Positions 1 through 64,000 of a DNA stretch of 64,000 bases are shown here, piece by piece. How positions within the stretch are numbered: the stretch's first letter is position 1; each line of letters opens with the position of its first letter. Source of the stretch: Parapedobacter soli (GTDB lineage: Bacteria; Bacteroidota; Bacteroidia; Sphingobacteriales; Sphingobacteriaceae); contig NZ_JAMXAY010000011.1 of NCBI RefSeq assembly GCF_025460835.1, positions 1 through 64,000 of the forward strand, given 5' to 3'. The translations under genes were made by a program, and so were the position numbers. The notes below the pieces were generated by a model. The model was given only the letters and a program-made list of their open reading frames with translations. It searched no databases and was not told the origin of the DNA.

Positions 1-84
1 AAGTTAACATTTATAACTCTTGACACAGTTTGTTTTACAGTCTCGGAACACATGCGGACACCTTATCAAAAAAAGAATGAATGA
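1..84 (+). CDS. possible 3' end of an upstream partner gene (antitoxin?), partial
   Basis: Frame 1 is open from the window edge to TGA at 82-84, and this stop overlaps the ATG of the PIN reading frame (ATGA at 81-84). Such overlaps are typical of translationally coupled toxin-antitoxin pairs. The 27 residues visible do not resemble any antitoxin I know, so this is only a positional inference. Confidence 0.2.
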   Translation, partial: KLTFITLDTVCFTVSEHMRTPYQKKNE

Positions 85-482
85 AGGTTGTTCTCGACAC
101 GAATGTTCTTTTGATATCCCTACCGAAACGGTCTCCTTACCATAAAATCATCTAGGCTTTTAACAATCGTCGGTTTAATCTATTGATTACAACACCTATT
201 TTTCTTGAATACGAAGAGATATTATCCCAGAAAGCGAATCCGTTTATTGCAGATATTCTTTTAGGAGCTTTTTTGGAAGCACCGAATGTAATTGCGGTAG
301 CGGATTACTATTATTGGGAGCTTATCCATTCAGACCTCGACGATAATAAATTTACCGATGCATTTCTCAATGGGCAAGCGGACTATCTGGTAACCAACGA
401 TGCTCATTTTAATGTGGTTCGCAATAATGCGTTTCCTCCAATCAATGTGATATCCGCAGATGAATTCCTAAACATCTTATAA
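81..482 (+). pseudogene. PIN-domain toxin (COG1569-like), broken by an in-frame amber codon
   Basis: Reading from ATG 81 gives a normal PIN-domain start, MKVVLDTNVLLISLP, with the first acidic residue and Asn of the active site (D6, N8). The frame meets TAG at 153-155 after 24 codons. The same frame then continues without shift to 482 and matches the rest of the family: a LEYEEI segment, then LDDNKF and YLVTNDAHF, which carry later acidic residues. PIN toxins of this type are metal-dependent RNases usually paired with an antitoxin just upstream. The open part downstream of the stop has an ATG at 183 but lacks the N-terminal catalytic aspartate, so a protein starting there should be inactive. 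Either the gene is inactivated, the stop is read through, or the base is a sequencing error. The partner is not recognisable in the window. Confidence 0.8.
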
Positions 483-655
483 TAGATGGTTACGATAGTG
501 TTACGGCACAAAATTTTGTGATCCTATAAAATGTTTATATATTGTCATCGCAAGTCGGAAGGCAACATCATAAAAAAGCTGACGGAAAATACAACATCAA
601 TACCACCAACCCCGTAGCGGGCTAAGGCCTTCGCATGGGTACAAACACATGATTC

Positions 656-781
656 TTCGACTGCTGTTCGAGACTTGTTCGACTGCTGTTCGACAATCCT
701 TCGAGAGCGCTTCGACAATCCTTCGAGACTTGTTCGACAATTGTTCGACTGGCCTTCGACAAACCTTCGGCAACGCTTCGG
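656..781. repeat. 11-bp tandem repeat, unit TTCGANNNNNN, 11 copies plus a partial one
   Basis: Units start at 656, 667, 678, 689, 700, 711, 722, 733, 744, 755 and 766, and a last partial unit starts at 777. Each begins TTCGA (TTCGG in the last two). The following six bases vary among a few types such as CTGCTG, GACTTG, CAATCC and CTGGCC. Eleven is not a multiple of three, so the reading frame rotates and long spurious open frames appear on both strands. The region lies between a broken toxin gene and the 3' end of ndh. Confidence 0.85.
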
Positions 782-1250
782 AAAAATGCCGAAGCAATGG
801 CGAACAACTGCCGGACCAATACCCCGCTAAATTCGAACCAATCCCGAGCGGTTAATGGACGCCCCGCGCTCCATCTTCTTACCGGATCGCCTTCGGGATG
901 GCTTGGGTACCTGGTTTGGACTTCGACCGGGCCTATATTGCGCTCCGACTGGACTCCGTTTGGCGCCGCCAGTCTAAGCGCAGTACAAGGCAGCATGGAG
1001 CGTAAACTTACCTCCGAAGCCGACCCGAAGCGGTCTCCAGCATGCCCCCAGCCCGATCCATGCCCTACCCTTTCCCTATTCGAAAGTGCCTTTCTCCCGT
1101 AGGTTTGCCGTATACTTCCCGGCAAAGTGCCGTCTTTTGGCTTTCTTACCGAGGTATACCCGGGTATCACCGGGATATCACACGGATGAGGGATAAGGGA
1201 AGGTGGGCTGGAGCACGGAATTGGCTGGGCTTTCCGAAAACGGCAGCACA
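782..1250. other. non-coding GC-rich stretch behind ndh
   Basis: No reading frame here looks like a protein family. The open frames on both strands are rich in Pro, Arg, Ser and Cys, as expected from GC-rich non-coding DNA. A perfect 12-bp palindrome, ATACCCGGGTAT, lies at 1156-1167, followed by related half-sites (ACCGGGATATC). I see no terminator with a T-run behind the ndh stop. Confidence 0.5.
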
Positions 1251-2543
1251 CTAATGCCTGGCTTCCCCCTGCTCTTGTGTAGACTCCGGCCGGATGATCA
1301 TCCGCAAAGATTGATTTTTCGTAAAGAAGGCCACTGTCCAATTATAAAAGGTGACTATCTTATTCCGGAAATTGATCAGGGAGAACAGGTGGACAAACAA
1401 CCACATCAACCAGGCAAAAAAACCATCGAAGTGCATCTTCGGTTTGGGCAAATCTGCTACCGCTTTGCTTCTACCGATAATAGCCATGCTTCCCTTGTCG
1501 CGATAGGTAAAGGGTTTGGCCGGCTGGTTTTCAAAGCCCGCTTTCAGGTTGTCCGCTAAGTTCTTACCCTGCTGTATCGCTACCTGGGCCAACTGGGGGT
1601 GCCCGTCTGGAAAGTTACTGTCGGTGGTCTGCAGGCACGTGTCGCCGATGGCATATACATTTTTCAACCCCTCTACCTCGCCATATTCGTCGACCAATAA
1701 CCGCCGGCCCCGGCCATAGCTTTCTTTCGGTATACCTTCAAACACCTTTGAAGTAACACCTGCCGTCCAGATCAACAGCTGAGTTGCAATGCGCTCGCCG
1801 TCGGCAAAAACAACCTCACCGTCAACATAATCTTTCACCATCTTATTGAGCTTAACGATGACACCCATTTCAGTAAGCTTTCGCAGTGTATACTCCTGGG
1901 CCTGCTTGCTCATCGGGCCAAGCAGCGCCGGCGCACCATCCACCAAATAGATTTCCAATTTCTGGTTTGCCAACTCCGGATAGTCTTTTTTGAATATGTT
2001 TGTCCGCATTTCGGCGAGCATGCCCGACACTTCCACACCCGATGGTCCACCCCCGGTAATCACAATCGTGGTAAGGCTTTTCAGCTCCTTCTCATCCGTT
2101 GCCAATGTTGCACGCTCCATCTTCAACAGAATCGTATTCCGCATATTGATCGCATCATCTACCGTTTTCATCGGTATGGCAACCTTCATGATATTTTCGA
2201 TCCCAAAGTAATTACTCTCGGTCCCGGTAGCAAGAACGAGGACATCGTAGTCCATCTCGCCCGTTGAAAGCTGTACCTTTTTTAATTCGGGATCCACCTT
2301 CAGCAATTCACCCAGCCGGAAGTGGATATTCTCTCTATGGTAAAAAAGCTTACGGAACGGGTAGCTGATGTTGGAAACATCCAGAAAGCCGGTGCTCACC
2401 TGGTAGAGTAGCGGCGGGAAAAAATTATAATTATTTTTATCAACGAGCGTGACATGGAACCCGGGGGCATTCGCCATGTGTTTAGCGAAGTTGACACCGG
2501 CAAAGCCGCCGCCAATGACCACGATTTTCTTTTCTTCTTCCAT
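1251..2543 (-). CDS. ndh: type II NADH:quinone oxidoreductase (NDH-2)
   Basis: This 430-residue flavoprotein probably oxidises NADH and reduces menaquinone at the inner face of the membrane without pumping protons. The FAD-binding motif GGGFAG is at residues 11-16, and a second Rossmann motif, GGGPSG, is near 164-169 for NADH. A typical AQ-A-QQG quinone-site motif (AQVAIQQG) lies near residue 320. The C-terminal part, around residues 370-405, is rich in Trp and Phe and should form the amphipathic membrane anchor. Length and layout are normal for the family. It stands alone on the minus strand, about 200 bp downstream of mgtE, with no obvious shared promoter. Another FAD-dependent disulphide-type oxidoreductase is possible but less likely, given the anchor and quinone motif. 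Confidence 0.92.
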   Translation of the reverse strand: MEEEKKIVVIGGGFAGVNFAKHMANAPGFHVTLVDKNNYNFFPPLLYQVSTGFLDVSNISYPFRKLFYHRENIHFRLGELLKVDPELKKVQLSTGEMDYDVLVLATGTESNYFGIENIMKVAIPMKTVDDAINMRNTILLKMERATLATDEKELKSLTTIVITGGGPSGVEVSGMLAEMRTNIFKKDYPELANQKLEIYLVDGAPALLGPMSKQAQEYTLRKLTEMGVIVKLNKMVKDYVDGEVVFADGERIATQLLIWTAGVTSKVFEGIPKESYGRGRRLLVDEYGEVEGLKNVYAIGDTCLQTTDSNFPDGHPQLAQVAIQQGKNLADNLKAGFENQPAKPFTYRDKGSMAIIGRSKAVADLPKPKMHFDGFFAWLMWLFVHLFSLINFRNKIVTFYNWTVAFFTKNQSLRMIIRPESTQEQGEARH

Positions 2544-2748
2544 ATTGCAATATTAATAATAAACGGTTTCCGATCATCTCCCCTCCTAGACCGTGCCTAC
2601 ATTGAGAAAACTACGGGTACTACGTTCAAACGGTTATGTGTTTAATGTTCTATTGATACCTTCTTAACGCCATCTTTGACAAATTGTTTCGATTGCGGCC
2701 AAAGATTTGCCGCATTCCGCGCCCCATAGCTATCCCATGGCCTTAGCC

Positions 2749-4125
2749 TCAAAACATGACACCAGCGAGGACCGCCGTGGCCACAGTGAAATAGATAATC
2801 AGGCCGGTCACATCCACCAACGTGGATACGAACGGCGCAGAGGAGGAAGCCGGGTCGGCACCAAGCCAGCGCAGTACGAAAGGCAACATGGAGCCAACCA
2901 GTGATCCCCATAAAACAACCCCCACGAGCGAAAGGCTTACGACCGCAGCCACCAAAAGCCAATATTCGCCATAGGCATGTGCAAACGCCTGCCACGTGCA
3001 TACACGTAAAAAACCCAGGCCCCCCAATATCAGTCCCAGCAATAACCCCGATAATATCTCGCGCCGCATGACACGCCACCAGTCGGCGAGCGTCACCTCA
3101 CCAAGCGCCATCGCTTGGATAATCAGGGTCGATGCCTGCGATCCGCTGTTGCCTCCACTTGAAAGGATCACGGGCATAAACAAAATAAGGACAGCACTGG
3201 CCAGCTGGCTTTCGTAATGCTCAAGCACCGTAGCGGTGAGCAGCTGCCCCAAAAAAAGCACGATAAGCCATCCGGCACGCTTCTTCACCAAATGGGGGAT
3301 GGATACATCGAGGTAAGGTTCGTCCAATGCTTCCGTACCGCCGATGCGCTGCATATCCTCGGTATATTCCTCGTTGGCCACCCAGAGGATGTCGTCTACG
3401 GTGACGATGCCCAGCATGATTCCCTGTGCATCCACCACCGGCAGCGCTACCCGGTTATTCATCCGGAATACGTTGATAGCTTCCTCCTGTGGGTCGTTGG
3501 CATTGAGGGCCACCAGCCGGCTGTCCATGAGGTCCCGAACCCTTGTTTCGGGATCGGCCAGCAGGATGTTCCTTATCCGGATATCGTCCAGCAGTTCCCC
3601 GTTTTTATCGATCACGTAAAGTACATCTATCGTCTCCGATGCCTTCCCGTATTTGCGGATATGTTCAAGCACCCGTGTGATGGGCCAATGCTGTTTTACC
3701 GTGATGTAATCCGGCGTCATCAGCCGGCCCACACTGTCTTCCGGATACCCCAATAAAGCCAGCGCTTCCTTGCGTTCGGAAGGGGGCAAAAGGATGATTA
3801 ATTTCTTCACCACATCCCCTTTCAGATCGCTGAAAAAAGAGGTCCGGTCGTCCGGTGGCATTTCGTTGATGAGCTCCGTGATTTTCGGTGCGGAAAGCTT
3901 CGTGAAAATCCGCTCCTGGGTAGGGAAATCAAGGATGCCAAACACGTGGACAGCGCGGTTAATGCTGAGCGTTTCGATGAACTTCGGACCGTACTCGGGC
4001 AACTCATCAATCAGGGCTTCCACATCCGATATATTCAGGTCATCGAGATACGCCTTGAGTTGCTCTTCATTACCTTCCGCCAACAGCAGTTCAGCTTGTT
4101 CAACCAGTGTATCCAATTCGTCCAT
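2749..4125 (-). CDS. mgtE: magnesium transporter MgtE
   Basis: This 458-residue protein is a Mg2+ channel/transporter of the inner membrane. An N-terminal helical domain (about residues 1-130) is followed by two CBS domains, seen as VGRLMTPD and VRDLMDSR segments. A C-terminal five-helix membrane domain carries the conserved GGNSGSQ pore motif. The reading frame stays open further upstream, but ATG 4125 is the right start. The MgtE family begins at MDELDTL, and AGGAGGG lies five bases before this ATG, one of the few clear Shine-Dalgarno sites in the window. In the family, the cytosolic domains sense Mg2+ and close the pore, so regulation may be mainly allosteric. A 14-bp palindrome lies about 45 bp upstream of the start. 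Confidence 0.95.
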   Translation of the reverse strand: MDELDTLVEQAELLLAEGNEEQLKAYLDDLNISDVEALIDELPEYGPKFIETLSINRAVHVFGILDFPTQERIFTKLSAPKITELINEMPPDDRTSFFSDLKGDVVKKLIILLPPSERKEALALLGYPEDSVGRLMTPDYITVKQHWPITRVLEHIRKYGKASETIDVLYVIDKNGELLDDIRIRNILLADPETRVRDLMDSRLVALNANDPQEEAINVFRMNNRVALPVVDAQGIMLGIVTVDDILWVANEEYTEDMQRIGGTEALDEPYLDVSIPHLVKKRAGWLIVLFLGQLLTATVLEHYESQLASAVLILFMPVILSSGGNSGSQASTLIIQAMALGEVTLADWWRVMRREILSGLLLGLILGGLGFLRVCTWQAFAHAYGEYWLLVAAVVSLSLVGVVLWGSLVGSMLPFVLRWLGADPASSSAPFVSTLVDVTGLIIYFTVATAVLAGVMF

Positions 4126-4746
4126 GAGCCCTCCTAATTTTAAAAACAGTATCCTACATCGGTGAGAGATTTTGCATGCAAAAGTCGGTTTTTTTAATGA
4201 CAACAACGAACAAGTGGACATTAAAAAACAAGCTGAAAACAACTTGAAAAAACTGTTAACTGAGCCACAGGAACAGCCATAATGTCATACCGGAAAAAAC
4301 AGCAATTGCAGAAATCGTCCCTTATGGTTGGCGATTGCTTACACATGAGTAACGGCACTCCACCACGTGCCGGCCACCGTATCCCGTACTGCATCGACCG
4401 AACCCGAGACGAGCCCGAGGCGAGCCCCACCACACCACGCGATGCCGGATGGGGGATGCCCGCAGATTACGAACAACCCATATCGAAACGAAAAAATAGT
4501 TGTACCCAAACTGGAAAAGATAGTGTACTTTAGCAAGCATAATTCACGGATCAATCACACAATAGAAAATTCGGCTAACAAAATCATTTTTGGCTATTTT
4601 AAATCACCTTAAATTCGGATAAATCAAATTTACAATAATTATATTACATATTGATAATCAAAAATAAAATACATTTATATAAATATTAAATTTATAAAAT
4701 AACATCAAAAAGTTCGTCGTATTGCCAAATATATTAGTATTCCTAC
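4126..4746. other. intergenic region between divergent mgtE and the HExxH gene
   Basis: The mgtE side holds the perfect palindrome TTTTGCATGCAAAA (4170-4183). The middle is GC-rich and includes two adjacent 11-bp units, CCCGAGACGAG and CCCGAGGCGAG (4403-4424). The last 180 bp before the gene at 4747 are very AT-rich. I see no convincing small gene here. Confidence 0.5.
4170..4183. promoter_or_regulatory. 14-bp perfect palindrome in the mgtE leader region
   Basis: TTTTGCATGCAAAA is perfectly self-complementary. On the minus strand its left arm runs into GACTTTTG, which differs from the TAnnTTTG consensus at one position, and TTGTTG lies about 17 bp upstream of that. The palindrome could be an operator overlapping the mgtE promoter, but there is no direct evidence of a regulator. 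Confidence 0.3.
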
Positions 4747-7578
4747 ATGAGAGCTCATTTTTTAGCATATTATCCATTAAAAATCAATTGTTTGATATTA
4801 TTATTATCATGTATTTATTCACATCCCGTTCTTTCACAGATTTTCGACAATGACCAGTACCCGGCAAGTGTAAAATGGCGGCAGATACAGACACCCCATT
4901 TCCAACTGATTTACCCATCGGAATTTGAAGATGAGGCGCAGCAACTTGCCAGCAAACTTTTGGTGCACCGGGAGCGCGTCAGTGAAACCCTCGGAAAAAA
5001 ACCGAGAAAAATTTCGATCATTCTCCAAAACCAAACCGTCGAATCCAACGGAAATGTGCAACTGGCACCGCGCCGCTCGGAGTTCTACACTACCCCTCCC
5101 CAGCAAGGCAATTTCCAAAACTGGCTAGACAACCTAGCCATCCACGAGCTCCGCCATGTGGTGCAGTTTGACAAATTGACAGGATACTTGAGGGCTCCTT
5201 TTTTCGAACAATTGGCGCTCGCTATTTTCGGGGTCACGTTGCCTTCGTGGTTTTTCGAGGGCGATGCCGTGGTTGCCGAAACCGAACTTTCCAATGCCGG
5301 ACGCGGCCGGCTACCCTCCTGGGAAATGCCCTTCCGTGCGAACCTGCTAAGTGATAAAAAATACAGTTACCAAAAGGATTATTTAGGGTCGCTGAAGGAC
5401 GTCACTCCCGGGTTTTATGAGCTCGGTTATTTCATGAACTCCACCCTGCAAGAGCGCTTCGGAGAAAGCATCGTCGACAGCCTCATGACACGCATGGCCA
5501 AGCTGCCGATCCGCCCTTATAATTTCACCAATTCCCTCCGGAAATACATCGGCTATGGTACACGCAAATGGCATGGTGAAGTAACCGGAATCCTCCGCCA
5601 AAAATGGCAAGCACAGCTGAGGGAAAATGCCCCCGTAAACTACCCTGTCCTACCGCAGCAAACCGACGGGAAACCGGCGAACTGGTTGCTACCGCAAGCC
5701 CTCCCAAACGGACACATCATTGCCCTCTATCAAGGCGCACATAAAGTGCCGACCATCGTCTCCATCGACTCCTCCGGCGAGCAGGCCGACGTGGTCAAAA
5801 CCGGCCGCCAGACCGAGCCCAACTTCTCCTACGCGGCAGGTAAAATCGTGTGGGACGAGATACGCCGGGACAGCCGTTACGGCAAGCGTACCTACAGTAT
5901 CATCAACGTGTATGACCTCCAGAAAAAGTCGTACCGCCAGCTCACACGGCGGAGCAGGTACTTCTCTCCCACCCTCAATCCCGACGGCACACAGGTGGCG
6001 GCAGTGGCTATCGATGAGAGTAACCAAGTAAGCCTGGTGATACTCGATATCGGCACCGGAAAACCCATCGCCCACTTTCCCACACCGCAAAATATACTGC
6101 TCCAAACGCCAGCATTCGACCCTACCGGCACCAAGATCGTAGCCACCGGTATCTCCGAAAAAGGGGCAGCGATCATCGAGCTGGATATCCCCACGGCCTC
6201 CTACAGCTACCTGCTCGACTGGCAATTGCAGCAAATTGAGCGCCCTGTTTATGCAGGTAACCGTATTGTCTTCAAAGCCCATTTCAACGGCATCGACAAC
6301 CTCTATGCGCTAACGCAACAGCACCAGATCCAACAACTCACCAGCGCCCAATTCGGTGCTTTTAACCCCTCGATAGATGCCGCGGGCAACCGGATATGGT
6401 TCAACAACTACCAGGTGAGCGGTCACCGAATCAGCCACCTGAAAATCAGCAATCCGCCGATAAACCATTTTAAAGCTCCTGTAAGCCAAGAAAACGCTTC
6501 GATGGTTCCTGACACATCAGAAACCAAGATATGGCCGTCTACAGCCTATAATAGCTTCAAAAATCTGGTAAACTTCCATAGTTTGTCGGTCGACAACACC
6601 AATCTCGCTAATATTAACGACATCAAACCGGGTATTTATTGGCTATCGGATGATTTGTTGAATACCGCCCAGATCCGTGTCGGCTACCAATACGACAGCG
6701 ACATCCGCGCTAGTCAATACTCAGCATCGGTGGCATACAACCGCTTCTTCCCCAAGTTTTCGCTGGCCTACACCAATCGGGGGCAGCTCGGGGTTGCGAG
6801 GGTAACTTCCGATGCCGGGCAAGACACCATCAGCTTCCGCTGGCGGGAAAATACAGCAACGCTCCGTATGGACATCCCCCTCGTATTTTACCGGCTCAAC
6901 CATGTATTCAACGCAGGGGTAAGTGCTGCGACTTCGTACACCAGCAGGTACGGACTCAGTGCACCCCAATTCCGGGAGCAGTTTATCGATGGCATCCGGT
7001 TCCCCATGCATTACCAAGCCTACTTCAACCACAACGTGCGGCAGAGCACGTTGGACCTGGGTCCGCGGTGGGGGCAGAACGCCAGCATCACCTACCGCCA
7101 TTTCCCGTTCGATGGCAGCCTCTCGGGCGAGCACCTCGCCCTGCGCACCGCCTTTTACTTCCCCGGCCTGTGGCCCCACCATTCGTTATTCGCCCGCTTC
7201 AGCTACCAGCGTGCCAGCGGCACCTACCTCCTGCATAACGATATCCCGTTGGTGAGCGGTTACGACCGGCTGTTACCCGTGCCGGTAAACAATACGCTGT
7301 TGTTCAACTACCGGTTCCCTATCGCTTATCCCGATTGGGCCATCGGCCCCTTGGCTTATATCAAGCGTTTTAAAGGTGGGGCGTTTGCCGATTTCCAGAA
7401 TGTACGCACGGGTACCCCGTTCCAGCCCCGCACGTTCGGACTTGAGTTGAGGGCCGACATGAACCTGCTGCGGTTCTACCTGCCCGACTTCGACATCGGT
7501 ATCAAAATGGTCTATGCCAACGAGGCGACTGCTCCGCAGCGGGTGTTTGCGACGTATAGCATCGGGTATCGATATTGA
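4747..7578 (+). CDS. secreted HExxH metallopeptidase-like / propeller / outer-membrane barrel protein
   Basis: This 943-residue protein starts with a hydrophobic signal peptide ending near residue 30. HELRH at 133-137 fits the zinc motif HExxH, and an EGDAVVAE segment at 171-178 provides a candidate third ligand, as in gluzincin peptidases of the MA clan. The middle part (about 300-570) has short repeated segments of the TolB/PD40 propeller type, such as YFSPTLNPDG and PAFDPTGTKI. From about residue 620 the sequence alternates aromatic and polar residues in short strands, and it ends in an aromatic residue (SIGYRY), as outer-membrane barrels do. A likely picture is a surface or periplasmic peptidase-like module tethered to an outer-membrane barrel. 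Substrate and activity are unknown. The first 30 codons are much more AT-rich than the rest. Confidence 0.7.
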   Translation: MRAHFLAYYPLKINCLILLLSCIYSHPVLSQIFDNDQYPASVKWRQIQTPHFQLIYPSEFEDEAQQLASKLLVHRERVSETLGKKPRKISIILQNQTVESNGNVQLAPRRSEFYTTPPQQGNFQNWLDNLAIHELRHVVQFDKLTGYLRAPFFEQLALAIFGVTLPSWFFEGDAVVAETELSNAGRGRLPSWEMPFRANLLSDKKYSYQKDYLGSLKDVTPGFYELGYFMNSTLQERFGESIVDSLMTRMAKLPIRPYNFTNSLRKYIGYGTRKWHGEVTGILRQKWQAQLRENAPVNYPVLPQQTDGKPANWLLPQALPNGHIIALYQGAHKVPTIVSIDSSGEQADVVKTGRQTEPNFSYAAGKIVWDEIRRDSRYGKRTYSIINVYDLQKKSYRQLTRRSRYFSPTLNPDGTQVAAVAIDESNQVSLVILDIGTGKPIAHFPTPQNILLQTPAFDPTGTKIVATGISEKGAAIIELDIPTASYSYLLDWQLQQIERPVYAGNRIVFKAHFNGIDNLYALTQQHQIQQLTSAQFGAFNPSIDAAGNRIWFNNYQVSGHRISHLKISNPPINHFKAPVSQENASMVPDTSETKIWPSTAYNSFKNLVNFHSLSVDNTNLANINDIKPGIYWLSDDLLNTAQIRVGYQYDSDIRASQYSASVAYNRFFPKFSLAYTNRGQLGVARVTSDAGQDTISFRWRENTATLRMDIPLVFYRLNHVFNAGVSAATSYTSRYGLSAPQFREQFIDGIRFPMHYQAYFNHNVRQSTLDLGPRWGQNASITYRHFPFDGSLSGEHLALRTAFYFPGLWPHHSLFARFSYQRASGTYLLHNDIPLVSGYDRLLPVPVNNTLLFNYRFPIAYPDWAIGPLAYIKRFKGGAFADFQNVRTGTPFQPRTFGLELRADMNLLRFYLPDFDIGIKMVYANEATAPQRVFATYSIGYRY

Positions 7579-8115
7579 GGAAATAGCGTCCGATGGACAG
7601 TTGGGGAGGTGATAATTGCTCTTCTTCTCGAAGATACTTCTCAATGATTCCGTCTAACCAATCCTGTGGCGTGCCGCAACGTTTCATTTGTTTAGAAACG
7701 TACTCCACAACCGTAAGTTCATTGAACTTTTCGTCAGCATTTTCGATACTCGTCAATGGCATACCATGTGGATCAATCACGATGGCCAGCCCGGCCCACC
7801 CTAAATTATACGGATGCAACACCGGAATCTTGTGGGCTTTGCAAACATGGTCAAACTGCAATGGTATGGCTGAAGTGAAGTCCAACGCATTGATAGCTAC
7901 CTTGTGGTCAGCAACCAACCCTTCCAAATTCTCTTCCGTTATAAAGCAATCATGCACATTGATGATGGCATCGTTATTTATCGCTGATAAGCGCGATTGA
8001 ATAGCAGATACTTTCTCTGTAGCGATATCGCTTTCTGTATAATTCTGTCTATTTAAATTGGACGTTCTACGTGATCTCCATCGATAATGGTCATGTTTTC
8101 AAGCGTTTTAAGTAG
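7579..8115 (-). pseudogene. ThiF/E1-like adenylyltransferase remnant (truncated and frameshifted)
   Basis: On the minus strand, one frame reads LLKTLENMTIIDGDHVE (8115 to about 8065), the nucleotide-binding strand and DGD motif of ThiF/MoeB/E1 enzymes. The next expected motif, SNLNRQN, is in a different frame (8062-8042), so a frameshift lies at about 8060-8068. The second frame continues through INALDFTS and VLHPYNLGWAG to a final LSPPQLS segment near 7600. The N-terminal GxGxxG region is missing, because a stop lies at 8116-8118. The C-terminus runs antisense into the 3' end of the gene at 4747-7578, so the natural end was lost. The family activates C-terminal Gly residues of ubiquitin-like proteins by adenylation. 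This copy cannot make a complete enzyme. No partner gene is seen nearby. Confidence 0.75.
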
Positions 8116-8387
8116 TTATTAGGCTTACTTAAGGCCAAGCCGTTGGAATGATGATAAAGTTAAGGGAAAACTACCAATTTACAAAGTATAGCCAAGTTTA
8201 ATTCTATGCGCATCTTCCCGTCCTGTTCTTATCCATGCTAATCGGAAGCCGACGGCCACGGAGGACCGTAAGCCAGCCAGCTTCAACCGAGGCTTTCAGT
8301 GCACTTTGAAATTTTGGGGATTTTCTTTTTCGGCCGATATGCGCAATGATTGCGTCATAGGTCATAAAGGTTTTTCTGCAACATGTT
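8116..8387. other. intergenic DNA with a possible decayed gene end
   Basis: On the minus strand, the frame 8179-8295 has no start codon but ends in segments such as AVGFRLAWIRTG and IKLGYTL, which resemble the last strands of an outer-membrane barrel. A different minus frame (8204-8365) gives a 53-residue ORF from an ATG. At most one of these is real. Together with the ThiF remnant, they suggest this is a site of gene decay. Confidence 0.3.
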
Positions 8388-8418
8388 TTGCTAATTAATT
8401 TATCATTTATTATATTCG
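8388..8418 (+). promoter_or_regulatory. Bacteroidota-type promoter for the Rpn gene
   Basis: TTG (8388-8390), 20 bp of spacer and TATATTCG (8411-8418) match the TTG/TAnnTTTG promoter pattern with one mismatch. The expected transcription start lies about 40 bp upstream of the ATG at 8464. Confidence 0.55.
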
Positions 8419-8463
8419 CATCATTGATTCAAGTAATCACTGCCTTTGATAACCCGATGAATT

Positions 8464-9402
8464 ATGGCCGATATTTCCTCTCCGCATGACAGTTTCTTCC
8501 GCGCAGTACTGGCCGACAGCCAAATGGCACTGGACTATTTCAAGTCGGCATTGCCTGACCACATCATCCAATTATTGGACCTTACAACGCTCGAACGGGT
8601 GCCGGACAGTTACGTATCGGGAGGACTGGAGAAGACAATGTCCGACGTTGTTTACCGGTGCCGCCGTCGCGACGGCAAGGGTAGTGTGTCCATATGCCTG
8701 TTGGTCGAACACAAGAGCAGATCGGACAAATACACCCCTGTGCAGGTGGGCGGTTATATCTTCTCAGGCTACCAGCTGCAGATCAGTCAGGGGCAGAAGG
8801 ATCTCACGCCTATTATCCCAATCCTGTTTTACCACGGCAGGCAGAAATGGGAATACTGGACGCTGGATAGGCTGTTCGACGAAGCGGGCGACGATCTGCT
8901 TGGATTCATCCCGAATTTTGACTATGTTTACCACAACTTACGGGATACCTCAGAGGCCGCCATTCAAGCAATAGGCAACCAGTTTTTGGTATCCGCTTTG
9001 CTTACGTTAAAGTATACGTTTGATAAGCGTAAGCTGAAGGAGAAGTTCCACGAAATATTGGTTGCCGGATTGACGGAGGGAAATGACGACCAACATACCG
9101 CACTTCTGGTTTACTGTCTGCGCAGGGTAGACTACACCGAAGAACAGATAGAGGAGTTTGTAAAAGAATTACCGTTAACGATAAAAAATAGAGTCATGAG
9201 TACGTATGATTTATTGATTCGAAAAGGGCTTAGGCAAGGGATTGAACAAGGGATTGCAAAAGGAGAAGAGCAGAAAACGTATGAGTTTGTCCGGAATTTA
9301 ATCCAGAGCACGACTTTTACCGAAGCTAAAATTGCATCTTTAGCCGTGGTATCCACTGATTTCGTCAAGAAAGTCCGCGAAGACTTAGATAAGAAGAAAT
9401 AG
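8464..9402 (+). CDS. Rpn-family recombination-promoting nuclease / putative transposase
   Basis: This 312-residue protein matches the Rpn (PDDEXK-type transposase-31) family. It starts with SPHDSFFRAVL, typical of the family. It has the nuclease residues D61 (in MSDVVY) and E82-x-K84 (in LVEHKS), then conserved IPILFYHG. Characterised Rpn proteins of E. coli are DNA endonucleases that promote RecA-independent recombination. The C-terminal part is charged and contains a GLRQGIEQGIAKGEEQK stretch, the low-complexity tail commonly seen in these proteins. All expected catalytic residues are present, so it may be active. No terminal inverted repeats or partner genes are visible around it. It has its own promoter and terminator. 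It sits beside gene remnants, consistent with a locus prone to rearrangement. Confidence 0.85.
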   Translation: MADISSPHDSFFRAVLADSQMALDYFKSALPDHIIQLLDLTTLERVPDSYVSGGLEKTMSDVVYRCRRRDGKGSVSICLLVEHKSRSDKYTPVQVGGYIFSGYQLQISQGQKDLTPIIPILFYHGRQKWEYWTLDRLFDEAGDDLLGFIPNFDYVYHNLRDTSEAAIQAIGNQFLVSALLTLKYTFDKRKLKEKFHEILVAGLTEGNDDQHTALLVYCLRRVDYTEEQIEEFVKELPLTIKNRVMSTYDLLIRKGLRQGIEQGIAKGEEQKTYEFVRNLIQSTTFTEAKIASLAVVSTDFVKKVREDLDKKK

Positions 9403-9430
9403 TCACAAGCCCTATCGGGAAAAATATTAG

Positions 9431-9460
9431 GCCATGCCTTTAGGGGCGTGGCTCTTTTTA
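9431..9460 (+). terminator. intrinsic terminator after the Rpn gene
   Basis: GCCATGCC (9431-9438) pairs with GGCGTGGC (9445-9452) with one G-U pair, followed by TCTTTTTA. It lies about 30 bp after the Rpn stop. Confidence 0.75.
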
Positions 9461-9637
9461 TTTCAGCAATGTATACGACGACTCTCCAGAGCGGATATCG
9501 GATTTATCGCGGAAGGCCATGTGGTCATCCATCCGGATGGGACGGTAGCAGCGGACCGGATGCGTGGCCAATTGGACCGTCTATATCATCCTACTCGTAG
9601 CTGGCCTTGGGATTGGAATGCTAAGCTGGCACCAATT

Positions 9638-9660
9638 AAAAAGCGGCCGGAGCCGCTTTG
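9638..9660 (-). terminator. intrinsic terminator after pgk
   Basis: On the minus strand AAAGCGGC-TCCG-GCCGCTTT forms an 8-bp stem with a 4-base loop followed by TTAATT. It begins 5 bp beyond the pgk stop codon. Confidence 0.7.
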
Positions 9661-9664
9661 TTTT

Positions 9665-10855
9665 CTATTCATTGATGGCCTTCACGCCGGGCAGCTCCTT
9701 GCCCTCCATGTATTCCAGCAAAGCCCCGCCGCCGGTGCTTACATAGCTCACATGCTCGGTCATCCCGAATTTGCTTACCGCCGCCGCCGAGTCGCCCCCG
9801 CCGATCAGCGAAAATGCGCCCCGCTCGGTTGCAGACACCACCGCATCGGCCACCGCCCGCGTGCCCTTGGCAAACTTATCCATCTCGAACACCCCCATAG
9901 GGCCGTTCCACAGGATTGTATTGGAAGCCAGTATCACCTGGGCGAAATGCTCACCCGATTCCTTACCGATGTCGAGCCCCATCTTGTCGGCCGGTATCTG
10001 GTCGTTCGGACCGTCGTACGCCGGCGAGTCCGGTGCGAACCTGTCGGCAATCTGGCAATCGGTGGGCAGCACCAGGTTTACACCCTTTTTCGCTGCTTTC
10101 TTCACCAAGCTGTTTGCCAGGTCCAATTTGTCCAGCTCAACCAGCGACTGGCCGATCTCGCCGCCACGGGCTTTCACAAACGTGTAGGCCATCCCACCGC
10201 CGATGATCAGATTGTCCACTTTATCGAGCAATGCTTCGATCAACTCGAGTTTATCGGATACCTTAGCGCCACCCATGATGGCGGTAAACGGACGCTGCGG
10301 GTTATGCAACACCCGCTCGGCGTTGCCGATTTCGGCTGCCATGAGGTATCCGAAGTATTTCCTGTTGGGGAAGAACTGCGCAATCACCGCGGTTGAGGCG
10401 TGCGCACGGTGGGCCGTACCGAAGGCATCATTGACATACACATCGCCGAGCTTCGCCAGCTTTTCCGCAAAATCGGCATCGCCCTTTTCCTCTTCCTTGT
10501 AAAAGCGGAGGTTTTCCAGGAGCAGTACCTCACCGGCCTTCAACGCCGCCGCCTTGGCGTATGCATCTGCGCCGATGCAATCATCGGCAAACTGCACATC
10601 TACCCCCAGCACATCCGAAAGATGGCCAACAATATGCTTCAAAGAGAACTTCTCTTCTGGCCCTGCCTTGGGCCTTCCCAGGTGCGACATCAAGATCACC
10701 GCACCGCCATCGTTCAGTATCTTTTTGATGGTAGGCGCCGCACCACGGATGCGGTTGTCGTCGGTAATGGCGTAATGTTCATCCAAGGGGACATTGAAAT
10801 CCACCCGTATCAATGCTTTTTTTCCGGAAAAATCTAAATCGTCTATGGTTTTCAT
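9665..10855 (-). CDS. pgk: phosphoglycerate kinase
   Basis: This 396-residue glycolytic enzyme transfers the acyl phosphate of 1,3-bisphosphoglycerate to ADP in the cytosol. The N-terminal substrate-binding pattern is clear (RVDFNVPLD near residue 17 and the LMSHLGRPK segment near 56). The C-terminal nucleotide domain has NGPMGVFE and ends with [12 protein letters not shown], both family signatures. Length is normal. It is transcribed alone, with its own promoter and terminator. GAPDH, the preceding enzyme of glycolysis, is encoded elsewhere in this window (26578) and not in an operon with pgk. Confidence 0.97.
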
Positions 10856-10882
10856 ACAATTTTTTTAATGATTTGAGGGAAA

Positions 10883-10911
10883 CAAAGCTACTATAAGTAT
10901 TGGAAAATCAA
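10883..10911 (-). promoter_or_regulatory. promoter of pgk
   Basis: Read on the minus strand, TTG (10911-10909), an 18-bp spacer and TAGCTTTG (10890-10883) exactly match the TTG/TAnnTTTG promoter. The site sits between the stop codon of the HMG-CoA lyase gene and pgk, so pgk can be expressed independently. Confidence 0.75.
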
Positions 10912-11771
10912 AATACTTCGTAGCTGTACCGTTGTGCTTCCGCCCAAGCGGTGCGGTTCAGCCCGGCGTCGATACCGCGCTCGTCCAGCACCTCCAGGAG
11001 TGTTTCGGTTGCGATATTGCCAGTCAGCCTGTCCTCCGCCATGGGGCATCCGCCGAAGCCGCGCAGGGCGGTATCAAACCGGACACACCCGGCATCGAGT
11101 GCCGCAACCAGTTTTTCACGGCTGGCACCGGGCGTGCTATGCAGGTGGAGGCCAAGCTCGATTTCGGGGAACGTATCTTGTAGGTAGGGATAGAGCGAAG
11201 CAATGCCTTCCGGCGTGGAGCTCCCCACGGTGTCGGCCAAAGCGAAATGCCGGACTCCCATCGCCACCAGCTTTTCGGTGTAGTCGGCCACGATGGCCGG
11301 GCTCCACGGGTCGCCATACGGATTGCCGAAACCCATGGACAAGTAAACGAGCGGCGTACGGTTATTCTCGCGGCATAGTGTGCCGATTTGTTTCACTATA
11401 TCGAGAGCCTGGGTAATGCTGCTATGGGCATTGCGCTGCTGGAATGTCTCCGACACCGAAAAAGGGAAGCCCACGATAGACACCCTTCCGTGCCGCATCG
11501 CCTCTTCCGCACCACGGACGTTGGCTACAATTGCGAGTAGTTTGGACATACCCGCACCGCCCTCCAGATGGCCCAACACCTCAGCCGTATCCCGCATCTG
11601 CGGGATGGCCCCGGGCGAAACGAAACTACCGAAGTCTACCCGGTCGAAACCGACATCCAGGAGTAGCCTGATGTAGGCAGCCTTGGTAGCCGTAGGGATA
11701 AAACGGTGTATACCCTGCATGGCATCGCGGGGACATTCGGTAATCCAAACCCTTTCCACACCGCTGGCCAT
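10908..11771 (-). CDS. hydroxymethylglutaryl-CoA lyase family protein
   Basis: This 287-residue TIM-barrel protein is expected to cleave 3-hydroxy-3-methylglutaryl-CoA to acetyl-CoA and acetoacetate, the last step of leucine breakdown. The N-terminal motif ITECPRDAMQG carries the catalytic Arg and Asp of the HMGL-like fold, LHLHST has the metal-binding histidines, and GFGGCPMAEDRLTGN contains the active-site cysteine loop. ATG 11771 is chosen because the family begins at this point and it lies five bases after the sppA stop. The frame is open further upstream, but that part overlaps sppA. The gene is probably co-transcribed with and translationally coupled to sppA, an unrelated function. A related aldolase of the same fold cannot be excluded. 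Confidence 0.85.
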   Translation of the reverse strand: MASGVERVWITECPRDAMQGIHRFIPTATKAAYIRLLLDVGFDRVDFGSFVSPGAIPQMRDTAEVLGHLEGGAGMSKLLAIVANVRGAEEAMRHGRVSIVGFPFSVSETFQQRNAHSSITQALDIVKQIGTLCRENNRTPLVYLSMGFGNPYGDPWSPAIVADYTEKLVAMGVRHFALADTVGSSTPEGIASLYPYLQDTFPEIELGLHLHSTPGASREKLVAALDAGCVRFDTALRGFGGCPMAEDRLTGNIATETLLEVLDERGIDAGLNRTAWAEAQRYSYEVF

Positions 11772-11776
11772 ACCTC

Positions 11777-13555
11777 TTAATAAATCTCCATCGTGAATGG
11801 CAGCCGTGCCTGCACACCGCGGAGGCGCAGCGCGGCTTTTGCTTGTTCGTAATAGCGATAATGCTCGCCCAGCTCGCGTTTGCTGAACCACGTGCTGATC
11901 CGGTCAGCAGACCCGCCCAGCAACGACTCAAACGGGCTTTTGATAGCCGGGTAGCTCACCACCCTGTAGTTTTCCAGGCCGGCTTTGCCCGCGGCCGCGG
12001 CAATGGCATCATCTATACTCCCCAAGCGGTCTACCAACCCATACTCCACCGCCTGCTGCCCGCTCCATACGCGCCCTTGCCCTATGCTATCAACCTGGGC
12101 CTTGGACAGGCTGCGGCCATCGGCTACCCGCTGTAAAAAAGTGTCGTAAATCTGGTTGACCTGCATCTGGAGGATTTGCGTTTCATCAGCCGTAAGCGGG
12201 CGGTCGACATTCGCTAGGAAATCGGCATACTTGCCTGTTTTAACCTCGTCAAAGGTAATCCCCAGTTTATCGTTGTATAATTTCTGCATGTTCGGAATGA
12301 GGCCAAACACACCGATAGATCCGGTGATCGTATTCGGTTCGGCAAAAATCGAATCGGCAGCTGCCGAGATATAATAGCCTCCCGAAGCCGCCACGTCGCC
12401 CATGGAAACGATGATCGGCTTTTCCTGGCTCAGCAGCTCCACCTCCCGCCAGATCACATCGGAAGCCAAGGCGCTGCCACCCGGTGAATTAACGCGGAAT
12501 ACCACGGCCTTCACCTTGTCATCACGGCGTACCTTACGCAGCTCGCGCGAAATACGCTCCGAGCCGATCATATCGTCGCCGCCTTCGCCCGACACGATTT
12601 CGCCCACCGCATACACAACCGCCACCCGGTCGCGGACAGAAGCACTCACCGATTTCGTTGTTGGCTTATATTTCAAAATAGACACGACATTGATATCCTT
12701 ATCCTGGCTTATGTCGAGCGAGTCTTTCAACTCGGCCAGAAATTCGTCTTTATACCGCTTACCATCCGCAAGTCCGTATTTCACGGCATCGTCTGCGGTA
12801 CGGGCCAGATAGCCGTCGGCAATCGCCATCAGTGAGTCGGGGGCGATACCACGGCTTGCCCCTATTTGGCCGATGAAATGGTTGTATATACTCCCCAGGA
12901 AAGAGCTCACCTGCTCCCGGTTGGCGTCGCTCATCTTATCGAGTATAAACGGCTCTACCGCACTTTTGAATGTCCCCACTTTCACCACCTGGACTTCCAC
13001 GCCCAGCTTATCCAATGTTCCTTTCAGAAACGCCGTCTGCGAGGCAAGGCCCCGGAAGTCAATGGCCCCCTCGGGGTTCACATACACCTTATCGGCGGTG
13101 GAGGCAAGGTAATAGGCGCGTTGCGTATAGCCTTCGCTGTAGGCGATGATAAATTTGCCCGAATCTTTGAAATCTAACAGCGCATCACGGATTTCCTGCA
13201 GGGTAGCAAAGCTGGCCGATACCGAAGAGAGGTCAAGACATATCCCTTTGATACGGTCATCGTCCTTGGCCCCGTCTATACGTTTCAATATATCGTTCAG
13301 CCCGAAGCTTTTCACCGTGATAAATCCCGGCAGATCGAGCTCTTCGAACGGATCGGGTATCGTACGCTCCGTAATCTGGTGCTTCAGGTCGATCAGCAGC
13401 AACGAATTGTCGGCAACAACCGTTTCCTTATCGGCTCCCATGGAACTGACCAAGACACCGACAATGATTAAACCTACCACAAAGAGAAGGATAAACGAAA
13501 TGGCAATACCCGTCACGGTAGCCAGCACATATTTGAAAAACGACTTCATATTCAT
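11777..13555 (-). CDS. sppA: signal peptide peptidase SppA, 67-kDa type (protease IV)
   Basis: This 592-residue membrane serine protease digests signal peptides left in the membrane after protein export. A single hydrophobic segment at about residues 8-37 anchors it. The two tandem S49 domains are complete. The catalytic lysine is K197 in GTFKSAVEPF and the serine is S391 in VAASGGYYIS, in the same motifs as K209 and S409 of the E. coli enzyme. RVNSPGGSALAS near residue 354 is also conserved. Transcription starts at a strong promoter just upstream, divergent from folK. The downstream HMG-CoA lyase gene follows after five bases. Confidence 0.94.
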   Translation of the reverse strand: MNMKSFFKYVLATVTGIAISFILLFVVGLIIVGVLVSSMGADKETVVADNSLLLIDLKHQITERTIPDPFEELDLPGFITVKSFGLNDILKRIDGAKDDDRIKGICLDLSSVSASFATLQEIRDALLDFKDSGKFIIAYSEGYTQRAYYLASTADKVYVNPEGAIDFRGLASQTAFLKGTLDKLGVEVQVVKVGTFKSAVEPFILDKMSDANREQVSSFLGSIYNHFIGQIGASRGIAPDSLMAIADGYLARTADDAVKYGLADGKRYKDEFLAELKDSLDISQDKDINVVSILKYKPTTKSVSASVRDRVAVVYAVGEIVSGEGGDDMIGSERISRELRKVRRDDKVKAVVFRVNSPGGSALASDVIWREVELLSQEKPIIVSMGDVAASGGYYISAAADSIFAEPNTITGSIGVFGLIPNMQKLYNDKLGITFDEVKTGKYADFLANVDRPLTADETQILQMQVNQIYDTFLQRVADGRSLSKAQVDSIGQGRVWSGQQAVEYGLVDRLGSIDDAIAAAAGKAGLENYRVVSYPAIKSPFESLLGGSADRISTWFSKRELGEHYRYYEQAKAALRLRGVQARLPFTMEIY

Positions 13556-13571
13556 TACATTATAAGGTGTC

Positions 13572-13602
13572 CAAACTTAGAAAAACTTCACTGTATTGAC
13601 AA
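13572..13602 (-). promoter_or_regulatory. promoter of sppA
   Basis: On the minus strand, TTG (13602-13600), a 20-bp spacer and TAAGTTTG (13579-13572) match the Bacteroidota promoter exactly, 17 bp upstream of the ATG. Confidence 0.8.
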
Positions 13603-13667
13603 ATAGCATATACTGCCATGGTGTGTGTTTGACGACAGAAACAGCCGTTCGTTACAGCAACATATAT

Positions 13668-13698
13668 TTGGATATACTCGGCTATTTAGCTAAGTTTG
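13668..13698 (+). promoter_or_regulatory. promoter of folK
   Basis: TTG (13668-13670), a 20-bp spacer and TAAGTTTG (13691-13698) match the consensus exactly. The predicted transcript starts about 20 bases before ATG 13728, which rules out the in-frame upstream start at 13596. Confidence 0.8.
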
Positions 13699-13727
13699 TC
13701 CATCGGAACCGCTCGATATCACTTTTT

Positions 13728-14246
13728 ATGCCGGTCACAACGAATACCTACCTGTTATTGGGTACAAATATGGGCGACAGGGTTAGCCAGCTAAGCCGCG
13801 CACGCGGCGAAATAGCCGGCCAAATCGGACCACTGCGCCGCTCGTCGTCTATATACGAAACGGATGCCTGGGGCAATGAAGACCAGCCCCCCTACCTCAA
13901 CCAGGTTGTGTCGGTGGATACAACGCTCAAGCCGCTCGCGTTACTGTATATTATCAACGCTATCGAAAAGCAAATGGGCCGCATACGCACCGGCAAATGG
14001 GAATCCCGGGTGATCGACATCGATATCCTGTATTATTCCGACCGGATAATCGACGAAGTGAACCTCCAGGTGCCACACCCGCATTTACCAAACCGGCGCT
14101 TCGCGCTGGCTCCCCTGCAAGAAATTGCGCCCCTATTCGTGCACCCGATTTCGGGCAAAACAACCACCGAATTATTAAACCAGACCCCCGACCAACTCAC
14201 GGTGCGGCTTTTTAACCCAGATACGTATGAACAACATGAAATTTGA
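13728..14246 (+). CDS. folK: 2-amino-4-hydroxy-6-hydroxymethyldihydropteridine diphosphokinase (HPPK)
   Basis: This 172-residue cytosolic enzyme transfers pyrophosphate from ATP to 6-hydroxymethyl-7,8-dihydropterin in folate synthesis. The N-terminal strand TYLLLGTNMGD is typical, the metal-binding signature RVIDIDILYY is intact, and the substrate loop PHPHLPNRRFAL follows. The frame is open 44 codons further upstream, but the promoter at 13668-13698 lies inside that extension. The family also starts at MPVTTNTYLLLG, so ATG 13728 is used. The last 20 bases overlap the start of the HPt gene, indicating translational coupling. Other folate genes are not adjacent. Confidence 0.93.
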   Translation: MPVTTNTYLLLGTNMGDRVSQLSRARGEIAGQIGPLRRSSSIYETDAWGNEDQPPYLNQVVSVDTTLKPLALLYIINAIEKQMGRIRTGKWESRVIDIDILYYSDRIIDEVNLQVPHPHLPNRRFALAPLQEIAPLFVHPISGKTTTELLNQTPDQLTVRLFNPDTYEQHEI

Positions 14247-14589
14247 GCAAGCAGATCTATCATACCTGATGGACCTTTCGAGCGGCAATACCCAGCTCAT
14301 CAGAGAAATACTGGAGCTGTTTATGAAACAGACCCCGGCGGATATAGACCTCCTCTCCACCTATATCGAGCAGGGAGATTGGGAGCAAGCCTATAAGCAG
14401 GCCCACCACATCAAGCCGACCATGGCTTATGTGGGTGCCAACCACATGCGGCAGGAATTGCAGGAAATCGAGGATGCTGCGAAATACGGCCAGAACGTCG
14501 AGTCTATCCCAGACAAGCTGGCGGCAATGCGGCCCCGGCTGGATGTGCTTTACGGCGAGCTGGACGCATACTTGAGAACGCTTGATTAG
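14227..14589 (+). CDS. stand-alone HPt (histidine phosphotransfer) domain protein
   Basis: This 120-residue all-helical protein consists of a single HPt domain. The phosphorylated histidine is expected to be H60 in the motif AHHIKPT, which matches the A-H-x-[LIV]-K pattern of HPt domains. Such proteins relay phosphoryl groups between response-regulator-type receivers in multistep phosphorelays. There is no kinase or receiver gene nearby, so its partners are elsewhere in the genome. It overlaps folK by 20 bases and must share its transcript. A pseudo-HPt role is unlikely because the histidine is present. Confidence 0.85.
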   Translation: MNNMKFEQADLSYLMDLSSGNTQLIREILELFMKQTPADIDLLSTYIEQGDWEQAYKQAHHIKPTMAYVGANHMRQELQEIEDAAKYGQNVESIPDKLAAMRPRLDVLYGELDAYLRTLD

Positions 14590-14622
14590 CGAACGATTGG
14601 CCCCGTGTAAAGATGGCCGCGT

Positions 14623-15300
14623 TTATCGGGATTGCCGGAAGTGAATAAACGAAAACAAAAAATAAAGCAGCAACACGAATGGGGCGGCCGCAAACTTTAG
14701 CATCACAACAGCTGCTGCGCTAAGCAGCAGGAATATAAACTTCCATCCATTCTCGCGCCACGACAGCGAGCTCAGTTTCAGTGAAAAAAGGCGGACATTG
14801 CTAACGAGCAACAAGGACGTAACCGCGATACTGGCCACAAGGAAGGCCGGATGGTACACGATAGACCCATAAGTCGCGGCAACGAACGGCAGCGAAACCA
14901 CATAAAATGCATTCATCGGCGTATTGAGACCAATGAAATCGGTAGACTGCCGATCGTCGATATTGAATTTCGCCAACCGGAGCGCCGAAAAAATAGTGAC
15001 TAAAAAGCCCAGGTAAGGCACATAAACATTGTCTGGCAATGCCGTACTGAGCATGCTGAAAAGCACCGCCCCCGGCAGCAGGCCGAAACTCACCACATCT
15101 GCCAACGAATCCAGCTCCTTACCTATAGGCGATTTCACGCGCAACGCCCGCGCCGCCATACCATCAAAGAAATCGAAAATACCGGATGCGAGTACGCAAT
15201 AGGCCGCCATGTCTAGCCAGCCGGCGAACGCAAAGGTTACACCAACGCAACCACTGAACAGGTTCAGGCAAGTGATGAAATTGGGTATATGTTTTTTCAT
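14623..15300 (-). CDS. pssA: CDP-diacylglycerol-serine O-phosphatidyltransferase
   Basis: This 225-residue integral membrane enzyme makes phosphatidylserine, the precursor of phosphatidylethanolamine. The CDP-alcohol phosphotransferase signature is complete: DG, then AR, G, D and D with the usual spacing (FDFFDGMAARAL followed by GKELDSLAD). There are about six to eight hydrophobic segments. ATG 15300 gives the usual MKKHIPNFIT start. An in-frame ATG at 15342 lies before the strong hairpin between rho and pssA and is unlikely to be used. The gene follows rho on the same strand with 45 bp between them. Confidence 0.93.
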   Translation of the reverse strand: MKKHIPNFITCLNLFSGCVGVTFAFAGWLDMAAYCVLASGIFDFFDGMAARALRVKSPIGKELDSLADVVSFGLLPGAVLFSMLSTALPDNVYVPYLGFLVTIFSALRLAKFNIDDRQSTDFIGLNTPMNAFYVVSLPFVAATYGSIVYHPAFLVASIAVTSLLLVSNVRLFSLKLSSLSWRENGWKFIFLLLSAAAVVMLKFAAAPFVLLLYFLFSFIHFRQSR

Positions 15301-15305
15301 AAAAC

Positions 15306-15336
15306 ATGGCTGTAGCAACTGTGGTGCTACAGCCAT
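15306..15336 (-). promoter_or_regulatory. perfect 12-bp hairpin between rho and pssA
   Basis: ATGGCTGTAGCA (15306-15317) and TGCTACAGCCAT (15325-15336) are perfect inverted repeats around a 7-base loop. The hairpin begins 10 bases after the rho stop and ends 5 bases before the pssA ATG. On the minus strand it is followed only by GTTTTATG, a poor T-run. It could be a weak terminator or attenuator, or a structure that hides the pssA start. Confidence 0.6.
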
Positions 15337-15345
15337 TATCAATGA

Positions 15346-16851
15346 TTAACCGTTCATGCTGATGAGGAACTCTTCGTTAGACTTGGTTCCACGCATTTGG
15401 CCCAGTAAGAACTCCATGGCTTCCATCGAAGTCATATCGGCCAGGTGGTTACGCAGCACCCATATCCGTTGCAGGGTCTCCCTGTCGTTCAGCAGGTCGT
15501 CCCTACGCGTGCTCGATGCTATCAGGTCGATCGACGGGAAGATCCGTTTGTTGGAGAGCTTACGGTCAAGCTGCAGCTCCATGTTACCGGTTCCCTTAAA
15601 TTCTTCAAAGATCACCTCATCCATCTTCGAACCCGTATCGATCAGCGCTGTGGCGAGTATTGTCAGCGACCCGCCATGTTCAATATTACGTGCGGCACCG
15701 AAAAAGCGCTTCGGTTTATGCAGCGCGTTGGCATCCACACCACCGGAAAGGATCTTGCCCGACGCAGGTGCCACGGTATTGTATGCCCGCGCCAACCGCG
15801 TGATTGAGTCTAGCAGGATTACCACATCATGCCCGCATTCTACCATGCGCTTGGCTTTTTCCAATACGATGTTCGCTATTTTCACGTGCCTGTCGGCAGG
15901 CTCATCAAAGGTAGACGACACCACTTCAGCACGCACGCTGCGTGCCATATCGGTCACTTCTTCCGGCCGTTCGTCGATCAGCAGGATAATCAGGTACACT
16001 TCCGGGTGATTTTTCGCGATGGCATTGGCCACATCCTTCAGCAGCATGGTCTTACCCGTTTTGGGTTGTGCCACAATCAGTCCGCGCTGGCCCTTTCCGA
16101 TAGGCGTAAAGAGGTCCATGATACGTGTGGAATAATTGCCCGGTCCGGTGAAAAGGTTCAACCGTTCGGTTGGGAAGAGCGGTGTCAGGAAATCAAATGG
16201 CACCCGATCGCGTACTTCCGCCGGGTTCTGGCCGTTGATGGCCTCTACGCGCACCAGTGGGAAATATTTTTCACCTTCTTTTGGTGGCCGGATGCTTCCG
16301 CGTACGGTATCGCCCGTTTTGAGCCCGAAAAGCTTGATCTGCGATTGAGAGACGTAAATATCATCCGGCGAAGTAAGGTAGTTGTAATCGGACGAGCGAA
16401 GGAAGCCATACCCGTCGGGCATAATTTCAAGAACCCCTTCGTTCACGATGACATTATCGAAGTCGAGGCTGGCGGTGGCGCCTTCCATCTTGCTGCCATT
16501 GGCAGCTTTCGGCGTAGCGGCCGGCTCCGGCCGGTTTTCTGGCGAGGCGGCGATTGCATCCCGCGTATCGGCAGCAAAGTCATCGCGCGTGTTACGCACA
16601 CTGACCGGCTCAACCGCTTTTACGGTACGTGTCCGCTTCCGCGGCCGCTCACCCCCCGCTGCATTTGCTTCTGCAGCATCAGGAACCGCGCTCGCTTCTG
16701 ATTCAGCATTCTTGGCTTCCTCCTCTCCGGTCTCAACAATCTTGGTCACCAACTCATGCTTCCGAAGCTTCTCCACGTCAGGGATACCGATCAACTTTGC
16801 TATTTCGCGCAACTCGGACACGAGCTTCGCATTCAGTTCATTAATATTCAT
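15346..16851 (-). CDS. rho: transcription termination factor Rho
   Basis: This 501-residue RNA-dependent ATPase ends transcription at Rho-dependent sites. An N-terminal Rho_N helix bundle (1-40) is followed by a low-complexity insert rich in Ala, Glu and Pro with a basic patch PRKRTRTVK (about 41-130). The cold-shock-like RNA-binding domain ([16 protein letters not shown]) comes next, and then the hexameric ATPase with Walker A AQPKTGKT at 261-268 and the [11 protein letters not shown] segment. The E. coli protein has 419 residues, and the extra length is the insert. N-terminal inserts of this kind are common in Rho from Bacteroidota and Actinobacteria. The gene may be autoregulated, but the sequence does not show how. 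Confidence 0.96.
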
Positions 16852-17193
16852 TCAACTAAAAAATATAAATATATATATGGATTTTGCTGTTACAACAACG
16901 AAATTTATCCACCTCATTCAGCCGTCTATTTTCAAACAGTAGTGATTCAGCATTTAATCTTCAGAAATCAAAGAGTTTCGATGAAGTATCTAGGATAAAC
17001 TTTGAGAATACTGCGCAAAGTAAAGTATTCTATTTGTATTTTCAAAAAATATTAAAAAATAAAAAAAGTATCTGTTATCACCATCCCGCAAGCAACAATC
17101 GTGAATAGAAAATAATACACTGTGTATCAAATAGGTAAAACGTTTTATTAACCAGTAGAACAGAAAAGTCCCAAAAAAGTTTGAATAATTGGC
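16852..17193. other. AT-rich intergenic region between divergent rho and the sugar transporter
   Basis: Very AT-rich, without a recognisable gene. No exact TAnnTTTG element with a well-placed TTG is seen on either strand. A short imperfect palindrome, TACACTGTGTA, near 17117 could be a regulator site for the sugar genes. Confidence 0.4.
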
Positions 17194-17244
17194 ATGAAAA
17201 CCCCTAAGTTAGGCGAAATTTTCGGCAAACCTTATACGTATTAT

Positions 17245-18867
17245 ATGGCAACCACATCAAACAAAAGCTATGCATCGGCGCTGTATTCGCTGACGATGGT
17301 GTTTTTTTTCTGGGGATTCCTGGCCGGGGCCAACGGTGTATTCATCCCGTTCTGCAAATCCCATTTCGACCTTACGCAGTTCGAATCGCAGCTCATCGAT
17401 TCAGCTTTCTATGGCGCTTATTACATCGGGTCTCTAATACTTTACCTGTATTCCAGCGGGGTGGGTTATGACCTGCTCAACCGCATCGGCTATAAGAAGG
17501 GCATTATCTATGGTTTGCTCATTTCGGTAGTTGGAGCATTGCTTATGATTCCGGCTGTAATGAGTTCCGAATACATATTTATCCTGATGGCCTTTTTTGT
17601 GATTGCACTCGGCTTTTCGCTCCAACAGACGGCGGCCAACCCGTTTGCCGTGGCGCTCGGCGACCCTGCCACGGGTGCGCACCGCCTTAGTCTGGCGGGC
17701 GGCGTCAATTCATTCGGCACCACCATCGGCCCCATCATCATTACACTGATTCTGTTCGGCACGGTGGTAGCCACACCCGAGCAGGTGGCCAATGCGCCCA
17801 TCAGCTCCATCAACATCCTCTATATTATCCTGGCCGGCGTGTTCCTGCTGGTGGCGGGCTTTTTCGCTATCCGTAAAATGCCACGCGTCACCTCCGATGA
17901 GGAGCCCGAGCGCAGCAACAAACTTACCAAGGCCCTGCTCGCCATCACGCTATCTATACTGGCCCTTATCGCCATTGGCTTTCTCCTGCCCGAGCGGTTC
18001 GGCCATGAAGGCACGCTGACCCTGCTGGTTATTGCATTAGTCGCCGTCGGCGCCATCCTATTTTACTCCAATGGTTCGGCCCAGAAAAACGGCGACGGGT
18101 GGGGAGCCATGAAATATCCGCAGCTCACGTTGGGTATGCTCGCCATCTTTGTGTATGTGGGCGTGGAAGTCACCATCCAAAGCAACCTCGGTGCATTGTT
18201 GAAGACCCCGGAGTTCGGCGGCCACGACGAATCCCAAATCTCACATTTTATCTCACTGTATTGGGGTAGCTTGATGATTGGCCGTTGGATGGGTGCCGTT
18301 ACCGTGTTCAAAACCAGCAAGCGCATGCAGATGTTGTTGAGCATATTGGTGCCTTACATCGCTTTTGGCGTTATCCTGCTGGTCAACTGGTTCAGTGGCC
18401 GCGATGTTTCCGACTTATATATCTACGCCCTATGCATCGCCGTGATGATCGGTGCTAATTTCTGGGCCCAGGCCAAACCGGCTAAATTGCTGATGGCATT
18501 GGGGATACTTGGGGTTATCGCCATGCTCATCGGGCTATACACCACCGGTGAGGTTGGTATATTCGCATTCATCAGCGGCGGACTGGTCTGCTCCATCATG
18601 TGGCCCAGCATTTTTGCGCTGAGCATTACCGGGCTCGGAAAATATACCAGTCAAGGGTCGGCCCTACTGATCATGATGATACTGGGCGGCGCCATCATTC
18701 CGCCACTGCAGGGAAGTATTGCCGATGTGCTGCATGACATCCATTTGTCGTATTGGGTACCGGTGGCTTGTTTTGCCTACCTCGCTTTCTTTGCCTGGAA
18801 GGTATCGGGCATCCTGAAAAAGCAGGGCCACGACATTGAAAACCTCAACGCGGAAGGGGGCCATTAA
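17245..18867 (+). CDS. sugar:H+ symporter of the FucP/NagP type (MFS)
   Basis: This 540-residue inner-membrane permease has about twelve hydrophobic helices. The first carries [16 protein letters not shown], a pattern seen in the fucose, glucose/galactose and N-acetylglucosamine permeases of the FucP family. A second signature, [14 protein letters not shown], follows in helix 4-5. The gene is followed by a BadF-type GlcNAc-kinase-like gene, so N-acetylglucosamine is the most likely substrate, but glucose or galactose remain possible. I prefer ATG 17245 because the family starts near [14 protein letters not shown]. An in-frame ATG at 17194 would add 17 residues. The family usually has about 410-450 residues. 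The extra length lies in a central loop and added helices around residues 230-290 and near the C-terminus. Confidence 0.82.
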
Positions 18868-19010
18868 GCTGATAACTGCTGCCGGACACGGTATTTTTTG
18901 AAATAAGGAGGGTATAATGCCATTATTTTCCCGGAAAACCGTATTTTCGGCGCATGTAATTGAATGAATATCATTAAACTAAAAAAACCAACAAAACTAA
19001 CACCCAACAA

Positions 19011-19868
19011 ATGATTATAATTGCAGACGGAGGATCTACCAAAACCAATTGGTGCTTGCTGGACAACGCTGGGAAAAAAGTGTATTTCAACACCGAGGGT
19101 TACAATCCTTATTTCGTGGATAGCGAGTATATTGTCAACTCGCTTAAAAAGGGACTACCCAAAGATTTACCCTATGCAGAGGTGGCCGAGGTGAATTATT
19201 ACGGCGCAGGTGTACACAACGAGGAAAAAGCCAATATTGTTGTGGAGGCCCTCAAGCAGGTGTTTGTCAATTCACAAGTATTCGTGGGGCACGATTTACT
19301 GGCTGCCGCCCGTGCTTTACTGGGCGACCAGCCCGGTTTTGCAGCCATCCTTGGCACAGGTACCAACACCTGTATCTACGATGGCAAAGACATCGCACAC
19401 AATATCGACTCGGCAGCTTACATCCTGGGCGACGAGGGCAGTGGCTGTTACATCGGCAAGAAACTGCTTACCGATTACATCCGCGGCTATATGCCGGAAG
19501 ATGTAAGGGAAGCGTTCTGGGAGGCCTACAAGTTAACCCCGGATGACGTGATGGACGCCGTATACACCAAACCGCTGGCCAACCGCTTTTGTGCCAGTTT
19601 CAGCAAATTCGTGTACGACGTGCCGGTCAATATCCGGTACTCCCGCGGAATCGTGCAATCGGCATTCGACGACTTTTTCCGCAACTTGGTATCCCGTTAC
19701 CCAGACTATCAAAACTATTCGTTCAACTGTATAGGCTCGGTTGGCTACAATTTCAGGAATGTGCTGGAAGAGACTGCCGCCCAATACGGCATGAAGGTGG
19801 GGCGTATTGTCCGCTCGCCGATAGACGACCTGGTGCAATACCACATCAATAAGCCGACAGCAAATTAA
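19011..19868 (+). CDS. BadF/BadG/BcrA/BcrD-type ATPase, probable N-acetylglucosamine kinase
   Basis: This 285-residue protein has the actin-like ATPase fold. The phosphate-1 loop is IIADGGSTKTNW at the N-terminus, the phosphate-2 loop is ILGTGTNT near residue 115, and the GDEGSGCYIG segment near 143 is typical of GlcNAc and glucosamine kinases of this family. It probably phosphorylates the sugar imported by the permease encoded 143 bp upstream. An intrinsic terminator follows. The alternative reading as a CoA-dehydratase activator is unlikely because the cysteines that bind the iron-sulphur cluster are missing. Confidence 0.82.
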   Translation: MIIIADGGSTKTNWCLLDNAGKKVYFNTEGYNPYFVDSEYIVNSLKKGLPKDLPYAEVAEVNYYGAGVHNEEKANIVVEALKQVFVNSQVFVGHDLLAAARALLGDQPGFAAILGTGTNTCIYDGKDIAHNIDSAAYILGDEGSGCYIGKKLLTDYIRGYMPEDVREAFWEAYKLTPDDVMDAVYTKPLANRFCASFSKFVYDVPVNIRYSRGIVQSAFDDFFRNLVSRYPDYQNYSFNCIGSVGYNFRNVLEETAAQYGMKVGRIVRSPIDDLVQYHINKPTAN

Positions 19869-19898
19869 CGCATATAATACGGTACGGAGACACCAAGG

Positions 19899-19937
19899 AG
19901 CCGTAGCTTTACCCACTAAGCTACGGCTTCTTTTTTT
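19899..19937 (+). terminator. intrinsic terminator after the sugar kinase gene
   Basis: AGCCGTAGCTT (19899-19909) pairs perfectly with AAGCTACGGCT (19918-19928), with an 8-base loop, followed by TCTTTTTTT. Confidence 0.9.
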
Positions 19938-19951
19938 ACATCCGCGCTGCT

Positions 19952-20635
19952 TTACAATTCCAGCGCCTCACCGATGTCGGGCAGGTGGAGTGTCCGTCCG
20001 GCGGCAGCAAATTTCCCTTTCGCGGCTTCCTTATCAATCGTAATGGGTGGAAACGTATTGTAGTGGATACCGACAATATCAGTACAATTGATAAACCTAC
20101 TGGCCGTCACGGCATCATCCACATCCATGGTATAATGCCCCCCTATCGGGAGGAACGCCCAGTCCAGCCCAAGCGGTTCCAATAATTTCATTTCCAGTGT
20201 CAGCGCCGTATCTCCGGCGAAATATATCTTTTTGCCTCCGGTTTGCAACACGTACCCGGCGGGCTGCCCGCCATATTGCCCATCGGGCGTACCGTTGGTG
20301 TGCAGCGCATAGACCATCTTCACCGTTCCGAAATCCGTCTGTATTGTTCCCCCGAAATTAAAAGCTATGATATCCTCCTGCGGGACGTTCTGCCGCCCGA
20401 CCCAGGCCGCCGTTTCGACAACGGCCAATACCTTGGCTTTACTGCCCTGCTGTATAGCCGCCACGTCGGCCACATGGTCTTCGTGGCCATGGCTCAGCAG
20501 GATGTAATCCGGTTTCAATTGCCCTATATCGATATGCGCCGCTTTGGGGTTGGGGCTGATGAACGGATCGAACAATATGGTTGTTCCGCCCACCTGCAGT
20601 TCCACACACGAGTGCCCGTAATATACTGCCTTCAT
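19952..20635 (-). CDS. UPF0173-type metal-dependent hydrolase (metallo-beta-lactamase fold)
   Basis: This 227-residue cytosolic protein has the metal-binding motif SHGHEDH near residue 49, with further histidine and aspartate ligands in YALHTNG, FAGDTAL and GIHYNTFP. These match the UPF0173 family of metal-dependent hydrolases, related to lactonase and RNase Z folds, whose natural substrate is unknown. Length is normal. Its ATG overlaps the ybaB stop codon (ATGA), so the two are translationally coupled. No evidence points to beta-lactam hydrolysis. Confidence 0.88.
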   Translation of the reverse strand: MKAVYYGHSCVELQVGGTTILFDPFISPNPKAAHIDIGQLKPDYILLSHGHEDHVADVAAIQQGSKAKVLAVVETAAWVGRQNVPQEDIIAFNFGGTIQTDFGTVKMVYALHTNGTPDGQYGGQPAGYVLQTGGKKIYFAGDTALTLEMKLLEPLGLDWAFLPIGGHYTMDVDDAVTASRFINCTDIVGIHYNTFPPITIDKEAAKGKFAAAGRTLHLPDIGEALEL

Positions 20636-20931
20636 GATAGCCCTCCCAGTCCGCCGATCATGTCTTTGGCCACACCATACATCTCGGTTTGGCTTACGTT
20701 TTCGGCCTGCTTCAATGCGTGGTTGATGGCCACTGTGAGGAGTTCTTCCAGCTGTTCCCTGTCTGCATCCGCAAAAAAAGCTTGGTCAATGCTAACATCG
20801 GTTACCTCCCTGTTGCCTGTGGCGGTCACTTTAATTGCGCCGCCCTCCGCCTCGCCGGTCACCTTCACCTGGTCGAGCCGCTTCTTGATTTCTTCAGCCC
20901 GCTGTTGGGCTGCTATCAATTTTTCAAACAT
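20632..20931 (-). CDS. YbaB/EbfC nucleoid-associated protein
   Basis: This 99-residue protein is a member of the YbaB/EbfC family. These form tweezer-like dimers that bind DNA and are often encoded next to recR or dnaX. Here the neighbour is a metallohydrolase instead, with a four-base overlap. The sequence has the typical amphipathic N-terminal helix with AEEIKKRLDQV, the strand region GGAIKVTATGN, and VTDVSID. It is near the usual length of about 100-110 residues. No clear promoter was found upstream. Confidence 0.88.
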   Translation of the reverse strand: MFEKLIAAQQRAEEIKKRLDQVKVTGEAEGGAIKVTATGNREVTDVSIDQAFFADADREQLEELLTVAINHALKQAENVSQTEMYGVAKDMIGGLGGLS

Positions 20932-21032
20932 AGCTTCTACGGTTATTTATCCATTCGCTAAGTTACGGAATCTGGGTAGAAAACAGAAAACCATAACCAA
21001 TTGTGAAGTCCCTGCGTAATTATCGTATACCG

Positions 21033-21974
21033 TTAACCATCGTCTACCCTACCACGAACCCTAAGGTACACCACGCTATTGTGCGGCATGCCCAAGGTAG
21101 ATGCTGGGGTAACATCCAGCAATCGCTGTAGGTAAACATCCACGACACCATCGAGTACGCGCCTTCGCGATTCTTCGAATTCGGGCATCACGAAAAACTT
21201 ACCTAACCGCAGCTTGCCATCCGGCCCAACCAATACCGAAAACGTGTAGTAAAAATCCTTGTACGCCCGGTGGATGGTAATATCGTACTCCGGATACAGG
21301 TATTCGTAGGCCGACGACTGGCTCATCAGCTCCAGGCTGTCGTACTCACGGCGCTTGATATCGAGCATCTCGCTATTGCTCGCCAGCTTCGGGTAGCTTT
21401 TCGACGAATACGAGCTATCGACGCTGCTGAGATTGCTATTGGCCCGTTGTACCATCTCCTGCACGAATAGCGTATCTTGCCGCCGCGGTGCACGTAGCTT
21501 GGCCAGCGGTATACCCAGTCTGTCGAGGTAATCTTTGGCATAGAAACGCATGTATACGTTGGAACGTATTTTGTTCACCCGCAATCCGTCCAGACTCAAC
21601 CGCTGTAGCATGAGGCTATCCCGGTTGAGGTCGATCACCTTCCAACTCTCGCGTGCAAAGTGGAAAAACGAATCATGGTCGTGCGTGATCTCAAAATTGA
21701 AAGACGAGTCGCTGCCTGGCACGTAGATCTGCACTGCATCCTCGCGGGTAAATTTGATATGCCACTCGGCTTCCTGCACGAACCCGATGGAATCATACGC
21801 CAGCCCATTGTCGAACGAGCGCCTCACTTCGTAAAAATCAATACCTACAATGGGTTTAAAGGAAGGCCGCCGGGGATCGCTTTCTTCTTCTGCCGCAGTA
21901 CCGCAGCCCGACAGATAGCCGCAGCAGACCAAAAACACACAGCATAGCTGAACGATATGACCCTTGATTTGCAT
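21033..21974 (-). CDS. hypothetical lipoprotein
   Basis: This 313-residue protein has a lipoprotein signal peptide. A hydrophobic stretch ends in the lipobox LSGC, with Cys at residue 24, and is followed by an acidic EEESD segment that fits surface or outer-membrane sorting in Bacteroidota. The rest is soluble and mixed alpha/beta, with many charged and aromatic residues and no catalytic motif I can name. It has its own promoter, divergent from katalase. I do not recognise the family, and no function is proposed. Confidence 0.75.
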   Translation of the reverse strand: MQIKGHIVQLCCVFLVCCGYLSGCGTAAEEESDPRRPSFKPIVGIDFYEVRRSFDNGLAYDSIGFVQEAEWHIKFTREDAVQIYVPGSDSSFNFEITHDHDSFFHFARESWKVIDLNRDSLMLQRLSLDGLRVNKIRSNVYMRFYAKDYLDRLGIPLAKLRAPRRQDTLFVQEMVQRANSNLSSVDSSYSSKSYPKLASNSEMLDIKRREYDSLELMSQSSAYEYLYPEYDITIHRAYKDFYYTFSVLVGPDGKLRLGKFFVMPEFEESRRRVLDGVVDVYLQRLLDVTPASTLGMPHNSVVYLRVRGRVDDG

Positions 21975-21980
21975 GGGCTG

Positions 21981-22011
21981 CTAACCTAAGACAATTGCGC
22001 ATAAAATGCAA
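21981..22011 (-). promoter_or_regulatory. probable promoter of the lipoprotein gene
   Basis: On the minus strand, TTG (22011-22009), a 20-bp spacer and TAGGTTAG (21988-21981) fit the consensus with one mismatch, a few bases upstream of the ATG. Confidence 0.5.
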
Positions 22012-22157
22012 TAATTTTTACAGTTACATTTAACACGATTTCCTATTGCATTGTCCATTAATTTTCGTAGGTTAGCCGGAACCATTTTATCTAACACCTC
22101 TATATGACTATAAATACAACTTATCGAATTTATACCCGGCAATCAACACAAACTATA

Positions 22158-22165
22158 TACATTTG
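22158..22165 (+). promoter_or_regulatory. -7 element of the catalase promoter
   Basis: TACATTTG matches TAnnTTTG exactly. The upstream element is not a clear TTG, so an activator may be needed. The predicted transcript start falls just before ATG 22195 and beyond the in-frame GTG at 22165, supporting the later start. Confidence 0.5.
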
Positions 22166-22194
22166 TGTGTGTACCCATTAATAATATTAAAAAC

Positions 22195-23709
22195 ATGGAA
22201 GACAACAAGTCAAAACTAACTAGACAGACCGGGGCTCCGGTTCCCGACAACCAGAACGCACAGACGGCCGGCCCCAGGGGCCCGTTGTTGATGCAAGATT
22301 ACTGGTTTCTTGAAAAAATGGCCAATTTCGACCGCGAGGTGATTCCGGAACGGCGGATGCATGCGAAAGGCTCGGGTGCTTTCGGTACCTTCACCGTTAC
22401 GCACGATATTACGCAGTACACCAAAGCGAGTATTTTCAGTGAAATCGGAAAGAAAACCGAGATGTTCGCGCGTTTTTCCACCGTTGCCGGCGAGCGGGGC
22501 GCGGCGGATGCCGAGCGCGATATCCGCGGTTTTGCGATGAAGTATTACACGGATGAGGGCATCTGGGATTTGGTGGGCAACAACACTCCCGTATTCTTTT
22601 TCCGCGACCCGATGAAGTTTCCGGATTTGAACCACGCCGTGAAGCGCGACCCGAAGACAAACCTACGGAGCGCCAACAACAACTGGGATTTCTGGACACT
22701 GCTCCCCGAGTCGCTGCACCAGGTCACCATCGTGATGAGCGACCGCGGCATCCCACGCGGCTACCGCCACATGCACGGCTTCGGCAGCCACACCTACAGC
22801 TTCATCAATAAGGATAATGTACGCCATTGGGTGAAATTCCATTTCGTTACCCAGCAGGGCATCGAAAACCTGTCGGACGAGGAAGCAGCCAAGATCGTTG
22901 GCATGGACCGCGAGTCTTCGCAGCGCGATCTCTTCGACGCAATCGAGCGGAAAGATTTCCCGAAATGGAAGATGTACATCCAGATCATGACCGAAGAGCA
23001 GGCAAAGACCTACCGCTTCCACCCGTTCGACCTCACGAAGGTATGGTCCAAGAAAGATTTCCCGCTTATTCCTGTGGGCGAATTTGAATTGAACCGCAAT
23101 CCCGACAACTATTTCCAGGACGTGGAGCAGGCGGCATTCAACCCCACGAATATCGTTCCGGGTATTGGCTTCTCGCCGGATAAGATGCTGCAAGGACGTT
23201 TGTTCTCTTACGGCGATGCCCAACGCTACCGGCTGGGGGTAAACCATTACCAGATCCCGGTAAACAAACCAAGGTGCCCCTACCATGCGTTCCACCGCGA
23301 TGGTGCCATGCGCGTGGACGGAAACTATGGCGATGCCAAAAACTACGAGCCGAACAGCTACGGCGAATGGCAGGAGCAGCCCTCGGCGAAGGAACCGCCG
23401 CTGGAACTGGAAGGAACCGCTTACGCACACAATTACCGTGATGACGACGATGATTACTACACCCAGCCGGGTGACCTATTCCGTATCATCAAGGCCGACG
23501 GAAAAGCCGACATCTTGTTCAATAACACGGCCGCGCAAGTGGGTGGAGCCGATAAGTTCATCCAAATCCGGCATATACGTAATTGCTACAAAGCGGACCC
23601 CGAATACGGTGAGGGTGTAGCAAAAGCGCTGGGGCTGACAATGGAAGAGGTGAACAGCTTTGACATGACGCCCTACGACCGCTGGGCACCACGGCCATCC
23701 AACGGATAG
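22195..23709 (+). CDS. katA: monofunctional haem catalase (small-subunit, clade 3)
   Basis: This 504-residue enzyme converts hydrogen peroxide to water and oxygen. The catalytic histidine is H56 in [12 protein letters not shown], the distal asparagine is in [11 protein letters not shown], and the proximal haem tyrosine is in [12 protein letters not shown]. The absence of a C-terminal flavodoxin-like domain places it with the small-subunit catalases. No signal peptide is seen, so it is likely cytosolic. No peroxide regulator gene is adjacent. A strong intrinsic terminator follows 27 bases after the stop. Confidence 0.96.
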
Positions 23710-23736
23710 CCAACCGTTTTGAATATGATTTTATTT

Positions 23737-23766
23737 AACCTCCCGGCAACCCCGGGAGGTTTTTTT
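23737..23766 (+). terminator. intrinsic terminator after the catalase gene
   Basis: AACCTCCCGG (23737-23746) pairs perfectly with CCGGGAGGTT (23752-23761), with a 5-base loop and a following T-run. Confidence 0.92.
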
Positions 23767-23776
23767 CTACCGTTTG

Positions 23777-25042
23777 TCAGTCATCAATATCATCCAGCTC
23801 CCCTCCGGGTAGTTCCAAGGCCCTTACCGGTTGGATGGCATTGCCTGCAATACCCCTAATGGCACCATACATATCAATCGTGTTGGTAACCACCTTATCG
23901 ATTTGTTTCTCGCGTTCTTTCCATATCCGCTGCATCGCCCGTTTCTCCCGTTCCAATTCGCTTTTCATACTCGAAAACCCTTCTACGATGGCCTCCACCT
24001 GCATACGGAACGTGTTGCTCGTCAAGAAATCGTAGAGCATGTGCATTTTATCCCCTTTGTTCTCTTGTGATGCCACGGCCAGCCCTATTTGGATGACCGT
24101 TTCGCGGAGCACGGCACATAGCCCTTTGAATTCCTCATACGTACATATCCACACGCCATCTTTGATCCCCATGCGTTCAAACCCGGGCGGCATGGCATCG
24201 GTAACCAATACTCCCACGTCGGCCCCCTTTTCGCGCATATCCCCTTTGAATTTCTCTATCCAGCTGGGCTGGAAGTCTTTCGTGCGTTTGCTTTCGTAGT
24301 ATATTTTCCCGCAGTTCACACGGTTATGGGTGTTCACTACCTGGATGCAATCGCCACCGCGGGCACCTTTCTTCACCTCCTCGATGGTATCCAGTGGGAA
24401 CTGTGCCGCCAGCCACTCCTCAATGGCCAGCTCCTGCACCTCGCCCTGCAGCTGCATGGACCCCTGCTCCTGTTTACGCTTCATTTCTTCGGTAAGCTTT
24501 TTCTGGTCGTCCAGTTGCTTGTGGAGCTCGCGTAGCTTCAGCTCGTTCTTTTCTTCTTCCAACTTCTTGATACGCTCGCGTTCCACTTGGAGCTGTTCGT
24601 TCATCCTCCGTTGCAGGTCTAGCTCCACTGCCTCGCGCAGCTCATCCTTCTCGCGTTTCAGGCGCTCGATTTCGGCTTTCGTGCGATTCAGCTCTTTGAT
24701 TTGTTCCGATTTATCGTTCAACTCCAATTGCAGCGCCTTAAACTGTTCGGCCTGCTCTTCCGCCAGCCTGGTTTTCAAGCGGTCTTCGATTGCTTTTTTT
24801 TCGTCACGGAGTTTCGCTTCCAGCCGTTGCTGGAACAGCTCATTCTCCTGTTTTTTCTTTTGTTCAAAGGCTTCACGCTCTTGGTTGAACTTAGCCTGCT
24901 CTTGGATGTATTTCTTCCGTTCTTCGGCTAGTTGCGACTGATATTGCTGCTTTATCTGGGCCTCCAATTGGTGGGCAAGGATATCCTGCACATCGATGGA
25001 TGTTCCGCAACTTGGGCATTTTATCCGGGTATTGTTTGTCAT
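23777..25042 (-). CDS. DUF2130 protein (coiled coil plus possible nuclease domain)
   Basis: This 421-residue protein begins with a CPSCG zinc-ribbon-like knuckle (residues 9-13). A very long charged coiled coil of Glu, Lys, Gln and Arg follows, at about 25-205. The C-terminal DUF2130 domain contains GARGGDCIQVV, then YYESKRTKDFQ near residue 250. This Asp followed by Glu-x-Lys spacing resembles the PD-(D/E)XK nuclease core, so a DNA- or RNA-cleaving role is possible but not shown. It ends with a short acidic tail. No partner genes are visible. The convergent catalase terminator lies directly behind it. Confidence 0.8.
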   Translation of the reverse strand: MTNNTRIKCPSCGTSIDVQDILAHQLEAQIKQQYQSQLAEERKKYIQEQAKFNQEREAFEQKKKQENELFQQRLEAKLRDEKKAIEDRLKTRLAEEQAEQFKALQLELNDKSEQIKELNRTKAEIERLKREKDELREAVELDLQRRMNEQLQVERERIKKLEEEKNELKLRELHKQLDDQKKLTEEMKRKQEQGSMQLQGEVQELAIEEWLAAQFPLDTIEEVKKGARGGDCIQVVNTHNRVNCGKIYYESKRTKDFQPSWIEKFKGDMREKGADVGVLVTDAMPPGFERMGIKDGVWICTYEEFKGLCAVLRETVIQIGLAVASQENKGDKMHMLYDFLTSNTFRMQVEAIVEGFSSMKSELEREKRAMQRIWKEREKQIDKVVTNTIDMYGAIRGIAGNAIQPVRALELPGGELDDIDD

Positions 25043-25357
25043 GGTTGTTCCTTTATATAAGATGTTTTTTCTTTATCCGTGTTCAAGTATTATTCAATCC
25101 TCTTGCCGCCACCGTAACCTGTGCGGACGCTTTCCGACATACGACGGTACCCGCCCAGCATGAATCACCGCGTAGTAATAGGCATGATTTACTGAACGAG
25201 TTTGAATATATGATGATTTTTTCACGTAAATGTATAAAATAATATTCAATGTGTTTTTTGGACCAACGATTTCCAGGTGCGAGCGTTTCCCGCATACCGT
25301 ACCTATCCGGCCCAATGAAACCACGGAAGATGGCAGAAGAAAGGCAGGCGGTGCATA
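25043..25357. other. intergenic region without a recognised gene
   Basis: I see no conserved ORF, hairpin or exact promoter here. The open frames on either strand have no family-like segments. Confidence 0.4.
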
Positions 25358-26122
25358 TCAGTACGGGGAGGGGCTCACCGCGGTCCACCCACCATCGATT
25401 ACCAGCGTTTGTCCGGTGATGTGGCGAGCGGCGTCGCTTACCAGGAACAATGCTGCCGACGCGATATCTTGCGGGGTGGCTGCCCGGCCCATCGGCGTGA
25501 TCGATGACCATGTAGCTGCATAGTCGGCATCTTCGGCGGTCCGCTCGGTGAGGGTAGCCCCCGGTGCAACAGTATTTACATTGATACCGTAGGGAGACAG
25601 CTCCAACACCAGGTGCTTGGCAAGCATCTCCAACGCGGCTTTCGACATTCCATAAGCCGCCAAGTCCTTATGGGCCTGATGACCCGTTACCGACGAGGTA
25701 AACAACATGGACCCGCCGCGTCCCTGCCTAATCAGCTCCTTTGCCGCTGCCTGTGCAAGGAAAAATGTGCCTCCCAGGTTTACAGACATCACCTTATAGA
25801 ACGACTCTGGAGTGTATTGCAGAAAATCACCAAACAGCGTGATGCCAGCATTGGCAATCACGATATCAAGCGTGCCCGTATCGGCCACCGCTTGTGCCAC
25901 AATCCTATTGACAAAATCAAGATCGCCCGAATCCCCCGGGCAGGCCACGCAATTCCCCTCGGTCGAAACCAGTGCCGCGGCATCTTCCGCCAGCGCTTTG
26001 TCGATATCGTTCAACAATACCGTGACCCCTTCCGATGCCAGCCGACGGGCGATTTCAAATCCAATACCTTGGCCTGCACCCGTAACGATAGCGGTTTTGC
26101 CTGTAAATCTAGCTGTGGTCAT
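25358..26122 (-). CDS. short-chain dehydrogenase/reductase (SDR)
   Basis: This 254-residue NAD(P)-dependent oxidoreductase has the classical SDR layout. The cofactor motif is TGAGQGIG (residues 15-22), NAG appears in IVIANAGI, the catalytic serine is in LFTSSVTG, and YGMSK carries the catalytic Tyr and Lys. The C-terminal ITGQTLVIDGGW is also typical. An acidic ND after the second strand suggests preference for NAD. The substrate cannot be inferred, since FabG-like and sugar or polyol dehydrogenases share this pattern. It is monocistronic, with no related neighbour. Confidence 0.88.
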   Translation of the reverse strand: MTTARFTGKTAIVTGAGQGIGFEIARRLASEGVTVLLNDIDKALAEDAAALVSTEGNCVACPGDSGDLDFVNRIVAQAVADTGTLDIVIANAGITLFGDFLQYTPESFYKVMSVNLGGTFFLAQAAAKELIRQGRGGSMLFTSSVTGHQAHKDLAAYGMSKAALEMLAKHLVLELSPYGINVNTVAPGATLTERTAEDADYAATWSSITPMGRAATPQDIASAALFLVSDAARHITGQTLVIDGGWTAVSPSPY

Positions 26123-26577
26123 CTTGTCTGCTTCTTTGCGGTGGTGTATTTTCCCAGCTAAATCTAAGAATAATTTCGAAATATGCTAAATCGATAAATG
26201 GCATTGCGTATCAATCAGATAACTTAGTGTAATAATTACAAATAATTGATTTTCAGAAATTTATATTTTATTATGTAGTGATTAGTATATACATTTGCCC
26301 CTATTAAACAGCAAATATTTGGCAAATAACCTGATTTATGGACAACTTAGCACACACGCAATGGATCACTTATTTGGACAGCACGGCACACTATCAACTG
26401 GAACGGACCTGAATTCATCACCGAAATAAAGATTACCAAGATATCCGGTTACGGCATCCGTAAATCGGAGAACGTCCAATTTTCAATTTTATGTAGTTTG
26501 AGCGTGGGTTGGTGGCAGCACCACCAGCTCCGCTTTTTGACGGAAATGCGTAGTACGCCATTGCAACTTATTAGAAT
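26123..26577. other. long leader region in front of gapdh, with a 24-codon ORF
   Basis: The only good promoter element is TACATTTG at 26290-26297, which would give a leader of about 270 bases before the GAPDH start. Within it, ATG 26338 opens a 24-codon frame ending in TGA (26410-26412). A separate frame without a start runs from about 26411 to the GAPDH start. Neither resembles a known protein. Confidence 0.4.
26290..26297 (+). promoter_or_regulatory. -7 element upstream of gapdh
   Basis: TACATTTG matches TAnnTTTG exactly. About 19 bases further upstream there is TTA instead of TTG, so this is a partial match. Confidence 0.4.
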
Positions 26578-28029
26578 ATGTCTATAACTTATCTCCCCGA
26601 ATTGGAGCGCTGGGTCGAAAAAGAACGTCATGCCTCCGAACTGATCAATTGCTGCAGCAACCTGTGGCTCTCCGGATCCACCGAACTCATGTTGTTCCGG
26701 AAACCGCTGTACAACGTTACAAGTAACCAGGTATTGTCGTACCACCAATACGCAAGGGATGTGAGCGGGCTCCCGATATCCGTGGAGGATTCGGTATTGC
26801 TTGCGGAAGCGATAGCCCGGTTGGAATTGGCTCCTTCACGGATCGACCTCGGCCGGCTGGCAACGGAATGGCACCAGGAAAAACAGCGGTATGCGCATTC
26901 GGTCGACCGCTTCCTCATCACCAAATTGGCGGGACACATCGGCAGGGAACGGAAAATATTGAAACCGAACGATGTGGTATTGTTCGGGTTTGGCCGGATC
27001 GGCCGGCTGGTGGCAAGGCTGCTTGTTTCGCAGACAGGCAAAGGTGAGCAGCTCCGGCTGCGAGCCATCGTTTTGAGGCACTGCAAGCCGGCCGATCTCA
27101 TTAAACGGGCAGACCTGCTCAGGTACGATTCGGTACATGGCCCCTTTGCGGGGACAATCGTCGAAAGCACCGAGAATAACACGCTTACCATCAACGGGCA
27201 GACCGTTCAACTTATCGAATCAGCGGGTCCGGGCGACATAGATTATACCCAGTATGGGATTGACAACGCACTAGTCATCGATAATTCGGGGGCCTTCCGC
27301 GACCAAGCCGGGCTGAGCCGCCACTTGGCGGCCACCGGGGTAAGCCAGGTGCTCCTTACGGCGCCTGCCCAAGGGCCAATCCCGAACATCGTTACCGGCA
27401 TCAACGATGCATTAGCAACCAACAGGACCAACCGGATATTCTCGGCAGCATCATGCACCACCAATGCGATAGTGCCGGTACTGAAAGTGGTTGACGACTG
27501 TATCGGCATCAGCAAGGGGCACATCGAAACCATCCACGCCTATACGAACGACCAGAATCTGCTGGACAATTACCATAAAAAGTACCGGCGGGGCCGATCG
27601 GCCGGGCTCAACCTGGTCATCACCGAAACCGGGGCAGGCAGTGCCGTGGCCAAAGTGTTGCCGCACCTGGCAGGCAAACTGACGGGCAATGCCGTAAGGG
27701 TACCCACCCCTAACGTCTCGTTGGCCATTCTCCACCTTACGCTAGCCCGGCCCTCGACCAAAGTGGAAATAAATGCGATCCTGCGCGATGCCGCGTTATA
27801 CGGCCCGCTGGTCGAACAGCTGGATTATTCCATCTCCAACGAATTGGTAAGTAGCGATCTCGTTGGCAATAGCCACAGCAGCATTGTAGACAGCCCCGCC
27901 ACCCTGGTGTCTGCAGATGGCATGTCGGCAGTGATTTACGTATGGTATGATAACGAATATGGTTACTCCCACCAAGTGGTGCGGTTGGCCAAAAAGATAG
28001 CCGATGTGGTACGGATCACTTACTATTAA
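26578..28029 (+). CDS. glyceraldehyde-3-phosphate dehydrogenase, long form with N-terminal extension
   Basis: This 483-residue protein carries a complete GAPDH after about 130 extra N-terminal residues. The NAD-binding motif is GFGRIGR at 137-143, and the catalytic cysteine is C293 in SAASCTTNAI, followed by the HAYTNDQNLLD loop. WYDNEYGYSHQ near the C-terminus is also conserved. Classical GAPDH has about 335 residues. Long forms of about 480 residues with a helical N-terminal domain occur in Bacteroidota and some gammaproteobacteria, and have been proposed to favour a biosynthetic direction or NADP. That role is inferred from the family and not visible here. It is likely monocistronic. Confidence 0.9.
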   Translation: MSITYLPELERWVEKERHASELINCCSNLWLSGSTELMLFRKPLYNVTSNQVLSYHQYARDVSGLPISVEDSVLLAEAIARLELAPSRIDLGRLATEWHQEKQRYAHSVDRFLITKLAGHIGRERKILKPNDVVLFGFGRIGRLVARLLVSQTGKGEQLRLRAIVLRHCKPADLIKRADLLRYDSVHGPFAGTIVESTENNTLTINGQTVQLIESAGPGDIDYTQYGIDNALVIDNSGAFRDQAGLSRHLAATGVSQVLLTAPAQGPIPNIVTGINDALATNRTNRIFSAASCTTNAIVPVLKVVDDCIGISKGHIETIHAYTNDQNLLDNYHKKYRRGRSAGLNLVITETGAGSAVAKVLPHLAGKLTGNAVRVPTPNVSLAILHLTLARPSTKVEINAILRDAALYGPLVEQLDYSISNELVSSDLVGNSHSSIVDSPATLVSADGMSAVIYVWYDNEYGYSHQVVRLAKKIADVVRITYY

Positions 28030-28056
28030 CCGATCCGCCAACCTATCGCCGTCAGT

Positions 28057-29769
28057 TCAATGCGAGTCGCGTGATACCTCGCTGCCCGAGCCACCCTTGA
28101 GGAAGTCGAAGTCGGCCCCTAGGTGGGCCTGCTCCACGTGGTCTACATATAGTTTGGCGTAGCCCCGGGAAAACGGGTTGGCCACGTGGGCCATCCGCTC
28201 GCGCCGCCGGGCCAGCTCTTCGTCGTCTACCAGCAGTTCCAACCGCCGGCCGGCCACGTCCAGCTGGATCAGGTCACCATCTTCCACCAGTGCCAGCGTC
28301 CCCCCGGCTGCGGCCTCGGGCGACACATGCAGCACTACCGTGCCGAAGCCGGTACCGCTCATCCGGCCATCCGAAATGCGGACCATGTCGGTAACCCCTT
28401 TCTCCAGCAGCTTCATCGGGATGCCCATGTTGCCAACCTCGGGCATGCCCGGGTATCCCTTGGGGCCTACGTTTTTCAGCACCAGCACCGAGGTCTCATC
28501 CACATCCAACTGCGGATCGTCAATCTTGCGCTTATAGTCCTCAATATCCTCAAACACCACCGCCCTTCCCGTGTGCTGCATCAGCTCGGGCGAAGCTGCC
28601 GACGGCTTGAGTACGGCTCCGTCCGCGCACAGGTTACCGCGCAGCACCACCATGCCCGATATCGGGTTGATAGGCTCCTCGACCGTAGCGATAACCGTTG
28701 CATTCAAGCTTTCACAGCCCGCGATATTGTCGCCGACGGTCCGGCCGTTCACCGTCAGCACATCCGTGTGCAGATACCGCTCAATGGCGTGCATCACCGC
28801 AGGCAAGCCGCCAGCATAATAAAGGTCTTCCATAAAGTAGGCGCCCGAAGGTTGCAGGTTGGCCACCAGCGGTACATCGCGCGAGAACTTATCGAAGTCT
28901 CCCAGGTCGAGCTCCACCCCCATCCGGCCTGCGATGGCCATCAGATGGATGGCGAAGTTGGTCGAACCGCCGATAGCGGCGTTCACCCGGATGGCATTCT
29001 CAAACGCCGGGCGCGTGAGTATATCTGACAGCTTCATCCCTTCCCTTACCATGTCTACGATGCGCCGGCCCGATAGCTGCGCCAGCACCTTCCGGTTTGC
29101 ATCGGCTGCCGGGATGGCTGCGTTGCCGGGCAACGTGATACCCAGGGCCTCCACCATGCTGGCCATGGACGAGGCCGTGCCCATCACCGCACAGTGGCCC
29201 CTGCTCCTGCACATACCTCCCTCGGCGAGGTTCAGCTCCTCCTCGCTCATGATACCCTTGCGGGCATCTTCCGAAAACCGCCATATATCGCTCGTGCCGA
29301 TGTCCCTGCCGCGGTATTTGCCCGTGAGCATGGGACCGCCCGAAACCACTACTGTGGGCAGGTCTACGCTGCATGCACCCATCACCAGCGAGGGGGTCGT
29401 CTTATCGCAGCCGCACAGCAGAACCACTCCGTCTACCGGATTCGCCCGGATCGATTCCTCCACGTCCATACTGGCCAGGTTGCGGAACAGCATCGCCGTG
29501 GGCTTCATCAGCGTCTCGCCCAAAGACATCACCGGGAACTCCACCGGGAAACCACCCGATTCCAGCACCCCGCGTTTCACCGACTCGGCCAGCTCCCGGA
29601 AATGCGCGTTGCAGGGCGTCAGCTCAGACCACGTGTTACAGATGCCTATCACCGGCTTGCCGTGGAACATATCGGCGGGGATACCCTGGTTCTTCATCCA
29701 CGCACGGTAGATGAAGCCGTCTTTGCCTACACGGCCAAACCAATCAGAACTCCTTAATTTTTCTGTCAT
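28057..29769 (-). CDS. IlvD/Edd-family sugar-acid dehydratase (L-arabonate-dehydratase-like)
   Basis: This 570-residue iron-sulphur enzyme removes water from an aldonic acid to give a 2-keto-3-deoxy acid. The cluster cysteines are in the early CNTWSELTPCNAHF segment, in LLCGCDKTTP and in the GGMCRSRGHCAVMG region. This pattern fits the sugar-acid branch (arabonate, xylonate, gluconate) better than the branched-chain IlvD, which is encoded separately at 42239. The start at 29769 gives the typical MTEKLRSSDWF beginning and follows the SGNH gene by seven bases. It is the last gene of the rhamnose operon. The phosphorylated rhamnose route encoded upstream does not need it, so it may act on another sugar acid or on L-rhamnonate. 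Confidence 0.82.
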   Translation of the reverse strand: MTEKLRSSDWFGRVGKDGFIYRAWMKNQGIPADMFHGKPVIGICNTWSELTPCNAHFRELAESVKRGVLESGGFPVEFPVMSLGETLMKPTAMLFRNLASMDVEESIRANPVDGVVLLCGCDKTTPSLVMGACSVDLPTVVVSGGPMLTGKYRGRDIGTSDIWRFSEDARKGIMSEEELNLAEGGMCRSRGHCAVMGTASSMASMVEALGITLPGNAAIPAADANRKVLAQLSGRRIVDMVREGMKLSDILTRPAFENAIRVNAAIGGSTNFAIHLMAIAGRMGVELDLGDFDKFSRDVPLVANLQPSGAYFMEDLYYAGGLPAVMHAIERYLHTDVLTVNGRTVGDNIAGCESLNATVIATVEEPINPISGMVVLRGNLCADGAVLKPSAASPELMQHTGRAVVFEDIEDYKRKIDDPQLDVDETSVLVLKNVGPKGYPGMPEVGNMGIPMKLLEKGVTDMVRISDGRMSGTGFGTVVLHVSPEAAAGGTLALVEDGDLIQLDVAGRRLELLVDDEELARRRERMAHVANPFSRGYAKLYVDHVEQAHLGADFDFLKGGSGSEVSRDSH

Positions 29770-29776
29770 AGTTACC

Positions 29777-30859
29777 TCATTTAGCCATGTATTTTTCGAT
29801 GTATGGATATAGATGGTCGGCATACCGCATGAATCCCAAGTCGGTGAAATGCACACCGTCTACGGTAGCCTCATTGTCGGTCCCCAGCATGCCTAATGCC
29901 GGCACGATATGGATGTTCGATTCGCCGCTGGCCACCAACTGATGGAATACGGCATGTAGCGCGGCATTCTTATCGTCTGTGTTCTGCCGGATCTGGCTAT
30001 CGAATGCAGCATGGGGATAGTAAGGGGTCTCTACGAACAGTATGGTGGTGTGCGGTGCTTTCTGGCGGACAATCCGGTAGAAATTTTCCAATCGCTCTTC
30101 TATGAGTTCGACGTTCACGTTGGGCATGAAATCGAGAACAATCAGCGATGCCTCCCGGCTCCCGATGATTTCAGCTATCTCGTAGTCGAGCTTGGCGTTG
30201 CCGCTGAACCCAAGGTTGACGAACTCACGGTTAACCCGGCGGCTCAATATGCTCAGGTGGGCCATGCCCGGCCGCGAGGCACAGCCACCTTGCTGGATGC
30301 TGGTTCCATAGCAAACCACGGGGCCGGTAGCTGCGGGGAGATCGATTGACGGCGGAGCGATAACTGCCAGGGAATCGATACCAATCTGTAGGTCTACCAC
30401 ACCATCGTATAGCGGAAAATAAAGCATGAACTCCTTCATGCTAGTGTCCATGTTTGCGATAATCCGGGCTTCATTGGTAAAGCTGTTTACCTGTGGGCGC
30501 GCAGAGTTGACAAATACCCATTGGCTTCCTTGCAAGCTATACAGGTCGAACCCTTTGATGCCGGTTTCCGTCATGTGGTTCATCATCCGGTTTTGCAGGA
30601 CAGTCCATTTGAGGCCAACGGATGTGGTATTCGATTTAAACCGGAGATACAATCCCGCGGTATTTTTTCCGAGGCCCCAAACGGGCTCACGCGACCTTTC
30701 TTTCAGGGCCGCCGGCAACCGTTCATAACGGCTTTCTGTCTGTTCGTTTATTTTTCCGAACAGTGGCAGCGATTCCGTATCGTGGTATTGCAGTTGACCC
30801 AGTGCAGGCAGCCAAAAGCCCAACAAACCAATGACGGAGGCAAGTTTAACTACGTTCAT
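29777..30859 (-). CDS. secreted SGNH/GDSL-type esterase
   Basis: This 360-residue protein has a signal peptide ending near residue 21 and a two-part structure. An N-terminal beta-rich domain (about 30-175) is followed by an SGNH hydrolase domain. The nucleophile is probably S187 in CYGTSIQQGG, with NLGFSGNAKL as the glycine block and DGVHFTDLGF near 334 carrying the catalytic Asp and His. Related enzymes remove acetyl or other acyl groups from plant polysaccharides. In a rhamnose operon, deacylation of rhamnogalacturonan or another rhamnose-rich glycan would make sense, but this is an inference from context. It lies 48 bases after lldD and seven bases before the dehydratase gene. Confidence 0.82.
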   Translation of the reverse strand: MNVVKLASVIGLLGFWLPALGQLQYHDTESLPLFGKINEQTESRYERLPAALKERSREPVWGLGKNTAGLYLRFKSNTTSVGLKWTVLQNRMMNHMTETGIKGFDLYSLQGSQWVFVNSARPQVNSFTNEARIIANMDTSMKEFMLYFPLYDGVVDLQIGIDSLAVIAPPSIDLPAATGPVVCYGTSIQQGGCASRPGMAHLSILSRRVNREFVNLGFSGNAKLDYEIAEIIGSREASLIVLDFMPNVNVELIEERLENFYRIVRQKAPHTTILFVETPYYPHAAFDSQIRQNTDDKNAALHAVFHQLVASGESNIHIVPALGMLGTDNEATVDGVHFTDLGFMRYADHLYPYIEKYMAK

Positions 30860-30907
30860 AATCAGTTGGTATCTCTACTTGCCTTCAAAAATGGCAAAAA
30901 TTGATGA

Positions 30908-32065
30908 CTATCCGGCCAATGTTCCCGGAAAATCACCTATTTTTTCGCAGCACACCTGTTCCATCACCTGTTTCAACTGCGCTTTGAGCATACCGATGGT
31001 ATGGTCACCGCCCTTTTTGCCCAAGGCGGCCACGCCATACATGAACGGCCGGCCCATAAATGTGAACTGGGCGCCGCACGCCAACGAACGGCCGATGTCG
31101 GGCCCCGACCGCAGGCCACTGTCTATCATCACCTTTATCCGGTCGCCATACTTCTCGGTCAGCCCCTTCAATGGCTTGATGGTTGACTCGCCGGCATCGA
31201 TCTGCCGGCCGCCATGGTTGGACACGATCACGCCATCGGCACCCAAACCGATGCTGGCCTCCATATCCTCATCGCACACCACACCCTTGATGACCAGTTT
31301 GCCCTTCCACATATCGCGGATAGCCTTCACCTTATCCACGTCTACCCGGCCGGTGAACGTGGCGTTCATGAATTTACCGAGCTGGCTCAGGTTCAGACTC
31401 TTGTCCATATAAGGCTTCAACGTGGCAAACTCGGGTATGCCCACGCGCAGGGTCTCAAATGCCCATGCCGGTCGTAACGCCGCCTGAACGAAATTGTTGA
31501 TGGTCATCTTGGGGGGCATGGAGAGACCGGCCTTGATTTCGCGGTAACGTAATCCGAACGACGGTACATCGACCAATACCACCAATACGGGGCAATGCAC
31601 GGCCTCTAGCCGGCGAAGGATATCGTCGCGTAGCGTATTCTCGGTAGGGTGGTACAGCTGGAACCAAAACTGCGACTGCGATACTTCTGCAATGCGCTCA
31701 ATGCTGCTCGTAGACACCGTGCTGAGTACGTATGGGATATTATGCTTCAATGCCGCTCCGGCCAGTATTTCCGGTGCATTGGGCCACATCAGGCCCTGCA
31801 GGCCGATCGGTGATATACCGAAGGGTGCATCATACACATGGCCGAATAGTTCGGTCTGCATATCTACCCCGCGGTGCTTCTTGAGGTATTGCGGGATGAG
31901 TTGGATATCGCGGAAGTCGGCTTCGTTGCGCCATAGGTTGAGCTCGTCGTTGCAGCCCCCTTCGAGGTAGTCGAATGCAAATTTGGGGATACGTCGTTTT
32001 GCCTTCTTTTTCAGGTCTTGCACCGACGGGTATTGCGGATTATATTTCAGTAGCTCGGGATTCAT
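30908..32065 (-). CDS. FMN-dependent L-lactate dehydrogenase / alpha-hydroxy-acid oxidase
   Basis: This 385-residue TIM-barrel flavoprotein oxidises L-2-hydroxy acids. The N-terminal segment FAFDYLEGGCNDE, the FMN-site stretch LSTVSTSSIE and the catalytic signature VSNHGGRQID with the active-site His are all present, and the DSGLRSGPDIGRSLA phosphate-binding strand follows. The usual substrate is L-lactate, giving pyruvate and passing electrons to quinone or oxygen. The fused aldolase/dehydrogenase in the same operon yields L-lactate from rhamnose, so this enzyme would complete conversion to pyruvate. It follows the kinase gene after two bases. Confidence 0.88.
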   Translation of the reverse strand: MNPELLKYNPQYPSVQDLKKKAKRRIPKFAFDYLEGGCNDELNLWRNEADFRDIQLIPQYLKKHRGVDMQTELFGHVYDAPFGISPIGLQGLMWPNAPEILAGAALKHNIPYVLSTVSTSSIERIAEVSQSQFWFQLYHPTENTLRDDILRRLEAVHCPVLVVLVDVPSFGLRYREIKAGLSMPPKMTINNFVQAALRPAWAFETLRVGIPEFATLKPYMDKSLNLSQLGKFMNATFTGRVDVDKVKAIRDMWKGKLVIKGVVCDEDMEASIGLGADGVIVSNHGGRQIDAGESTIKPLKGLTEKYGDRIKVMIDSGLRSGPDIGRSLACGAQFTFMGRPFMYGVAALGKKGGDHTIGMLKAQLKQVMEQVCCEKIGDFPGTLAG

Positions 32066-32067
32066 CG

Positions 32068-33447
32068 CTATTCGTTATTTTTTTCGTTTGAATGTGCATA
32101 AAAACGCAGTTCGATCAGGTCGTTCGGCAGTGGTTGCTTGTTCCAGGCTGTATGGATGGCCAACGCGGCACCCACGGCGGTAGCCTGTGCCATGGAGGCA
32201 GCAAACACTTCCATTTCCGGAAAGGCATTGGCCAATAAATTCATGAAGATGGCGTTCTTGCTGAATCCGCCGTCCACGAAGATACGCTTCACTGCCGAGC
32301 CTTTTGTTACCAGACTGGTGGCAATGAGCTGCAGGTCTACCAAGTCCATTATCAACCGGTGGTAAGCTTCTTCATAGGAGGCGTAGTCCGATAGGTTGCG
32401 CTGTGCGAAAGCGGACACTTTGGTGCCGATAGGCCTGGGCCCGGAAGTCTCTTTCCGCAATTTGGCCACAATGGCGGGGTTATAGGTCATATTACGGTAC
32501 CGGCTTGTGGGCTGTCCGAAATGTTCGGCTATTCGTTTTACCTGTTGCTCGTGCTCATAACCGGCAAAAAGACGTGACGCCTTTACCGGCGTACCTTGGT
32601 ACTGAATATAGCTTAGGCAATCGGCTTCCAGTTCCGCCTTGGTGAGCGGCGTGTGGTTGAACGGATTCAGGCTGATGCACCACGTACCGGTAGAAATCAG
32701 CACGAACGGCTCGTGGAAACTCACCAAGTAGGGAATGAGCGCGGATGAGCTGTCGTGCAACCCCACACCCACGCCATACCCATTGCCCGGGAATGACGCC
32801 GGGAAAACGTCGTCGCCCGCCACGATGGGTGCAAGCTTCTTGTCGAGCCCTTCGCGGTAAACCCACTCGTGGTAGCCATTTTTGGCGAAATCCCACAGCT
32901 GGGTATGGCAGCCGATGCTCGTCATGTCGGAATACATGCGCCCCGAAACCAGGAAGCTCAGGTATTGCGGGAGGTGCAGGGCATAATGTATCCGTTCGAA
33001 GAGTGCCGGGTTTTCATATTTTGTGCGGTACAACTGCATACCCGAATTGAGGCTGCCCAACACCGGTGAAGCGGTGGAATAGGCTATCTTCTCTTCACCA
33101 CCGTAGGTTTCATAGAAGTGGCGCTGCAACTGCTCGGGGTAGGGTTTCAGGTAGTTATACAGCGGTGCTATCGGTTTCCCGGCTTCATCCACATACACCA
33201 AGCTGGCACCGTAGGCTGCAAAATTGATAGCCCGCACGTCAAACTCGGGCCGCCGGAATACCTCATGGAGGGAGTCGAATACCGACAACCGCAAGCTCTC
33301 CAGGTTCTCGCAGGGGTCACCGTCTTCATCCACGGTTTCCGTAAACCGGGCCGACCGTTCAAATACTATCTTGTAACGCTCGTCAAACAGGAACAGCTTT
33401 TTGTTGGTTTTACCAACATCGAATATCGCTATGACCGGTGTTTTCAT
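32068..33447 (-). CDS. FGGY-family carbohydrate kinase, probable rhamnulokinase
   Basis: This 459-residue kinase has the actin-like FGGY fold. The first phosphate loop reads IFDVGKTNKKLF near the N-terminus, the second is LISTGTWCISLNP, and VDGGFSKNAIF precedes the adenosine site. It is expected to phosphorylate L-rhamnulose to L-rhamnulose-1-phosphate. That assignment rests mainly on its position directly between the isomerase and downstream genes of the rhamnose operon, because FGGY kinases are hard to separate by sequence. It starts immediately after the rhaI stop codon on the other side and ends two bases before the lactate dehydrogenase gene, so it is tightly coupled in translation. Confidence 0.82.
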   Translation of the reverse strand: MKTPVIAIFDVGKTNKKLFLFDERYKIVFERSARFTETVDEDGDPCENLESLRLSVFDSLHEVFRRPEFDVRAINFAAYGASLVYVDEAGKPIAPLYNYLKPYPEQLQRHFYETYGGEEKIAYSTASPVLGSLNSGMQLYRTKYENPALFERIHYALHLPQYLSFLVSGRMYSDMTSIGCHTQLWDFAKNGYHEWVYREGLDKKLAPIVAGDDVFPASFPGNGYGVGVGLHDSSSALIPYLVSFHEPFVLISTGTWCISLNPFNHTPLTKAELEADCLSYIQYQGTPVKASRLFAGYEHEQQVKRIAEHFGQPTSRYRNMTYNPAIVAKLRKETSGPRPIGTKVSAFAQRNLSDYASYEEAYHRLIMDLVDLQLIATSLVTKGSAVKRIFVDGGFSKNAIFMNLLANAFPEMEVFAASMAQATAVGAALAIHTAWNKQPLPNDLIELRFYAHSNEKNNE

Positions 33448-34722
33448 TTATAGTCCCGTAGCTACTGTCTTCGCTCCCCGTTCGTTGATCAGTTGGTTAC
33501 GCACACCCAATTCCCTATAAAGTGCTATAGGATTCAACGCGGCACCTGCGCGTAGGCGTGCCTCGGCAACCAGTGGGCGTACGTCCGTTCGGAATGCGGC
33601 TTGCAGCACTTCCTGTGCACGTGCCACGTCGTTGGCTGCCTGCGCTTCACGGAGCGCATCGCGGTCTACCAACAGCGCCTGTGCGTAAGCTATCAGGATA
33701 GCTTCCACCGATTGGATCAAGTCTTCGAGCGGGTCTTTCAGGTTATGCGAAGCGTCGATCATCCAGCCAAGGTCTTTGGCATGGTCCATCCCGCGCGCGT
33801 CCATCCCTTCTACCAGTTCGCTGAATATCAGGAACAGTTGGTACGGTTTGATTGCGCCGGTGGTGAGGTCATCGTCACCGTATTTGGAATCGTTGAAATG
33901 GAATCCGCCCAGCTTGCCCTCCATCAACAGCAGGGAAACGATCTGCTCGATATTGGCATTCGGCAGGTGATGCCCCAAATCAACCAGCGTATAAGCTTTG
34001 TTTCCCAATTTGCTGGCATATAGTAGCGATTGCCCCCAGTCGCCAACGGTGGTCGAATAGAAATTAGGTTCAAACGCCTTGTATTCCACAAACATCTTCC
34101 AGTCGTCCGGCAGTGCCGCATACACCTCCTGCAAACTCTCCAGTGTATTTTGGAAGGCCTGCCTGAAGTTGAGCTGCCCGGGGAAGCTGGAGCCATCGGC
34201 CAGCCATACGGTGAGCGATTTTGACCCAAGCTCCACGCCGTGCCTGATCACCTCAATGTTATGATCTATGGCTTGCTTGCGTACCGCACGGTCCACGTGC
34301 TGCATGGAGCCGAATTTGTAGCTATGCTCCTGGCCGGCCTGGTCTTGGAACGTGTTGGAGTTCATGGCATCGAACGCCAGCCCGTATTGATCTGCAAGGC
34401 TGCGGACAGCGGCATAATCCTCGGGGATATCCCACGGGATATGCAATGATATGGCGCCGCTCGACCGGTTGAGGGCGTGCAACAGGCCGATATCGGCTAT
34501 TTTTTCCTCCAGGTTACGGGGTTCGCCACCGCCGGAGAACCGCCCGAACCGGGTGCCGCCGGTACCTAGTGCCCAGCTCGGGATGGCGACTTGGAATCTG
34601 ACCAGCTGGTTTACGATATCCAGGGCGCCGGGCAATTCATCTGCCAATTGTCCAAACCGGCGCTGCTGTGCGGCGCCCAGTGCTTTATTGTGTTCTTCTA
34701 TTTGATTTCTATCGATGTTCAT
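33448..34722 (-). CDS. rhaI: L-rhamnose isomerase, RhaI type
   Basis: This 424-residue TIM-barrel enzyme interconverts L-rhamnose and L-rhamnulose. It belongs to the RhaI family and not the enterobacterial RhaA family. Recognisable segments are the SWALGTGGTRFG loop near residue 50, FVEYKAFEP with a metal-binding Glu, LVDLGHH with Asp and His ligands, and GGFHFNDSKYGDDDL, which carries further metal ligands. ATG 34722 is preferred because the family starts near MNIDRNQIEEHN. The in-frame ATG 16 codons upstream adds a hydrophobic stretch not seen in the family. The gene runs directly into the kinase gene, with no bases between stop and start. Confidence 0.92.
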   Translation of the reverse strand: MNIDRNQIEEHNKALGAAQQRRFGQLADELPGALDIVNQLVRFQVAIPSWALGTGGTRFGRFSGGGEPRNLEEKIADIGLLHALNRSSGAISLHIPWDIPEDYAAVRSLADQYGLAFDAMNSNTFQDQAGQEHSYKFGSMQHVDRAVRKQAIDHNIEVIRHGVELGSKSLTVWLADGSSFPGQLNFRQAFQNTLESLQEVYAALPDDWKMFVEYKAFEPNFYSTTVGDWGQSLLYASKLGNKAYTLVDLGHHLPNANIEQIVSLLLMEGKLGGFHFNDSKYGDDDLTTGAIKPYQLFLIFSELVEGMDARGMDHAKDLGWMIDASHNLKDPLEDLIQSVEAILIAYAQALLVDRDALREAQAANDVARAQEVLQAAFRTDVRPLVAEARLRAGAALNPIALYRELGVRNQLINERGAKTVATGL

Positions 34723-34808
34723 AACAAGATTCTTGACAAAAGTAAGCAAAATTGCCCACGAATTGTCCAACGGTCAATTCAGCTGACAATTCTGCAAAAA
34801 TAAGACAA

Positions 34809-36935
34809 CTAACGCACAAACGCCATGGCGACCCCGCCGTCGACGTTCAACACGTTGCCGGTCGACTTATCCAACAGTCCGCCGACAAGCGCAAAACAGG
34901 CGTTGGCGATGTCATCGGGCAGGATAATCTCATTGAGCAGGGTCCGTTTCGCGTAATATGTGGGCAATTCCGCTACGGTGATGCCATAGGCCTTAGCGCG
35001 TCCTTCGGCCCATCCACCTGCCCAGATATTGCTATCGCTGATCACCGCATCGGGATTCACCACGTTCACACGGATATGGTCGGCCCCCAGTTCGGCGGCA
35101 TTCAGGCGGCTTAAGTGGAGCTGGGCCGCCTTTGCCGAGCCGTACCCGGCGTTGTTCGGCCCACTCACCAGAGCGTTCTTGCTGACGATATTGATGATAT
35201 CGCCGCCGATTGCCTGTTTCTTCAATACCGCTACTGCGGCTTGGGTAACGAGGAACTGGCCTTTTACCAACACATCATACAACAAATCCCAGTCTTTCTC
35301 TGTGTGGTCCCCAATGGATTTGGATATCGAAAGGCCGGCATTGTTCACTACGATATCAATGCCTCCGAATGCGAGCGCCGCGGTGTCGAAAGCCTCACGG
35401 ATCTGGCCAGCGTCCGTTACATCCAACAGTGCTGTGGTGTAGGCATCTCTACCAAATGCGCCGTTGAATTCCTTACCGGCTTCTTCCAGGCGTTCCGCAT
35501 TGAGGTCGTTGAGTACCACTACGCCCCCCTCTTGCACAAACTTCTTGGCGATGGCCTTGCCGATACCCCCGGCGCTGCCCGTTATCAGGGCAATTTTCCC
35601 GGAAAGGGGCTTCGGTTTCGGCATACGCTGCAATTTTGCTTCCTCCAGCAGCCAGTATTCGATATCAAACGCTTCCTGGCGGGGCAACGAGGTGTATTCA
35701 GATATGGCCTCGGCACCTTTCATCACGTTGATGGCATTGGTATAAAATTCGGCCGCCACGCGTGCGGTTTGCTTATCTTTCGAGAACGAAAACATACCGA
35801 TACCGGGATAGAGGATAATCACCGGATTCGGGTCGCGCATGGCCGGGCTATCGGGGTGTTTACACGTGTCGTAATAGTCCTTGTACATTGCCCTGTAGGC
35901 TTCGAACGCCGGGGCAAGCCTTGCTTTCAGCGCTTCGGTGTCCGACAAGTCGGCATCCGGGTCCAAATCAAGCACCAACGGGCTGATTTTGGTACGCAGG
36001 AAATGGTCGGGGCAGCTCGTTCCCAGCGGTGCCAGTCGGCCGAGATCATTGGAGTTTATGAACTCCAGCACCCGTGGGTCGTCGGTAAAGTGGCCCACCA
36101 TGCTACGCTCCGACGAGCAGAACCCCCGCAGGGTCGGCGCCAGTGCCGCCGCTTGCCTTTTGCGGTCATTAGCCGGCACGTCGGCGATTTTCGCACCCCC
36201 GAACACAGGCCGGGTCTTACCGTAATTGGCTTCAAGGTATTCGGCGCACCGTTCGATGACTGTCAGCGTATTCACATAGCTCTCATAGGCGGTGTCGCCC
36301 CAGGTAAACAAGCCATGCGATCCGAGCATGATTCCCCGTATACCCGGGTTGTCATCCAGGCATTGCCGCAATTGCAGTCCCAGATCAAACCCTGGCCGTT
36401 GCCATTCCACCCAGCCTACTTCACCTTTGAAGAGCTCTTGGGTAATACGTTTGCCGTCTTTGGCTGCGGCGATGGCGATGGCGGCATCGGGGTGTAAGTG
36501 GTCGATATGCTTGAACGGCAAAAAGCCATGCAACGGCGTATCGATGGAGGGTGCTTTCGATTGCAGGTCGTAAATACAGTGGTTGAACAATTCCACCATC
36601 CCGTCCTCATGCTCGATACCGCGGTACACCTGTTCGAGGCTCCGCAGGCGGTCTACGTATAGCGCCGCAAGGCCACTGCGCGTGAGCGTACCGATATCGC
36701 CACCCGATCCCTTGATCCACATCACTTCGGTTTCGTTTCCTGTGAGCGGGTCTTTGGCTATTGCTTTGCACGATGTATTGCCCCCACCGTAGTTCGTGAG
36801 GCGCAGGTCGGCACCCAACAGGTTGGATCGGTAAAGTAAAAGTGCTACCTCGTCACCTTCCAATTCGGCGGCCTTCTCGTGGTCCCATAAATAACTCACA
36901 TGCTTAAATGCATCTTTTTCAATGATATTTGACAT
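34809..36935 (-). CDS. rhaEW: bifunctional rhamnulose-1-phosphate aldolase / L-lactaldehyde dehydrogenase
   Basis: This 708-residue fusion has two parts. Residues 1 to about 430 are a class II aldolase domain with TNYGGGNTSCK, WIKGSGGDIG and LGSHGLFTWGD, the last carrying a metal-binding His. From about 435, a complete SDR domain follows with TGSAGGIGK, NNAGLS and YGSAK. Enzymes of this architecture split L-rhamnulose-1-phosphate into dihydroxyacetone phosphate and L-lactaldehyde, and oxidise the aldehyde to L-lactate. Fusion likely keeps the reactive aldehyde from escaping. The gene lies between rhaT and rhaI in one operon. In this family the SDR half carries the dehydrogenase activity, which I infer by homology. 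Confidence 0.9.
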   Translation of the reverse strand: MSNIIEKDAFKHVSYLWDHEKAAELEGDEVALLLYRSNLLGADLRLTNYGGGNTSCKAIAKDPLTGNETEVMWIKGSGGDIGTLTRSGLAALYVDRLRSLEQVYRGIEHEDGMVELFNHCIYDLQSKAPSIDTPLHGFLPFKHIDHLHPDAAIAIAAAKDGKRITQELFKGEVGWVEWQRPGFDLGLQLRQCLDDNPGIRGIMLGSHGLFTWGDTAYESYVNTLTVIERCAEYLEANYGKTRPVFGGAKIADVPANDRKRQAAALAPTLRGFCSSERSMVGHFTDDPRVLEFINSNDLGRLAPLGTSCPDHFLRTKISPLVLDLDPDADLSDTEALKARLAPAFEAYRAMYKDYYDTCKHPDSPAMRDPNPVIILYPGIGMFSFSKDKQTARVAAEFYTNAINVMKGAEAISEYTSLPRQEAFDIEYWLLEEAKLQRMPKPKPLSGKIALITGSAGGIGKAIAKKFVQEGGVVVLNDLNAERLEEAGKEFNGAFGRDAYTTALLDVTDAGQIREAFDTAALAFGGIDIVVNNAGLSISKSIGDHTEKDWDLLYDVLVKGQFLVTQAAVAVLKKQAIGGDIINIVSKNALVSGPNNAGYGSAKAAQLHLSRLNAAELGADHIRVNVVNPDAVISDSNIWAGGWAEGRAKAYGITVAELPTYYAKRTLLNEIILPDDIANACFALVGGLLDKSTGNVLNVDGGVAMAFVR

Positions 36936-36991
36936 CTCACTTATTGTTTATTTCGTTTTATGTGTTACTCAACTGATTTACGGTTTACAAC

Positions 36992-38074
36992 CTAGCCATC
37001 CAACGTTCTTGCAAATCCCACCAGCAAAATGGATAGAATGATGGTTGCAATGCCGCCTATAATGGTAGCATACGTTTTCTTGCTCACCCCTTTCCATTCT
37101 TTCAGGATAACGCCCCAAGCATTGGCAATGAGGATAATGAATGCCATGTGCAGTATCCACGAGCTAGCGCCATTGCCCAATCGGCTTTCTCCCATTCCAT
37201 AGAAGAAAAACTGCAGATACCAGGTGGTGCCGGCCAGTGCGCAAAAGAAAATATTGCGTGCGATGGGGGTTTTCGTATTCACATAGTCGCCGAACGTTTT
37301 ATTGCGGGCATTCAAAAACATGCACCAGAGGAAATTGGTGGTAAGTCCACCCCACAGCACAACTACGTAGGTTACGTTATTTTGGAACAAGAACTCCCCC
37401 TGCCCCGGATTGGCCGCCTTCCACAGGTCGTTAGCCACATTGGCCATCGGCTTACCCGCTTCCAGCCCGAAATTGAAGCAGGCGCTAAGCACCCCCGACA
37501 CGATGCCGACGATGAGTCCCGTTCCGAATTTGTAATCTTTATTGCCGCTGGCATCTGCAGTGCCTACCGTGAGCTCGCGCTCTTTCAGCACCCCCGCTTT
37601 ACCACAAAGGTAGATACCGAAAACACAGATTGCCAAGCCAATCAACACGGTCCGGCCTCCTGTGGTGGTGAAAAACAAGTCGATGGTATCCTTACCCTCG
37701 GCGCCCACGAAGTAGTAATAGATAGACGGCACCAACGAACCGAATACCATGGTAAGCCCCAGGATGATGCTACTGCCCAAGGATACGCCCAGGTAGCGCA
37801 CACCCAGCCCATAGGTCAGCCCGCCGATACCCCAAAGCAGGCCGAACAGGAACGAATAGCCCAACGTACTGCTATCGGCCTGCCGGATGATATCGGCAAA
37901 GCCGGGGATGGTAATATAGGCGGCCAGCGGCGGCACGATAAGCCACGAGAACAGTCCACCGACAATCCAAAAGCTCTCCCAAGCCCAGCCTTTCACCTTC
38001 TTATAAGGCACATAAAAACTCCCCGAGGCAAACCCGCCGACGAAATGGAAAAATACTCCCGCTAATGCATGCAT
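36992..38074 (-). CDS. rhaT: L-rhamnose:H+ symporter RhaT
   Basis: This 360-residue permease of the drug/metabolite transporter superfamily has about ten hydrophobic helices. The N-terminal FVGGFASGSFYVPYKKVKGW segment and the central SGVLSACFNFGLEAGKP segment are characteristic of RhaT. It imports L-rhamnose with protons and is the first gene of the operon, so the promoter and any rhamnose operator should lie in the 190 bp upstream. A 10-bp direct repeat at 38141-38160 is the best operator candidate. No regulator gene is in the cluster. Confidence 0.93.
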   Translation of the reverse strand: MHALAGVFFHFVGGFASGSFYVPYKKVKGWAWESFWIVGGLFSWLIVPPLAAYITIPGFADIIRQADSSTLGYSFLFGLLWGIGGLTYGLGVRYLGVSLGSSIILGLTMVFGSLVPSIYYYFVGAEGKDTIDLFFTTTGGRTVLIGLAICVFGIYLCGKAGVLKERELTVGTADASGNKDYKFGTGLIVGIVSGVLSACFNFGLEAGKPMANVANDLWKAANPGQGEFLFQNNVTYVVVLWGGLTTNFLWCMFLNARNKTFGDYVNTKTPIARNIFFCALAGTTWYLQFFFYGMGESRLGNGASSWILHMAFIILIANAWGVILKEWKGVSKKTYATIIGGIATIILSILLVGFARTLDG

Positions 38075-38140
38075 ATCAAATACGGTTAAAATTTGGTCAT
38101 TAGTTAATGAATTAAGAGCGCAAGATAGAAAACATGAAAA

Positions 38141-38160
38141 TACGAACTGTTATGAGCTGT
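38141..38160. promoter_or_regulatory. 10-bp direct repeat upstream of rhaT, possible operator
   Basis: TACGAACTGT and TATGAGCTGT are adjacent 10-bp units identical at eight positions, one helical turn apart and about 70 bp upstream of the rhaT ATG. AraC-type sugar regulators often bind such direct repeats. No regulator is known here. Confidence 0.35.
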
Positions 38161-38268
38161 CATGTTTGGTTCAGGTTGGCGACTTTTTTTTGGATCGATT
38201 TCGATTTAAACAATAAAAGCCGTAATATCGTGTTCTTAAAATAAAAATAGCGATTACAACTAACGAAT

Positions 38269-38874
38269 ATGAGAAACTTTACAATGCTTGCGATCCTGAT
38301 CGCCACTTTGTCTATTGGGAATGTTTTTGGCCAAAGTACCACTACGCGCACACAGCCCAAGGGCTCGCTCACCAGCGGTACGATCGACAGCCAATTCGAC
38401 TACCTATATGCGATTTCGCGGACTCAGGACGGTTTTGAGCATGTACGCCGGGCCAACCTGGAGCTGATCCGGAAAAATGTGGCCGACTCCATCCGTGCGC
38501 TCACCCGGGAAATAACCGCCCTGAAGGCGAAAGAGGACGGCCAGCAAGCGGCTGTAAGTGCAATGACCGATTCGCTTGCGCTGGTACGGGAAGAACTCCA
38601 AACCGCCGAGCAGGAGAAAGACAGCTTTTCCTTCATTGGCATATCGTTGAAAAAGGCTACCTATAGCCTAATCATGTGGGGCATTGTACTGCTGCTGGCT
38701 GCCGCGCTGGCCATCTACGTGTACCGGTTTAACCAGAGCCACGTGGTAACGCGCGACACCAAGAAAGCCATCGCCGACCTTCAGGACGAATTTGACCAAC
38801 ACCGCAAAAGAGCTATGGAAAAAGAGCAAAAACTGAAGCGCCAATTACAAGACGAAATCAATAAGCGGCTGTGA
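38269..38874 (+). CDS. membrane-anchored coiled-coil protein of unknown function
   Basis: This 201-residue protein has a signal peptide (about 1-21), a polar region, a coiled coil at about 62-118, one transmembrane helix at 132-153 (IMWGIVLLLAAALAIYVY) and a charged cytoplasmic coiled tail that ends in KRQLQDEINKRL. This layout suggests an inner-membrane protein with a periplasmic coiled coil, perhaps a scaffold. I see no enzymatic motif. It is divergent from the rhamnose operon and lies upstream of atpD, which has its own promoter, so a functional link to either is not evident. Confidence 0.7.
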   Translation: MRNFTMLAILIATLSIGNVFGQSTTTRTQPKGSLTSGTIDSQFDYLYAISRTQDGFEHVRRANLELIRKNVADSIRALTREITALKAKEDGQQAAVSAMTDSLALVREELQTAEQEKDSFSFIGISLKKATYSLIMWGIVLLLAAALAIYVYRFNQSHVVTRDTKKAIADLQDEFDQHRKRAMEKEQKLKRQLQDEINKRL

Positions 38875-38908
38875 TGGCATGGAGCTAAACAATTGTTTAA
38901 ATTTATAT

Positions 38909-38938
38909 TTGCTTTTAAATCTTTAAAGCGTATTTTTG
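38909..38938 (+). promoter_or_regulatory. promoter of atpDC
   Basis: TTG (38909-38911), a 19-bp spacer and TATTTTTG (38931-38938) match the consensus exactly. Transcription should start about 60 bp before ATG 39007. Confidence 0.82.
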
Positions 38939-38961
38939 CAGACCAAAATCGAGGCGCTTAA

Positions 38962-40509
<1,548 letters not shown>

Positions 40510-40521
40510 TATAGTAGATGT

Positions 40522-40690
40522 GAGACGTTAGACACGAGACACGAGACACGAGACACGAGACACGAGACACGAGACATTAGACGTGAGATTTGAGATTTGA
40601 GATACGGGAAAGAAAGAATCGAGCATAAAGAGTCTCTCAAATCTGACATCTCAAATCTCAAATCTGACATCTCATATCCCATATCCCAAA
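40522..40690. repeat. heptamer tandem repeat with opposed arms between atpD and atpC
   Basis: Twelve 7-bp units of the type GAGACAC, GAGACAT, TAGACGT or GAGATTT run from 40522 to 40605. After about 29 bases, eight complementary-type units (TCTCAAA, TCTGACA, TCTCATA, TCCCATA) run from 40635 to 40690. The GAGATTT part of the left arm can pair with the TCTCAAA part of the right arm. The array ends only 10 bases before the atpC start codon. Confidence 0.85.
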
Positions 40691-40700
40691 TCCGATAAAA

Positions 40701-40949
40701 ATGAAACTTACCGTTATTACCCCGGATCAGCCGGTTTTTGAAGGAGACGTTACCTCGGTGACCGTTCCCGGTACCGCCGGTGCTTTTGAAGTACTGGAAA
40801 ACCACGCACCGATCGTGTCGACCTTAGACAAGGGGACTGTCATCATCCGAACCGCAAAAGGCGAAGAGAATGTTAGAATTACCGGTGGCGTTGTGGAGGT
40901 AATCCACAACAACGTCACCGTACTTGCCGAAGGGATAACGGAAAAGTAA
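40701..40949 (+). CDS. atpC: F1Fo ATP synthase epsilon subunit
   Basis: This 82-residue protein matches the N-terminal beta-sandwich of the epsilon subunit: MKLTVITPDQPVFEGDV, then VPGTAGAFEVLENHAP and the GGVVEV-N-VTVLAE end. It lacks the C-terminal helical hairpin that inhibits the rotor in E. coli. Short epsilon subunits of this size are normal in Bacteroidota. It should be co-transcribed with atpD. A heptamer repeat with opposed arms lies between the two, just before the ATG, and could affect its expression. A strong terminator follows. Confidence 0.93.
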   Translation: MKLTVITPDQPVFEGDVTSVTVPGTAGAFEVLENHAPIVSTLDKGTVIIRTAKGEENVRITGGVVEVIHNNVTVLAEGITEK

Positions 40950-40970
40950 AAGCTAAAAAAATAAGTGAAT

Positions 40971-41008
40971 AAAGCCCTCCGGTGAGTACATTACCGGAGG
41001 GCTTTTTC
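40971..41008 (+). terminator. intrinsic terminator after atpC
   Basis: AAAGCCCTCCGGT (40971-40983) pairs perfectly with ACCGGAGGGCTTT (40993-41005), with a 9-base loop and a T-rich tail. Confidence 0.93.
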
Positions 41009-41341
41009 TTGCAACTTTTCCGGCAACCCAGTCGGTTTTACGCAGAATTCGAGCATAGATCAGCCAAGCCATAAAAAATGAACCGAATACCAAAATCGGA
41101 TTTGGTTTATACTTATCAAACTTATATTCGTTATCACACCTATAATTATAATAAATATTTTGTAATACAGCAAAAAACAATACAACATTCTGTTTTGAAA
41201 AATTACTGTTTTGCTATTGCCAATAATAAATAAAGGTCATACCTTAATGAAGTCAAAAACAGACACCCATTCAGCAGCTGGTTTTGGGGAGGTTTAACGG
41301 GGCGGTAAACGCTGCAATTAATACTATTTGGTCGGGGAGCA
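41009..41341. other. leader region of the branched-chain amino acid cluster
   Basis: This 330-bp AT-rich stretch should carry the promoter of the ilv-leu cluster, but no exact TTG/TAnnTTTG pair was found. A 16-codon ORF (41247-41297) lies in it, but it lacks runs of Leu, Ile or Val codons, so it is not an obvious attenuator leader peptide. Confidence 0.4.
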
Positions 41342-42232
41342 ATGAAGTACTTCGATAAAAACGCATGGATTTATTTGGACGGCCGGTTTGTAAAGGCCGA
41401 GGCTGCCGGGGCCGACCTGTTCAGCCAATCGGTGCATTACGGGTTTTCGGCCATCGAGGGTATCCGTGCATACAATACACACAACGGCACACGCCTGTTC
41501 AAAGCCGAACAGCATTATGACCGTCTCCGCCGCTCATGCGAGCAGGTCGGCATAGATTTCCCGTGGGACACAAACGCGTTGGTAGACAAAACGTATGAAC
41601 TGCTCGACAGGAACAACCTGCGGAGTGCATACATCCGGCCGCTGGTTACCACCGGGCGCAACATGTACCTCACGCCGGCCCAAGACACCAGCATATCCAT
41701 TACCGCATGGGAGTGGGGGCCTTTCCTGGGCGCAGGCTTGATCAGCACCACCCTATCACCTCACCGGCGGCCATCCCCCTTATCGGTGCCCGCCACGGCC
41801 AAGGTATCCGGCCAATACGTAGCCTCTATCCTCGCTACCACCGAGGCTGGCAAACGGGGGTTCGACGAAGCTATCTTATTGGACCAAGAGGGATTCGTAG
41901 CCCAGGCATCGAGCAATAATCTGTTCATCGAAAAAAACAATACCCTGTACACGCCGGCACGGGGCCACATATTCCCGGGGATTACAAGGCAGGCCGTACT
42001 GGAACTCGCCAGCATTTTCAGCATCACAGTCGTTGAAAAGCAACTCACTCCCGACGACTTGAAAACAGCCGACAGTGCGTTTCTGACGGGCACGGCCACG
42101 GGTATCGTAGGTATAGCCTCGCTGGATGGCGTCGCGTTCCCCGAGGCGTGGAGCGATACGTTGGGCGCAACGATACAACGTGCATATAAAAACCTTACAC
42201 TCGAAAAAGAGAATTACGAAGTAATCATATAA
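41342..42232 (+). CDS. ilvE: branched-chain amino acid aminotransferase
   Basis: This 296-residue fold-type IV PLP enzyme carries out the last step of valine, leucine and isoleucine synthesis. It has the VHYGFSAIEGIRAYNT segment, RPLVTTG, and GFDEAILLDQEGFVAQASSNNLF near residues 175-200. The catalytic lysine lies in the AKVSGQYVASI region, and ELASIFSITVVEKQLT is near the end. It is the first gene of the cluster. The next gene starts six bases after its stop. Confidence 0.93.
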   Translation: MKYFDKNAWIYLDGRFVKAEAAGADLFSQSVHYGFSAIEGIRAYNTHNGTRLFKAEQHYDRLRRSCEQVGIDFPWDTNALVDKTYELLDRNNLRSAYIRPLVTTGRNMYLTPAQDTSISITAWEWGPFLGAGLISTTLSPHRRPSPLSVPATAKVSGQYVASILATTEAGKRGFDEAILLDQEGFVAQASSNNLFIEKNNTLYTPARGHIFPGITRQAVLELASIFSITVVEKQLTPDDLKTADSAFLTGTATGIVGIASLDGVAFPEAWSDTLGATIQRAYKNLTLEKENYEVII

Positions 42233-42238
42233 CTAATC

Positions 42239-43936
42239 ATGCTAACGAGTCAGAAAACAGAACTAAACAAATACAGCAAGGTATTTACACAGGACAAAAC
42301 CCAGCCTGCTGCCCAAGCGATGCTTTATGGCATCGGATTAACCGATGACGACATGCAGAAAGCACAAGTCGGCATCGGGAGCATGGGGTACGACGGGAAT
42401 ACATGCAATATGCACCTCAACGACCTTGCCCAGGTGGTGAAAGAAGGGGTCTGGGGAAATGACCTCGTGGGCCTGGTATTCAACACCATCGGCGTGAGCG
42501 ACGGGATGAGCAACGGTACGGACGGTATGCGATACTCATTGGTAAGCCGCGACATCATTGCCGATAGCATCGAGGCGATTTGCGGCGGCCAGTATTACGA
42601 CGGTGTCATCACCATCCCCGGTTGCGACAAAAACATGCCCGGATCTATCATGGCAATGGCCCGGCTTAACCGGCCATCCATCATGGTATATGGCGGCACA
42701 ATCGCTCCCGGCCATTATAAGGGGCAAGACCTGAACATCGTATCGGCCTTTGAGGCGTTGGGACAAAAAATTGCAGGCGACCTTACCGACGAGGACTTCC
42801 TCGGCATCATCAAGCATACCTGCCCTGGTGCAGGGGCCTGCGGCGGCATGTACACCGCAAATACCATGGCAGCAGCCATCGAGGCCCTCGGCATGAGCCT
42901 CCCCTACTCGTCGTCCAACCCCGCGGTAAGCGAAGAGAAAAGAAGGGAATGCCTCGAAGCCGGGAAATACATCCGCATCCTCCTAGAGCGCGACATCAAG
43001 CCCTCCGATATCATGACCCGCAAAGCGTTCGAAAATGCACTCCGGGTCATCATCATCCTAGGTGGCAGTACCAATGCAGTGTTGCACTTCATCGCCATTG
43101 GAAAAAGCATAGGCATCGACATCACGCAAGATGACTTCCAACGGATGAGTGACACAACCCCGGTGCTCGCCGACTTCAAACCGAGCGGAAAATACCTCAT
43201 GCAAGACCTCCATAACTACGGTGGCGTGCCGGCAGTGATGAAATACTTGCTCAACGAAGGATTGCTGCATGGCGACTGCCTCACGGTAACGGGTCAGACA
43301 CTGGCGGAGAACCTCTCGGCTGTTACCCCCATCAACGAAATAGACCAACCCATCGTGCGCACACTCGACCAACCGATCAAACCGACGGGGCACCTCCAGA
43401 TCTTATATGGGAACCTCGCCGAAAAGGGCAGTGTCGCCAAAATATCGGGCAAGGAAGGCGAACGCTTCGAAGGACCTGCGCGCGTGTTTGATGGTGAAAA
43501 GGACCTGATTGCCGGACTGGCATCGGGGCGCGTGCGGCCCGGCGATGTGGTGGTAATCAAAAACGAAGGACCAAAAGGAGCCCCGGGCATGCCCGAAATG
43601 CTGAAACCGACATCGGCCATCATCGGTGCGGGCTTGGGCAAAAGCGTGGCATTGATCACCGACGGCCGCTTCAGCGGCGGTACCCATGGGTTTGTGGTGG
43701 GCCACATCACGCCTGAAGCTTACGAGGGTGGACTGATCGGCCTGGTGGAAGATGACGACCCCATCATCATCGATGCCGTCAATAATACGATCAACCTGAT
43801 CGTACCGGACGATATCATTGCCGAGCGCCGGGCAAAATGGGAAAAGCCGGCACTGAAAGTAACAAAAGGTGTGCTCTATAAATATGCGCGTACGGTAGCC
43901 GATGCGGCCTCCGGCTGCGTAACGGATGAATGTTGA
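42239..43936 (+). CDS. ilvD: dihydroxy-acid dehydratase
   Basis: This 565-residue iron-sulphur enzyme makes the 2-keto acid precursors of valine and isoleucine. Cluster ligands are in [12 protein letters not shown] and [14 protein letters not shown], the Mg-binding residues lie between them, and the substrate loop [15 protein letters not shown] is near the C-terminus. It is a true IlvD, unlike the sugar-acid homologue at 28057. It is co-transcribed with ilvE. Confidence 0.95.
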
Positions 43937-44006
43937 TTGAAAAGCCAGCAGTAGTTAGGTCAGTCTAACGTCAGCAAAGCTTAAAGCTAAAACAAAAACA
44001 AAAATC

Positions 44007-45758
44007 ATGAACACGTTGGAAATCACGAAAGACAACACACAGGCACCATTGAAGGACGACACGCAAACGACGCCGTTAACCGGCGCGCAGGCCGTGTTGG
44101 AAGCGTTGATAGCGGAAGGCGTAGACACCATATTCGGCTATCCGGGTGGTGCCATTATGCCCATATATGATGCGCTGTACGATTACAGCGAAAAAATCAG
44201 GCATATCCTGGTGCGCCACGAGCAGGGCAGCATCCACGCCGCCCAGGGCTATGCCCGCACATCGGGCCGTGTGGGGGTGGTTTTTGCCACCAGCGGTCCG
44301 GGAGCCACCAACCTGGTAACCGGCCTTGCCGATGCCATGATCGATAGCAACCCCGTGGTCTGCATCACGGGCCAGGTATTTGCACACCTTCTGGGTACCG
44401 ATGCTTTCCAGGAAACCGACGTGATCAACATCACGGCACCGATTACCAAGTGGAATTACCAGGTTACCGATGCATGTGAAATCCCAACGGCATTGGCCAA
44501 AGCCTTCCACGTAGCCCGCACGGGCCGGCCGGGCCCCGTATTGATCGACATCACCAAGAATGCGCAGGTCCAGTCGTTCGACTACCCCGGCTATCAGATA
44601 TGCAACCACATCCGGAGCTACCGCCCCAAACCCATCGTACGCCGGGAATACGTCCAACAGGCGGCAGAACTCATCAACAGCGCGAAGAAACCGTTTATCC
44701 TCTTCGGCCAGGGGGTCATCATCGGCAAGGCCGAAGCTGAATTCAAGGCATTTATAGAAAAAGCAGGTATCCCTGCGGCAGCTACGGTGATGGGCCTCAG
44801 CGCGCTGGAAACCGACCACCCGCTGCATGTGGGGATGTTGGGCATGCACGGCAACTACGCGCCCAACGTACTGACCAACGATTGTGATGTGCTTATTGCC
44901 ATCGGCATGCGGTTTGACGACCGTGTAACCGGCCGGTTGGACAAATACGCCAAACAGGCTAAGGTGGTCCACCTCGACATCGATCCGGCAGAAATAGATA
45001 AAAACGTAAAAACAACCGTGGCCGTGTGGGGCGACTGCAAAGAAACCCTGCCATTGCTTACGGAGCTGGTGGAACAGCGCGAGCACAAAGAATGGCTGGC
45101 ACGCTTCCGCGCACTGGAGCAGGAAGAAATCAAGGAAGTGATCCACGATGAGCTCAACCCGACGTCCGACATCATGACCATGGGGGAAGCGATCAGGGTG
45201 ATCAACGAACTCACCGGTGGCGATGCAGTAGTCGTTACCGACGTCGGCCAGCACCAGATGGTAGCCTGCCGCTATGCGAAGTTCAGTAAATCGAAGAGCA
45301 GTGTTACCTCCGGTGGCTTGGGCACCATGGGCTTCGGGCTCCCGGCCGCAATCGGGGCCTGGTACGGTGCACCCGACCGCACAGTGGTTGCCGTCATCGG
45401 CGATGGCGGCATACAGATGACCATCCAGGAATTTGGCACCATCATGCAATTCGGGGCTAAAGTGAAAATCCTCGTGCTCAACAACGAGTTCCTGGGAATG
45501 GTGCGCCAATGGCAGCAGCTCTTCCACGATAGGCGCTACTCATTCGTGAACATCACCAGTCCGGATTTCGTTACCGTGGCAAAGGGCTACGGCATACCGG
45601 GCCGCAGCATCAGCGACCGCAAAGACCTCAAACAGGCCATGCAGGAAATGATAGACTACGACGGATCTTACTTCCTGGAAGTGATGGTAGGCAAGGAAAA
45701 CAACGTCTTCCCCATGGTACCACAGGGTAGCAGCGTAAGTGAAATCAGGTTAAAGTGA
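44007..45758 (+). CDS. ilvB: acetolactate synthase, large (catalytic) subunit
   Basis: This 583-residue thiamine-diphosphate enzyme condenses two pyruvates, or pyruvate and 2-oxobutyrate. The catalytic Glu lies in LVRHEQGSIHAAQGYA, and the ThDP-Mg motif GDGGIQMTIQE-N-VKILVLNN is near the C-terminus. A polar N-terminal extension of about 25 residues precedes the conserved core. It should act with the regulatory subunit encoded 40 bp downstream. Confidence 0.95.
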   Translation: MNTLEITKDNTQAPLKDDTQTTPLTGAQAVLEALIAEGVDTIFGYPGGAIMPIYDALYDYSEKIRHILVRHEQGSIHAAQGYARTSGRVGVVFATSGPGATNLVTGLADAMIDSNPVVCITGQVFAHLLGTDAFQETDVINITAPITKWNYQVTDACEIPTALAKAFHVARTGRPGPVLIDITKNAQVQSFDYPGYQICNHIRSYRPKPIVRREYVQQAAELINSAKKPFILFGQGVIIGKAEAEFKAFIEKAGIPAAATVMGLSALETDHPLHVGMLGMHGNYAPNVLTNDCDVLIAIGMRFDDRVTGRLDKYAKQAKVVHLDIDPAEIDKNVKTTVAVWGDCKETLPLLTELVEQREHKEWLARFRALEQEEIKEVIHDELNPTSDIMTMGEAIRVINELTGGDAVVVTDVGQHQMVACRYAKFSKSKSSVTSGGLGTMGFGLPAAIGAWYGAPDRTVVAVIGDGGIQMTIQEFGTIMQFGAKVKILVLNNEFLGMVRQWQQLFHDRRYSFVNITSPDFVTVAKGYGIPGRSISDRKDLKQAMQEMIDYDGSYFLEVMVGKENNVFPMVPQGSSVSEIRLK

Positions 45759-45798
45759 TTCAATCTTTGGGGTTTTATTAATTTTTGACTTTAAAAAA

Positions 45799-46389
45799 AT
45801 GGAAAAGCAAGAATATACCATCACGTTATACACGGAGAACAGCATCGGGATGATCGGCCGGATATCCAACATCTTCTCACGGCGCAAAATCAATATCGAG
45901 AGCCTCAACACGTCGCCGTCGGAAGCCGAGGCCATCCACCGGTTTACCATCGTTATCCACGAAACGGAAGACGTGGTGCGTAAGCTGTGCCGGCAGATCG
46001 AAAAACAGGTGGAAGTACTCAAAGCATACTACAACACCAATGACGAGGTAATCTGGCAAGAGCAAGCACTATACAAGGTACCTACCGACGTGGTAACCGA
46101 GAAGGCTCCCGTGGAGCGGCTGTTGCGCCGCTATGGCGCCAGCGCTGTGGTGATACGCAGCGACTACACGGTGTTCGAAACCGCTGGGCACCGCGAGGAA
46201 ATAGACGCGCTGACCGACGCGCTGACCGAGTACAACCTCATCGAGTTTGTGCGCAGCGCACGGATTGCGATCATCAAAGACAGCGAAGGATTCCACAAGA
46301 AACTGAAAGAATTTGAAGAGGCGGAGCCCGCAGGTGAAGTGAGGGAAAACCGGTACCTGGACAAACAGGACAAGGTGTTTTCGATGTAA
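45799..46389 (+). CDS. ilvN: acetolactate synthase, small (regulatory) subunit
   Basis: This 196-residue protein has an N-terminal ACT domain ([21 protein letters not shown]) that binds valine in related enzymes, followed by the ALS_ss C-terminal domain from about residue 90. It mediates feedback inhibition of IlvB. It is somewhat longer than the typical 160-175 residues because of an extended C-terminal tail. Confidence 0.92.
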
Positions 46390-46450
46390 TCCGAGACACC
46401 ATAACAACAATAGATATACGAACAAAAACGTCACATACATAAACAGAACA

Positions 46451-47932
46451 ATGGCAAATTATTTCAACACCCTTCCCCTTAGAGAACAATTGAACCAATT
46501 AGGCGTAGCCGAATTCATGGATATCAGTGAATTCGCCGACGGCGTTAGCGCATTAAAAGGCAAAAAAATCGTCATCGTGGGCTGTGGTGCTCAAGGCCTT
46601 AACCAAGGGCTCAATTTAAGGGATAGCGGGCTGGATGTTTCCTATGCCCTCCGTAAGGAAGCAATCGAACAGAAGCGCGATTCGTGGAAGAATGCTACCG
46701 ACAACCACTTCACCGTTGGTACGTATGAAGAGCTTATCCCCACGGCCGACCTGGTAAGCAACCTCACTCCGGACAAGCAGCACTCGTCGGTAATCGACGC
46801 GGTGATGCCCCTGATGAAGGAGGGCGCTACGCTTTCCTACTCACACGGATTCAACATCGTGGAAGAAGGAAAGGAAATACGTAAAGATATCACGGTGATC
46901 ATGGTGGCCCCCAAATGCCCGGGTTCTGAAGTACGGGCTGAGTACCTGCGTGGTTTCGGCGTACCGACACTTATTGCTGTCCATCCCGAAAACGACCCGC
47001 AAGGAAAAGGCCTTGCCGAGGCGAAAGCCTATTGTGTGGGAACAGGAGGCCATAAAGCGGGTGTACTGCGTTCCTCTTTCGTGGCGGAGGTGAAATCCGA
47101 CCTGATGGGCGAGCAGACCATTCTATGCGGACTGCTGCAAACCGGGTCTATCCTGTCCTTTGATAAGATGATAGAGAAAGGCATCGACCCGGGCTATGCT
47201 TCCAAACTGGTACAGTATGGCGTGGAGGTCATCACCGAAGCGTTGAAGCAAGGCGGCATTACCGCAATGATGGACCGCCTCAGCAACATCGCAAAAATCA
47301 AGGCCTTTGAAGTTTCAGAAGAGCTGAAGGACATCATGCGCCCCCTGTTCCAAAAGCACCAGGACGACATCATGAGCGGCGAATTCAGCCGTACGATGAT
47401 GGAAGATTGGGCCAACGGCGACAAGCAGCTGCTGGGATGGCGCGCAGCTACCGGCGAGACGGCTTTTGAAAAAACACCCGCCGGCGACGTGAAAATCGGT
47501 GAACAGGAGTATTTCGACCACGCCGTATTCATGGTTTCTTATATCAAGGCAGGTGTCGAACTTGCGTTTGAAACCATGGTCGAGGCAGGCATCAAGCCGG
47601 AGTCAGCATACTACGAGTCGCTGCACGAAACGCCGCTAATTGCCAATACCATCGCCCGCAAAAAGCTATTCGAGATGAACCGGGTGATATCTGATACCGC
47701 AGAATACGGCTGCTACCTGTTTGACCATGCTTGTAAGCCGTTGCTGGCCGACTTCATGAAAACAGTAGACACGGACATCATTGGCCGCAATTTCAACGAA
47801 GGCAAAGACCTGGCGGTCGATAACCAAACGTTGATTGCGGTGAATGAAGCTATCCGTACGCACCCGGTTGAAAAAGTAGGTGCCGTATTGCGCAAAGCCA
47901 TGACGGCTATGAAGGCTATAAAAACAGTTTAG
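46451..47932 (+). CDS. ilvC: ketol-acid reductoisomerase, class II (long) form
   Basis: This 493-residue enzyme converts acetolactate to 2,3-dihydroxyisovalerate. The NADPH-binding motif is [14 protein letters not shown] near residue 40, with arginine and lysine residues following as expected for [19 protein letters not shown] and the duplicated C-terminal knotted helical domain place it in the long class II group, as in E. coli IlvC. The stop codon overlaps the upstream element of the next gene's promoter. Confidence 0.95.
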
Positions 47933-47951
47933 GGAACCGCCCTATTTTTCG

Positions 47952-47959
47952 TAAATTTG
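47952..47959 (+). promoter_or_regulatory. internal promoter (-7 element) before the ABC ATPase gene
   Basis: TAAATTTG matches TAnnTTTG exactly, with TTA 20 bases upstream at the ilvC stop. Predicted transcription would start only a few bases before ATG 47972, giving a nearly leaderless message. Confidence 0.45.
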
Positions 47960-47971
47960 TACAATACTGAA

Positions 47972-49438
47972 ATGACTGATCCAGTGGTCCATATCGCTCA
48001 ATTAAACCTGCAATACGCGGGCGAAGTGGTATTGGATCAATTGGACTGGCAGGTCTTCCGCGGCGAGTGCTGGCTGATCGGCGGGAAAAGCGGCTCGGGT
48101 AAAAGTGCATTGGCAAAGGTGGTGGCCGGTTTGGAAAAAGGAACCGGTACGGTCGAAATCAATTTTATCCGCCACTCTTCATTACCGCCGCGCGTATTGT
48201 ATGTATCCAATTGGTATGAGTTTACGAACCTGGAGGGTGACCGTAACTTTTACTACCAGCAGCGGTATAACAAGCACCAGAAAAACGATACGCTCACCGT
48301 TTATGCCGAGCTTGCCGCCTATGCCCAAGCAGAGGGCCTATCGTTCGGGGATCTCGAAAAGTACCTCGATTTGTTCGAATTCATCGACTTGAAAGGCACC
48401 CAGCTGATCGAGCTCTCCAGCGGTGAGCACAAGAAGTTGCAATTGATCAAAGCGCTGTGGCTACAGCCCCAGCTGCTGATTGTCGATGAACCTTACACCG
48501 GCTTGGATAAAGCGTCGCGCAAAAAACTGAACGGCTTTTTCGACGACCTTGCCGCGGTAGGCGTACAGCTGGTTTTGGTGACCAATGAGCAGGATTTACC
48601 GGCTTGCATCAATCGGTTTGCGGAAATCGACAAGGGCAATATCAAGCAGGTGGATTCTGTACAAGCATTGTCGGTGGATGCCAGCCGTAACCGCAAGCCC
48701 CTTCCTTTGTTCCTGCAAGAAGCACCCGTATCGCCCGCCGAGGTGATGGTCCACATGGAAAACATCCACGTCCGTTATGGCGATAAGGTAGTGCTCAAGG
48801 GGATTGACTGGACGGTCCGTGCAGGCGAAAAATGGCTACTCCAAGGGCATAACGGCTCGGGGAAATCGACGCTCCTCAGCCTGATTACCGGCGACCACCC
48901 GCAGGCGTATGCCAACAACATCGCGCTTTTCGGCCAGCCCCGCGGCAGCGGTGAGAGCATTTGGGACATCAAGGAGCGCATCGGCATCATCTCGCCCGAA
49001 CTGCACTGGTATTTTGACAAGACTGCGCGCGTCTGGCAGGCCATAGCCTCCGGCTTCTACGACAGTATCGGCCTATTTAGGCAGGTGAGCTATGAGAAGC
49101 AGCAGAAAATCAACCAGCTGCTGGATTTCTTCGAGCTTACCGAAGTGAAAGACCGGCTGATCACCACCCTGCCACTCGGGAAACAGCGCCTGGTATTGCT
49201 GGCGCGGACAATCATCAAAAATCCGGCGCTGCTGATATTGGATGAGCCGTGCCAGGGGCTGGACCATACCCAAACTGCATTTTTTAACGCCGTCGTGGAT
49301 GAGCTCTGCGGCTTCGGGAAAACATTGATTTATGTAGGCCACTATGAAACACAGCTACCAAATTGCTTGGAAAAGAAAATGGTACTGGAGAAAGGCGAAG
49401 CAAAAGTAATAGAAGAAATGAACGAAGTTGTTTGCTGA
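47972..49438 (+). CDS. twin ABC ATPase (ModF/PhrA-like)
   Basis: This 488-residue protein has two ABC ATPase domains and no membrane segments. The Walker A motifs are [11 protein letters not shown] near residue 40 and [11 protein letters not shown] near 290, and the Walker B segments are [12 protein letters not shown] and [12 protein letters not shown]. The signature helices are [11 protein letters not shown] and the degenerate [11 protein letters not shown]. It resembles ModF/PhrA, whose role is poorly known, and could be a soluble regulatory or translation-related ATPase. The start at ATG 47972 is chosen because an in-frame TTG at 47957 lies in the -7 element. Why it sits between ilvC and leuA is unclear. 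Confidence 0.82.
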
Positions 49439-49482
49439 GCAGGTTAACAACACATAACAGAAACAAAAAAAAACAGCTTATT

Positions 49483-50991
49483 ATGTTGCATGATCCTAAC
49501 CGCATATACGTTTTTGACACCACCCTTCGGGACGGGGAGCAGGTACCTGGCTCACAGCTGACCACCCCTGAGAAACTTATTATCGCCGAAGAACTGGAGA
49601 CGCTGGGCGTCGATGTGATCGAAGCCGGATTCCCCATTTCGAGCCCGGGCGACTTCAACAGTGTGGTCGAAATCTCCAAGCTGGTTACCAACCCAACGGT
49701 GTGTGCCCTTACGCGGGCCGTTAAAGGCGATATCGATTCGGCAGCCGAAGCGTTGAAATATGCCAAGCACCCCCGTATCCATACCGGGATCGGCGCATCA
49801 GACATGCACATCAAATACAAATTCAACAGTACGCGGGAAGCAATTTTGGAACGGGCCGTAGAGGCCGTCAAATACGCCAAAAGCTTCGTAGAGGATGTGG
49901 AATTCTATGCTGAGGATGCAGGGAGGGCCGACAATGAATACCTGGCGCGGATGATCGAGGCGGTGATTGCTGCGGGCGCAACCGTGGTAAACATACCCGA
50001 TACAAACGGCTACTGCCTGCCCGAGCAATACGGCGCCAAAATCCGGTTCTTGAAAGAGAACGTGAAAAATATTGACCAGGCAATCATTTCGGTGCATTGC
50101 CACAACGACCTGGGGCTAGCCACGGCCAACAGTTTGGCCGGACTGCAAAACGGCGCCCGACAGGTAGAATGTACCATCAATGGTATCGGTGAGCGCGCGG
50201 GCAATACCTCACTCGAAGAGATTGTCATGGCATTGAAAGTACACCAATCGCTCGGCCTGCACACGGAAATAAACACAAAGGAGCTGTATCCGCTTAGCTG
50301 TACGGTGAGCCGGATGATGCGCATGCCTGTACAGCCCAACAAAGCAATTGTAGGGCGCAACGCGTTTGCACACAGTTCGGGCATACACCAGGATGGCGTT
50401 CTTAAACACCGGGAGAACTATGAAATCATGAACCCCGAGGATGTAGGCATCGACCAATCCGAAATCATATTGACTGCCCGGAGTGGCCGCCATGCTTTGA
50501 AACACCATTTGGTGCGATTGGGGTACACCATCGACCGGGTTGACCTCGATCAGGTCTATCAGCGTTTCCTGGAGCTGGCCGACGTGAAGAAAGAGCTGAA
50601 AGACGATGACCTGCTTCAGCTGATGGGTGCCAAAACACACGAGAACTTCAAAAATGGACTGGCGATCAGTGCACTGCAAGTAACAACCGGCGACCAAGAA
50701 ACGCCTGTGGCAACCATCAAATTAGGGCTCAACGGTAAGGAATATACCGCTACGGCTACCGGGAACGGGCCGGTAAGCGCGGCCATCAGGGCGATAGAGG
50801 AGATAACAGGCAAACATATAGAAATCAAAGAATTCAATATACATTCCATCCATGGCGGCAGCGACGACGTCAGCAAAGTGGATATGCGCGTGGTTTATGA
50901 AGATAAATCATACATGGGGTATGGCTTCAGCACCGATATCGTTCGGGCATCTACAAACGCCTACCTCGACGCGTTGAATAAGTTTATTTGA
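49483..50991 (+). CDS. leuA: 2-isopropylmalate synthase
   Basis: This 502-residue enzyme condenses acetyl-CoA with 2-ketoisovalerate, the first committed step of leucine synthesis. The catalytic [13 protein letters not shown] is at the N-terminus, [13 protein letters not shown] carries the metal-binding histidines, and [14 protein letters not shown] follows. The C-terminal regulatory domain, which binds leucine, spans about residues 380-500. ATG 49483 begins the conserved sequence, and the frame is open upstream into the end of the ABC gene. Confidence 0.95.
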
Positions 50992-51054
50992 GCCGTAAGT
51001 CGCATCACTGGCGGCTAACAGGATAACGTAAAAAAACAAAAAACAACTATAAAA

Positions 51055-52455
51055 ATGGGTAAGACATTATTTGATAAGGTGTGGGATACACACGTAGTGC
51101 ACAGGATCGAAGGGGGGCCGGATGTGTTATTTATCGACCGGCATCTGATCCATGAGGTAACCAGCCCGGTTGCGTTCCGGGGACTGAAAAGCCGTGGGGC
51201 CCGTGTGCTGTATCCCGAGCGTACTTTTGCTACGGCAGACCACAACACGCCGACGATAAATCAGGATAAGCCTGTCGCAGACCCTTTGTCGGCCAACCAG
51301 TTGCGGGCATTGGAAGAAAACACGGCCGAGTATGGCATCCGGCACTGGGGCTTAGGCCATCACCGCAACGGTATCGTCCACGTAATCGGCCCGGAAAATG
51401 GAATTACACAACCCGGGGCCACCATCGTATGCGGCGATTCACATACCTCCACCCACGGTGCATTCGGTGCCATCGCTTTCGGTATCGGTACGTCTGAAGT
51501 GGAAATGGTACTGTCCACGCAGTGCATCTTGCAGCCGAAGCCGAAAAAGATGCGTATCACCGTAAACGGTACATTGAGCCCCGGAGTGCTCCCCAAAGAC
51601 GTGGCATTGTATATCATCTCGCAACTGACTACTTCCGGTGCCACGGGATATTTCGTGGAATACGCTGGGTCGGTATTCGAACAGATGAGTATGGAAGGCC
51701 GCATGACCGTGTGTAACATGAGCATCGAAATGGGTGCGCGCGGAGGCATGGTAGCACCCGACCAAACAACGTTCGATTATATCAAGGGCCGCGAATTCAG
51801 CCCGAAGGGTGAGGATTGGGATAAGGCTATGGTATATTGGGAAACGCTGAAAAGCGACGACGACGCCCAGTTCGACAAAGAGCTCACGTTTGATGGCTCG
51901 AAAATAGAACCGATGATTACCTACGGTACCAACCCCGGTATGGGCATTGGCATCACCAGCGATATCCCCGACGCCGAACACGTTGAGGAAGCGAAAGCAA
52001 CATTTGACAAGTCGCTCGGCTACATGGGATTCAACGAAGGCGAAACCATGGTAGGCAAGAAAATCGACTATGTATTCGTAGGCAGCTGCACCAATGGCCG
52101 TATCGAAGACTTCCGTGCCTTTGCATCGCTGGTAAAAGGTAAGCAGAAGGCCGATGATGTAACCGTGTGGCTTGTCCCTGGATCGCATGTGGTCGAAAGG
52201 CAGATCCGTGAAGAAGGTATCCTTGATATCCTGACCGAAGCCGGATTCACGCTGCGGCAGCCGGGCTGCTCGGCGTGCCTGGCAATGAACGACGATAAAA
52301 TCCCGGCGGGCAAATATGCCGTGAGCACGTCAAACCGGAACTTCGAGGGCCGCCAGGGGCCGGGTGCACGTACCCTGCTCGCAAGTCCGTTGGTAGCTGC
52401 AGCGGCGGCCGTAACCGGAAAAGTAACAGATCCACGAACCCTTACTCAACAGTAA
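51055..52455 (+). CDS. leuC: 3-isopropylmalate dehydratase, large subunit
   Basis: This 466-residue aconitase-family protein isomerises 2-isopropylmalate to 3-isopropylmalate. It carries the 4Fe-4S cluster cysteines in VGSCTNGR and [11 protein letters not shown] and the [13 protein letters not shown] substrate segment. It needs the small subunit encoded one base downstream of its stop codon. Confidence 0.96.
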
Positions 52456-52456
52456 C

Positions 52457-53053
52457 ATGGCATACGACAGTTTCAACATACTCACAAGCACAGCAGTACC
52501 TCTTCCCATCGAAAATGTGGATACCGACCAGATTATCCCGGCGCGTTTCCTGAAGGCTACCGAACGGAAAGGCTTCGGCGACAACCTGTTCCGCGACTGG
52601 CGCTACAATCCGGACAACACGCCAAAAGCAGACTTTGTGCTGAATGACCCTACGTATACCGGCAAAATCCTGGTGGGCGGCAAGAACTTCGGCTCGGGCT
52701 CATCGCGCGAGCACGCCGCGTGGGCCATCTATGATTATGGCTTCCGCTGTGTGATATCCAGCTTCTTTGCGGATATATTCCGCAACAACTGCCTCAATAT
52801 CGGCGTGCTGCCCGTACAGGTGAGCGCAGCATTCCTGGAAAAGATATTCGATGCGGTTTATGCAGATCCGACTACGGAGCTGGAAGTGAACCTCCCCGAG
52901 CAGACCGTTACCATATTATCAACGGGCGAAAAGGAGTCGTTCAATATCACGAGCTATAAAAAAAGTAACATGATGAACGGTTTCGATGATATCGACTACC
53001 TGCTCAACATCAAGTCGGATATCCAGGAATTTGCCAAAACACTTCCATTATAA
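52457..53053 (+). CDS. leuD: 3-isopropylmalate dehydratase, small subunit
   Basis: This 198-residue partner of LeuC has the swivelling-domain motifs DTDQIIPARFLK near residue 22 and GGKNFGSGSSREHAAWA near 73, which bind the substrate. Length is normal. Its stop is followed after four bases by the next ATG, so the genes are tightly linked. Confidence 0.96.
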   Translation: MAYDSFNILTSTAVPLPIENVDTDQIIPARFLKATERKGFGDNLFRDWRYNPDNTPKADFVLNDPTYTGKILVGGKNFGSGSSREHAAWAIYDYGFRCVISSFFADIFRNNCLNIGVLPVQVSAAFLEKIFDAVYADPTTELEVNLPEQTVTILSTGEKESFNITSYKKSNMMNGFDDIDYLLNIKSDIQEFAKTLPL

Positions 53054-53057
53054 CCGC

Positions 53058-54662
53058 ATGGCCAGCAGGACAATTGAAATCATGGATACGACACTGCGCG
53101 ATGGTGAACAGACATCGGGCGTGTCATTCTCGGTTTCAGAAAAACTGACCATCGCGCAGCTGCTTTTGGAAGAGTTGCAGGTAGACCGGGTGGAGATTGC
53201 CTCGGCACGGGTTTCGCAGGGCGAGTTCGACTGTGTGAAAGCCGTGGCAAGCTGGGCCGCCGACAACGGCCACTTGGACCGCGTAGAGGTGCTCTCGTTT
53301 GTAGACGGTGGCCGGTCGCTTACATGGATGCAGCAGGCCGGCATCACCGTACAAAACCTCCTTACCAAAGGTTCGCTCAATCACCTTACGCATCAGCTGC
53401 GTAAAAGCCCGCAGCAACATTTCGATGAGGTGGCGGCAGTGATCGAATCGGCTGCCGCATACGGCATCCGCACCAACGTGTATCTCGAGGATTGGAGCAA
53501 TGGCATGCGCCACTCGCCCGACTATGTGCTGCAATACCTCGATTTCCTGGTATCGCAACCCATCAACCGGATCATGTTGCCCGATACCCTCGGCATCCTC
53601 TCGCCAGCCGAAACGTTTGCGTTTGTTTCAGCCATCCGGGCTAAGTATCCCCAGGCACATTTCGATTTCCACGCACATAACGATTACGACCTCGGTACGG
53701 CAAACGTGCTGGAGGCCGTGAAAGCCGGCGTGAACGGCCTGCACCTCACAGTAAACGGCATGGGCGAGCGCGCTGGCAATGCGCCGCTGGCAAGCGCCGT
53801 GGCGGCAATCAATGACCTGCTGTCGGAAGCCGAAGTGCGCATCAAGGAATCGGCTATCTATACGGTAAGCAAACTCGTGGAGAATTTCTCGGGTGTGCGC
53901 ATACCAACCAATAAGCCGGTGGTGGGCGACAATGTATTTACGCAGACGGCTGGCATCCACGCCGATGGCGACAACAAAAACAACCTCTATTTCAACGACC
54001 TCCTCCCGGAGCGTTTCGGTAGAAAGCGAAAATATGCGCTGGGCAAGACCTCCGGCAAAGCGAATATCGAAAAAAACCTGCAGGAGCTCGGCCTTAAGCT
54101 CAATGAAGAAGATTTGCGGAAGGTGACCCAACGGGTAATCGAGCTGGGCGACAAAAAAGAAACCGTAACCACCGAGGACCTACCCTACATCATTTCCGAT
54201 GTACTGACCACCGGTGCCCAGGAAGAGCAGATCCTGGTAGAATCGTACGTGCTTACCCATGCTAAGGGCCTCCGTCCCACGGCAACAATCGCCGTGCGGG
54301 TGAACGGCAAGCTGTTTGAAGAACACGCACAGGGGGACGGCCAGTTCGATGCCTTTATGAATGCGCTAACAATGGCTTACTCAAAAAACAACATCCGACT
54401 ACCCGCATTGATCGACTACAACGTCCGCATTGCGCCGGGGAGTAGCTCCGATGCGCTGTGCGAAACCACCATCACCTGGCAGACCGATAAGCGGACATTC
54501 GCTACCCGCGGACTCGATTCGGACCAAACCGTATCGGCCATCAAGGCCACCCAGAAGATGCTCAATATCCTTCCAGACATTGGACACAAGACGACAAACA
54601 AGAGAAAAGAGACGACAGACAAGAGACAAGAGACGACAGACAAGAGATATATTGATTTTTAA
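53058..54662 (+). CDS. second LeuA-family synthase, probably (R)-citramalate-synthase-like
   Basis: This 534-residue protein has the HMGL-like catalytic domain ([13 protein letters not shown] and FHAHNDYDLGTAN) and a LeuA-type C-terminal regulatory domain. It differs strongly from the LeuA encoded at 49483 and has the EVLSFVDGGRSLTWMQ and TVNGMGERAGNAPLAS features seen in citramalate-synthase-like proteins. Citramalate synthase condenses pyruvate and acetyl-CoA towards 2-oxobutyrate and isoleucine, using the same LeuBCD enzymes encoded beside it. The cluster also has ilvA, so two isoleucine routes may coexist. The last 24 residues (KTTNKRKETTDKRQ and onward) come from a heptamer DNA repeat and extend the family's normal end. 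Substrate choice is not proven by sequence. Confidence 0.72.
   Translation: MASRTIEIMDTTLRDGEQTSGVSFSVSEKLTIAQLLLEELQVDRVEIASARVSQGEFDCVKAVASWAADNGHLDRVEVLSFVDGGRSLTWMQQAGITVQNLLTKGSLNHLTHQLRKSPQQHFDEVAAVIESAAAYGIRTNVYLEDWSNGMRHSPDYVLQYLDFLVSQPINRIMLPDTLGILSPAETFAFVSAIRAKYPQAHFDFHAHNDYDLGTANVLEAVKAGVNGLHLTVNGMGERAGNAPLASAVAAINDLLSEAEVRIKESAIYTVSKLVENFSGVRIPTNKPVVGDNVFTQTAGIHADGDNKNNLYFNDLLPERFGRKRKYALGKTSGKANIEKNLQELGLKLNEEDLRKVTQRVIELGDKKETVTTEDLPYIISDVLTTGAQEEQILVESYVLTHAKGLRPTATIAVRVNGKLFEEHAQGDGQFDAFMNALTMAYSKNNIRLPALIDYNVRIAPGSSSDALCETTITWQTDKRTFATRGLDSDQTVSAIKATQKMLNILPDIGHKTTNKRKETTDKRQETTDKRYIDF
54589..54651. repeat. heptamer tandem repeat inside the 3' end of the second LeuA-like gene
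   Basis: Nine 7-bp units follow each other: AGACGAC, AAACAAG, AGAAAAG, AGACGAC, AGACAAG, AGACAAG, AGACGAC, AGACAAG and AGATATA. Three units make 21 bases, so the frame stays open and a seven-residue repeat (ETTDKRQ) is encoded. The unit type and period resemble the array between atpD and atpC. Confidence 0.85.
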
Positions 54663-54676
54663 GATTAACGTATAAG

Positions 54677-55768
54677 ATGAAACTAAATATAGCGCAATTG
54701 CCCGGCGACGGGATAGGGCCTGAAGTTGTGGCGCAGGCGGTTAAGGTAGTCGACGCGATTGCCGAGAAATTCGGACACGAGGTAAACTGGACATCGGGAG
54801 TGACCGGTGCGGCGGCGATTGATGCCGTGGGCGACCCTTACCCTGATGCGACGCACGAAATCTGCCTGGCTGCGGATGCCGTACTGTTCGGTGCCATTGG
54901 CCACCCCCGTTACGACAATGACCCCAAGGCGCCCGTGCGCCCCGAGCAGGGCCTATTGAAAATGCGTAAGAAGCTTGGCTTGTTTGCCAATGTACGACCC
55001 ACGTTTACCTTCCCTTCGCTGATAGACAACTCGCCATTGAAAAGAGAGCGTATCGAGGGAACAGACCTGGTCATCCTCCGGGAGCTCACCGGGGGCATCT
55101 ACTTCGGCGAACGGGGCCGGAAAGATGGTGGCGACACCGCTTTCGATACCTGCACCTACACCCGCGAAGAGGTACGTCGCTTAGCGAAACTGGGCTTTGA
55201 AATGGCCATGAGCCGCCGCAAGAAACTATGCTGTGTGGATAAGGCCAACGTACTGGAAAGCTCCCGACTGTGGCGCGAAACCGTACAGGACATGGAAAAA
55301 GATTTCCCCGAAGTGGAAGTGAGCTACGAATTTGTGGATGCCGTGGCGATGCGCCTGGTGCAATGGCCCAGCACGTATGACGTACTGATCACCGAAAACC
55401 TCTTCGGCGACGTCCTAACCGACGAGGCCTCGGTTATCTCCGGATCCATGGGACTAATGCCTTCGGCATCTATCGGTGTGCACACCTCACTATTCGAGCC
55501 CATACACGGATCGTACCCCCAAGCCGCTGGCAAAGACATCGCCAATCCTCTGGCTACGGTCTTATCGGCCGCCATGATGTTTGAAGATGCGTTCGGCTTG
55601 CAGGAAGAAGGGGCACTCATCCGTTCGGTGGTTAACAAATCGCTTGCGGAAGGTATTGTCACCGAAGATTTGGCCGGCAAAAACAAGGCATATAAAACCA
55701 GTGAGGTGGGCGATTGGCTCACTGCCCAGGTCAGGCAGGCCGAGGTAGTTGAAACACCCGCTTCATGA
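54677..55768 (+). CDS. leuB: 3-isopropylmalate dehydrogenase
   Basis: This 363-residue NAD-dependent enzyme oxidises and decarboxylates 3-isopropylmalate. It has GDGIGPEV at the N-terminus, the LLKMRKKLGLFANVRP segment with substrate-binding arginines, CVDKANVLESSRLWR, and TENLFGDVLTDEAS with the metal-binding aspartates. GSYPQAAGKDIANP is the cofactor-proximal loop. The stop overlaps the ilvA start by four bases. Confidence 0.96.
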   Translation: MKLNIAQLPGDGIGPEVVAQAVKVVDAIAEKFGHEVNWTSGVTGAAAIDAVGDPYPDATHEICLAADAVLFGAIGHPRYDNDPKAPVRPEQGLLKMRKKLGLFANVRPTFTFPSLIDNSPLKRERIEGTDLVILRELTGGIYFGERGRKDGGDTAFDTCTYTREEVRRLAKLGFEMAMSRRKKLCCVDKANVLESSRLWRETVQDMEKDFPEVEVSYEFVDAVAMRLVQWPSTYDVLITENLFGDVLTDEASVISGSMGLMPSASIGVHTSLFEPIHGSYPQAAGKDIANPLATVLSAAMMFEDAFGLQEEGALIRSVVNKSLAEGIVTEDLAGKNKAYKTSEVGDWLTAQVRQAEVVETPAS

Positions 55769-56997
55769 AACACCTCACCGAAGCGGCAGCCAAAAGGCTT
55801 TCGGGCGTAGTGACCCACACGCCACTGCAATACAGCCACCGGTTATCGGCGCAGTATGGGGCGGAGGTTTACCTCAAACGGGAAGACCTACAGGTGGTGC
55901 GCTCCTACAAGCTGCGCGGGGCGTACAATAAAATCAGTAAACTCACGCCTGCCGAGCGTGCCAAAGGGGTGATATGTGCCAGTGCCGGCAACCATGCCCA
56001 AGGCGTGGCTTTCTCATGCAGACTGCTGGGTATCAATGGGGTGATATTCATGCCCGGTCCCACTCCAAGGCAGAAAATCAGCCAAACTGAGATGTTTGGT
56101 GGAGACCGGATCGAGATTGTCCTCACGGGCGATACCTTCGACGACTGCCAACAGGCCGCGCTGGCCTACGGGGCACAGCACGAGCTTACCTTCATCCACC
56201 CTTTTGACGATCCCGATATCATCGAGGGCCAGGGTACGGTAGGTGTTGAAATCCTCCAAGACCAGCCCGATACCGATATGGTCATCGTACCCATCGGCGG
56301 TGGCGGGCTGGTCTCGGGAATCGGGAATTACCTCAAGGAGGCCAGGCCCGAAACCGCCATCTTAGGGGTAGAACCCGAAGGCGCGGCCTCGATGAAAGCT
56401 GCCCTGGCACACGGCGGCCCGATAACCCTCGACGAAATCAACCGCTTCGTAGATGGTGCCGCGGTAAAACGCATCGGCGACCTCACCTATCGCTACGCAC
56501 GCGAACTTCTGGACGACGTAAAGCCCATCCCCGAAGGAAAGATATGTACCACCATCCTCGAGCTGTACAATAAGGACGCGATTGTGGCCGAACCCGCAGG
56601 GGCGCTTGCTGTCGCCGCGCTCGATGCGTACGCCGATCGAATAAAAGGTAAAAAAGTGGTGTGTGTGGTAAGCGGCGGGAACAACGACATCGACCGGATG
56701 GCAGAAATCAAGGAACTCTCGCTCCTCTATGAGGGCCTTAAGCATTACTTCATCGTACGCTTCCCCCAGCGCCCCGGCGCGCTGAAGTTATTCGTCAACG
56801 AAGTGCTGGGCCCGAATGATGACATCACCCGGTTTGAATTCATCAAAAAAACACAGCGGGAACGCGGACCTGCATTGGTAGGCATCGAATTGCAAAGCGC
56901 CGCTGACTACACGGCTCTGATAGAACGGATGCGCAAACACCGCTTCGGTTTCAAGGACGTAAACAACGATCCCACACTGTTTGAATACCTGATTTGA
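55765..56997 (+). CDS. ilvA: threonine ammonia-lyase (threonine deaminase)
   Basis: This 410-residue PLP enzyme deaminates threonine to 2-oxobutyrate for isoleucine synthesis. The PLP lysine is in VRSYKLRGAYNK, the phosphate-binding glycines are in VPIGGGGLVSGIG, and SAGNHAQGVAFS is the substrate loop. A short ACT-like C-terminal regulatory domain from about residue 325 (YFIVRFPQRPGALKLF) is present, so isoleucine feedback is likely. It is the last gene of the cluster. No clear terminator follows. Confidence 0.95.
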   Translation: MKHLTEAAAKRLSGVVTHTPLQYSHRLSAQYGAEVYLKREDLQVVRSYKLRGAYNKISKLTPAERAKGVICASAGNHAQGVAFSCRLLGINGVIFMPGPTPRQKISQTEMFGGDRIEIVLTGDTFDDCQQAALAYGAQHELTFIHPFDDPDIIEGQGTVGVEILQDQPDTDMVIVPIGGGGLVSGIGNYLKEARPETAILGVEPEGAASMKAALAHGGPITLDEINRFVDGAAVKRIGDLTYRYARELLDDVKPIPEGKICTTILELYNKDAIVAEPAGALAVAALDAYADRIKGKKVVCVVSGGNNDIDRMAEIKELSLLYEGLKHYFIVRFPQRPGALKLFVNEVLGPNDDITRFEFIKKTQRERGPALVGIELQSAADYTALIERMRKHRFGFKDVNNDPTLFEYLI

Positions 56998-57065
56998 CGG
57001 GTTGGGAAAACGGTCGGGGCCTAACGCCTGAATATATCAATAAATATACCGAAAGAACGAACCAA

Positions 57066-57189
57066 TTATCCACACATTACTTTACAAGCGCGGCAAATAC
57101 AATCATACGCTCCTGATAGACAACATATTGTCCGACACTTAACCCACACCACTTATCCACAATGTGTATAATTCCACATCTGTTGATAA
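57066..57189. promoter_or_regulatory. cluster of DnaA-box sequences upstream of the nrd operon
   Basis: TTATCCACA occurs at 57066-57074 and 57153-57161, both on the plus strand. TGTGTATAA at 57163-57171 is the complement of TTATACACA, and TGTTGATAA at 57181-57189 is one base off a box. The first two match the DnaA consensus TTATNCACA exactly. An imperfect palindrome GACAA-CATA-TTGTC (57119-57132) lies between them and could be an NrdR-like site. The cluster lies about 100-230 bases before the first nrd gene. In E. coli, DnaA binds upstream of nrdAB and controls it, so the same idea is plausible here. Confidence 0.65.
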
Positions 57190-57291
57190 CAATTACTACC
57201 TATCTGGGTTTAAATAGTTGATATTTGTTCAAGGCTACAACTTACCAACCTCACGGTAAAGATAAAGTTGAACATTAAAATTTTATAGCGT

Positions 57292-57528
57292 ATGACACGG
57301 ATTATTAAGTTCGAAAAAAATGATTGCGTACCCTGCAACCAAGTGTCTGAGTTTCTCGACCGCAGGGGTGTTTCCTATGAGAAAGTGAATCCGTTTGATA
57401 AGCCGGAGCTCGCCATCCAATATAAGGTCCGTACCGTACCCACGGTTATCGTACTGAATCAGGATCAAGAGACCCAGCGCATCATTGGGTTCAAACCGGA
57501 AGAGCTATCAGCCTTGACCGTACAGTAA
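57292..57528 (+). CDS. thioredoxin-family protein (NrdH-like)
   Basis: This 78-residue protein has the thioredoxin fold with a CVPC active-site motif at residues 12-15 and a cis-proline region VRTVPTVIVL. CxxC proteins of this size beside nrdIEF usually donate electrons to the reductase in place of NrdH. It is the first gene after the DnaA-box region. It is larger and less charged than a typical glutaredoxin. Confidence 0.82.
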   Translation: MTRIIKFEKNDCVPCNQVSEFLDRRGVSYEKVNPFDKPELAIQYKVRTVPTVIVLNQDQETQRIIGFKPEELSALTVQ

Positions 57529-57634
57529 CAAGGTAAGCCCTGGCGGGTCTACGGTAGACGCGCGCGGTGCGGTATAATAACAATAAGCAGGGACCCCCTC
57601 GGTATGTGGGGGTTTGGCATCTAAAAAGGTTCGT

Positions 57635-58051
57635 ATGATGGAAAGGATATATTACGACAGCAAAACGGGCAACGTGGAGCGGTTTATGCGGAAAATAGCC
57701 GAAGCAACCGGGTGGGAGACTGAGAAAATCCAACCCGACACAGTGGCCGTACAAGAAGGGCACCTGGTGACGTTCACCACACGGTTTGGCGAGATTCCAG
57801 AAACCACCAAAAACTTTTTACAGCAGGCAAGTCCATATATACTATCTGTATCATCGAGCGGCAACCGCAACTGGGGGCAGAATTTTGCGGTAGCCGGAAA
57901 CAAGATCGCCTCCGAATACGGTATCCCATTGGCATTGAAATTTGAGCTATCGGGAACCAACGAAGATATCAATGAATTTATCGCCATCATTAAAGCAAGG
58001 AGAAACCATGGTAACAAACGAGGTAGCAAAGAGCTGGATATTGCTCAATAA
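57635..58051 (+). CDS. nrdI: flavodoxin-like NrdI protein
   Basis: This 138-residue flavoprotein assembles the dimanganese-tyrosyl radical cofactor of NrdF. The FMN phosphate loop is YYDSKTGNVERF, and SSGNRNWGQNFAVAGN and FELSGTNEDI form the rest of the flavin site. ATG 57635 is chosen over an in-frame TTG 21 bases upstream. Its end overlaps the nrdE start region by 44 bases. Confidence 0.92.
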   Translation: MMERIYYDSKTGNVERFMRKIAEATGWETEKIQPDTVAVQEGHLVTFTTRFGEIPETTKNFLQQASPYILSVSSSGNRNWGQNFAVAGNKIASEYGIPLALKFELSGTNEDINEFIAIIKARRNHGNKRGSKELDIAQ

Positions 58052-60113
58052 CGAGATCATGATCAAAAATGACGAGGAATTTAGCCTGCACAAGGACAAA
58101 GAGGCTGTGCGCGCTTATTTCCTCGAGTATGTCAATAAAAACACGGTATTCTTTTACACGCTGAAAGAAAAAATAGACTACCTCATCGAAAACGATTATT
58201 ACATCAATTTCTATGAGTGGTTTACCTTCGAGGAGATGGAGCGTGTGTACGACTTCATTGCTTCCAAGAAGTTCCGTTTCGCTTCGTTCATGAGCGCTTT
58301 TAAGTTTTTCCAGAGCTATGCCCTGCGCGACGATTCGGGCGAGAAATTCCTGGAGCGCTACGAAGACCGTGTTGCCGCCGTATCGTTGTTCCTAGCCCGC
58401 CAGGCCGGTGTGGAACAAGCTTTGGAGTATGCCGAGCTATTGATCAACCAAGAGTACCAGCCAGCCACCCCAACGTTCCTCAATGCCGGCAAAAAAAGGT
58501 CGGGTGAACTGGTATCTTGCTTCCTTGATGAAATCGGCGATAACCTCAACGGCATCGGCTATGCGGTAGATTCGGCAATGAAATTATCGTCCATAGGTGG
58601 TGGCGTATCGTTCAACATCTCGAAGATCCGGGCACGCGGCGAGGCCATAAAAGGCGTGGAAGGCCGGGCCGGGGGCGTATTGCCCATCATGAAAATCCTC
58701 GAAGACACTTTCTCATACGCTAACCAATTGGGCCAGCGCCCGGGAGCTGGAGCGGTATACCTCAACATCTTCCACTCGGATATCGAGGAATTCCTCGACT
58801 GTAAAAAAATCAACGTAGACGAAAAAGTCCGTATAAAATCGCTCTCCATCGGCGTCATCGTACCCGATAAGTTCATGGAGCTGGCGGCCAAAGACGAACC
58901 TTGCTACTTGATTTATCCGCACACCGTGATGCAGGAATATGGCCAGTACTTGGACAACCTGGATATGGACGAGATGTATGACGAGCTCGTAACCAATCCG
59001 AAAATCAAGAAAAAGAAAATCAATGCCCGCCACCTGCTGGTCAAAATTGCCCAAACGCAGAAGGAAAGCGGTTATCCTTATATTTTCTTTAAAGAGAACG
59101 CCAATAGGCAGCATGCGTTGAACGGTATCGGCAAAGTCAAGTTCTCGAACCTCTGCACCGAAATCATGCAAGTGTCTGAAGTATCCGACATCAACATATA
59201 CGGACAGGAAGACACCATCAGGTACGGCATCTCATGCAACCTGGGTTCGCTCAATATCGCTACGGTGATGGACAATAAACGGATTGAACAATCCGTCAAA
59301 ATCGCGATGCGCGCGCTCACCATGGTAACCGACGTGACCGATATTGCCATGGTACCTTCTATCCAGAAGGCCAACCGCGAATTGCATAGCGTGGGCTTAG
59401 GGGCAATGAACCTCCACGGCTTCCTCGCCAAAAACTTCATCATGTACGAAAGCGAAGAAGCACTGGATTTTGCCAACGTATTCTTTATGATGGTAAACTA
59501 CTACTCGCTGCAGGCATCGATGGAAATCGCACGAGAGCGGAAGCGGACATTCGAAGGCTTCGAAAAAACGGCTTATGCCGATGGGTCGTACTTCGATAAA
59601 TACGTAAGCCGCGATTATTTCCCAACCACCATCAAGGTCACCGAGTTGTTCGCAGGTATCGACATTCCGTCCATGGAGGATTGGAAAGTATTGAAAGAGC
59701 AAGTGAAGGAACACGGCATATACCACGCCTACCGGATAGCGATTGCACCCAACCAGTCTACCTCATACATCATGAATGCGACCGCTTCGGTGATGCCGAT
59801 TGTAGATACGATAGAAGTACGTGAGTATGGCGACAGCACAACCTATTACCCCATGCCATACCTCACCAATGAGAACTACTTCTATTACAAGTCGGCGTAT
59901 GATATGGACCAGATGAAAGTACTGCGGTTGATTTCAGTCATCCAGCGGCATGTAGACCAAGGGATATCCACCATCCTGCACACCAACTCCAAGGACAATA
60001 CCCGCGATTTGGCGAAGTACTACATCTACGGGCATAAAATGGGATTGAAATCGCTGTATTATACGCGGACACGGAAATCATCGATTAACGAATGTGTATC
60101 GTGTTCGGCATAA
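58008..60113 (+). CDS. nrdE: class Ib ribonucleotide reductase, large subunit
   Basis: This 701-residue catalytic subunit reduces ribonucleoside diphosphates. Key cysteines lie in GELVSCFLDEIGDN, NLCTEIM and the C-terminal pair of NECVSCSA, which exchanges electrons with thioredoxin-like proteins. ATG 58008 is preferred because AAGGAGA, a clear Shine-Dalgarno sequence, lies just upstream and the family starts at this point. The frame is open for 22 more codons upstream inside nrdI. With NrdI and NrdF next to it, this is a class Ib system. There is no N-terminal ATP-cone, so allosteric inhibition by dATP may be weak. Confidence 0.94.
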   Translation: MVTNEVAKSWILLNNEIMIKNDEEFSLHKDKEAVRAYFLEYVNKNTVFFYTLKEKIDYLIENDYYINFYEWFTFEEMERVYDFIASKKFRFASFMSAFKFFQSYALRDDSGEKFLERYEDRVAAVSLFLARQAGVEQALEYAELLINQEYQPATPTFLNAGKKRSGELVSCFLDEIGDNLNGIGYAVDSAMKLSSIGGGVSFNISKIRARGEAIKGVEGRAGGVLPIMKILEDTFSYANQLGQRPGAGAVYLNIFHSDIEEFLDCKKINVDEKVRIKSLSIGVIVPDKFMELAAKDEPCYLIYPHTVMQEYGQYLDNLDMDEMYDELVTNPKIKKKKINARHLLVKIAQTQKESGYPYIFFKENANRQHALNGIGKVKFSNLCTEIMQVSEVSDINIYGQEDTIRYGISCNLGSLNIATVMDNKRIEQSVKIAMRALTMVTDVTDIAMVPSIQKANRELHSVGLGAMNLHGFLAKNFIMYESEEALDFANVFFMMVNYYSLQASMEIARERKRTFEGFEKTAYADGSYFDKYVSRDYFPTTIKVTELFAGIDIPSMEDWKVLKEQVKEHGIYHAYRIAIAPNQSTSYIMNATASVMPIVDTIEVREYGDSTTYYPMPYLTNENYFYYKSAYDMDQMKVLRLISVIQRHVDQGISTILHTNSKDNTRDLAKYYIYGHKMGLKSLYYTRTRKSSINECVSCSA

Positions 60114-60208
60114 ACTAAAAGTTGTAATACAAAATTTTTGTCGAATGAACCCGCCGGCCCCGCCGAGGCAGGACAGGCATTGACACTTGAAAAATAAAAA
60201 ATATACAG

Positions 60209-61192
60209 ATGAGACAATATAAAGCCGTCAACTGGAATGAGCCAGAAAATGACTACGCATTGATGTTCTGGGAGCAGAATATCAAGCAATTCTGGATAGA
60301 CACGGAATACATCCCTTCCAAAGACATAGACAGCTGGAAGGCCCTTTCTCCCGAGATGCGGGAGTGCTACAAAAAGGCACTGGGAGGGCTTACGCTGCTC
60401 GATACGCTACAAAGCCATACGGGCATGCCCAAGATCATGGACCACATCGATTCGTTGCAAAACAAATCGGTACTGGCCTACATGTGTATGATGGAAGCCA
60501 TCCATGCCAAGTCTTACTCTACCATCTTCACCACGGTAGCCACGTCGCAAGACATTGAAGATATCTTCAATTGGGTGCAGAATAACAAGTATTTGCAGTT
60601 CAAGGCATCTACAATCGATAAGCACTACCGCAAACTAGCCGATGCGGATATCAGCAAAGAGGATCTTTTCATGGGGCTGTGTGCTTCGGTATTCTTGGAG
60701 TCTTTCCTCTTTTATAGCGGCTTCTTCATCCCGCTGTGGCTTTGCGGCCAGGGGCACATGGTTGCCAGTGCAGACATCATCAAAAAAATCGTTGCCGACG
60801 AGTCTATCCACGGCGTATTTGTGGGGCTTCTGGCACAAGATGTATACAAGACGCTCCCCCACCCCGAAAAAACGAAAGAAAAGCTGCTGGCCCTACTCAA
60901 CGAGCTGTATGAAAACGAGCTTAAGTATACAGAAGAAATCTATACCGAAGTAGGGCTTACAGCCGAAGTGAAGGAATATGTGCGTTACAACGCAAACAAA
61001 GCCCTGATGAACCTCGGGTTCGAGCCGATATTTGAGGTTAAGCGTGTAAACCCCATTGTATTGAACGGCCTCAGTGTAGAAACCACCCAGCATGATTTCT
61101 TCTCCAAGAAATCCACCAATTACGAAAAAGCAACGGAAATCGTGCATCTCCGCGATGAAGATTTCGTGATGGATACATCGATTGCCATATAG
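60209..61192 (+). CDS. nrdF: class Ib ribonucleotide reductase, radical (small) subunit
   Basis: This 327-residue ferritin-like protein carries the metal-tyrosyl radical. Metal ligands are in the MEAIHAKSYS and VADESIHGVF helices, and the radical Tyr and its surrounding are in the middle helices. The presence of nrdI favours a dimanganese cofactor, which is useful under iron limitation or oxidative stress. A bidirectional terminator follows 24 bases after the stop. Confidence 0.94.
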   Translation: MRQYKAVNWNEPENDYALMFWEQNIKQFWIDTEYIPSKDIDSWKALSPEMRECYKKALGGLTLLDTLQSHTGMPKIMDHIDSLQNKSVLAYMCMMEAIHAKSYSTIFTTVATSQDIEDIFNWVQNNKYLQFKASTIDKHYRKLADADISKEDLFMGLCASVFLESFLFYSGFFIPLWLCGQGHMVASADIIKKIVADESIHGVFVGLLAQDVYKTLPHPEKTKEKLLALLNELYENELKYTEEIYTEVGLTAEVKEYVRYNANKALMNLGFEPIFEVKRVNPIVLNGLSVETTQHDFFSKKSTNYEKATEIVHLRDEDFVMDTSIAI

Positions 61193-61216
61193 CAAAAAAG
61201 ATTGCCGTATAATAAG

Positions 61217-61241
61217 AAAAGGGGGCTCGAGCCCCCTTTTT
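61217..61241. terminator. bidirectional intrinsic terminator after nrdF
   Basis: AAAAGGGGGC-TCGA-GCCCCCTTTT is a perfect 10-bp stem with T-runs on both strands, between convergent nrdF and the Gfo/Idh/MocA gene. Confidence 0.9.
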
Positions 61242-61267
61242 GTGTAATAAATATCCCGATATCACCC

Positions 61268-62713
61268 TTAAACCGTTGGCAGGCTCCACCCCTCGCGATA
61301 TTGCCTTTTTACGAATTGGTTCACCTCATCGAAATTGGTTACTTTCATATTGTCGTTATCCCAAATCAATTTGAGATTCCTACCGGGGTATTTGTTGTCG
61401 ATACGGAGGTCTGAGCCGCGGATGGCTAGGTTTGCCATAAGCAGCGCTTCCGTAAGTGGGCCAGCTATCGAAAAAGGCGAGCTTACTTCCTTGTTGCCGT
61501 GCCCTGCTATACAGGCCTCTACCCACTGGGCATAGTGGCCGCCCGCTCCGCCGGGTACACGCTCATACTTCACCGGCAGTTTATGCCGTTCGGTAAGCGA
61601 CGTGGGCAGCAACTGCGGATTTTCGGCATAACAACCGGCCATCATCTTGCCTTTGGTACCCACGAAAAGGATCCCGTTGCCGCCATCACCGAACACTTCA
61701 TTGGGTCCCAGTTCCTCCGGACGCTGCGGCTGGATACCGCCATCCATCCAGTGGATTTTCACATCGCCGGTGGTCTTTTCGGATTTGGGGAAAGTGAGCA
61801 CCGCATAGCTGGACGGTGGGCAGCTTTCCGGGAAGTACCCTCTTTTGAATTCATCCACATACACGGTCCCTACACTGGCTTGTACGTCTTTCACATACTG
61901 TAGCCCGAGGATACTGAATGGTGCTTCCATGATATGGCATCCCATATCGCCGAGTGCACCCGTACCGTAATCCCACCAACCGCGCCAGTTGAACGGCACC
62001 AGTTTATCGATATAGTCTTTATATGGCGCCGTACCCAACCACAGGTCCCAATCGAGCTCCTTTGGTACTTCAGCGGTTTGTGCCGGCCATTGGATGCCCT
62101 GTGGCCACACGGGCCTGTCTGTCCACGTGTAGATGGTATGCACATCGCCGATAAGCCCGGCATCAAACCATTCGCGCATGATACGGACACCGTCGCCCGA
62201 TGCCCCTTGGTTGCCCATCTGTGTTACCACTTTGTATTTTTTTGCCGCCTCTGTCAGTGCGCGGGCCTCAAACACATCGTGGGTAAGGGGTTTCTGCACG
62301 TATACATGTTTGCCCAGCTGCATCGCAGCTAGAGCCTGCACCGCGTGGTTATGGTCGGGCGTCGACACCGATACCGCATCGATATGGCGGTGTTCTTTAT
62401 CGAGCATCTCCCGGTAATCCTTGTAATACTTGGCCTTTGGGAACCTTTTCACCGATCCTTCGGCACGGCGGTCGTCCACATCACAAAGGAAAGCGATTTC
62501 GGCCTTTCCGCTCTCGTGGAAACTACGGAGGTCAGAATTTCCCTTGCCCCCCACACCTATACCCGCCACGATCAGCTTATCGCTGGGTGCAATGAAACCC
62601 GTGCCCCCCAATACATGCCGGGGTACAATCATGAAGCCTGCTGCTGCCGCAGCTCCCGTTTTAATAAACTCCCTGCGGCTTGCGCCTGCTTTTGTTTGAT
62701 TACTCTTTTTCAT
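61268..62713 (-). CDS. Gfo/Idh/MocA-family oxidoreductase with Tat-type signal
   Basis: This 481-residue protein starts with a Tat-like signal, SRREFIKTGAAAAAGF, followed by an NAD(P)-binding Rossmann domain (VAGIGVGGKGNSD at about 50-62). VSVSTPDHNHA and VYVQKPLTHD are the typical Gfo/Idh/MocA catalytic-lysine region, and WWDYGTGALGDMGCHIM follows. Enzymes of this type act on sugars or their derivatives and are often exported in Bacteroidota polysaccharide loci. It is probably periplasmic and linked to the adjacent susD-like gene. Substrate cannot be inferred. Confidence 0.88.
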   Translation of the reverse strand: MKKSNQTKAGASRREFIKTGAAAAAGFMIVPRHVLGGTGFIAPSDKLIVAGIGVGGKGNSDLRSFHESGKAEIAFLCDVDDRRAEGSVKRFPKAKYYKDYREMLDKEHRHIDAVSVSTPDHNHAVQALAAMQLGKHVYVQKPLTHDVFEARALTEAAKKYKVVTQMGNQGASGDGVRIMREWFDAGLIGDVHTIYTWTDRPVWPQGIQWPAQTAEVPKELDWDLWLGTAPYKDYIDKLVPFNWRGWWDYGTGALGDMGCHIMEAPFSILGLQYVKDVQASVGTVYVDEFKRGYFPESCPPSSYAVLTFPKSEKTTGDVKIHWMDGGIQPQRPEELGPNEVFGDGGNGILFVGTKGKMMAGCYAENPQLLPTSLTERHKLPVKYERVPGGAGGHYAQWVEACIAGHGNKEVSSPFSIAGPLTEALLMANLAIRGSDLRIDNKYPGRNLKLIWDNDNMKVTNFDEVNQFVKRQYREGWSLPTV

Positions 62714-62804
62714 CTAGTATTCAAATTAAATTATTTTCGCGTATCTGCTCTTCCGTACACCCTACCTTTCGTAAAACCGTACAAATCATACTGCCCGATA
62801 TATG

Positions 62805-62842
62805 AAAATCGCCAGCAAGTTCTTAGTAAAACTTGCTGGCGA
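62805..62842 (-). terminator. hairpin terminator behind the susD-like gene
   Basis: TCGCCAGCAAGT (62809-62820) and ACTTGCTGGCGA (62831-62842) are perfect 12-bp inverted repeats with a 10-base loop. On the minus strand the stem is followed by TTTTC. Confidence 0.7.
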
Positions 62843-62849
62843 CTAATGA

Positions 62850-64000
62850 TTAATTGCCGTATCCGGGGTTCTGTACCAGGTTCGGATTTGCGGCCAACTG
62901 GGTGTGGGGTATCGGGTAAATTTCCCGTGTGGGGTCATTGGTCGGTTCGTGATCCCACCATGAGCCGTTGGTAAACCGGCCGAAGCGGATGATATCTGTC
63001 CGGCGCTTGCCCTCGAAGATAAATTCGCGCCCACGTTCCGCAAGCAGCTCATCCATTGTCAACGTCGCCGTTGTATAACGTGCGGCCGGCCAATCCGCTG
63101 CTGAGAATGCCCGTTGGCGGCTCGCATTGACTAAGTCAACTGCTTCTTGGGTGGCTGTACCGCCGTTCTTCCGCATAATGGCTTCCGCTTTGTTGAAATA
63201 GATTTCGGTCAAGCGATAGATGATATAGTGGTTCTCTTGATAGTTCTCATCATCCAATGTGCCGCTCTTGTATTTATGAAAACGGGCACCGCTGTTTTCC
63301 TCACCCTCAGCCATGCTGCCTTCGCTCGTGAAATCTCCTTCACTCTCGCGGCGGATGGAGTTGACGTAGGCAAATGGCTTGCCGTTCCATTCTTCCGTAC
63401 CCAATATCTGCACATTAGTGCCGTATTTGTATTGCGGACCGAACAGGAACCACTCTTTCTTACGCAGGTCGTTATCTGCATACGCATCAAATGCAGAAGG
63501 AATGACTACAAATGCGTTCCATCCCCCGTAACCTACATTCAGCACCTCTTTGATGTTATCATAACCCATGAAAAAGCCTCCCCAACCAAAGGTGAAGCCT
63601 CCTTGTCGACTGAATGCAAATTGGAAAAGGGACTCCCGGGCGTTCCTATTGGTATTAGCAAATGTTTCGGTTAGATTATTAGCCAATGTCGGTGTGCCGC
63701 CAATACCACCAGCCTCTCCATTGATAATCTTATCGCACGCCGCGATACATTCATCCCACATCGGTGTTCCGACGAAATATTCCGCATTCAGGTATAATTC
63801 GGCCAGCATGGCATACCCCGCAGCAGCCGATACCCGGCCAACCATTTCAGTAGAATATGGCAACAGTTGCGGAACATAGGTCTCCAATTCGGTTTTAGCG
63901 AAATCAAAGACTGCTTGCTTCGACTGTGTAGGCGGGTTCAACGGCTCGCCCACAGTAGTGATAATCGGCACATTACCCCACAATTCCATAAGTTTCATGT
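62850..64000 (-). CDS. SusD/RagB-family glycan-binding lipoprotein, 5' partial
   Basis: The 383 or so visible residues cover the middle and C-terminal part of a SusD-like protein. Recognisable features are the helical TPR-like segments (SAAAGYAMLAELYLNAEYF), the RLTEIYFNKAEAIMR helix, and the terminal LLAERGREFIFEGKRR followed by the PIPHTQLAANPNLVQNPGY ending. SusD-like lipoproteins sit on the outer membrane above a SusC TonB-dependent transporter and bind glycans. The signal peptide and the SusC gene should lie just beyond the right edge. The frame is open to the window edge, and family length of about 500-550 residues implies 120-170 missing N-terminal residues. Confidence 0.9.
   Translation of the reverse strand, partial: MKLMELWGNVPIITTVGEPLNPPTQSKQAVFDFAKTELETYVPQLLPYSTEMVGRVSAAAGYAMLAELYLNAEYFVGTPMWDECIAACDKIINGEAGGIGGTPTLANNLTETFANTNRNARESLFQFAFSRQGGFTFGWGGFFMGYDNIKEVLNVGYGGWNAFVVIPSAFDAYADNDLRKKEWFLFGPQYKYGTNVQILGTEEWNGKPFAYVNSIRRESEGDFTSEGSMAEGEENSGARFHKYKSGTLDDENYQENHYIIYRLTEIYFNKAEAIMRKNGGTATQEAVDLVNASRQRAFSAADWPAARYTTATLTMDELLAERGREFIFEGKRRTDIIRFGRFTNGSWWDHEPTNDPTREIYPIPHTQLAANPNLVQNPGYGN

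Follow-up and report, generated by a model that had tools for sequence, protein, structure and literature searches.

A conserved array of probable DnaA boxes at a class Ib ribonucleotide reductase promoter and its counterparts in Bacteroidia

Which protein reads the cluster of DnaA-box-like sequences that lies directly upstream of a ribonucleotide reductase (RNR) operon in the 64-kb stretch of DNA analyzed here (the window), and what would that protein do there? The window comes from a draft genome of 5.17 Mb with a completeness of 99.99% (the tool's figure), and the closest relatives of its nrdE are found in named Parapedobacter (Sphingobacteriaceae), at an identity of up to 95%. The genes are arranged in the order nrdH-nrdI-nrdE-nrdF, and nrdI, nrdE and nrdF all score above the curated class Ib cut-offs, which confirms the class given to the operon in the initial annotation:

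57292..57528, + strand: nrdH-like glutaredoxin gene, the first gene of the operon (TIGR02194 match below its cut-off)
57638..58051, + strand: nrdI (TIGR00333, over cut-off)
57942..60113, + strand: nrdE, class Ib large subunit (TIGR04170, 1001.6 bits)
60209..61192, + strand: nrdF, class Ib small subunit (TIGR04171, 453.1 bits)

Between nrdH and nrdI there is also a G+C-rich hairpin (ACCCCC...GGGGGT, window positions 57593-57613), which by eye is kept in eight of nine Parapedobacter and is shorter in one. The nrdH-nrdI gap as a whole folds no better than shuffled sequences, and the hairpin possibly has a role in attenuation or processing.

Boxes and promoter elements of the nrdH leader

The leader upstream of nrdH carries the following elements:

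57066..57074, + strand: distal box TTATCCACA, a conserved island amid poorly alignable sequence
57118..57133, no strand assigned: NrdR-like dyad AGACAACATATTGTCC, weak, unconserved and judged to be chance, three mismatches from the NrdR-box consensus
57153..57161, + strand: box TTATCCACA, left half of a 19-bp inverted pair, 87 bp from the distal box
57163..57171, - strand: box TTATACACA, right half of the inverted pair, starting 57 bp upstream of the -7-like element
57181..57189, - strand: proximal (degenerate) box TTATCAACA, starting 39 bp upstream of the -7-like element and invariant in 9/9 Parapedobacter leaders
57196..57200, + strand: CTACC, a conserved block recognized by eye about where a -33 element would lie
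57220..57227, + strand: GATATTTG, a -7-like element of the Bacteroidetes promoter type TAnnTTTG, differing in its first base

Two exact copies of TTATCCACA and one inverted TTATACACA within 106 bp, together with one degenerate box, had been reported in the initial annotation, and all of these are present, the first three at 57066, 57153 and 57163 and the last as TTATCAACA on the minus strand at 57181-57189. The strong dyad in the leader is the box pair itself, TTATCCACA-A-TGTGTATAA (57153-57171), for which one further genomic place was found within two mismatches, and the promoter region holds at least two 9-mers close to the DnaA-box consensus TTATnCACA (PMC5742627).

The strict pattern TTATNCACA occurs six times in the 64-kb window, three of them inside the 106 bp, against 2.08 expected for the whole window, and six were reached in one of 100 shuffles. 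Across the genome the pattern is hardly enriched, since its 158 occurrences compare with 130 of the reversed pattern. At this genome-wide rate about 7e-4 trios inside 106 bp are expected per genome, a figure that assumes uniform composition although the leader is AT-rich, and no other trio was equally tight among the matches listed (100 of the 158 TTATNCACA places). A lone TTATCCACA on the minus strand at window positions 55234-55242, inside a leuB-like ORF, was taken as chance.

The Bacteroidetes promoter consensus TAnnTTTG has been placed at -12 to -5 (PMC9723704), and because of this span the proximal box would lie at about -51 to -43. The -7-like element is presumably the promoter in use. 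By eye there is no good -33 element, and the box is fixed just upstream of the -33 region.

Conservation and fixed geometry in class Ib and nrdBA leaders

Such a cluster had been called unlikely to arise by chance, which is borne out by its conservation across leaders, the better test. From 93 sequences (the window, 12 anonymous and 80 named) we retained 84 class Ib leaders, having dropped L104, which has no nrdH, and eight identical leaders; many of the 84 are still close relatives, and leaders from close species are not independent. In the 300 bp upstream of nrdH that were scored, TTATNCACA occurs 53 times in 38 of the 84 leaders (shuffles: mean 1.57, maximum 6). The looser consensus TTWTNMACA was picked after inspecting the data, a choice of which the strict TTATNCACA count is independent, and gives 185 matches across 82/84 leaders, compared with 17.8 matches in the shuffles (in 16 leaders on average and 23 at most) and 20 matches in 16/84 leaders for the reversed control pattern. 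At least two TTWTNMACA are present in 67 of 84 nrdH leaders versus 17 of 2812 300-bp windows elsewhere in these loci, and the density is 2.20 boxes per 300 bp versus 0.094 in these other windows; AT-rich windows (AT ≥65%, n = 369) hold 0.182 boxes each. The alignment of nine Parapedobacter leaders shows little variation between the inverted pair and a point just beyond the -7 element. The presence of the boxes in relatives, the main test named in the initial annotation, was thus found across genera, and their geometry across Bacteroidia families.

This geometry is narrow. The inverted box starts 39 bp upstream of NANNTTTG in 64 class Ib leaders, 38 bp in 11 and 40 bp in two, that is, in 77 of the 84; the box-promoter geometry is missing from L043, L128, L130, L137, L138, L139 and L140 (7/84), among which L128 and L137 have a box and no TTTG at the expected distance. 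Of the 77 leaders, 63 have a distal plus-strand box, allowing one mismatch, either 88-90 or 114-116 bp farther upstream than the proximal one (34 at 88 and 17 at 90); at four shifted offsets the counts are 0, 3, 5 and 1.

The same geometry recurs upstream of nrdBA operons, which are probably class Ia. A match to NrdB was obtained in 64 of 99 Bacteroidia genomes, and 700-bp leaders (two of them shorter) were taken from these; three weak matches of 33-35% identity (G053, G096 and G132) were kept within the 64 and scored as misses. The region upstream of nrdB was examined because nrdB precedes nrdA in these operons; a first scan upstream of nrdA had given boxes in 3/17 loci (five in L045, one in each of two others), with one locus lacking upstream sequence. 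In the nrdBA leaders the distance between box and -7-like element is 59 bp in 37 cases and 39 bp in 11, any other distance from 25 to 60 bp accounting for three cases at most, and those with a box at 59 often have a more degenerate copy at 39. Counting 38-40 or 57-60 bp, the geometry is present in 40/64 nrdBA leaders and missing in 24/64, beside the 77/84 of class Ib; the number falls to 0 or 1 with each of five shifted distance sets, and 1/4121 of the other 400-bp windows has it. Operons of the class Ib and nrdBA types, with a large-subunit identity of only about 30%, thus share a single promoter plan.

Some places away from these leaders also carry the motifs. In L045 (G037) five TTWTNMACA occur in 350 bp between nrdB and nrdA, including two TTATCCACA-N4-inverted pairs. 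Near copies of the nrd promoter were seen outside nrd in L318 (G004:C2:255341-255387, minus strand) and L306 (G005:C13:1472-1518, minus strand), each with the box pair, a CTTAC/CTACC block and a -7 element. Judged by eye, they lie next to a gene for a nuclease-like protein, or next to one for an ATPase-like protein together with a transposase-like fragment; directly downstream on the same strand there is no ORF of 60 aa, and the copies perhaps drive a non-coding transcript. In the window genome the box-to-promoter pattern occurs three times, nrd being one of them, and the reversed control also three times, and therefore no wider regulon can be claimed.

The protein that reads the boxes

We consider it probable that the region is a class Ib RNR promoter with a conserved DnaA-binding array, at which DnaA most likely activates transcription and ties dNTP supply to replication. 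DnaA was found in 40/41 genomes, and in 94/99 of a second set. Compared with domain IV of E. coli DnaA (1J1V), the recognition motif is kept, with DHST for DHTT and thus S at T435, and DHST was present in all 23 DnaA proteins read from the family (Sphingobacteriaceae). Arg399, T435 and helix 434-451 are numbered as in the E. coli protein, in which the helix reads TnCACA (PMC5742627). The boxes of the nrd leaders, the nadA-nadB gap and the dnaA leader are alike in their letters, with position 5 free and position 6 either C or A, and TTATCAACA itself stands 54 bp before the dnaA start codon in 8/9 Parapedobacter. These likenesses, all read from sequence, make DnaA the predicted binder of the array.

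Position 6 also varies with the recognition helix. Summed over the 84 class Ib leaders it is C in 119 boxes and A in 66. In nrdBA genomes whose DnaA has DHAT (GGKDHATV, n = 42) the count is 9 C to 47 A, and in those with GGRDHSTV or GGRDHTTV (n = 10) it is 5 C to 4 A, A being found in 4/8 boxes of the nine GGRDHSTV genomes and in 0/1 of the one GGRDHTTV genome. Five nrdBA genomes with other helix spellings give 2 C and 2 A, and seven that yielded no helix have A in 4/4. This association would fit DnaA as the reader, with phylogeny as a confounder, since families are not independent and the GGRDH group is small. A broader proposal is that in Bacteroidia without detected NrdR, DnaA acts as a general regulator of class I RNR, whatever enzyme of this class the lineage has, through sites about 39 and/or 57-59 bp upstream of the -7 element, driving transcription and having co-evolved with its sites through the recognition helix; this we put forward tentatively, with doubt slightly outweighing belief.

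The main rival holds that the boxes are operators of a dedicated, hitherto undescribed RNR regulator of Bacteroidia, whose sites would resemble DnaA boxes (TGTTNAWAACT-type direct repeats 18-20 bp apart). The nrdBA boxes lend it some weight: they are mostly TTTTTAACA or TTTTAAACA, off the consensus TTATnCACA (PMC5742627), their own consensus TGTTaAAAAct has a conserved flank and mostly A at position 6, and their tandem spacing, mostly 20 bp, is more rigid than clusters of DnaA boxes need. Moreover, TTATCCACA is not enriched in two DHAT genomes, being rarer there than its reversed control (G092, 39 vs 62; G082, 50 vs 73), while it is commoner than the control in G071 (55 vs 20) and G129 (68 vs 20). 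For GTTWTNMACAT two genomes were counted, and in each the control is the commoner (G092, 57 vs 87; G129, 35 vs 41); genome-wide counts of TTATCCACA and GTTWTNMACAT located no origin in the DHAT group. Nevertheless, a single such regulator would have to recognize TTATCCACA as well as TTATCAACA in one and the same position, the likely oriC and the dnaA leader share these letters, and the box letters track the recognition helix of DnaA, confounded as this is by phylogeny; we regard a dedicated regulator as unlikely. In G129, which belongs to another Bacteroidia family, a broad TTATCCACA-rich zone was observed (G129:C2:199568-276806), perhaps around its origin.

Closely packed consensus boxes that include an inverted pair might also mark a replication origin, or a datA-like DnaA-titrating site, that came to lie upstream of nrd by accident, and the GC skew does cross zero nearby. 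In the window it falls from a value near +0.04 at 46-52 kb, passes zero and reaches -0.10 at 62-64 kb. Over the 64 kb seen, this change is gradual, follows the gene strand and runs opposite to what an origin would show, so the skew test suggested in the initial annotation gave no origin-type minus-to-plus switch at the boxes, and yet was not clean, zero being crossed gradually around the site. The spacing to the promoter is moreover fixed in nrd leaders, and a likely oriC lies elsewhere, in the gap between the divergent nadA and nadB, which is on contig C95 of the window genome (L173, G000:C95:29000-32500, about 1400-1840). At least one TTWTNMACA is present in 21/23 such gaps of the family, two having no box, and in Parapedobacter the boxes are at conserved places. 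On contig G004:C5 of a relative, sampled with 5-kb gaps so that minimum and maximum refer to sampled bins, cumulative GC skew is lowest and box count highest in the nadAB bin (nine boxes per 10 kb, the next bin having four), about 50 kb from the contig end; at dnaA, 356 kb from nadAB, there is no comparable skew minimum or box peak. From skew and box count in this one relative, the gap is likely to be oriC, and the nrd box letters recur in it. In the single contig of G023, 20 sparse skew samples were too noisy to place the origin, and the first of them held the nadA-nadB box cluster. An origin at the nrd site was accordingly rejected on the gradual, opposite-sense skew and the likely oriC at nadA-nadB, and an origin or titrating site set there by accident is very improbable.

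NrdR has been called the universal bacterial RNR repressor, with operators that consist of two 16-bp palindromes, mostly separated by 15-16 bp (PMC12051234). NrdR (TIGR00244) was found in 0/60 genomes, including the window's own and 23 from beyond the family, with 9/14 controls positive. The initial annotation had noted an NrdR-like dyad, and a weak one does exist at 57118-57133, but it has no conservation in the alignment of nine Parapedobacter leaders and did not hold up as a regulatory site. No conserved pair of 16-bp palindromes 15-16 bp apart is present in the leader, and sites within two mismatches of the NrdR-box consensus occur in 1/84 class Ib (L140) and 3/64 nrdBA leaders. Control by NrdR boxes, as in most bacteria, was rejected on the undetected NrdR and the unconserved dyad and is hardly credible here. 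L140, from a MAG labelled Sebaldella, has a pair of NrdR-type boxes at 16-bp spacing, which start at 36 and 68 bp upstream of nrdH; one matches the consensus exactly and the other deviates from it at two positions. Rex and LytTR sites were also considered and put aside.

Chance or AT-rich composition, for which one could cite an AT-rich leader in which short patterns are common, is exceedingly improbable, as far fewer boxes are obtained from shuffles and the reversed pattern, in AT-rich windows and at shifted distances, and the conservation counts rule out a chance origin.

Proposed control and its relation to known systems

With DnaA as the preferred reader, the protein would bind the proximal inverted box and contact RNA polymerase from this fixed upstream position. 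Given a -7 element that occupies -12 to -5, the bound box would lie at about -51 to -43; in Parapedobacter two more boxes stand 18 and 28 bp farther upstream, and the distal box is beyond them. DnaA would then most likely activate the operon, or set its level via DnaA-ATP/ADP, such that dNTP supply follows replication initiation. Activation is favored because the box is fixed just upstream of the -33 region and no good -33 element is seen by eye. Full occupancy including the distal box, which would leave room for a loop, could instead loop the DNA and repress. That DnaA couples dNTP supply to initiation had been proposed in the initial annotation; conservation and geometry speak for it, and both the binding and the direction of control are what we infer.

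The RNR of Bacillus subtilis belongs to class Ib. DnaA has been proposed as a regulator of RNR genes in B. subtilis and Caulobacter, where according to the review the nucleotide switch had not been analyzed (PMC8203912). The claim that DnaA control is seen "here for class Ib" accordingly stands as to the class and is not wholly new, given the proposal for B. subtilis. The likeness to these two bacteria is the proposed action of DnaA at RNR genes, and a conserved fixed geometry goes unmentioned for them in the available part of that review (PMC8203912). For E. coli nrdAB the review describes possible activation when DnaA-ADP, or DnaA-ATP at a low level, occupies the high-affinity boxes, and repression when DnaA-ATP is high (PMC8203912). 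The window leader resembles this class Ia operon in having DnaA boxes directly upstream of an RNR promoter, and differs from it in the class Ib genes, the Bacteroidetes-type promoter, the one fixed distance across genera and the undetected NrdR, as well as in DnaA binding being predicted here.

Two further kinds of RNR control bear comparison. The NrdR regulon likewise has a conserved operator upstream of RNR operons, whereas here motif and spacing differ and NrdR is undetected. The cobalamin riboswitch (RF00174) is likewise a control element in an RNR leader, and was found in the class Ib leader of L130 (Pararcticibacter), which is without the box geometry, and in 5/7 nrdBA leaders scanned; L064 and L066, the only Parapedobacter-labelled loci scanned, gave no match. 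The places are:

L130:4066-4259, cobalamin riboswitch
L213:2397-2535, cobalamin riboswitch
L214:2445-2652, cobalamin riboswitch
L215:2416-2556, cobalamin riboswitch
L216:1737-1942, - strand, cobalamin riboswitch
L217:1585-1721, - strand, cobalamin riboswitch

In L217 the riboswitch follows the boxes.

The literature searched, which consisted of titles and abstract openings with few subscription papers, contained nothing on DnaA boxes upstream of nrd genes in Bacteroidota. If DnaA is confirmed, what is new would be the fixed geometry, common to class Ib and nrdBA operons of genomes in which NrdR was not detected. RNR determines the supply of dNTPs, and bacteria without a findable NrdR need another solution. 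If the reading is true, the coupling of initiation to dNTP supply would be directly testable in tractable Bacteroidetes, and these leaders would offer a well-defined promoter layout for activation by DnaA, shared by differing types of RNR operon.
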